From positions 1 through 31,565 of the IMG/VR virus record IMGVR_UViG_3300025128_000196: 31,565 nucleotides of DNA; one strand, 5' to 3'. Every line of letters starts with the position of its first letter. The stretch's first letter is position 1. The notes below the pieces were generated by a model. The model did no database searches. It worked only from the letters and a program-made list of their open reading frames with translations, and was not told the DNA's origin. Source of the stretch: a virus. Shown here piece after piece: positions 1-31,565 of this stretch. The translations under genes and the position numbers were made by a program.

Positions 1-69
1 GAGATATATCCTAAACTATTTGAAATGTATAGATATTATTACAAACTAAATACGAAGGGTAAAGGATAA
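1..69 (+). CDS. C-terminal end of an unidentified protein (cut by window edge)
   Basis: Frame 1 is open from the first base and ends at a TAA at 67-69, giving 22 residues that end KLNTKGKG. It lies 7 bases before the next gene on the same strand, so it is probably the last part of an upstream member of the same operon. The fragment is rich in Tyr and Lys. It is too short to assign a family, and no function is proposed. Confidence 0.5.
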   Translation, partial: EIYPKLFEMYRYYYKLNTKGKG

Positions 70-76
70 TAAATAT

Positions 77-763
77 ATGATAGAATATAAATTTAAAAAC
101 GCAAGCGAAGCTTTTGACTTTTACTATGGGGTAATACCTAATGAAGGTAAAAGGTTTAATAACACTAAAGCTATGTTTAATCAAGGCTTTACTATATTAA
201 ATCCTAAAGATAGAATAATAACCAATGAAGCTAGAAACTTTAATGTTGAGTATGCTGAAGCTGAGTGGCAGTGGTACTTATCAGGTGATAGATCAACCGC
301 TAAACTTGGTGAAATATATGGTAAGATACCTCAAATATGGCAACGTATGTCTGATGGTAATGGTAATGTAAACTCTAATTATGGTTGGCAATGGGAAAGA
401 GGTTATCAACTAGACAAGGTTATAGCACAGTTGAAAGACAATGCAGGAACAAGACAAGCTGCAATATCGATATACGATGGTAAAGAAATAAGTAAATACA
501 GACACGATACACCTTGTACTTATGCTGTGCAGTTTACAGTTGTAGATAATAAGCTTGATATGTGTGTTGTAATGAGATCTAACGATCTTTGGTTTGGTTT
601 CTGTAATGATCAATATCAATTCAGCAAACTGCAAGAGATGGTCTCTAAACGCACAGGATACAACATGGGTATATATTATCATTTTGCACATAATTTGCAT
701 ATATATGATGATCAGCTACCTGAAGAAAATGTAATAACTAGAAGAGCTAAAATGTATGGATAA
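77..763 (+). CDS. Thymidylate synthase-fold pyrimidine (hydroxy)methyltransferase, probably dCMP hydroxymethylase
   Basis: This 228-aa protein belongs to the thymidylate synthase superfamily. Visible family residues are Glu63 (E. coli ThyA Glu58), Y102-G103, the catalytic Cys147 in DTPCTY, the phosphate-binding set RSND at 167-170, and H208-I-Y210. From Cys147 onward the alignment to ThyA is gap-free through the substrate pocket. At the position of ThyA Asn177, which reads uracil, this protein has Asp178. Cys-to-Asp spacing is 31 residues, the same as Cys148/Asp179 of T4 dCMP hydroxymethylase. In that family Asp selects cytosine, so the likely reaction is dCMP plus methylene-tetrahydrofolate to 5-hydroxymethyl-dCMP. 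The protein stops about 18 residues after HIY and lacks the C-terminal tail that closes the ThyA active site. It overlaps the next gene by 8 bases. Plain thymidylate synthase remains the alternative. Confidence 0.85.
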   Translation: MIEYKFKNASEAFDFYYGVIPNEGKRFNNTKAMFNQGFTILNPKDRIITNEARNFNVEYAEAEWQWYLSGDRSTAKLGEIYGKIPQIWQRMSDGNGNVNSNYGWQWERGYQLDKVIAQLKDNAGTRQAAISIYDGKEISKYRHDTPCTYAVQFTVVDNKLDMCVVMRSNDLWFGFCNDQYQFSKLQEMVSKRTGYNMGIYYHFAHNLHIYDDQLPEENVITRRAKMYG

Positions 764-1616
764 AATTAATTATTATTTATACCATATACCGGGTAAAAAA
801 ATAGGTGTTACACGTGATCTTATATCTAGAGTCGTAGACCAACAGGGTTATGACTTAGACGAAGTAGAAGTTCTAGAACAAAGTACAGATATAGATTATA
901 TATCCGACCGCGAGTTAGAACTTCAATTATCTTACGGCTATAGGGTTGACAGACAGAAATACAAAGATTTATATATAAACCAAATAAAAAACCAAACAAT
1001 GAATATAAACGCAACCGAACAAACCTCAACATTTCCAGTACCTGTATCTAAGTTAAAAGGTAGATTAATGGATAATATGGGTAAAACATGGTTAACATCT
1101 CACGGTAAGTTTGAGATAAACATGGACACTATAAAATGGATAATGGAAAATATAACAACATCACAGTTTACTACTGAAAGATGTTACATATATAATAAAG
1201 CATTTGCTAAATACTTTAACACACCTAGATTTCCATTTGGTGACGATGCATATCAAGCGTATTACGATACTCTAAATAAAAGAGCTACATTAAACGGTAA
1301 TATGAAATATATGAATACTGATAATAGATTCCAGCTTATAAGAGACTGGGCAGGCGAAAGAGGTCTTTATACTAAAGGCGATACTAAAACTCAGTTCTGT
1401 AAATTAATGGAAGAAGCTGGTGAATTAGGTAGAGCTGTACTTAAGGATAATCAAGAAGAGTTTGTAGACGCTATAGGAGATATGGTAGTTGTATTAACTA
1501 ATATGGCTCATCTTGGCGGTACAACAATCGAAGAGTGTATAGACGAAGCATACAAAGTTATAGCTAAAAGAACTGGTAAAATGGTTAACGGAACATTTGT
1601 TAAAGATGAAGAGTAA
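756..1616 (+). CDS. GIY-YIG-like N-terminal domain fused to MazG-type nucleotide pyrophosphohydrolase
   Basis: The 286-aa protein has two recognisable ends. The C-terminal part (about 190-275) carries the all-alpha NTP-pyrophosphatase metal motif E220-A-G-E223 followed by E235-F-V-D238 and D242, which is the EXXE...EXXD signature of MazG-like enzymes. These hydrolyse (d)NTPs to (d)NMP plus pyrophosphate. The N-terminal part (about 5-65) contains YYLYHIPG, then KIG and a conserved Arg, then an acidic helix DRELELQ at 51-57. This resembles a degenerate GIY-YIG nuclease-like fold, but the first motif is not canonical and nuclease activity is uncertain. The central region (about 95-160) is unassigned. 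The gene overlaps the hydroxymethylase-like gene by 8 bases, so the two are probably translated together. A dNTP-to-dNMP step next to an enzyme acting on dNMP makes metabolic sense. Confidence 0.8.
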   Translation: MDKINYYLYHIPGKKIGVTRDLISRVVDQQGYDLDEVEVLEQSTDIDYISDRELELQLSYGYRVDRQKYKDLYINQIKNQTMNINATEQTSTFPVPVSKLKGRLMDNMGKTWLTSHGKFEINMDTIKWIMENITTSQFTTERCYIYNKAFAKYFNTPRFPFGDDAYQAYYDTLNKRATLNGNMKYMNTDNRFQLIRDWAGERGLYTKGDTKTQFCKLMEEAGELGRAVLKDNQEEFVDAIGDMVVVLTNMAHLGGTTIEECIDEAYKVIAKRTGKMVNGTFVKDEE

Positions 1617-1941
1617 AACTATTTTATTTAGAGACCCCGTGGTCGAAAGAGTGTGTGACAAATTTGTAACACGTTCAGATGTTGGCTATGCTAAGTATGG
1701 TAGAACATTACACGACGAAAGAACTGGAAAGCATAAAGATTTAGCTGGTTACTTAAATGATGTTCAAGAAGAATTAATGGATGCAATACTTTACATTCAA
1801 GCTGCGAAAGAAGAGTTGAATGACAATTCAATAGCTAAGGAAGCTATAGCTGAAGCTAGCAAAGCTAGTTTTAGACCTCCACATCCATCACATGCTTCAA
1901 CAGCACAATTAGACTGGGACGATGCGATCTCGCCGGTATAA
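1606..1941 (+). CDS. Short MazG-like nucleotide pyrophosphohydrolase (phage type)
   Basis: The protein is 111 aa from the ATG at 1606. A TTG at 1597 in the same frame would add three residues, but ATG is the more likely start. The core has DVGYAKYG, a DLAGYL segment and then QEELMDAILYIQ, matching one helix pair of the all-alpha NTP-pyrophosphatase fold with the second half of the metal motif (E-E-L-M-D). The first EXXE half is not obvious, so substrate and activity are unclear. After about residue 75 the sequence becomes Ala/Ser/Pro rich and probably disordered. The start overlaps the preceding MazG fusion gene by 11 bases, and the end overlaps the resolvase gene by 20 bases. Two MazG-type proteins in succession could have different substrates or form a heteromer; that is inference. 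Confidence 0.7.
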   Translation: MKSKTILFRDPVVERVCDKFVTRSDVGYAKYGRTLHDERTGKHKDLAGYLNDVQEELMDAILYIQAAKEELNDNSIAKEAIAEASKASFRPPHPSHASTAQLDWDDAISPV

Positions 1942-2371
1942 AAAGAAAGGACCTGTGCGGTCTAAGAAAGTAACTTACGATGGTATTACTTTCCAGTCTG
2001 GTCTTGAGAAATATATGTACATAGCTTTGAAAAAAGCTAAGATCAAAGCAAAATATGAAGGGACAACTTATGAGTTGATCCCTTCTTTCAACTACGATAA
2101 ATCATCTTATGAAAGACAATCTAACGGCAAAGGAGAATATAAAGACAGAGGTAAAAAAAAGATACTCAATATTAAATATACTCCTGATTTTGTCGGATCA
2201 AGTTTTATTATTGAATGTAAAGGCAGAGCTAATGAAACTTTTCCCATACGTTGGAAGCTATTTAAAATGTACTTATTCCACACTAAGTCAGAAGTTACGT
2301 TATATAAACCACAAAATCAAAAAGAATGCGACGAAACCGTGAACTTAATTCTTGGGAGAAAAAAGATTTAG
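1922..2371 (+). CDS. T7 endonuclease I-like Holliday junction resolvase
   Basis: This 149-aa protein matches phage T7 endonuclease I (149 aa) in length and motif order. FQSGLEK places the catalytic Glu at residue 29, YTPDF places Asp at 89, and FIIECKG places Glu98 and Lys100. These correspond to T7 Glu20, Asp55, Glu65 and Lys67 of the PD-(D/E)XK active site. The basic N-terminus (RSRRYKKKGPVRSKK) is likely to contact DNA. The enzyme would cut four-way junctions and branched replication intermediates before packaging. An insert of about 20 residues between Glu29 and Asp89 makes the spacing longer than in T7. The ATG sits inside the end of the upstream gene, consistent with coupled translation. 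The DUF1064-type phage nuclease family is a close alternative with the same fold. Confidence 0.82.
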   Translation: MRSRRYKKKGPVRSKKVTYDGITFQSGLEKYMYIALKKAKIKAKYEGTTYELIPSFNYDKSSYERQSNGKGEYKDRGKKKILNIKYTPDFVGSSFIIECKGRANETFPIRWKLFKMYLFHTKSEVTLYKPQNQKECDETVNLILGRKKI

Positions 2372-2511
2372 CAAGAAGGAAATATGCCGAGCGTCAACTA
2401 CAAAAGTTTATAGACTGGAGTATTGAAGCTAAAGGTTATCTAAAATATAAAGATTTAATTAAATATTCAGAAAAATATGGCCAGACTGACACTATCACCG
2501 TATCGAGTTAA
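2326..2511 (+). CDS. Small basic hypothetical protein
   Basis: The protein is 61 aa, lysine/arginine rich at the N-terminus (MRRNRELNSWEKKDLARRKYAERQ), and probably largely helical. No family is recognised. It overlaps the resolvase gene by 46 bases and the following 44-aa gene by 35 bases. Such overlaps match the rest of this operon and support expression, although no strong ribosome binding site is visible before 2326. The charged helical start could bind nucleic acid, but nothing in the sequence proves this. Confidence 0.6.
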   Translation: MRRNRELNSWEKKDLARRKYAERQLQKFIDWSIEAKGYLKYKDLIKYSEKYGQTDTITVSS

Positions 2512-2611
2512 GGTAAAAAAGAAAAGACCAGGTGTTCATAGTAAATGTAGGACATCTAATTCTAAAAACAGTATTCATTACAAGAAAAAATATAGAGGAC
2601 AAGGAAGATGA
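2477..2611 (+). CDS. Very small basic protein (44 aa) with YRGQGR C-terminus
   Basis: The open frame runs ATG 2477 to TGA 2609-2611 and encodes 44 residues, about a third of them Lys or Arg, with the segment KKKRPGVHSK in the middle and KKKYRGQGR at the end. I recall similar micro-proteins with a KKRPG...YRGQG pattern in other marine phage genomes, but cannot verify that here. Its stop codon overlaps the next start in an ATGA. It begins inside the end of the 61-aa gene, so it fills what would otherwise be a 96-base gap in an otherwise gap-free operon. High charge and lack of hydrophobic residues suggest a nucleic-acid-binding or ribosome-associated role; function is unknown. Confidence 0.65.
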   Translation: MARLTLSPYRVKVKKKRPGVHSKCRTSNSKNSIHYKKKYRGQGR

Positions 2612-2847
2612 AAGAGAGCAAGTTATTAGAAATGCAAAACAAGATTAAAGCTGTGACCAACGTGTTACAGCAATTAATAAATGAAATAACACATCTTAGA
2701 GAATTAAGTGTAGGAACTTTAGAAACAATAAAGTTAATGCCTGATTATCAAGATGCCATTGATGCTTTAAAAAAGCAGATGGAAGAAAATGTAAAAGAAA
2801 AAGCAAAAGTAAAAGAAGATGGAGTTAAGCAACAAGATACTAAGTGA
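2608..2847 (+). CDS. Small helical hypothetical protein
   Basis: The protein is 79 aa and almost entirely predicted helix. Its heptad-like pattern of Leu, Ile and Val from about residue 5 to 60 (KLLEMQNKIKAVTNVLQQL) suggests a coiled coil, and its C-terminal tail is rich in Lys and Glu. A Shine-Dalgarno-like stretch (GAGGACAAGGAAG) immediately precedes the ATG, which is itself coupled to the previous stop by an ATGA overlap. The 3' end overlaps the ribonucleotide reductase start by 29 bases. No enzymatic motif is visible. The position just before the reductase could mean a role in nucleotide metabolism, but this is only context. Confidence 0.7.
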   Translation: MKESKLLEMQNKIKAVTNVLQQLINEITHLRELSVGTLETIKLMPDYQDAIDALKKQMEENVKEKAKVKEDGVKQQDTK

Positions 2848-4681
2848 TATAACAGTTTATATGAAGTATGCTAAATTCGTACCTGAGTTAAATCGTAGAG
2901 AGACTTGGGCTGAATTAGTTACCAGGAATAAAAACATGCATATTAAAAAGTATCCTGCGTTGACTGACCAAATCGAAGAAGCTTACAAATTAGTATATGA
3001 AAAAAAGATTTTACCGTCTATGCGATCATTACAATTTGGAGGTAAGCCTATTGAGATCTCGCCTAATCGAGTTTACAATTGTGCTTATTTACCTATTGAT
3101 AGCATTGAATGTTTTCATGAAATAATGTTTTTATTATTAGGTGGAACCGGAGTAGGTTACTCTGTACAACAACACCACGTAGCTAAGTTACCTATAGTTA
3201 ATAAACCTTATATTAAAAGAACTAGAAGGTTTTTAATTGGTGATAGTATAGAAGGATGGGCTGATGCTATTAAGGTTCTTATGAAGTCCTATATGGGTGA
3301 TAAGAGATCATCTAGCATACAGTTTGATTTTTCTGATATTAGACCAAAGGGAGCACAGCTCGTAACATCTGGAGGTAAAGCACCAGGGCCTCAACCATTA
3401 AAAGAGTGTATACTAAAAATTAAAGGTATATTTGATGGTAAAGAAGATGGAACACCATTAACAACTTTAGAAGCACACGACGTTGTTTGCCATATTGCCG
3501 ATGCTGTATTAGCAGGTGGTATACGTAGAGCAGCTTTAATTAGTTTGTTCTCTGCGGGAGATGATGAAATGATAGCAGCTAAGTCTGGAAACTGGTGGGA
3601 AACAGACCCACAAAGAGGTAGATCAAATAATTCTGCTGTTTTAATGAGACATAAAGTAACTAAAGAGTTTTTTATGGATCTGTGGAAACGTGTAGAGTTA
3701 TCAGGATCAGGTGAACCAGGTATTTATCTTAATAACGATAAAGACTGGGGAACTAATCCTTGTTGTGAAATAGCATTAAGACCTTTTCAGTTTTGTAACT
3801 TATGTGAGGTAAATGCTAGTGATCTTGAGTCACAAGAAGACTTTAACGATAGAGTTAAGAAAGCAAGCTTTATAGGTACGCTACAAGCTGGTTACACTGA
3901 CTTTCATTATTTAAGAGATATATGGAGAGAAACGACAGAGAAGGACGCCCTTATCGGTGTATCAATGACAGGGATAGGGAGTGCCGCTGTGCTGCAGTTG
4001 GATATGAAGGCCGCTGCAAGTATAGTCAAAAGAGAGAATACAAAGACAGCTAAGTTAATTGGTATTAATCCAGCTGCAAGATGTACAACCGTGAAGCCTG
4101 CTGGGACGACATCTCTGGCATTAGGAACTTCATCGGGTATTCACGCATGGCATGCAGATTACTATACACGTAGGATCAGAGTTGGTAAAAACGAATCTAT
4201 GTATAAGTATTTAGCAACTAATCATCCTGAGTTAATTGAAGATGAATTTTTTAGACCTCACGACACTGCTGTAATTAGTATACCGCAAAAAGCACCTAAA
4301 GGTTCTATATTAAGGGATGAATCACCATTTGATCTACTTGAAAGAATTAAAAAGGTAGCTACTGAATGGGTTAAACCTGGTCACAGAAAGGGATCTAACA
4401 CTCACAATGTTTCTGCAACTGTTAGTTTAAAGCAAGACGAATGGGACGCAGCAGGTAAGTGGATGTGGAAAAATAGAGACCATTATAATGGATTATCTGT
4501 ATTACCTTATGATGGAGGTACTTATACCCAAGCACCTTTTGAAGACATAAGTAAAGTTAATTACGATATGGCTATGAAACATTTAAAGAATGTTGATTTA
4601 ACTAGGATTGTAGAAACAGACGATGATACAGATCTTTCAGGTGAATTAGCCTGTGCAGGTGGAGCATGTGAAATAACATGA
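2819..4681 (+). CDS. nrdJ: Adenosylcobalamin-dependent class II ribonucleoside-triphosphate reductase
   Basis: The 620-aa protein is a monomeric class II ribonucleotide reductase of the Lactobacillus RTPR type. It reduces ribonucleotides to deoxyribonucleotides using coenzyme B12. The redox-active pair is Cys88 (in YNCAY) and Cys326 (in FCNLC). The thiyl radical Cys315 and base Glu317 lie in NPCCEI, 11 residues before Cys326, as in RTPR Cys408/Cys419. The C-terminal reducing pair Cys612/Cys617 lies in CAGGACEIT, with the spacing of RTPR Cys731/Cys736. The barrel signature KPAGTTSLALGTSSGIHAWH is complete. At 620 aa it is shorter than the roughly 740-aa Lactobacillus enzyme but has all key residues. 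No radical-generating small subunit lies nearby, as expected for class II. Activity would depend on host or environmental B12 and on host thioredoxin. Confidence 0.93.
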   Translation: MELSNKILSDITVYMKYAKFVPELNRRETWAELVTRNKNMHIKKYPALTDQIEEAYKLVYEKKILPSMRSLQFGGKPIEISPNRVYNCAYLPIDSIECFHEIMFLLLGGTGVGYSVQQHHVAKLPIVNKPYIKRTRRFLIGDSIEGWADAIKVLMKSYMGDKRSSSIQFDFSDIRPKGAQLVTSGGKAPGPQPLKECILKIKGIFDGKEDGTPLTTLEAHDVVCHIADAVLAGGIRRAALISLFSAGDDEMIAAKSGNWWETDPQRGRSNNSAVLMRHKVTKEFFMDLWKRVELSGSGEPGIYLNNDKDWGTNPCCEIALRPFQFCNLCEVNASDLESQEDFNDRVKKASFIGTLQAGYTDFHYLRDIWRETTEKDALIGVSMTGIGSAAVLQLDMKAAASIVKRENTKTAKLIGINPAARCTTVKPAGTTSLALGTSSGIHAWHADYYTRRIRVGKNESMYKYLATNHPELIEDEFFRPHDTAVISIPQKAPKGSILRDESPFDLLERIKKVATEWVKPGHRKGSNTHNVSATVSLKQDEWDAAGKWMWKNRDHYNGLSVLPYDGGTYTQAPFEDISKVNYDMAMKHLKNVDLTRIVETDDDTDLSGELACAGGACEIT

Positions 4682-4935
4682 TAGAATCATTTGTCTATGG
4701 TTTATTAGCTACAGGTGTTATGTTAGCTATAAACAAGTTCGTTACAACTATATTTATAAAAGTAAAAAACAGTGGACTAGCATTAGTATATGGCAGCTTA
4801 GCTGCTAAGTTAGTTTTCTTAAGTATATTTACCTTGACTATAAAAAACGATCTACAAAACTCTATAATATATTGTTCTATAATTTTAATAGGTATAATAT
4901 ACTCTAATTTAAATACAATACTAAAATTAAAATGA
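4678..4935 (+). CDS. Small membrane protein, about three transmembrane segments
   Basis: The protein has 85 residues with three hydrophobic stretches: about 5-27 (FVYGLLATGVMLAI), 34-54 (LALVYGSLAAKLVFLSIF) and 62-80 (SIIYCSIILIGIIY). It would sit in the inner membrane. No lysis-type signature (holin charge pattern, SAR segment or spanin lipobox) is clear, although a three-helix topology is compatible with a class I holin. The start overlaps the reductase stop in an ATGA, and its own stop overlaps the next micro-gene in another ATGA. It is probably translated by re-initiation. Function is not assigned. Confidence 0.7.
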   Translation: MIESFVYGLLATGVMLAINKFVTTIFIKVKNSGLALVYGSLAAKLVFLSIFTLTIKNDLQNSIIYCSIILIGIIYSNLNTILKLK

Positions 4936-5090
4936 CAAAAAAAATAGCAATAGTCGGAGGCATTGCAATGATGTCTTTCGGCGCTGGAAATATGATCTGG
5001 CACAAACAAAAACCAAAGTTAGGACCTAATGAATTAGCTATAGCTAGTGGAGTTTTAGTTTTTTCATTTGGTATTACAATTAAATTTTAA
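4932..5090 (+). CDS. Very small two-helix membrane protein (52 aa)
   Basis: The frame runs from ATG 4932 to TAA 5088-5090. Two hydrophobic segments, about 4-21 (KIAIVGGIAMMSFGAG) and 33-50 (ELAIASGVLVFSFGITI), flank a basic loop (HKQKPKLGP). It looks like a hairpin membrane protein with the loop on one face. The ATGA overlap with the previous stop couples the two membrane genes, which suggests they may work together. Two small adjacent membrane proteins could be a holin/antiholin pair, but no endolysin lies in the window and this is speculative. Confidence 0.62.
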   Translation: MTKKIAIVGGIAMMSFGAGNMIWHKQKPKLGPNELAIASGVLVFSFGITIKF

Positions 5091-5093
5091 TAT

Positions 5094-5213
5094 ATGGCAG
5101 AGAAGTTTAAACCTCACATGATGTATAAAGGTAAAAGCGCTATAAAAGCTGATACCTACGAAAAACATCGTGAATTAAAGAAAAAAGGATACGGGCATAT
5201 AAAGCCTAAATAA
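5094..5213 (+). CDS. Very small basic protein (39 aa), last gene of the + strand operon
   Basis: The frame runs from ATG 5094 to TAA 5211-5213. The sequence contains HMMYKGKSAIKADTYEKH and ends KKGYGHIKPK. I recall phage micro-proteins of the same form (a YxGNK/YKGK start, a charged helix, and a GYGH-KPK end), but no function is known to me. The leader is A/T-only with no Shine-Dalgarno. It ends 1 base before the terminator hairpin, marking the operon's 3' end. Confidence 0.6.
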   Translation: MAEKFKPHMMYKGKSAIKADTYEKHRELKKKGYGHIKPK

Positions 5214-5214
5214 T

Positions 5215-5243
5215 AAAAGGGGATCAATTACGATCCCCTTTTT
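5215..5243. terminator. Bidirectional intrinsic terminator between convergent operons
   Basis: A perfect 11-bp stem, AAAAGGGGATC (5215-5225) with GATCCCCTTTT (5232-5242), encloses a 6-base loop, AATTAC. On the + strand it is followed by a further T. The A-run and T-run at the stem ends let it terminate from either side. It lies exactly where the + operon (ends 5213) meets the - block (last stop at 5289). Confidence 0.9.
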
Positions 5244-5288
5244 GGTTACAGGAACTTTGGGTATGGTGCCCAGTTTTTTATTTGTTCC

Positions 5289-8200
5289 TTATTTTATAAG
5301 CGTAAATTTTTTCTTTTTTTGTTTAGGTTTTATTTGCCATTCTGGCCAACCTAACATCATGGCAACTCTTTGCCAAACTTCAGCGTCTTCACCCATAGCA
5401 GCTGCTATATTATTAGTTTTAGTAAATAATCTATCTAATGGTACGTTAGTTGTTGCAGAGACAACTTTAGAAGCAGCTTCATAAGCTGGATTATCTATAG
5501 CAAAGCCCTTGTCAATCATATCATCTCCGTATTTATCCACCATGTAGCCTGCGGCTTTTAGTTTAGATACTTTAGAATCTATTGGTGGGGAAAAATCTAA
5601 CAACTTCCAAGCAGAATCTACATATTCAGGTCTTTTTCTTTTAGATCTTTCATATACATCTAGTAGTAAGTTTTTAGCAGTGGCTACAGCGGCTCCACCA
5701 TAACCTAAACCTCTTAATAGTGAGTCAACCATACCATTAGCTATACCAACATATTTCTTTTCTCTTTGTGCTGTTTCTTCATCATCATCTCCAAAGCCTA
5801 CTGCAAATAAAGCTTGTTGTAATACATTGAATATAAGGTTTTGCATAGCTCCATAATATATAATTTTAGATATATTATTCTTCCAATCACCTCTTTTATT
5901 CTTAAGGTCACTTGCGGCTTTCTTAATTATCCTAGCATATTGAGAAGGCGTATTAGCAAATGCTAATATAACTCTACCAACGTTACTTGCTTGTTGTTGT
6001 GATATTCTATCGGGTCTACTTGATTGTTGAGACTCTTCAGCTATTTCCCTAAAATCTCTAAATGCTTGTTCTTCAGCTTCTTTCTGAGGCATACCATCTT
6101 TAATTAAAGCATTTATTCTATTTCTATAATAAGTAGCACCACCAGAAGCAATAGCAAAGCTATCAGCTATTTGTGTAGGTAAAAATCCTTTTTGCAGTAA
6201 ATAATTTAAAGCAGCTTTAGCTTTATTTTTACTTGTAGCCGCAGCATCTGCTATTTCAGATTCAGATATATTAAGTTTTAACCCTTGTCTTCTATCTTTT
6301 AAAAAGTCTGAGTTCATTAATTTTGTAAAATCTTTCCAATATTGTTTTTGATTAGCAAAAGCTTTACCAGCTTTATAAATATTATTATCACTCCAGTTTA
6401 TAAAGTTTATAGAAGATATTGTCTGAAGTACAGCTGATCTAGTGTTAAAGAACATTATAGCTCCAATAGATCCGTTAATATAGTCTAATACTTGATTACC
6501 TATTCTACTTTCACTAAACAATCTATTTTTCCCAGTTTTCATTCTTGATAAAACATTTTCCATAGCTTCCCTATACTTAGGACCATATATGGCTTCCATC
6601 TTGTTTAAATTTTCTTTTGAAAATATTATATCAGCATTTGTTTGCCACTCTTCTAAATATTTAGCACGCTTTACAGTGTTTAAACCATTAATAAGATCAG
6701 TTGTTATTGTACCAACTAACCAAGAATCTTGTGGAGCTGGATAACCATCTGATTTATTTATAGCTTGCAATTGATCTGCAAATACTTTTAGCTTAGGGTT
6801 TTTGTCAATAACTTCAGTTAAATCTTTTAAATCTCTTTTTGATATACCTGGTATTTCTAAACCTTGCTTGTTCCAAAGATAAACTCTTACAGCTTGTTCA
6901 TTTGTAAATCCATCAATAGCTTCTTTACGTAAGTCTTTAGGTACTTCAAGTTCTTTTTTAAGAGCCTTAAAATCGTTCATTAAATTAACCCTATCTCTTG
7001 ATAAGTTTTCATAGGCTCTTGCAAAAGGATTTAATAATCTTTCTTTATACCAAGCCATTTGTTGATCACCTAATTTACCTTTAGCCAATGTTGGGTATAA
7101 TAAACCTACAAAATCCTCAGCTGATGGTGGAATAAAGAATTTAAACTTACCTTTATTAGCTCCAACTGTTTTAGCTCTAGCATCTGAATAAACTTTTTCA
7201 GCACCAATACCAGTTTTGTTTTCTAATATTTTATTAAAGTCAGAGTTTAAATCTTTTGATAAAGAAAATTTAGCTTGTTGTACTTTAGATTTAACATCGA
7301 TAACAGACATTACATCTTTAACTGCTTTAACATTTTGATATGCGTCATCAGCAAAGTAGAAGTCATTATAACCTTCAGCTGCTTTATCTACCATCCAATT
7401 AGCTTTAGCTTCAGCATTTGATTTACCTAACCCTGTTATATTTTCTAATGGTATATTTAATCCTTGACTATCTAAAAACTCTTTAATAGCTACATCAGCT
7501 TCAGGTGCTCTTGCTGTTAATACAAACACATCTTCAGTGCCTCTTGCAGCTTGTATTTTTTTAGCTATATCTAAAAGTGGACCAGGTTTACCTTTAGTTA
7601 CTTTATCAAATTCAGTAAAATCAAATACATAGCCTTGATCTAATAGTTCTTTACCTTTAGTAGCAAATTCTTCAGCAGTTAAACTACCTTCAGTTCCATC
7701 AGGCGCTGTAAATAAAACATTAGATTTAGTAGTTGCTAAAGTGTCATCAAAGTCAAATACTCTAATTTTTTTAACTTTAGCATTAACATCTCTAGCTATA
7801 TTTAAAGCCTCATCTATACTAGAAGCTTTACTTAGTAAATCTTCAATGTTTAAATTATCTTCTACATCTAAAACTTTAGAATCTTTAAGAGTTTTATTAG
7901 TACTTTTACTGGCTTTTAATTGGCTTGGCGCTATTTTTAAGTATTGATCTAATTGCTTTTTAGCTTCTTTAATATCTAAATCTTCTAATATTACTTGTTC
8001 AACTAGGTTATTTTGAAAAGCTGAAACATTTTGTATAGAACTAAATTTATTATCTATACCTAGTCCAAATTCTTCTATTATAGATTTACCGGTTACAACA
8101 TTTTTTATAGTATTTAAATTAATACCAGCCATTGCCATCCTTATAATAGGATCTGTAGTTATATTAGTTCCATTTGGTAAAGTCGCTGCGTAGTCTATAT

Positions 8201-11200
8201 CTAACTTTGAATCATCTTTTTTAGATAATACTGTTTGGTGAAAGTTTTTTCTAACTTCTTTCATTATAGGTTTAGCAGCATTATTTTTTATAGCCCACAA
8301 CAAGTTAGCACCAATTACAGAGGCTGGAGGATTATGCTCTTCTCTATATTTTTTTATACCATCTTTCTTGTCTCCGTACTCAAAAACGTCAGACATGTAT
8401 TTAAAAGGTGCAGCTGTTTTTATAAGACCACTAGTTGCTTGATAACTTTGTATTATAATCATACCAGCTATATCCATAGACATTCTATCTTGAACTGCTT
8501 GAGCAAGTTTATTAACAACGTGATCTAAAATTTCCATATTTAAATCACTTTGCCTCTTTTTATTATCTAAAAAACTTTTTGTTATTTTACCGTCTTTTGG
8601 TAATTTTATTTGTTTAAAAGTGCCTTCAAATGGAGATTTTTCAACATTTTTAACTAACTTTTTGTAAGCAGGGTCTTTTGTACTATAGTATAATCTACCT
8701 GGCTTAGCTACATAATCATCAAACTCTGCTACTTGTTTTTTATTTACTCTAGTAAATTTTCCATCTTTTTTCTGCTCAAATAAAATATATTCACCATTAG
8801 TTCTTTTAATCCACTTTTTACTAGCTTTAGGATCTCTTACAAATTTTCCATCCTTAAAATCTCCATAAAAAGTTTGCCTACCACCACTACCCATCATACC
8901 AGCAGCGACTATAGACATATCTAAGTATTTAGAAGCTTTTAACATTAACTCCTGAAGCTTTGGTCTAGTAGATTCATTTATAGCTTCAGATTTAAATCCT
9001 AAATATTTAGCTATAGCTTTTTTATCTCTTAATAAAGCTAGTTCATTTAATTTATTTTGTATAGGTTTAGTAGATAAACTAAACATAGCAGTTGGTGTGC
9101 CGCTTTTAATATCTTGCAAAGCAGGTTCAGGCATACCTTCTTTTTGTAATTGCTCTCTAACAGTTTGATTAGTTATAGCTTTACCAGTTTGATTAGCTAA
9201 AGCAATTATTCTAGCAGATATATTCCTATCATCTCTAGTTGGTTTACCATCTACAAAACCAAATACCTCTAAAAATTCTTTATCTGTAATATTAGGTTTT
9301 TTTATTTGTACGTTTAATCCAGCACCTGTTTTAGCTCTTACACTACGTTTATTATAAAATTTATCAAGTAATACTTTAGGAACACCAGTAGATTTAAAAT
9401 CTTTGTTATAGCCATCAGGTAACAAAGCTTTTAATAAATCAATATTATTTTTTATATATCTTTGAGCGTTAGCTATTTCACCTTTAGTTAAGTTGGCATT
9501 ATTTAATATTTTATTAGGTGATATACCAAATGCTTCACCAATAGTTTCATTAGCTAAGTTTTTAAGAGTTTTGTAATTAACTTTAGATAAGTCAACATCT
9601 TTTACTTTTTCACTAACTTCTTTTATAGCTTTATCTTCTAAGTTTAATCTTTTTGCTACTTTAATCTTTCTCTCTGCTTGTCTTATTTCTTTTTCAGTCC
9701 TATCATCAGTTGTAGTTTCTGAGTCATCTACAAGTTGTCTAGCTTGCTCTGAGTCAATACTAGTTGTCTCTGCTTGCTCACCTATTTGTTCATCATAAAA
9801 TGCCTGACGTTTAGGTCTTATATTAGAATTAACCCAAGTAGAAAACTCTGTAGATCCATCATATCTTTTTAATATACTATCAAATTCTTTATTAACAAAT
9901 GATATAGCTTCTTCTGGAGCAATAGTACCTTTAGATATATCATAGCCTAAAGCTTTTAAAGCTACATTATCATATTGCTTTATTAATTCTTCTACATCTG
10001 TGTTAGCAGGATCTTTTTTATATTGTTTAGCTAAGTCGGTTACTTCAGATTTAGAAAACTTAAGTATAGTTTCATCAACTCCTTTTTCAGCTACATCTTT
10101 AACTCTGTCTTTTAATCTTTCACTTACAACAACTCCTTCTTTAGCTGCTTTAACTTGAGCTTTAGTAAACTTACCTTTACTTATAGATTTATTATAATCT
10201 TTTATAAAGTTATATACATCTTTACTGTCGTTAAAATCTATATTACTAAAACCAGCGTTTTGTAATATACGTCTAACAAAATCTTTTAATTTAGTAAATA
10301 CTCCTTCTTCAAATTTAATATCACCAGTGGCTATTGCTTCAGAAAACAATGTTAATACTTCTTCGGCTTTAGTAGCTTCGTTAATGTCAGGATCTGCTTT
10401 ATATTGTTCTATTCTAGCGGCAAGATCTGAGTTTTTAAAGTCTTCAGTGTTAATATTACTTAATTGCATTTTAATAGCATTAGCTAAAGCAAAAGCGCTT
10501 TCGTCGCCTTTATTAAGTGTATTAAATAAAACACCATGTAATATTTCATGAGCGGCTGTAGTTACAGCACCTTCTTTAGAAGCTACATCTTTATTAATAA
10601 TAATAGTTTTACCATCAGGCATTATAAAACCTCTTTGCTTGCCAGCTTGTTTAGCTTTAGAAGCCGCTATGTTAGTATTTTCTTTAAGATAATTTTCTAC
10701 ATCGGCTTCGGTATCTAGCTCTATTACATTTAAATCAATATCAGCTTTTTCTACAGCTTTAACAGCTGCTCTAGTAGCTGTTTCTACAGATTGTATATTA
10801 CCAAGTTCTGTATTAATTTCTCTAATTCTTTCTTTAGCTGGACCAGTGAAAGCTTCATCTTCTTTATTTACCTCATCTTGTAATTTTTGTCTTTCAAGTA
10901 TTAAATCAAAAGATTTTTGCTTAGCTTTTGTTCCAAACTTCTTAGGTATTTTTAACCCTGCGTTTCTAGTGTTAGCTAAAGATTCTATTTCTAATTGTTT
11001 TTCTTCAGCTGTTATTTCGCCATTTTTAAACTTATTATCTATGTTTTTTTGAGCTGCTGAAAAGAACTTGTCAGCCTCTGCTAATTGAATATTAGATGTT
11101 AAATCAAATTTAGTAGCTACATCTCTAGCAGAGCTTTTAAGCTCAACTAAACTTTGTCTAGCAACATTTCCAGCAAAAGGCATAAAGAAACCAGCTATCA

Positions 11201-13007
11201 TACCCATTTCACCTTCCTTGTTTATTTGATCAATGTCTATGAATTTAAACATATCAGTTGCACCACCTGTTTGAGTACCTATAGAAACTTGATTTAAAAA
11301 AGACTGAGCACTTTCTGTAAGTCTTTCTGTAAAACCTGCTTCAGTCATATCTAATCCTTTTCTTACAGCGTTGTTTGCAAACTTTTTTATTTCACCTTTA
11401 TAAAGTGATCCGACACCACCAGCTGTATTTTTACCAAGTTTAGTAAAAGTAGAGTTTAATACTTTTTTAGCTCCAAATCTTTCTGCTGCAGTTTGTACAG
11501 CAGCAAAAGCTGCGGCATTAGCTTGGCTAGCGTATTTACCTTCTTCTAAAGCTTTTATATAATCTTCTCTATTTGGCTCTCTACCTAGTTCATCTCTTAG
11601 TCCATCTGTTAAGGCACCCCAGTAGTTTTCAGCATACATAGGCGTAAACATGGCTGCAGTAGATATACCTGCTGTAATAGGCCCACCAAAAACAGAAAGA
11701 CCACCAACAATTAATTGAGGTGCTTGCTCTGCTATTATAGATGGAGCAGCTTTAGCAGCATTTAAAGCATACTCAAAACCAAAACCTTCTGGATCTGGTG
11801 ATTCAGTAAATAAAGCAAGATAATCATCTGTTGCTTTTATTTTATCTAAACCTTCTACTATGTTTTCAGTAAGATTTTCTTTTTTACTTTTTAATTCCTC
11901 TAATCTATCTTTTACTTTAACTTTTTCTACTGTAAAAGTAGGACGACCTGATATTCCAACCTCTTGTTTTCTTACACTTATTTCGTCATCTAAACCTATA
12001 GATTTATTTTCTATTTTAGTTTCAAGATCTTTTAATTCTTCATCACTTTTTTGAAAAGCCAATTGCTCTCCACTTAACATTGTTTTATCAATAGCACTTT
12101 TAAAGGAATTAATACCTTTATAAGCCATTTCTTTAACACCTCCAGGGCTCCAAAAACTTGACTCATCTATACCTCTTAAAAACTCATCATTATATCTTCC
12201 CCATTCCTTATTCAACTCTCCAGCTACATCAGCTCCAACAACCTCTAAGTCTTTTATTATTTTATTAAAAGCAGGACTTTTTTCTAACTCACCGTAAACT
12301 TCTGCTTTATAAAAGTCATTAAATTCTTTTTTAGCTTTAGCAACTCCCTCGGGAGTAGTTAAATCAGCTTTGTTTTGTATTTCTAAAGCCTTCTCTTCAA
12401 GAATATCTTTTTTATTAAACTGCTGTATTTCAACTAAAGCTTTAATTCCTTCATCATCTCTTATTGTTTTACCAATAGACTCGTTTATAGCATTTGTTAA
12501 ATCTTCTTTAGTTTTAAACTCTTTAATACTTTCAGGCATATTATCTGCCATTTTCTTTTTAACCTCTGGTCTAGGTACATAAACAGCTTCATCTCCAGTT
12601 CCGCTTTCTAGTATTAAATAACTAGGTTTTAAAACGCTTGATATTTGCTCGTCTTTTTGTTCTTTACTTAAATTTGGGTCTTTAGTTATATTTATAACTT
12701 TATCTTTATATTCTTTTGTTTGAACTTCTAGTGGTCTGTCGTCTTGATCTTGTAGAGATTGTATAACTTCATTTAGATAAACTCTATTACCACCAACCAT
12801 TATAGACGCTTGTGGCTTGGTAATAGGAGCGGCTATAGAAACATCTTCAGAAACTAATTCCGCGTCTTCTACGGCTGGAGCTTTTGTAGTCTCAGTAATT
12901 GTTTCTATTTTTTCTGGAACATAATTTCTTATAACTAAAGCAATATTCTCTTCGCTTTCACCAGCGTTGATCATATTTTGAACTATTCTTTCTAATTCTT
13001 CATTCAT
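5289..13007 (-). CDS. Giant multidomain (polyvalent-type) virion protein with HExxH peptidase and HAD phosphatase domains
   Basis: At 2572 aa this is the largest and last gene of the structural block, and is probably carried in the virion and ejected. The visible layout is as follows. Residues 1-400 are charged and helical. A hydrophobic Gly/Ala-rich stretch lies at about 418-455. A zinc-peptidase motif, HEILH at 820-824, has E882/E883 as possible third ligand. A sigma-region-2-like segment lies around 990-1070 with FSTW ending at Trp1058. A HAD domain (about 1745-1905) has DFDDT at 1752-1756, Thr1831 in FVLTAR, and the acidic pair D1887-D1888 in YFADDAY. From about 1957 (FIPPSAEDF) to 2480 runs a region resembling large polyvalent protein-associated domains such as LPD38, with hydrophobic helices near 2382-2412. 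Three F-S-x-S linkers (F984, F1309, F1914) separate the parts. It starts one base inside the stop of the upstream gene (TAATG). Processing, activity and host targets are inference. Confidence 0.85.
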   Translation of the reverse strand: MNEELERIVQNMINAGESEENIALVIRNYVPEKIETITETTKAPAVEDAELVSEDVSIAAPITKPQASIMVGGNRVYLNEVIQSLQDQDDRPLEVQTKEYKDKVINITKDPNLSKEQKDEQISSVLKPSYLILESGTGDEAVYVPRPEVKKKMADNMPESIKEFKTKEDLTNAINESIGKTIRDDEGIKALVEIQQFNKKDILEEKALEIQNKADLTTPEGVAKAKKEFNDFYKAEVYGELEKSPAFNKIIKDLEVVGADVAGELNKEWGRYNDEFLRGIDESSFWSPGGVKEMAYKGINSFKSAIDKTMLSGEQLAFQKSDEELKDLETKIENKSIGLDDEISVRKQEVGISGRPTFTVEKVKVKDRLEELKSKKENLTENIVEGLDKIKATDDYLALFTESPDPEGFGFEYALNAAKAAPSIIAEQAPQLIVGGLSVFGGPITAGISTAAMFTPMYAENYWGALTDGLRDELGREPNREDYIKALEEGKYASQANAAAFAAVQTAAERFGAKKVLNSTFTKLGKNTAGGVGSLYKGEIKKFANNAVRKGLDMTEAGFTERLTESAQSFLNQVSIGTQTGGATDMFKFIDIDQINKEGEMGMIAGFFMPFAGNVARQSLVELKSSARDVATKFDLTSNIQLAEADKFFSAAQKNIDNKFKNGEITAEEKQLEIESLANTRNAGLKIPKKFGTKAKQKSFDLILERQKLQDEVNKEDEAFTGPAKERIREINTELGNIQSVETATRAAVKAVEKADIDLNVIELDTEADVENYLKENTNIAASKAKQAGKQRGFIMPDGKTIIINKDVASKEGAVTTAAHEILHGVLFNTLNKGDESAFALANAIKMQLSNINTEDFKNSDLAARIEQYKADPDINEATKAEEVLTLFSEAIATGDIKFEEGVFTKLKDFVRRILQNAGFSNIDFNDSKDVYNFIKDYNKSISKGKFTKAQVKAAKEGVVVSERLKDRVKDVAEKGVDETILKFSKSEVTDLAKQYKKDPANTDVEELIKQYDNVALKALGYDISKGTIAPEEAISFVNKEFDSILKRYDGSTEFSTWVNSNIRPKRQAFYDEQIGEQAETTSIDSEQARQLVDDSETTTDDRTEKEIRQAERKIKVAKRLNLEDKAIKEVSEKVKDVDLSKVNYKTLKNLANETIGEAFGISPNKILNNANLTKGEIANAQRYIKNNIDLLKALLPDGYNKDFKSTGVPKVLLDKFYNKRSVRAKTGAGLNVQIKKPNITDKEFLEVFGFVDGKPTRDDRNISARIIALANQTGKAITNQTVREQLQKEGMPEPALQDIKSGTPTAMFSLSTKPIQNKLNELALLRDKKAIAKYLGFKSEAINESTRPKLQELMLKASKYLDMSIVAAGMMGSGGRQTFYGDFKDGKFVRDPKASKKWIKRTNGEYILFEQKKDGKFTRVNKKQVAEFDDYVAKPGRLYYSTKDPAYKKLVKNVEKSPFEGTFKQIKLPKDGKITKSFLDNKKRQSDLNMEILDHVVNKLAQAVQDRMSMDIAGMIIIQSYQATSGLIKTAAPFKYMSDVFEYGDKKDGIKKYREEHNPPASVIGANLLWAIKNNAAKPIMKEVRKNFHQTVLSKKDDSKLDIDYAATLPNGTNITTDPIIRMAMAGINLNTIKNVVTGKSIIEEFGLGIDNKFSSIQNVSAFQNNLVEQVILEDLDIKEAKKQLDQYLKIAPSQLKASKSTNKTLKDSKVLDVEDNLNIEDLLSKASSIDEALNIARDVNAKVKKIRVFDFDDTLATTKSNVLFTAPDGTEGSLTAEEFATKGKELLDQGYVFDFTEFDKVTKGKPGPLLDIAKKIQAARGTEDVFVLTARAPEADVAIKEFLDSQGLNIPLENITGLGKSNAEAKANWMVDKAAEGYNDFYFADDAYQNVKAVKDVMSVIDVKSKVQQAKFSLSKDLNSDFNKILENKTGIGAEKVYSDARAKTVGANKGKFKFFIPPSAEDFVGLLYPTLAKGKLGDQQMAWYKERLLNPFARAYENLSRDRVNLMNDFKALKKELEVPKDLRKEAIDGFTNEQAVRVYLWNKQGLEIPGISKRDLKDLTEVIDKNPKLKVFADQLQAINKSDGYPAPQDSWLVGTITTDLINGLNTVKRAKYLEEWQTNADIIFSKENLNKMEAIYGPKYREAMENVLSRMKTGKNRLFSESRIGNQVLDYINGSIGAIMFFNTRSAVLQTISSINFINWSDNNIYKAGKAFANQKQYWKDFTKLMNSDFLKDRRQGLKLNISESEIADAAATSKNKAKAALNYLLQKGFLPTQIADSFAIASGGATYYRNRINALIKDGMPQKEAEEQAFRDFREIAEESQQSSRPDRISQQQASNVGRVILAFANTPSQYARIIKKAASDLKNKRGDWKNNISKIIYYGAMQNLIFNVLQQALFAVGFGDDDEETAQREKKYVGIANGMVDSLLRGLGYGGAAVATAKNLLLDVYERSKRKRPEYVDSAWKLLDFSPPIDSKVSKLKAAGYMVDKYGDDMIDKGFAIDNPAYEAASKVVSATTNVPLDRLFTKTNNIAAAMGEDAEVWQRVAMMLGWPEWQIKPKQKKKKFTLIK

Positions 13008-14677
13008 TATTTAGAATATTTTTCTATTAAAGCCTGTGCAGTAGCTAATTGACTGTTGCTTGTGTTATCATCTTTAGATTCTACAAGTTTTATAAAATCA
13101 TCATAATCTGATCTATCATCTAATCTAAATTCTTCAATTACTCCATCATCCATTTCTACACTAATAGCATCAACTCCAAGACTTGCTTCTTTAAAAGTAA
13201 CATCAGGATATATCTTTTCTAATTTTTCAACAACATCGGTTTCATTACCATTAAATTCATCAAAACTTATTAAAGGATCTACATCAAAAGATTCTTCACC
13301 AACTATAAAATCACCTGTTTTTTCATTAATATATGTTTCAATTTTAGCTACATTGTAGTTTCTCGGCGTTTGCTTTAATAGTTTACGCTCAAGTTTTTCA
13401 ATATCTTTCCTGTTGTTTAAATTAAAAGTTTGAGGAAAAGCATTGCCAGTAGGTTCTCCACTTTTATCTAAGTCTTGAGTTACAAAAGTAATTTTATTAC
13501 CATCACGAGTTATTTTTCTAATATTTCTACCATCTAAATCAGTTCCTATATATGGGTCTTCACTTCCTTGTTTACCTTCTTTTAAGTCTTTTAAGTTACT
13601 TATAAGTTTATCTCCAAAACTTTTTTCTTCAGCTTTTATAGTTTCTGAAGTAGATTTTTGTTTCTGAGCTCGTTGTTTTTTTCTTTCAGGAATTGTAACT
13701 TCATCCGTAGCTATACCAACTGTCGTTAAATCTGGTAATCCTTTTCTTTGTTTAATTCTATCAATTTGGAAATTAATATACGCTTCTTTTTGCTTGTCAT
13801 TGTTTTCATCAAATACTCCAAGGCTTAACTTAACATCATTAGGAAGCCTTTGATAATTAGTTCTATTAAAGCTATCTAATAAACTTTTATCATTTTTAAG
13901 AGCATCTACTAAAAAAGCATTAGCATCTTCCATGCTTTTTATTTCTGTTTGTGTAATTTTTTCGCCGTTTAATGTTTTATTCTTAATTGTTTGTTCTAAA
14001 TTTTTATAATTATCAGCGTAGTTGTCAAATATTAAATCAAGCTTTTCAGTGTCATCTTCTAAATAATTTAAAAATGGTTTTTTTTCATTTAAATAAGCCC
14101 TACTATTTACTATAAAATCTTTACCACCTTCATCTTTCATTTTAAATACCCAAACGCCGTTAACTAATTCTGGTTTTATATTAGAACCACCTTTATTATA
14201 GTCTCTTATAAAATCAATTCTATTAGTATCTTGAGCTAATAAAGCTGCTCCAACTTGATCTAATTCTAATGACTCAGAATCTTCAAATTTTTGACCTTCA
14301 CTATTAAAAGCTGCCAAAAATAAACCAGCTTCTTTAGCTGCAACTTCTAACTCTCTTTTAGCTTTTAAGTAAGCAGAATTATCCTTACCAATAGAATCTA
14401 TACCTAACCTATAAACTTCTTCGTATTTATCTTGTAGAGTTGACTTTACTTGATCATCTATAGTTATTTCAGCGTATTCAGGAAATTCATTAACGCTAGA
14501 TGATAAACCTAATAAATCTTCATTAAGTTTATTCTGAAGTTTAATCCTATTTTTCTCTTCATTTTCTCTTAGCTCAGCTTGTTTAGCTAAAGACTTTTCA
14601 ATATCTTCAACGCCTTTAGTAAATTGACCAACGCTTGTATCTATTACCCTTCCTGGGTTGTAATATGTTCCTGCCAT
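13007..14677 (-). CDS. Probable internal virion protein (T7 gp15-like position)
   Basis: The protein is 556 aa. The N-terminus (MAGTYYNPGRVIDTS) is followed by a long charged coiled-coil-like region (about 25-115) and then a mixed alpha/beta acidic C-terminal half with FKEASLGVDAISVEMDDG. No catalytic motif is visible. It lies between a small Ala/Gln-rich protein and the giant protein, the place where podoviruses encode the middle component of the ejected internal complex. Its stop overlaps the start of the giant gene by one base, implying coupled synthesis. The assignment rests on position and composition, not on detected homology. Confidence 0.6.
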   Translation of the reverse strand: MAGTYYNPGRVIDTSVGQFTKGVEDIEKSLAKQAELRENEEKNRIKLQNKLNEDLLGLSSSVNEFPEYAEITIDDQVKSTLQDKYEEVYRLGIDSIGKDNSAYLKAKRELEVAAKEAGLFLAAFNSEGQKFEDSESLELDQVGAALLAQDTNRIDFIRDYNKGGSNIKPELVNGVWVFKMKDEGGKDFIVNSRAYLNEKKPFLNYLEDDTEKLDLIFDNYADNYKNLEQTIKNKTLNGEKITQTEIKSMEDANAFLVDALKNDKSLLDSFNRTNYQRLPNDVKLSLGVFDENNDKQKEAYINFQIDRIKQRKGLPDLTTVGIATDEVTIPERKKQRAQKQKSTSETIKAEEKSFGDKLISNLKDLKEGKQGSEDPYIGTDLDGRNIRKITRDGNKITFVTQDLDKSGEPTGNAFPQTFNLNNRKDIEKLERKLLKQTPRNYNVAKIETYINEKTGDFIVGEESFDVDPLISFDEFNGNETDVVEKLEKIYPDVTFKEASLGVDAISVEMDDGVIEEFRLDDRSDYDDFIKLVESKDDNTSNSQLATAQALIEKYSK

Positions 14678-14687
14678 AATTTATTAT

Positions 14688-15326
14688 TTAACTATAAGGT
14701 TTTGATCTTGGCGGGTTATAACCGTCGTCTCCACCAAAAACAGATCCAAGATCTTCAGTAGTTGCTAAAGTACCTAAAGCACTTGTAAAAGCGCCTAAAC
14801 CTTGCCCCCTTGATGCCATCTGTTGTGCTTGTGCGTTTTCTAGTAGAGCTTGAGCCCTATTTAATTGTCCCATTTCCCTTGTTTCTTGCTGTTCAAAAAC
14901 AAACTGCTTACCTAAAGCTTCCATTCTTTGTGCTTGTAATTCTCCTTGAGCTCTTAATTTCTCATTGTTTGCTTCTTGTGTTTCTAAAGTAGCAGAAACT
15001 CCTTGTTTAGATTTTAAAGCTGCTTGAGCTAAAGCAGTTGCTCCACCAGCTCCAGTTTGTCTTAAATTATCCAATGTGTTTGCTAAAGCTAAATCTGCTT
15101 GTTCTGCTTGCATTTCAGCTGCTTGTGTAGCAACACTTAAATTAGCATAAGGATTTGTTATATCTGCATATGGATTTATAATAGCTTGTCTAGATTCTTC
15201 TAAATTTTTTATTATTGTTTTTTGATCTTCAGCATCCCCTTTTGCTTTATTAGCTTGGAAAGCCGCAAACATACCAGCCACTGCTTTAGTACCTGCTATT
15301 GCTAATCCTATTTCTGATTCTGTCAT
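14688..15326 (-). CDS. Probable internal virion protein, Ala/Gln-rich (T7 gp14-like)
   Basis: This 212-aa protein has an N-terminal small-residue hydrophobic stretch (about 6-22, GLAIAGTKAVAGMFAAF), a tandem NPYA motif (INPYADI, TNPYANL), and then a long Ala/Gln/Glu-rich helical region (about 65-180). It ends with a Gly-rich tail. Length and composition match the T7 gp14 class (196 aa), which forms part of the channel that crosses the outer membrane during ejection. The gene lies 10 bases before the 556-aa gene. I recall close relatives in uncultured marine podoviruses but cannot verify this. Confidence 0.65.
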   Translation of the reverse strand: MTESEIGLAIAGTKAVAGMFAAFQANKAKGDAEDQKTIIKNLEESRQAIINPYADITNPYANLSVATQAAEMQAEQADLALANTLDNLRQTGAGGATALAQAALKSKQGVSATLETQEANNEKLRAQGELQAQRMEALGKQFVFEQQETREMGQLNRAQALLENAQAQQMASRGQGLGAFTSALGTLATTEDLGSVFGGDDGYNPPRSKPYS

Positions 15327-15336
15327 ATTTTAAATT

Positions 15337-17028
15337 TTAATAAGATGATAATACGTAATTTGATGATACGCTAAATAATTCTTTTGGTCCACCTAATTGA
15401 GTGGTATTGTCTGTAGATATTTTTACAGTTGCAAAATAACCTTTTATTCCTGACATAGCATTTCCAAATATAACTTCACCTGCTCTTACTGTGCTATTGC
15501 TAACTAAGTTGGCTACATATCTATTTTCTTTTCTATTAAAACCAGCCCTAAAAGGTATACCATTTTGAGTATATAAACCTTCATCATAACTTTTAACAGA
15601 GTTTGTAATATCTTGATTTTCTATATAATTACTATTAACTAAATCAAAACCTTGTAAATCTGACTCATAAGAATCTATTTGCCAGCCATTACTTCCCTCA
15701 TAAGAGACTGTATTAAAGTTTTTTGTTACAGAAACAATAGGGTTGAATATGAAAGTTATATTTGAGTTACTTCTAACTCCGTAAAATAGTCCAGCATTAT
15801 TTCTAGTTGTATTGTCGTAATGCTCGTAAATATCAGAATCGTAAAAACTATAATATTTATTTTTTAAACTTGCCATAAATTTAGGCTCGTAAGTGTAAAA
15901 ACTTACCCAACCATTTATTGCGTCTTCAAAAGCGACTGTATTGAAAATATCAGTGCCATTTGGAACTACATCTTTATCTTGAGTAGATACAACATAGTTT
16001 TGATTGTGCACGTCATAACCCGCTACAATTCTATCTTTAATGTATTTAGTAAAAGTTATATCACCGGCTATAGGTGTGCCAGGGCTTCTATCTAAGTATA
16101 TGTTATTTTCATCAAACACGCCAACAACATTTGCTATTATACTTCCGGTAGACTGAGGTATAGTAACTTGCATGCCTTTTTCTATAAAACTAACATTAGA
16201 TCCGGTTACATTTATTTTAAAAGGTGCTATTGTTTGAGCAGTATTAAAAACACATGTAAAAGTAAACTCTTTAAATTGATCTTCTATTTTACCAAGCTCG
16301 TCTCTGAAATAATCTGACATGCCATATTGAGATATAGGTGTCATACCATCTCTTGATAACCTCATTACAGCATTTCTATATTTATCTACAAAATATCTTC
16401 TATACCCATAAACAGCCAATGTTTCTGGGTTTTTACTTATTCCATATTCACCTACATAAGGTGTTATCTGACCAATCACATTATCTGTAGAAGTTAATGC
16501 AGCATTTCCTTCAGCTGAATAAATAGCATCTTTATCTATTAAAGCCCTACTTACTTTATTTTCTTGGAATATAGCTAAATTACTGTCTAAAGCATTTAGT
16601 TTTTGTATAGAACCATACATTGGATCAACTGCTTTTGTTATTTGTTCACCAACGGAAAAAACATTAGTATCATTAACATTAGTTATAGAGTTGTACAGCC
16701 CAGAGTAAATCAAAGCATTTGGTCTTCTTATTTGCTCATTAGTATCTTCTATTAAATAAGCTCTAACGCCGTAGCCACCATTAACGTTGTTAAAACCACC
16801 AGTAATTCTAGCTTCTTCAATAATCCAGTTTCTATCGTTATCGCTAAGTGTTGTTATAGGTTTTATTCTTCCTAAAGGTGAATTAGCAGAAGTAGGATAT
16901 AGAGGGTAGTTTTGAGGATTGCTAGGTAACCCAGGAAAAACAGGTTGATATGCAGCATCACCAGTACCAGTAGTATTATTTATATTCTTTTTTAATACAA
17001 AAGCATTGAAAAACTTTATTTTAGCCAT
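15337..17028 (-). CDS. Tail structural protein, beta-rich
   Basis: The 563-aa protein is rich in Asn, Thr, Tyr and Val with little charge, typical of beta-structured virion proteins. It begins MAKIKFFNAFVLKKN and has a Pro/Asn-rich segment at about 28-60. From about 120 onward the sequence alternates short strand-like stretches with Gly/Asn turns. It follows the 1143-aa gp10-like protein, and the two may interact in the tail knob or needle. No enzymatic motif is visible. I could not match it to a named family; a role as tail hub, plug or receptor-contacting protein is possible. Confidence 0.6.
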   Translation of the reverse strand: MAKIKFFNAFVLKKNINNTTGTGDAAYQPVFPGLPSNPQNYPLYPTSANSPLGRIKPITTLSDNDRNWIIEEARITGGFNNVNGGYGVRAYLIEDTNEQIRRPNALIYSGLYNSITNVNDTNVFSVGEQITKAVDPMYGSIQKLNALDSNLAIFQENKVSRALIDKDAIYSAEGNAALTSTDNVIGQITPYVGEYGISKNPETLAVYGYRRYFVDKYRNAVMRLSRDGMTPISQYGMSDYFRDELGKIEDQFKEFTFTCVFNTAQTIAPFKINVTGSNVSFIEKGMQVTIPQSTGSIIANVVGVFDENNIYLDRSPGTPIAGDITFTKYIKDRIVAGYDVHNQNYVVSTQDKDVVPNGTDIFNTVAFEDAINGWVSFYTYEPKFMASLKNKYYSFYDSDIYEHYDNTTRNNAGLFYGVRSNSNITFIFNPIVSVTKNFNTVSYEGSNGWQIDSYESDLQGFDLVNSNYIENQDITNSVKSYDEGLYTQNGIPFRAGFNRKENRYVANLVSNSTVRAGEVIFGNAMSGIKGYFATVKISTDNTTQLGGPKELFSVSSNYVLSSY

Positions 17029-17044
17029 AATATACTATCACTTG

Positions 17045-20000
17045 TTATTGAGTAAATATTACATCAAATTGACTAGATAAAGTACTTAAACCAGTACCGT
17101 TAGCATCAATTAGTTTTAATTTATATACACCATCAACTGCTAAGCTGCTTGCTATAATTGTTCTGTCTTGATTAGACCCAGTATTAGGAACTACATATAT
17201 TTCCGGATACAAAGCTTCGGTAGTTGCGTCTACAACTGCTAAAAACAATTGCTCTTTATTTCTACTAGTATCAATTGAACCATTTAAGAAGCTATCAGCT
17301 GTCATAGTAAACAAGTTACCTATAGGTTCTCTAACTACAGCTGGTGGATTGTTATTAAATATAGGCGCTATGTCTAGTAGTTGGCAATTACTTATTCTAA
17401 TAGGAGCATTAGTATATAAAGGTGTTGGTGAAGCAGAAGTATCAGTAGCTAGTAAATTAAATGTATAATTTTCATTTACGTTAGCATTTGAGTTAAATAC
17501 AAATAAAGCGTTTGTTTGTATTTTATATTTAGTAACACTTCCAGTGTTATCTGTTAATATTTGAAACTCTGCAGATCTATCAGCACCAGTTCCATCAGTT
17601 ACTAAATCTATTGACAAAGTAGAATTTGTTGTAAGTTTAGTTCCAGCAGCATCTACTAGTTCAAAAAACAATGTAGCGTCTGCACCACTAGCAGTGGATT
17701 CTGTATGTATATATTGTACATTTTGCCCTAATGACGTCGTGTTATTGCCAGCTGAATCTTCAACTCCTTTAGGAACAAGACTAACCACTTCATTATTAAA
17801 ATCAGATATTAAACCTGAGCTTGAACTTTCCCAAAAAATATCTAAAACAGATTTAGTAGGTTCAGTTTCAAAAACACCTAAATCTTGCCAAGCTTTTTCT
17901 ATATTGTATTTATCAGCATATGAAGGTGTTGCTCCTATTTTAAAACCAACAGTTTCTATAACTGCAACAAAAGGATTTGCTTGTGCATCAAAGAGTATGT
18001 CATGAAAGTTAAATTTAAAATCCGCAGCAGCGCTACCACCAACAAAATATGGATACCAAGGTATAGGATTTTGCGTTGTACTGTCAGCAGCATCGTTAAT
18101 TCCACCTGGGTACAATTCACCTTTAGTAGTTGTCCATCTTCCCAAATCTCTAAAAGGTTGAATAGAAACAACTTTAGATCCTTTAGGCCCAATAGAAGAT
18201 TGTTTGTTGTAAGATGTAGTGCCATAAGCATATATAGGGTTTACTCTATTAAACAATAAAGTTTCACTACCGAAAGTATCTTGATTACCACTAATAGTAT
18301 TTAACTCTCTTGGAACTTTATTTATGTTATCTCCACTTAAAGTTAATGTAGATAATTTATTAGTGGAAATAAAAGATGGTAAAAATTCAGAGTTACCTGC
18401 CCCATTAGCTACAGGAAAGTCAGTGTTGTTTTCAGTATAACCAATAGTATCCCAATATATTTCCCCAGCTAAAGCACCAGGCGTGTAAACATTGTAGTAA
18501 TCTTGATCTTGTTGTTTTACAACAATTCTATAGCTATAATATCCTAATGGGTTTGTTTGTGAATATAAACCTGGATAACCTTTTTTAGATAACGTTAAAG
18601 GAATCTCAGATCTTAAAGTTAAATCTAAATAATTACCAGTAAAGTTAACACTATTAGTTCCGAAGTTTTCATATGAAGTATATATAGTAGAATTTTTACT
18701 ACCTGCAGTTATATTATTTTCATCATTTAATAATACATTTGAAGCCCTACCATATCTATCAACTAACACTATACCAACTTGATAACTTCTGTTTTGCTTT
18801 AAAGTATGTAAAGGAAACTCATTGCTTAAGTTCCTATTTGCTTGATCTTGATCACTGCTTCCAGACGGGTAAGTTTTTTGATTATAATTTAAATCATAAT
18901 GCAAGTTGTCTGGAGAACTATGTTTATCTAAAAAATTACCATAAACAACTCTATTAGATACTACCTCTTGTGTTAATGCTCTTATGGGAACTTTGTCAAA
19001 CACCCTTATTAATTCTGCTTCAGGAAGCACTTTAAGTGGCTTGGATGATAAATAGTTATACTGGTATTTATCTGTTGCTCCTAGAGCTGTTAAAACGCTT
19101 ACTGGGACGTCTTCTATAACTCTAACTGCTAACTCATCAGAGTTTTTTACTAATATTTGTAGTTCTGATATTTTTAAATTATCTTTTACATTAGACCCTA
19201 AGTCTGGTAGTATTAAGTTTAATTTAACTTGGTCAACCCTATTTTCCATAAAGCTAACATTGCCACTTTCTAAAGTTACTTGCTCATCGTCATTTATAAA
19301 ATAACCGAACTGCTGTGGAACAAAAGCAGACTGTGTAAATGGAGCTATTAAAGAATACTCATCATCTTCATATTTAAATCTATAGCTAAATTTGGCAAAT
19401 TCATCTTTTAGTAAATTAGTGTCTCCTTTATAACTACTGTTATATTCTGGATTTGCCCTTTGTACCATTACTTTAACAGTTGAACCATTTACATATTTAC
19501 CTATAGCTGAAGTTGCTGTTACACTTAGCGTAGACACACTTGTAACAATATACTCATCTTCGTTATTTATAGTAATTTTATCTCCAATAACTCCAGTTGC
19601 TTGAGCTTTTAAATCAGGGTTGTTAGCATCTTGAACTATAGTAGAATAAGCAGGACTTGAAAACGTGAATAAACCTGAAGCACTAGTATACACAGCTGTA
19701 GTAATAATATGAGCAGGTAAGTACTGTTGTGAATTTGAAATTAAAGTAGGATTATTAGATGCATCTAAAAAACTAAAAGCTTCATATGGAGCAAACTTAG
19801 AAACAGATATTTGATCTTCATTGAAATAATAAGGATTATTAATTCCTGAAAATTCATAGCTATCATCGAATGCTCTTTGTATATTTATTTTCCTTGGTTG
19901 ATTCCTATTATCAGTCCAAAATAATAAATCTTCTAATAAGTTTACGTTTAAAATAGGTTGTGTTTTAGAGAAATTAAGGAAATTTCCAGCAATTAAAACC

Positions 20001-20476
20001 CTATAAGTATTTGTAATAACATTATATTCAGCTATATAACATCCAGCTCCTTTGTAAATAAAAACACCTGGAAAACCACTAGATGTATCTATGTAATCTG
20101 CAGGTGCAAAATTACTTAATTGATCGTTAGAACCATCAGTATAATCAGTTAAAAACAAATATATTTTATCGTTAAATATATCCATATAATAACCTATTAT
20201 TTCTAAATTAGGTAAAGTTAGCTCAGTTGGTCTTATTACAGTGCCGTACTTTTCTGTTACCTTTTGCCTTTCTAAAGCTGCTATGTCTTCTTTTAAACTT
20301 ACATTAACACCTTTTATTATGTTACCTAAAACATTTTCAATAGCACCGACGTCTGGACCTTCTGATCTACTTATATTAATATTTTGAGCATCCCTATACT
20401 CACCATTAGGTAAAAGCCTAGCGTCTAAGTCTTTATTCATTTTAGACTTGAGGAAAGTATTTTTTATTTCAGCCAT
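17045..20476 (-). CDS. Large tail/stabilization protein, P22 gp10-like (crAss-like stabilization protein type)
   Basis: The 1143-aa protein opens with LKSKMNKDLDARLLPNGEYR, followed by DVGAIENVLGN. This is the N-terminal signature I associate with packaged-DNA stabilization proteins of P22 gp10 type in crAss-like and marine podoviruses. The first about 700 residues are repeated beta-rich blocks with YLFLTDY-type strands, compatible with a propeller. The last about 250 residues are Thr/Ser/Asn rich and may form an immunoglobulin-like or fibre-like domain. It directly follows the adaptor/ring gene by 3 bases, the order expected for head-tail connector assembly. At 1143 aa it is much longer than P22 gp10 (472 aa), so it may also take over other tail-knob functions. 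Confidence 0.7.
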   Translation of the reverse strand: MAEIKNTFLKSKMNKDLDARLLPNGEYRDAQNINISRSEGPDVGAIENVLGNIIKGVNVSLKEDIAALERQKVTEKYGTVIRPTELTLPNLEIIGYYMDIFNDKIYLFLTDYTDGSNDQLSNFAPADYIDTSSGFPGVFIYKGAGCYIAEYNVITNTYRVLIAGNFLNFSKTQPILNVNLLEDLLFWTDNRNQPRKINIQRAFDDSYEFSGINNPYYFNEDQISVSKFAPYEAFSFLDASNNPTLISNSQQYLPAHIITTAVYTSASGLFTFSSPAYSTIVQDANNPDLKAQATGVIGDKITINNEDEYIVTSVSTLSVTATSAIGKYVNGSTVKVMVQRANPEYNSSYKGDTNLLKDEFAKFSYRFKYEDDEYSLIAPFTQSAFVPQQFGYFINDDEQVTLESGNVSFMENRVDQVKLNLILPDLGSNVKDNLKISELQILVKNSDELAVRVIEDVPVSVLTALGATDKYQYNYLSSKPLKVLPEAELIRVFDKVPIRALTQEVVSNRVVYGNFLDKHSSPDNLHYDLNYNQKTYPSGSSDQDQANRNLSNEFPLHTLKQNRSYQVGIVLVDRYGRASNVLLNDENNITAGSKNSTIYTSYENFGTNSVNFTGNYLDLTLRSEIPLTLSKKGYPGLYSQTNPLGYYSYRIVVKQQDQDYYNVYTPGALAGEIYWDTIGYTENNTDFPVANGAGNSEFLPSFISTNKLSTLTLSGDNINKVPRELNTISGNQDTFGSETLLFNRVNPIYAYGTTSYNKQSSIGPKGSKVVSIQPFRDLGRWTTTKGELYPGGINDAADSTTQNPIPWYPYFVGGSAAADFKFNFHDILFDAQANPFVAVIETVGFKIGATPSYADKYNIEKAWQDLGVFETEPTKSVLDIFWESSSSGLISDFNNEVVSLVPKGVEDSAGNNTTSLGQNVQYIHTESTASGADATLFFELVDAAGTKLTTNSTLSIDLVTDGTGADRSAEFQILTDNTGSVTKYKIQTNALFVFNSNANVNENYTFNLLATDTSASPTPLYTNAPIRISNCQLLDIAPIFNNNPPAVVREPIGNLFTMTADSFLNGSIDTSRNKEQLFLAVVDATTEALYPEIYVVPNTGSNQDRTIIASSLAVDGVYKLKLIDANGTGLSTLSSQFDVIFTQ

Positions 20477-20479
20477 GTA

Positions 20480-21601
20480 TTAATGTTTAATCCACTTAGA
20501 TTTACCTCTCATTACTTGTGTAAATTCTTCTAGCTTTATATTACTTAATCTTATTTTAGCGTTTCTTAATTGAGCTCTTCTATCTTTTTTAAACCTTTGA
20601 ACAATATATTCTGGTATGTTAATTTTACTAGATAATATACTATATGCTATATGCATATATATAGCTTGCTCAGCCATTTTAGGTATTTTGCTATCCATAT
20701 CGTAAGCAAGGCCATCTGATATATATTCTAGTATTATTAATTCATTTGCTAAACTACTTGAAAAACTAAATTTACCTTCTCTTTCATCTATAGTAAACCA
20801 ACCGTTTTTTTGAGATATTTCAGGCTCTAAACCGTATCTTTCTCCATAAGCTATTTTGGCAAAAGAAAGATCATACACGTCAGCGTTTTGAAACAATTGA
20901 TCAGTTAGTTGTCCTGTGATATTTAAATTGTCATTTCCAGCCCACCTTTCATTTGTTATAGCTTGTTGAGACTCTAAGTTTTCTCCGTCATTATCTTGCT
21001 CTGGTGTTCCATCTACATTTTGTAATAAAGGTTGTGTTGGGTTGCTAGTTAATCTTGTTGGGTATATAATATGCTTAACACCAGATGAATCAACCCAAGA
21101 CAGTTGAACGTAGTTAACATAGTCTTGTGGAATTGCTAAAGATAAACTTGGTGGAATAGTAAGTTCTTGTGATTTAACAGATTTTAAAGTGTCATAACTA
21201 AATTCTTGTAACCCTCTTTTAGCATGAAATATAACATCAGATCTTTTAACTCTTGGAATTAATTTATCTAAACCAACATAAGCTACCATAAAATTGTTTA
21301 CAATATCTGTTAAAGTAACATACGCATAACTACCATAATTGTCCCAAATAGACTGCTCTAGTAATTGTATAACTATTACATCGGTTAAAACAGGGGTAAC
21401 TATTAAGGTTATTTCATTGCCAGTAACTTTATAATCCGTAGTTAATGTTAATTCAACACCGTTTTTTAAAACTTTAAAATTAGGTTTTGGAGAAGTAACT
21501 AATGATGTGTCACCTGTCCAAGTGTATAAAGTATTTACAGAATTAGTAAAAGCTTGTTGACCAGCGTAGTATTGAGCGTTAGTTTCGTTTATTAATCCCA
21601 T
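20480..21601 (-). CDS. Head-tail adaptor / ring protein (tail tubular, P22 gp4-like) with extra N-terminal beta domain
   Basis: The protein has 373 residues. The N-terminal about 85 residues have the form TLYTWTGD...FKVLKNGVEL...DYKVTGNEITL, a small beta domain with an NGVEL-DY-V pattern common in phage tail proteins. The following helical part (about 95-150, DIVNNFMVAYVGLDKLIPR...HAKRGLQEFSYD) and the C-terminus (FTQVMRGKSKWIKH) match the adaptor/ring proteins of crAss-like phages as I recall them. It would join the portal to the tail. The leader is GATAAAAAATGG, with no Shine-Dalgarno. Confidence 0.7.
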   Translation of the reverse strand: MGLINETNAQYYAGQQAFTNSVNTLYTWTGDTSLVTSPKPNFKVLKNGVELTLTTDYKVTGNEITLIVTPVLTDVIVIQLLEQSIWDNYGSYAYVTLTDIVNNFMVAYVGLDKLIPRVKRSDVIFHAKRGLQEFSYDTLKSVKSQELTIPPSLSLAIPQDYVNYVQLSWVDSSGVKHIIYPTRLTSNPTQPLLQNVDGTPEQDNDGENLESQQAITNERWAGNDNLNITGQLTDQLFQNADVYDLSFAKIAYGERYGLEPEISQKNGWFTIDEREGKFSFSSSLANELIILEYISDGLAYDMDSKIPKMAEQAIYMHIAYSILSSKINIPEYIVQRFKKDRRAQLRNAKIRLSNIKLEEFTQVMRGKSKWIKH

Positions 21602-21604
21602 TTT

Positions 21605-22354
21605 TTATCTTTTTGAATTTACTTCTTCTTGAGCTAGCTCTCTTGATGCAGCTTGAATTATTTGTGGATCTCTTATTACTATACCAGAATATTTTAATAT
21701 TTCCAATATAACTTCAGTTTGTTGACTTTCGCTTATTTCAAAATTAACAGATCCAGTAGTTGGAATAATACCAGCACCTGTATTGGTAGGTTCATATACA
21801 TATTGTCCTAATGACCCTACACTATATGCCCAAACTACATCTAGTGGTTTTCTAATATAGTTAAAAGTAACATCTGTGTTAGCAAAAATAGTTGGACTTG
21901 GAAATACAGTTAATTTATCTTGTTGGTATTTAGCAACAGGGAAGTTGTTTGTAGGTTGAGTTAAAGGAGAGAGTTTTACTCTATTGTAATCTCTATTACT
22001 TAATATTTCTATTGGAGGTGAATTTGTGCCTTTGTTCCAAGTAGCAGATCCAAATCTATGTAAATCTGTTGGTTGGTCATAAACGTTAGATGTTGGAGGA
22101 GTTGTATTGTCTGCAAACTCAGTTTTTTCAAACACTTGAAACTCTTCCATTATATGATCCATCCTAGATGCAAACTCTACATCTGTTTTTGGCATACGTA
22201 TATATTGATTATAATCCTCAAAAAACTTTTCAAAAATTTCTAATTGAACTTGAGTAGCTATTTTGTTAAACTCATCAGGTGTTAAATATCCTCTTTGTTC
22301 TTTATTAAGAATATTTAAAACTGTGGTATATACCGTATTTACGTTTATTGCCAT
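21605..22354 (-). CDS. Head-tail connector / ring protein
   Basis: The chosen start is the ATG at 22354, giving 249 aa beginning MAINVNTVYTTVLNIL. A longer in-frame ATG at 22393 would place the first codons inside a terminator hairpin and its U-run, so it is rejected. The N-terminal helical region has YLTPDEFNKIATQVQLEIFE and is followed by beta-rich sequence (about 100-200) and a helical end (VILEILKYSGIVIRDPQIIQ). It is adjacent to the other adaptor gene (stop and start 3 bases apart). The assignment to the crAss-like ring-protein class is from recalled similarity and position. Confidence 0.65.
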   Translation of the reverse strand: MAINVNTVYTTVLNILNKEQRGYLTPDEFNKIATQVQLEIFEKFFEDYNQYIRMPKTDVEFASRMDHIMEEFQVFEKTEFADNTTPPTSNVYDQPTDLHRFGSATWNKGTNSPPIEILSNRDYNRVKLSPLTQPTNNFPVAKYQQDKLTVFPSPTIFANTDVTFNYIRKPLDVVWAYSVGSLGQYVYEPTNTGAGIIPTTGSVNFEISESQQTEVILEILKYSGIVIRDPQIIQAASRELAQEEVNSKR

Positions 22355-22366
22355 TTTAATTTTTTT

Positions 22367-22397
22367 AAAAAAAAAGGGTGGCGATAAAACCACCCTT
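22367..22397 (-). terminator. Intrinsic terminator after the 272-aa gene
   Basis: On the - strand, AAGGGTGG and CCACCCTT form an 8-bp stem (22374-22381 with 22390-22397) around an 8-base loop. A run of nine U (plus-strand A at 22367-22375) overlaps the end of the stem. It lies between the stop of the 272-aa gene (22413) and the connector start (22354). Confidence 0.88.
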
Positions 22398-22412
22398 AAT
22401 TATAGTCACTTG

Positions 22413-23231
22413 TTATTTAAATTTTTTCTCTATAGATCTGTAAACTTCAAGTCCTTCATCTGTTTTAAACCATGCAGCAATAGCTGAATATGGATTTTCG
22501 TCAAAAGGTACTGTCATTAATTTACGATTATTAGCAGCCCATTTAAATGTTCTTTGATCATTATCTAATTTTATTATATTTCTTTCTTTAGCCGTAATAG
22601 CAAAATTTCTTAATACAACATTTTCATCTTCAGAAAGATCTAAAAATAATTTAGGGTTTCTTTTAGCAAAATGAATTAAATCTCTTTTTAATTCTTTAGA
22701 ACTTAAGTTAGAAACACTAGAGCCAACTTCCACTCTTAATATAGCTTCAGCTTGATCAATGTCCATATCGTAAGCAACATTCATAGCAGATATTTCTAAA
22801 GCTAAGTTGTCAAAGTCATCTTCTGCAACTACTTCTGCATCAAATTCTTCAAATATAATTCCTTTATGAGGATGTTTAGCTAAAAATTCTTGTAAATTCC
22901 TTTTTTCTTTAGGAACTCCTAAATGACCCTTTTCAAAAACAACATGCTGTAGCGTTACGCTTCCTTTTTGTTCATCTACAAATATACTTCTTTGGTTAGT
23001 AGCATATCTTAATTCTCTTTCATAACCTTTTTCTGGGTCAAACCATACTAAAGGGTATCTTCTTGAGTGTTTACTTGATATTGTATAAGTTAAAGGATTT
23101 TTATCATTCACTAAATAGTAATTTCTATCTTTATACTCCCAAGTATCTTTTTTTACTGTAGGAGTTTCAACGATTTCTTCAACCGCTTTTACAGCTTTTG
23201 CTGTAGGTTTTTTGTTTTCTTTTGTTTCCAT
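22413..23231 (-). CDS. Conserved hypothetical protein in structural block, separately terminated
   Basis: The protein has 272 aa. A Lys/Glu-rich N-terminus (about 1-30) precedes a domain with YYLVNDKNPLTYTISSKHSR, FDPEKGYERELRYATNQ and VPKEKRNLQEFL, which I recall as conserved in marine phages without a known function. The C-terminal half (about 150-272) is helical and has a winged-helix-like look (LRNFAITAKERNIIKLDNDQ). It is the only gene of the - strand block with an intrinsic terminator on both sides, so it may have its own promoter or controlled expression. The AT leader before its ATG is the same 17 bases as that before the scaffold gene. A DNA-binding or head-associated role is possible; I do not assign one. 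Confidence 0.7.
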   Translation of the reverse strand: METKENKKPTAKAVKAVEEIVETPTVKKDTWEYKDRNYYLVNDKNPLTYTISSKHSRRYPLVWFDPEKGYERELRYATNQRSIFVDEQKGSVTLQHVVFEKGHLGVPKEKRNLQEFLAKHPHKGIIFEEFDAEVVAEDDFDNLALEISAMNVAYDMDIDQAEAILRVEVGSSVSNLSSKELKRDLIHFAKRNPKLFLDLSEDENVVLRNFAITAKERNIIKLDNDQRTFKWAANNRKLMTVPFDENPYSAIAAWFKTDEGLEVYRSIEKKFK

Positions 23232-23245
23232 AATATAATATAATA
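23229..23245 (-). repeat. Repeated AT leader, copy 1 (start of the 272-aa gene)
   Basis: On the coding strand this reads TATTATATTATATTATG, ending in the start codon. The identical 17 bases occur at 26339-26355 before the scaffold-like gene. It contains no Shine-Dalgarno and could be a shared translation-initiation leader or a simple-sequence coincidence. Confidence 0.55.
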
Positions 23246-23253
23246 TAATAGTT

Positions 23254-23281
23254 AAAAAAGACCCCGCCGAAGCGGGATCTT
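23254..23281 (-). terminator. Intrinsic terminator after the 103-aa head gene
   Basis: On the - strand the 10-bp stem AAGATCCCGC / GCGGGGTCTT (one G-U pair) is closed by a UUCG tetraloop and followed by six U (A-run 23254-23259 on the + strand). It lies 10 bases after the stop of the 103-aa gene and 22 bases before the 272-aa start. Confidence 0.92.
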
Positions 23282-23291
23282 ATTACTAGTC

Positions 23292-23603
23292 TTAAGACGA
23301 AACGTCTACAGACTTAATGTGAACAGCTGTAACCAATGTTGGTAAACCAACAGGTATAGCAGGTCCAGATGCTCCATTTGCTTTTTCAATTGCAGCATTA
23401 ACTAAACCTCTAACTGTAGCATATTGAGCCGCCGAAGCAGTTGCATATACTACGTCAGCTGTCATAACAGCAGGACTAGTACCTAGACCAACGCCGTATG
23501 ATATTTGTATATTGTCCGCATCAGCAGCGCTAACGTGAACTATGTTTTCAGCTGGAATAAGATCTACATCTCCTCCACCTTTGTTAAATGATATATAACC
23601 CAT
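23292..23603 (-). CDS. Small head-associated protein (candidate decoration protein)
   Basis: The protein has 103 aa, rich in Ala, Gly and Val, with little Lys or Glu. It starts MGYISFNKGGGDVDLIPAEN and has beta-prone stretches. It follows the major capsid gene by 30 bases and ends just before a strong terminator, so it is probably the last gene of the head transcript. Size, composition and position suit a capsid decoration or head-auxiliary protein. No family is recognised with certainty. Confidence 0.65.
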   Translation of the reverse strand: MGYISFNKGGGDVDLIPAENIVHVSAADADNIQISYGVGLGTSPAVMTADVVYATASAAQYATVRGLVNAAIEKANGASGPAIPVGLPTLVTAVHIKSVDVSS

Positions 23604-23633
23604 TTTCTTAAATTTTTAAATGTTAATAATTAA

Positions 23634-25151
23634 TTAAGCTCCTTTGAATAACACGAAGTTATTAGCAGCTTGAGTTACTAAACATCTTTCAGATAAGAAA
23701 CTTACAGTCATCGCATCTAAAGTATCAGTATATGCACCACCGACAGAGCCAGTAATCCAAGACTTCATTCTTCGATCTTCAGTTTCAGAAGCTCTATATC
23801 TTACATGTAAGAAAGGACGTCTAATGTTAGATCCTAACATTTGATCGTATACTGTAGTTGTTCCAGCAGGAACCATTACACCATCAATTTCTTTAGATAA
23901 ACCTCTAGTTGAAGCATCATTTAGATATTTCCAGTCAGTTTTATAGAAGTCATAAGAACCTCTTCTAAAACCAGAAAATCCAAAGTTTAATGCCATATCA
24001 CCGTCATTGTCAAAAAGACCGTAAGAAGCAGCAGCTGTAGAAGCATAAGCTCCGTTCATAGCAGCAATCATATCATCGAAATCAAGAGCAGTAGCTCTAG
24101 ATAAAAATAACATGTTTTCTTCAATTGAACCTTGCTTATCTAATTGTTTAAGGATAGCATCAAAATCGCCTAAAGCACCTGAACCAGGAGCAGCAGCACC
24201 AGCAAATCCAGAGTACACATTACCTCTTGACTCAACAGCAGCAAATAAACCTTCAGTACCTTTAATTCTAGTTGCCATAGCAGCGTTAGCTGGTCCACCA
24301 AAATCAAAAGTAGCATTAGCATTATTATAAGGGTTAGCAGGATCCATAAATTCACCTTCCACCATAGCCATTTCTAATGAATCTTCAAATCTAAGTCTAG
24401 TTTCAGACTCAGCTTTTAAATACCATAAGTACCCAGACTGTCCATCTTCAGTAGCAACTTCTACCCAACCAATTTGAGCAGCGTCAGAACCATTTATCTG
24501 ATAGCTATCTTTTAATATAATTGGAGAATTAGAATATTGAGTAAAAGAAGGCTCAATAGAACCAGCCATACCAATAGCACCTTTTCCAAAATCAGAACCA
24601 TATACAAATAGATTTACTCCATCAGCAGCAGTTCCTAAAGAATTAACAGTTGTACCGTAAAATTTAATTTCTAAAGTATCATTAGTTCTAGTAGTAGTAG
24701 TTACATTTTGAACTAAAGCTTTTTGAACTATAAGTCCAGTAGCGTTATCAGAAAGTAAAACAGTTTGACCTATTCTTATGGCACCTGATCTATCAGCAGC
24801 AGCTATGTCCGGTTGTGCATCATCAATGTTTATTACAACTGTAATATCATCATTAGCACCACCACCAGCAACCATTTGTGCTTTTTTGTAGGCAATATTT
24901 AATCTATTTTGTTCAGACCAAACAACTTGGTCAGATGTCATTGGCATTTCAGCGCCAACCATTCTTAAGAAACCACCAATTGTTCGGTTTCCGTATCTTT
25001 CTACTTCAGCTTCATAAAGCTCAGGTAGATATTGTTGTGCAAAGTTTCCTCCAGCAGAGCCAGTGAAATCAAGATAATTTGTTGACAAAGTCATCTGTGA
25101 TTGCGAAGGCACTAAAGAAGCAGGAAAACTTCCACTTGTGTTAAAAGCCAT
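23634..25151 (-). CDS. Major capsid protein (HK97 fold, crAss-like type)
   Basis: The protein has 505 aa. The region near 390-407 (FRRGSYDFYKTDWKYLND) and the one near 444-463 (RASETEDRRMKSWITGSVGG), with the C-terminal CLVTQAANNFVLF, are signatures I associate with major capsid proteins of crAss-like phages and Cellulophaga podoviruses. The N-terminus (about 30-75, FAQQYLPELYEAEVERYGNR) fits the N-arm and early helix of the HK97 fold. Gene order terminase, portal, scaffold, capsid supports this. A segment at about 300-330 is rich in Gly and Ala (GFAGAAAPGSGALGDF) and may be a surface loop. There is no visible protease cleavage site, and no separate prohead protease gene is present. Confidence 0.85.
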   Translation of the reverse strand: MAFNTSGSFPASLVPSQSQMTLSTNYLDFTGSAGGNFAQQYLPELYEAEVERYGNRTIGGFLRMVGAEMPMTSDQVVWSEQNRLNIAYKKAQMVAGGGANDDITVVINIDDAQPDIAAADRSGAIRIGQTVLLSDNATGLIVQKALVQNVTTTTRTNDTLEIKFYGTTVNSLGTAADGVNLFVYGSDFGKGAIGMAGSIEPSFTQYSNSPIILKDSYQINGSDAAQIGWVEVATEDGQSGYLWYLKAESETRLRFEDSLEMAMVEGEFMDPANPYNNANATFDFGGPANAAMATRIKGTEGLFAAVESRGNVYSGFAGAAAPGSGALGDFDAILKQLDKQGSIEENMLFLSRATALDFDDMIAAMNGAYASTAAASYGLFDNDGDMALNFGFSGFRRGSYDFYKTDWKYLNDASTRGLSKEIDGVMVPAGTTTVYDQMLGSNIRRPFLHVRYRASETEDRRMKSWITGSVGGAYTDTLDAMTVSFLSERCLVTQAANNFVLFKGA

Positions 25152-25177
25152 ATTTTATATGTTTTTTTATTAATTGT

Positions 25178-26341
25178 TTATTTTTTACTTTTTATTTTTA
25201 ACTTAGAATTATCAGCGCCAGATATAGCTTTTACTTTAAATCCACCAATAAAAATATCACCAGAAGCAGTGCTTCTAGCTTCATTACTTATATTTTTAGA
25301 TTTAGCCATTACATCTTTAACAGCGTCGGCTTTGCCTTGCTCGTAAAAATGATTAGCAATTGTATCAGCGTTCTGAGCTGTAAAAATAGCTTTATGATAA
25401 CCTTTATAATCTTTAACATTACCGTTATCGTCAAGGAACTTCCCTACAAAATTTGATAAATTAGATTGCTTATCAGCAACTTCATTAGCGTCTGAAACTC
25501 CATATCTAAACTTCTTTTCACCAAGATTAAAATCAAAACCTTTGAATTCTTCAGTAAAAAATTTATTAGTATTTTGCTTAAACGCATCATGTTGTTGACT
25601 AACTACTTTTTGTTCTTCGTTGTATCTATTGAAAAAGTCCATCGCTTTTTGTTGTTCCTGAGTTACTCCTGGCCTCAACTTGATTTCATCGTAGTATTTA
25701 CTCTTCGTTTCTTCCAAAAACTTTCGGGCTTTGGCAATTTCTTCTTTATGAGCAAGTTTCTTTTTCTTTATATCTCGCTCTTCATCCAAATCTTCGTCAT
25801 ATGAAAAATTATCCTCTAAAACAAAGTTAATTTCTTCTTGATTAAGATGTGGTTTAGTCTTTTTATAATATTCTTTAAGTAAAGCAGTATTATCTATATT
25901 AGAATAATCTGCATTTAATCTTGTATAATCTTCTATTGTTCCACCTGTTTCTTCCATAAATGAAACTAGTTTGTCGATGTTTTCAGGTAATTGTCTACCT
26001 AATACTTTTTCATCTCTAACTGCTTCTTTTAACTCTTTAGTTGTTTCTTTTATTTCTTCTTTAATATCTTCTTCTGTTATTTCAGATATTGGAGAAGTTA
26101 CTTTTTCTTTTTCGGTGGGCCGTACTTCTTCAACCACTTTTTCGCTACTTGCCTCGTTTTTCTTTTCTTCGATAACAGCATTGCTATCATCTGGCTTTTG
26201 TTCTTGAACGGCATCTTTTTTTATTTCTTCTTTTTTTGTTAAATCAACTTTGTGTAATTTGTTTTCTTTTGTTTTTAAAGTTGGTTTTTTAACCTTTACT
26301 TTTAAAGGTTTTTTTTCTTTATCTTGAATTGTTTCTGACAT
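25178..26341 (-). CDS. Scaffold-like capsid assembly protein
   Basis: The 387-aa protein is highly charged. Residues 1-115 consist mostly of Lys and Glu with Pro and Val (for example KPLKVKVKKPTLKTKEN) and are probably disordered. Residues 115-330 are helical (KARKFLEETKSKYYDEIKLR), and the C-terminus is basic (KLKIKSKK). It lies immediately before the major capsid gene, the normal place of a scaffold. A basic C-terminus that docks on the capsid protein is known for P22 and phi29 scaffolds; here that is inference. The AT-only leader has no Shine-Dalgarno. Confidence 0.7.
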   Translation of the reverse strand: MSETIQDKEKKPLKVKVKKPTLKTKENKLHKVDLTKKEEIKKDAVQEQKPDDSNAVIEEKKNEASSEKVVEEVRPTEKEKVTSPISEITEEDIKEEIKETTKELKEAVRDEKVLGRQLPENIDKLVSFMEETGGTIEDYTRLNADYSNIDNTALLKEYYKKTKPHLNQEEINFVLEDNFSYDEDLDEERDIKKKKLAHKEEIAKARKFLEETKSKYYDEIKLRPGVTQEQQKAMDFFNRYNEEQKVVSQQHDAFKQNTNKFFTEEFKGFDFNLGEKKFRYGVSDANEVADKQSNLSNFVGKFLDDNGNVKDYKGYHKAIFTAQNADTIANHFYEQGKADAVKDVMAKSKNISNEARSTASGDIFIGGFKVKAISGADNSKLKIKSKK

Positions 26342-26355
26342 AATATAATATAATA
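26339..26355 (-). repeat. Repeated AT leader, copy 2 (start of the scaffold-like gene)
   Basis: This is identical over 17 bases to the leader at 23229-23245, again ending in the start codon. It suggests either a common initiation context or a short duplicated element. Confidence 0.55.
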
Positions 26356-26368
26356 ATTAATAAAAATA

Positions 26369-28774
26369 TTAAGGAGTAATCTCCCCTAATCCAAGTCCTC
26401 CTAACGTGTTATTTGAGGACTCAAAATCTGTTGGTAATAAATCATTTTTTCTTTGATCTATCATTTGGCTTTGTTGTGTAGCCTGTATTCTAGTTCTTTT
26501 ATCTTTTCTATCTTCAATTTCAGCTTCCCTCATAGTTTCTCTTTGAGCTGTAGCTTGTGCAAGTTGCATATTATAACCAAATTCAACTTCCATTAACTGT
26601 CTTTTAATTTGGGCTTCTTCCTGCATTTTTTGTATCTCTAATTGAATTTTAGATTTTTCAATTTGTATTTTAGTTTCAGCAACCGCTTGTTGTTTTTGAA
26701 CTTCATTCATAGCTGCTTTTTCAGCAGTTTGAGCATTAGCAGCAGCTTGAGCTTGTATGTTAGCTTGAGCAGCAGCTTGATCTTGTTTTTGTTTTTGCTT
26801 CCTTCTTTGCTTTAACATTTGATTAGCTAATTTTAAGTTATTAACTTCTCTAATGTCTATAGCATCTTCTAAATTTATTTGACCACCTTTTAAAGCTATT
26901 TGAATATTTTGTTCTAGTACTTGTTTATCTTCTTCATCTGGTTCTAGTTCTATAAATATACCAAAATCATGAAGATTTAATTTACTTAATTCTTCTAATG
27001 TTCCTACGTTGTAGCTAGATATGCTTCCTTCTAAAGCATTTTTAGTTAAAGGAAAAGCTAAAGCATCAGCAACTCTAAGAGATATATTTTCGCATGTTCT
27101 AAGAGTTAAATACAAGCTAGCTTGCATTAAATGTTTAGTAGCTGTATTTGAAGCATTAGCTGCCATTTTTTGTAATCCTACTAACGCGTCTCTATCTGGC
27201 TGGCTACCATCTCTAGCTTCGTTTAATCCAGTTACGTCCCTGATCATTTGTAAATAATACTGGTAAGTATTAATTAAAGAGCCAATTTTACCTTGCCCTG
27301 AAGATGATTGTAATTCTTGAATAGGAACTTTACCCATATTTGGGTCACCATCTTGAGTAAGTGACCTACCAACAATAGAACCCGTCTGAAAATACATATT
27401 TAAAGCTTCGGCTGGGTTGTAGTTAGTACCATTACCGAGATCAACTTCTGCTAAACCATCCATATCTAAATAAACACCATCAGGTACTATTCTAGACATC
27501 ACCTGTTGCAACTTTAAATGTGTTAACTGTATCATATCAGCAAAACCAGTAATACGAGATACTAATGATTGTATACGTCCTTTATACATTCTAGGGGCAA
27601 CAATATTATAATTCATATTAACCTTAGTAGTATCTGCTTCTGGTCTAGTCATGCTTTTAGCTAACTCCCATTTTAACATTTTGTTGTGGCCTAGTATTTT
27701 AGCTCCTGAGTATAGAACTTCAATTGACCTAAATACTTTTTTAAAGTTATCGTTTTTAGGTGGATCAAATGTATCAGATTTTTCTAAAGCTTTTTCAAAA
27801 CCGTTTTCATTTTTCTTTATTTTAAAGACCTGATTTGCGTATGTTTTATATTCAAAATATAAAACTTGAATAGTTTGGTTATCGTTTCTGCCGTTCCAAT
27901 TTCTTAGGTAATTTTCATTACCAGTGTATTTTTGGATTTCTTCTAGTTCATAGTCTGTTAAATAAGAAAATTCTTTTTTAAGTTCTGGTAAGCTAATAGA
28001 TTTAACTTCACCTACATAATATATGTCTTCAAAATTAGGGTCATCAGTATAAGAATAAACTAAATTAGCTGGATCCACGTAATCTATAGTAACTCCTTCA
28101 GATAAATTGAAATCAGTTTTAACAGCTGCAATGCCAAGTACAGTTAAATCGTAATTAAACCTTCTTTTAATTAGTTCATATTTATTAAAATCAAGTATAT
28201 TGTTAATGACTTCTTCTTCCGCTACTTCAACAGATTGTTTATAATCCATCTGCATGTGAACTTCTAATTCCTGCTCATTTTCAATGTTTAAATTTCTTCC
28301 TTGAGCACTACTTAAATCAATTCCAGTGCTTTGCAATATAGACTGTTGTAGTTCTTTTTGCTGAATATCCATATTTAGCTCTTCAGCGTATTTAGTTCTC
28401 GCTTTTAAAGATTCAGGATCTTGAGCAAATGCTTTTACTTCATAAGATTTTTGAGACATACCATTTACTACTATATCTACAAACTTGGATATAACTGGTA
28501 CAGGTTTCCAATCTAAATTTAAATAAGATAAATCACCATTTATAGCAAGTTCATCTTTATACTTTTGCACAGGCTGTTCACCTCTAGCATATAATCTTAA
28601 GTTATGAAAATTATTATAATTACTTGAAAATCTGTAAACTCCGTATCTAGATCCTGAAAACCATTCACTTTCTACAGCTCTACCTACTTGCAAGCCATAT
28701 TCCATAGTTGCTTTTTCTGCATCAGGTACTACCTGATCCGGGAATATGCTATTAGGATTACTGTTTATCTGCAT
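26369..28774 (-). CDS. Portal protein (crAss-like type)
   Basis: The 801-aa protein lies between the large terminase and the scaffold. The N-terminal region has LYARGEQ at 61-67 and SYLNLDWKPVPVISKFVDIV from 83, a pattern I recall from portals of crAss-like and related phages. The central part (about 200-620) carries the alternating helix and strand sequence expected for clip, stem and wing. From about 640 to 760 there is a long Gln/Ala/Lys-rich helix (KQRRKQKQKQDQAAAQANIQ) typical of a barrel or crown. It would form the dodecameric ring through which DNA enters and on which the adaptor proteins assemble. The start abuts the terminase stop (TAA then ATG, no gap). Confidence 0.85.
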   Translation of the reverse strand: MQINSNPNSIFPDQVVPDAEKATMEYGLQVGRAVESEWFSGSRYGVYRFSSNYNNFHNLRLYARGEQPVQKYKDELAINGDLSYLNLDWKPVPVISKFVDIVVNGMSQKSYEVKAFAQDPESLKARTKYAEELNMDIQQKELQQSILQSTGIDLSSAQGRNLNIENEQELEVHMQMDYKQSVEVAEEEVINNILDFNKYELIKRRFNYDLTVLGIAAVKTDFNLSEGVTIDYVDPANLVYSYTDDPNFEDIYYVGEVKSISLPELKKEFSYLTDYELEEIQKYTGNENYLRNWNGRNDNQTIQVLYFEYKTYANQVFKIKKNENGFEKALEKSDTFDPPKNDNFKKVFRSIEVLYSGAKILGHNKMLKWELAKSMTRPEADTTKVNMNYNIVAPRMYKGRIQSLVSRITGFADMIQLTHLKLQQVMSRIVPDGVYLDMDGLAEVDLGNGTNYNPAEALNMYFQTGSIVGRSLTQDGDPNMGKVPIQELQSSSGQGKIGSLINTYQYYLQMIRDVTGLNEARDGSQPDRDALVGLQKMAANASNTATKHLMQASLYLTLRTCENISLRVADALAFPLTKNALEGSISSYNVGTLEELSKLNLHDFGIFIELEPDEEDKQVLEQNIQIALKGGQINLEDAIDIREVNNLKLANQMLKQRRKQKQKQDQAAAQANIQAQAAANAQTAEKAAMNEVQKQQAVAETKIQIEKSKIQLEIQKMQEEAQIKRQLMEVEFGYNMQLAQATAQRETMREAEIEDRKDKRTRIQATQQSQMIDQRKNDLLPTDFESSNNTLGGLGLGEITP

Positions 28775-31000
28775 TTATTTTATTATTTGTGAAATATTTC
28801 CCTTATTATCGTATCTTTTAAAACCTAAATTAAAATCTTTTTTAGTTCTTTGAGCTACTGGTCTATATTTATTTTTATTACAAGCCATTATAGCTAATCC
28901 AGAGCTAATTGAAGCATCGTGCTTTGTTCTATTGTTAATATTAAACTTAGCCCAGTCTTCTAATGTTTTTTGATGGTACATGTCTCCATGAGTGTCATTT
29001 ACCAGTCCTATATAGTTTTCTATATAATGCTCAATAGCAGCAGCATGCGCTTGCTTAATATCTTCACTTGAATTAGGTATTCCACCTATTTCTTTTTCAG
29101 TTGTAGAAAGTTTATTCCAAATTTTATCAGGACGATTCATTGAAAACCCTCTATATCCTCTTCGCTTAAAATAATATAACAATCTAGGTTTGTTATTTTC
29201 AGCTAATATTGGCATACCGTAAAAAGCACAAGCCATTAATATATCTTCAAAAAATATTTCAGCCGTTTGTGGCCTTGATATATATTCTAAAAAGAAATGG
29301 TTTGGTGGTGCATCTTCCATGGAAAACTTAGTTAATCCGTGTAAAGCTCCATTAGATCCTTTACCATCAACAGTTCCTGATATATCATAACTATCACAAC
29401 CAAAAGCTCCAATATGTTCATTACCAGGATATTTAGATCCATTTTTTATAATTACTCTATTTTGTAAATTTTTAGGTGGCACCCAGCTTACTTGGAATCT
29501 ACCTTCCTTACTAGGGTAAAATTCCACTTTACTGTCTTTTACACCATTAACCCACTGAAAACTACCTTTAGTAACTGAAGCTGAATTATTTAATTCTTCA
29601 TTATAATCTATTTGTTGGTAGATTTTAGTTAAGTTAAATAAAGAAGCTTTTGTCTCATCTCTAAAAGCATGTTGCTCTGTTCTTGGAAACTGACGATAAT
29701 ATTCATTTAAACTATCTTGGTCAGATTTTAAACCATCAACTTCGTTTTCCCAATGTTCAATGACTCCAATTGTAATTTCATAACCATCAACTCCTTTGAC
29801 TGGAGTTTTGCCTCCAATGAAGACAGGTAATCCATTAGTATCGATGAATCCTTCGTAGTTCCACTCCATAGGAATGAACAAGCTATAGAGTCCAGAAGAT
29901 GTTTGTCCGTTTCTATTTCTTTTTGTAACGTCTGAATTGTAGTATAATTTTTTAAAGTTGTTTCCACCTTTGTCTAAAGCATTTGAAGTACTACCCATCA
30001 TACATTTACCTACGATTCTAGAACCAAGACGTAATGTAGTTTTTGTAACCCTCCAGTTATTTAATATATTATCAGGTCTCTCCCATTTACCACTTTCATC
30101 GTGAGCTAATAGTTTTAGCTTTTCACCATCATAAGAGTTATCACCCGTGTTTTTCCAGTCAATAGTTGTGTCAAGTCCGTCTAGTTCTCTAAGCTGTTCA
30201 TTCGACTCAAGCTTTCTTCTAGTAAGTTTAGATGCTGGAACTCTATAAGCCAGTTCAGTTTTTGGCCGGTCCATACCATCTTGAATGGGTTTAAAAAAGA
30301 ACGGGTAGTTAACTGATATGGGTACAACTTTATCCGTGAACATTTTTTTGGCATCTGCACCAGACTTGGACAATATACCGAATCTAGAGTCGGAAGATAT
30401 TGTAGCTTGGTTAACAAGTTCTGCGCTTGACATAAAAGAGAATCCAGATCGTCTGTTTTTAAGGTAGCACATTCCGTAGCACCTTGTATCTGCTTTACAT
30501 GCTTCCCAAAATATAAAGAAGAGTCTATTTGCTTCCCTATAATCTGGTGCTCCAATGTCGATTTTTGACCATTGCAAATACATATAGTGAGTACCAGTAA
30601 TGTAAGTAGCCAGACCCTTATTATAGAACCAGAATCCTTTATCTCTTTTTTCAAATTCTTTATCAATGTAGTCATACCACTTTTCTTTAAATTCATTTGG
30701 ATATTCTTCCCAATCAAATCTGCTCTTAATCTTACTTAACTCTCTTGGGTACTCTTGTTTTTCCCAGTGTTGTTCAATTTTCTTTTCGCTTCGTTTATAC
30801 GGTTCATCTGTTGCTGGTAAAGCAATCCTGAGATTCTGTATTTCAATGATTTGTCCAATTTTACCTGTTTTACTTATTACTATAAAATCATAATCAGAAT
30901 TATAACCATAATCCCATTTTTTAAACCTATTGTTTTTAGCTAATATCTTAGGATTTACAACGTCCTTAATTTCTTTCCAAAGAGTTTGTTTGTAACTCAC
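28775..31000 (-). CDS. terL: Terminase large subunit (ATPase-nuclease)
   Basis: The 741-aa protein drives DNA packaging. The ATPase part has a deviant Walker A, KNRRSGFS at 181-188, a Walker B LLAHDE at 297-302 (Asp301, catalytic Glu302), and a coupling motif MGSTSNALDKGG at 335-346. The nuclease part has Asp536 (FGCDSYD), Glu601 (PILAENN) and Asp695 (KHDASISSG), the acidic triad of an RNase H-like fold. The start is GTG: an in-frame TAA lies directly before it, the next Met is residue 140, and a good Shine-Dalgarno is present. The GTGA overlaps the stop of the 91-aa gene. Length and motif forms match crAss-like large terminases as I recall them. Confidence 0.92.
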   Translation of the reverse strand: MSYKQTLWKEIKDVVNPKILAKNNRFKKWDYGYNSDYDFIVISKTGKIGQIIEIQNLRIALPATDEPYKRSEKKIEQHWEKQEYPRELSKIKSRFDWEEYPNEFKEKWYDYIDKEFEKRDKGFWFYNKGLATYITGTHYMYLQWSKIDIGAPDYREANRLFFIFWEACKADTRCYGMCYLKNRRSGFSFMSSAELVNQATISSDSRFGILSKSGADAKKMFTDKVVPISVNYPFFFKPIQDGMDRPKTELAYRVPASKLTRRKLESNEQLRELDGLDTTIDWKNTGDNSYDGEKLKLLAHDESGKWERPDNILNNWRVTKTTLRLGSRIVGKCMMGSTSNALDKGGNNFKKLYYNSDVTKRNRNGQTSSGLYSLFIPMEWNYEGFIDTNGLPVFIGGKTPVKGVDGYEITIGVIEHWENEVDGLKSDQDSLNEYYRQFPRTEQHAFRDETKASLFNLTKIYQQIDYNEELNNSASVTKGSFQWVNGVKDSKVEFYPSKEGRFQVSWVPPKNLQNRVIIKNGSKYPGNEHIGAFGCDSYDISGTVDGKGSNGALHGLTKFSMEDAPPNHFFLEYISRPQTAEIFFEDILMACAFYGMPILAENNKPRLLYYFKRRGYRGFSMNRPDKIWNKLSTTEKEIGGIPNSSEDIKQAHAAAIEHYIENYIGLVNDTHGDMYHQKTLEDWAKFNINNRTKHDASISSGLAIMACNKNKYRPVAQRTKKDFNLGFKRYDNKGNISQIIK

Positions 31001-31272
31001 TTACTTCTCCCTTCTGCAAAACCTCTAAAAGTTTTTTCAACTTTAACTTCTTTAGGTTTTTCATTTAACATCTCTTCCTCTGTTTGTATCTTAGTTAATA
31101 TTTCAAAAGCATCCATTATGGCTAGCTTTTTAGTAGCGGCAGCATTCTTTAATCTATCAGCGCTTACATCGTCGTCTGAGTCAACAATCTTTTCTTTTGC
31201 TACCTTAATTAACTCCTCAATTGCTTTTTGCCCAGCTTGGATTATTTTCTTCTTCGTTTCCTTGGTATTCAT
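30997..31272 (-). CDS. Candidate terminase small subunit
   Basis: The protein has 91 aa, is helical and charged. It includes KLAIMDAFEILTKIQTEEEM and ends KTFRGFAEGRSK. It lies directly before the large terminase and overlaps its start (GTGA), where small terminase subunits normally lie. A helix-turn-helix is not obvious, so DNA recognition is unproven. It overlaps the GroES-like gene by 56 bases, and no later Met gives a sensible start. I recall similar proteins next to large terminases in uncultured phages. Alternative: an uncharacterised packaging or capsid accessory protein. Confidence 0.6.
   Translation of the reverse strand: MNTKETKKKIIQAGQKAIEELIKVAKEKIVDSDDDVSADRLKNAAATKKLAIMDAFEILTKIQTEEEMLNEKPKEVKVEKTFRGFAEGRSK
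31004..31013 (-). promoter_or_regulatory. Ribosome binding site deciding the GTG start of the large terminase
   Basis: The coding strand reads AAGGGAGAAG, then TAA, then GTG. It is one of the few clear Shine-Dalgarno sequences in the - strand block and supports the GTG at 31000. Confidence 0.7.
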
Positions 31273-31565
31273 GCGTTAAGGCTATATCATTTGATTTCAT
31301 ACAATAAAGTCGTTCACCTTCTATAATAAACTCAAATTCAGAGTTAGGGGTGAATGTAATAAGTGTTCCAGGAGTGATTCCTATTGCTTCTAAAGCATTA
31401 TTAGTGTATTTTACTATACCAACATTAGGTTGTTCTTTCCTGTTCTCTAATAAGTTTTGGTTTTTAAGTGGTTTTACAAAGCAATAATCTAAATGTGGTT
31501 TTAAATTATACATATATATTTGACCCGGTGAAACAAAATAAAGATCATCTTTAAAATGAGTTGAA
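31217..31565 (-). CDS. GroES/gp31-like co-chaperonin (N-terminus cut by window edge)
   Basis: An ATG at 31513 gives 98 aa, but the frame stays open without a stop to the window edge, and the extra residues (HFKDDLYFVSPGQIY) look coding. The true start therefore probably lies outside. The visible part has DYCFVKPL, then GIVKYTNN, GITPGTLITFTPNSEFEFII and GERLYCMKSNDI. This follows the GroES pattern of a VKP strand, a G-I-V strand, a V-GD-V-F-like strand and a final LY-MK-DI strand. The segment before residue 1 resembles the end of a preceding beta domain, so the gene may hold a duplicated or extended co-chaperonin. Such a protein would work with host GroEL to fold the capsid protein, which suits its place ahead of the packaging genes. 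The family call rests on pattern only. Confidence 0.62.
   Translation of the reverse strand, partial: STHFKDDLYFVSPGQIYMYNLKPHLDYCFVKPLKNQNLLENRKEQPNVGIVKYTNNALEAIGITPGTLITFTPNSEFEFIIEGERLYCMKSNDIALTHEYQGNEEENNPSWAKSN

Follow-up and report, generated by a model that had tools for sequence, protein, structure and literature searches.

A giant protein of uncultivated marine crAss-like phages with zinc-peptidase-like and Pnkp-type HAD domains, a candidate ejected polyvalent protein

Introduction

What a phage might do with a single chain of 2572 residues that combines the signature of a zinc peptidase with that of a HAD phosphatase is the question raised by IMG/VR record IMGVR_UViG_3300025128_000196, the whole of which (31,565 bases) was analysed and is called here the window. 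A preliminary description made from the sequence had noted HEILH (residues 820–824) and a full set of HAD motifs in this one protein, and these residues were verified in the translation. The answer we prefer, to which we give an even chance, is that of a polyvalent protein, ejected and divided into its modules by cleavage at a recurrent [KR]FS peptide, so that an end-healing phosphatase is released.

Results and Discussion

The Giant Gene, Its Neighbors and Its Relatives

The giant open reading frame starts with ATG at 13007 and runs on the minus strand to 5289 (ORF listing and translation). The features of the gene and of its upstream neighbors are as follows.

5289–13007, minus strand: gene P0001 for the giant, putatively polyvalent protein, 2572 aa, with relatives encoded by 247 viral contig stretches (viral-contig scan)
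10686–13007, minus strand: N-terminal region, residues 1–774, poorly conserved, with a single hydrophobic stretch at 432–455 (conservation profile, hydropathy)
10113–10685, minus strand: zinc-peptidase-like domain, residues 775–965, with H820, E821, H824 and E883 (invariance in a 25-member alignment)
10047–10061, minus strand: KFSKS linker motif, residues 983–987 (position, family-level enrichment)
7797–10046, minus strand: middle region, residues 988–1737, varying among relatives, with a loose KFS at 1654
7233–7796, minus strand: predicted HAD phosphatase domain of Pnkp type, residues 1738–1925 (phrog_415, E = 6e-6; model Z 13.4; invariant residues)
7254–7271, minus strand: KFSLSK linker motif, residues 1913–1918, directly past the HAD core (position)
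5328–7232, minus strand: conserved C-terminal domain, residues 1926–2560, mostly helical (conservation, AlphaFold model, BFVD matches)
13007–14677, minus strand: neighbor of 556 aa, candidate internal or ejection protein (by position only)
14688–15326, minus strand: neighbor of 212 aa, possibly an internal protein like T7 gp14 (position and general look)
15337–17028, minus strand: muzzle-like tail protein (Pfam crAss_MUZ_C, 6e-8, above cut-off)

The virion block is ordered as TerL, portal, capsid, ring proteins, muzzle, two small genes and finally the giant, and the synteny from TerL through the two small genes bears out the earlier statement that the giant closes this block. Family searches with the 556-aa neighbor gave no significant match. 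Two adjacent ORFs of 1143 and 563 aa (15337–20476) match PHROG 14478 at different places, one close to the start and one in the direction of the end, and elemo phages have a single gene of 1470 aa at their place, so that the tail or muzzle protein is probably split in the window. A B12-dependent-like ribonucleotide reductase of 620 aa (2819–4681) is accompanied by genes for thymidylate synthase, a MazG-like protein and a DUF1064 protein on the opposite strand.

The TerL of the window shares about 64–65% identity with that of ctfjg026, 45% with the Flavobacterium elemo phages and 37% with Cellulophaga phi46:3. Identity to the window was 73–88% in 20 long clade contigs (one read in pieces) and 35–48% in five isolate relatives. 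Judged from TerL, the crAss_MUZ_C muzzle and portal homology, the window is a fragment of a crAss-like podovirus related to Pachyviridae and Elemovirus. Genome bins that include the C-terminal module of the giant belong to Flavobacteriaceae and other Bacteroidetes, and also to other phyla that may be misbinned; the hosts of the clade are likely Bacteroidota, and this uncultivated marine phage probably infects flavobacteria (Flavobacteriia).

A scan with the HAD alignment matched at least 498 stretches. Complete giants of the clade mostly measure 2280–3430 aa, with a maximum of 4686, and their residues 1–800 can hardly be aligned, while 1725–2560 aligned throughout (conservation profile). When the whole giant and its C-terminal third were compared by tblastn with 50,697 phage records nothing significant was found. 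Giant structural proteins are also encoded by Elemovirus, Pachyviridae, Pervagoviridae and ctfjg026, where their genes close the virion block or lie near its end, and those of elemoE and ctfjg026 share HExxH with the giant of the window. The giants of elemoE, ctfjg026 and phi46:3, at a comparable position, are nearly unalignable to it, with almost no [KR]FS and, on direct motif check, no HAD motifs; in the cultured relatives the giant is present and the HAD is absent. Maribacter phage Panino (PP540027.1, 28228–33717, L182) encodes at the position of the giant a protein of ~1829 aa annotated as tRNA methyltransferase.

Kinship With Polyvalent Proteins

The giant carries at least two unrelated enzymatic domains in one chain close to virion genes, as is characteristic of polyvalent proteins. 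The preliminary description had likened its C-terminus (~640 aa) to their domains, a likeness that stood at the level of predicted fold and failed at that of Pfam profiles. In an AlphaFold model of residues 1725–2563 (mean pLDDT 78), the C-terminal part matches the C-termini of many viral proteins in BFVD (E 1e-12 to 1e-4, TMq mostly 0.4–0.55) at 10–15% identity, some of them named ART-PolyVal, LPD-containing or MuF. In profile searches the HAD matched phrog_415 with the E-value listed above; M78 stayed below cut-off for the peptidase, and no LPD domain was matched by Pfam profile in the giant. A match to the transposase HTH PF01498 at residues 1257–1292 was far below cut-off.

The place of the giant in the gene order matches that of T7 gp16-like ejection proteins, and some relatives are annotated as 'structural protein'. 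Both would suit a mainly structural giant, a channel or ejection component with enzymes serving assembly and not the infected cell, which we consider improbable, given that the phosphatase residues are invariant though the N-termini of the clade hardly align. The same annotations, and the synteny with crassvirus cargo genes, lead us to infer that the giant is present in the virion and injected. Crassvirus cargo proteins have been detected in virions by mass spectrometry (PMC10172136), and gp45–gp50 of PhiCrAss001, among them RNA polymerase-associated proteins, are large, helix-rich, virion-borne and thought to be ejected (PMC10172136). They resemble the giant in description and in an apparently similar place in the gene order.

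As the 2017 survey by Iyer et al. presents them (PMC5512222), phage polyvalent proteins have in common with the giant a multi-enzyme chain near virion genes, an HExxH peptidase and the C-terminal fold. With respect to that account, the Pnkp-type HAD, the nested kinase and the [KR]FS linker appear as additions in the clade, and the word "phosphatase" is absent from the main text of the survey.

The Zinc-Peptidase-Like Domain

HExxH followed by a third ligand, the combination typical of zincin metallopeptidases, can be recognized in the sequence: H820, E821, H824 and E883 are invariant among 25 aligned peptidase domains (alignment A4), and the conserved E883 is likely the third zinc ligand. Of 150 homologues, 143 have HExxH on the N-terminal side of the HAD, against 0.5% of composition-shuffled copies, so the motif is not due to chance. 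The metallopeptidase proposed earlier from HEILH therefore appears as a strongly selected zinc-peptidase motif. No Pfam family exceeded its cut-off for this domain; the commonest weak match was M78 (14 of the 25 domains; E 0.006 in the window, below cut-off), and a PDB sequence search with the peptidase alignment revealed no significant relative. In four homologues (L007, L023, L103 and L168) HExxH is replaced by EELFH.

The HAD Domain and Its Possible Substrate

Motif I of the HAD (DFDDT) starts at D1752, motif II (LTAR) comprises T1831 and R1833, and motif IV (FADD) comprises D1887 and D1888, while K1868 and K1875 are candidates, tentatively assigned, for the lysine of motif III. An alignment of 63 members shows no variation at D1752, F1753, D1754, T1756, L1830–R1833, D1887 and D1888. 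Nor did any of 47 members vary in LTAR, in either aspartate of motif IV or in the D, F, D and T of motif I, and among 154 full-length HAD segments found by regular expression motif I was present in 153 and motif II in every one. The catalytic residues of both the peptidase and the HAD are under strong selection. At L029:12820–13060 and L055:9990–10330 an apparent frameshift breaks the giant ORF within the HAD, for which an assembly or sequencing error, decay or a programmed shift are possible explanations.

The commonest profile match of the domain is the PHROG named polynucleotide kinase (phrog_415), found in 39 of 47 members; 17 of the 47 also match one named phosphoheptose isomerase, and the Pfam HAD models all stay below cut-off for the clade HADs. 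The five best VIA matches of the modeled domain, a Rossmannoid HAD fold, are T4 Pnkp or Pnkp1 (Z 13.4–12.2 over 114–132 residues), headed by T4 Pnkp with Z 13.4 over 126 residues and an rmsd of 2.4. Phosphoserine phosphatase (Z 11.3) and Nir2 (Z 11.2) are the next fold families, and since rows within 1 Z count as ties the lead of Pnkp amounts to one to two Z units. Foldseek with the whole 1725–2563 model against the PDB, and PDB sequence searches with the HAD and the HAD plus C-terminal alignments, gave no significant match.

In T4 Pnkp, D165, D167, R176, R213, D254 and D278 are essential to the phosphatase. At the level of motifs, D1752, D1754, R1833 and D1887/D1888 are the counterparts of T4 D165, D167, R213 and D277/278. 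Similarity to T4 PseT and bacterial Pnkp1 extends to the phosphatase fold, the residue counterparts just named and, in some relatives, the association with a kinase. Unlike T4 Pnkp, the clade HADs have no conserved arginine at the position of Arg176; the region of T4 D254 could be aligned only with low confidence, and in the hhalign comparison of the HAD profile with PseT the alignment spans motif I alone. Because of the missing counterpart of R176 and the restriction of the PseT alignment to motif I, we hold the predicted activity as a 3'-end phosphatase to be evenly balanced.

The intact HAD had been taken earlier to imply a real substrate, perhaps nucleotides or nucleic-acid ends, and an action on ends looks plausible from the predicted Pnkp fold, the polynucleotide kinase profile and the kinase insertion described below. 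A HAD acting on a small molecule such as free nucleotides or sugar phosphates, its likeness to Pnkp merely reflecting the common HAD core, would agree with the lack of a conserved Arg176, with the matches to phosphoheptose isomerase and with the short distance in Z to phosphoserine phosphatase and Nir2. We regard it as rather unlikely, as polynucleotide kinase is the commonest profile, the five best folds are all Pnkp and the kinase inserted in some relatives is closest in sequence to that of Pnkp. A virion RNA polymerase, with DFDDT as a DxDxD-like motif, was also considered; the giant of the window has no DxDxD, and the full HAD set and the Pnkp fold oppose this assignment for the HAD segment.

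A Kinase Nested in the HAD of Some Relatives

In L040, L048 and L049 an insertion of about 200 residues separates HAD motif I from motif II, and it matches the Pfam families AAA_33 at 1e-15 to 1e-16 and Zeta_toxin at 1e-11 to 1e-12. A dedicated scan located such a kinase-in-HAD at 11 loci, and no kinase match lay outside the giant in the three long contigs that carry it; the giant of the window itself has no kinase. T4 Pnkp has kinase and then phosphatase in tandem, whereas the kinase of the clade, where present, is nested in the HAD of a giant from the late region, past motif I and ahead of motif II. A different insert of ~45 aa occupies this position in L042, L046 and L047.

In a PDB sequence search with the insert the top match was the Clostridium Pnkp kinase and the fifth was T4 PNK (E 0.003–0.03), and the model of the insert (pLDDT 80, pTM 0.51) reached VIA Z values of 13.8 with the Pnkp kinase, 13.7 with O-phosphoseryl-tRNA kinase and 11.6 with zeta toxin. 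From sequence and model, a PNK-like kinase is favored over a zeta-like one, though not proven. Were it instead a UDP-sugar kinase of the zeta-toxin type, the HAD–kinase pair would act on cell-wall precursors and not on nucleic acids, and several observations point that way: the Zeta_toxin match is above cut-off, Foldseek puts zeta toxins first by E-value and zeta-like kinases figure among the polyvalent domains in the survey's listing (PMC5512222). We think this unlikely, seeing that AAA_33 outscores Zeta_toxin, that Pnkp kinases lead the PDB sequence search and the VIA comparison, and that the kinase is missing from the window.

DNA Ligase in Clade Genomes

An ATP-dependent DNA ligase (PF01068) was found above cut-off in 17 of the 20 long clade contigs versus 0 of six relatives in which no HAD was found, of which three had their giants checked directly for motifs and all six lacked a match to the giant of the window; T4, the positive control, was detected. 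The presence of a ligase fits a 3'-phosphatase supplying it with ends. As ligase and HAD both follow a single TerL clade, their co-occurrence counts as about one event. RNA repair with an RNA ligase was rejected, the lone PF09414 match being sub-threshold and overlapping the DNA ligase ORF; PF09511 matched neither the clade contigs nor the positive control.

The [KR]FS Linker and a Proposed Role for the Giant

The linker peptide has the form [KR]FS, often KFSK and then S or T, and KFSK is the second commonest tetrapeptide repeated within a protein among the giants. A stricter form, [KR]FS[KLEDQ][STAKN], occurs in 153 copies in 152 giants versus about 22 expected by shuffling, distributed in 55 clusters of flanking context, and 456 other ORFs of the same loci show no excess (10 copies, 9.4 expected). 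P-values for [KR]FS are inflated by common descent and the pattern was picked after examples had been seen, so more weight can be placed on the distinct contexts and the control ORFs. With three copies (983, the loose one at 1654, and 1913) against about one expected in the giant of the window, the enrichment is a claim about the family.

Sites upstream of the HAD mostly lie past HExxH (75 of 83, 54% expected), and module breakpoints seen by BLAST are ~3.5-fold denser near [KR]FS. In 86 of 150 homologues a copy follows the HAD at a distance of up to 60 aa (2.3% expected), and in 38 a copy precedes it by up to 75 aa (2.8% expected); 29 have the HAD bracketed on both sides, with a spacing of mostly 175–230 aa, that is, a cassette of ~200 aa.

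The model that we propose takes the giant as a large polyvalent protein that would be carried in the virion and pass into the cell along with the DNA on ejection, made up of an N-terminal part, a zinc peptidase, exchangeable modules on [KR]FS(K) linkers, a Pnkp-type HAD and a helical C-terminal domain. Around packaging or entry a protease would cut at [KR]FS and free the modules, among them a HAD unit of ~200 aa. This unit may then strip 3'-phosphates from broken DNA or RNA ends, a ligase sealing the healed ends before any phage gene is expressed, and the P-loop kinase within the HAD of some relatives could supply the matching 5'-kinase step. The preliminary description had proteins of this type act against host functions, but an end-healing phosphatase might just as well serve to protect nucleic acids of the phage itself.

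Autoprocessing by the peptidases of polyvalent proteins was already proposed in the survey cited above (PMC5512222). The four homologues with EELFH still carry [KR]FS, so cis cleavage by the giant's own peptidase would not always be needed; the cutter may act in trans or be another protease, or the motif may have another role. A rival view, to which we give nearly an even chance, denies that [KR]FS(K) is cut and sees in it a signal for binding, packaging or unfolding of the injected chain, or else a recombination seam for module exchange. The retention of the motif where HExxH is degenerate, its placement at module breakpoints, as expected of seams, and a somewhat over-used AGT among the linker serine codons all agree with this. 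Yet TCN and AGY codons are mixed there, which argues for selection on the peptide, as do the 55 context clusters, and a pure exchange seam would leave the near absence of the motif N-terminal of the peptidase unexplained. A DNA-level recombination signal as its sole cause is disfavored by the same mixture of codons.

For cleavage itself SPN3US offers a precedent, its head and ejection proteins being cut by a prohead protease (PMC5694885, PMC10052503); the protease is a separate one there, and in the clade cleavage is presumed. More tentatively, and as a possibility that we rate below an even chance, the clade giants would be injected polyproteins in which [KR]FS(K) is a dedicated processing signal for swapping effector cassettes C-terminal of the protease, the near-universal cassette being the ~200-aa Pnkp-type end-healing phosphatase delivered before phage expression. 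Polyvalent proteins and Pnkp are already known; a Pnkp-type HAD as a near-constant clade module, the nested kinase and the linker were not found in our literature search. The kinase insertion, the bracketing of modules by [KR]FS and the absence of the HAD from cultured relatives go beyond the preliminary description. The proposed role would add a nucleic-acid end-healing phosphatase, sometimes with a nested kinase, to the possible entry cargo of phages, and it makes a cheaply testable prediction on how giant polyvalent proteins are split into working enzymes. Should [KR]FS indeed mark processing sites, sequence would suffice to locate the borders of modules and the hidden effectors in this clade.

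In L113, L131, L143 and L149 an extra domain past the HAD is followed by a second copy of the linker, similar to 'DVKS..QQ...KFS', which looks like the insertion of a cassette at this linker.
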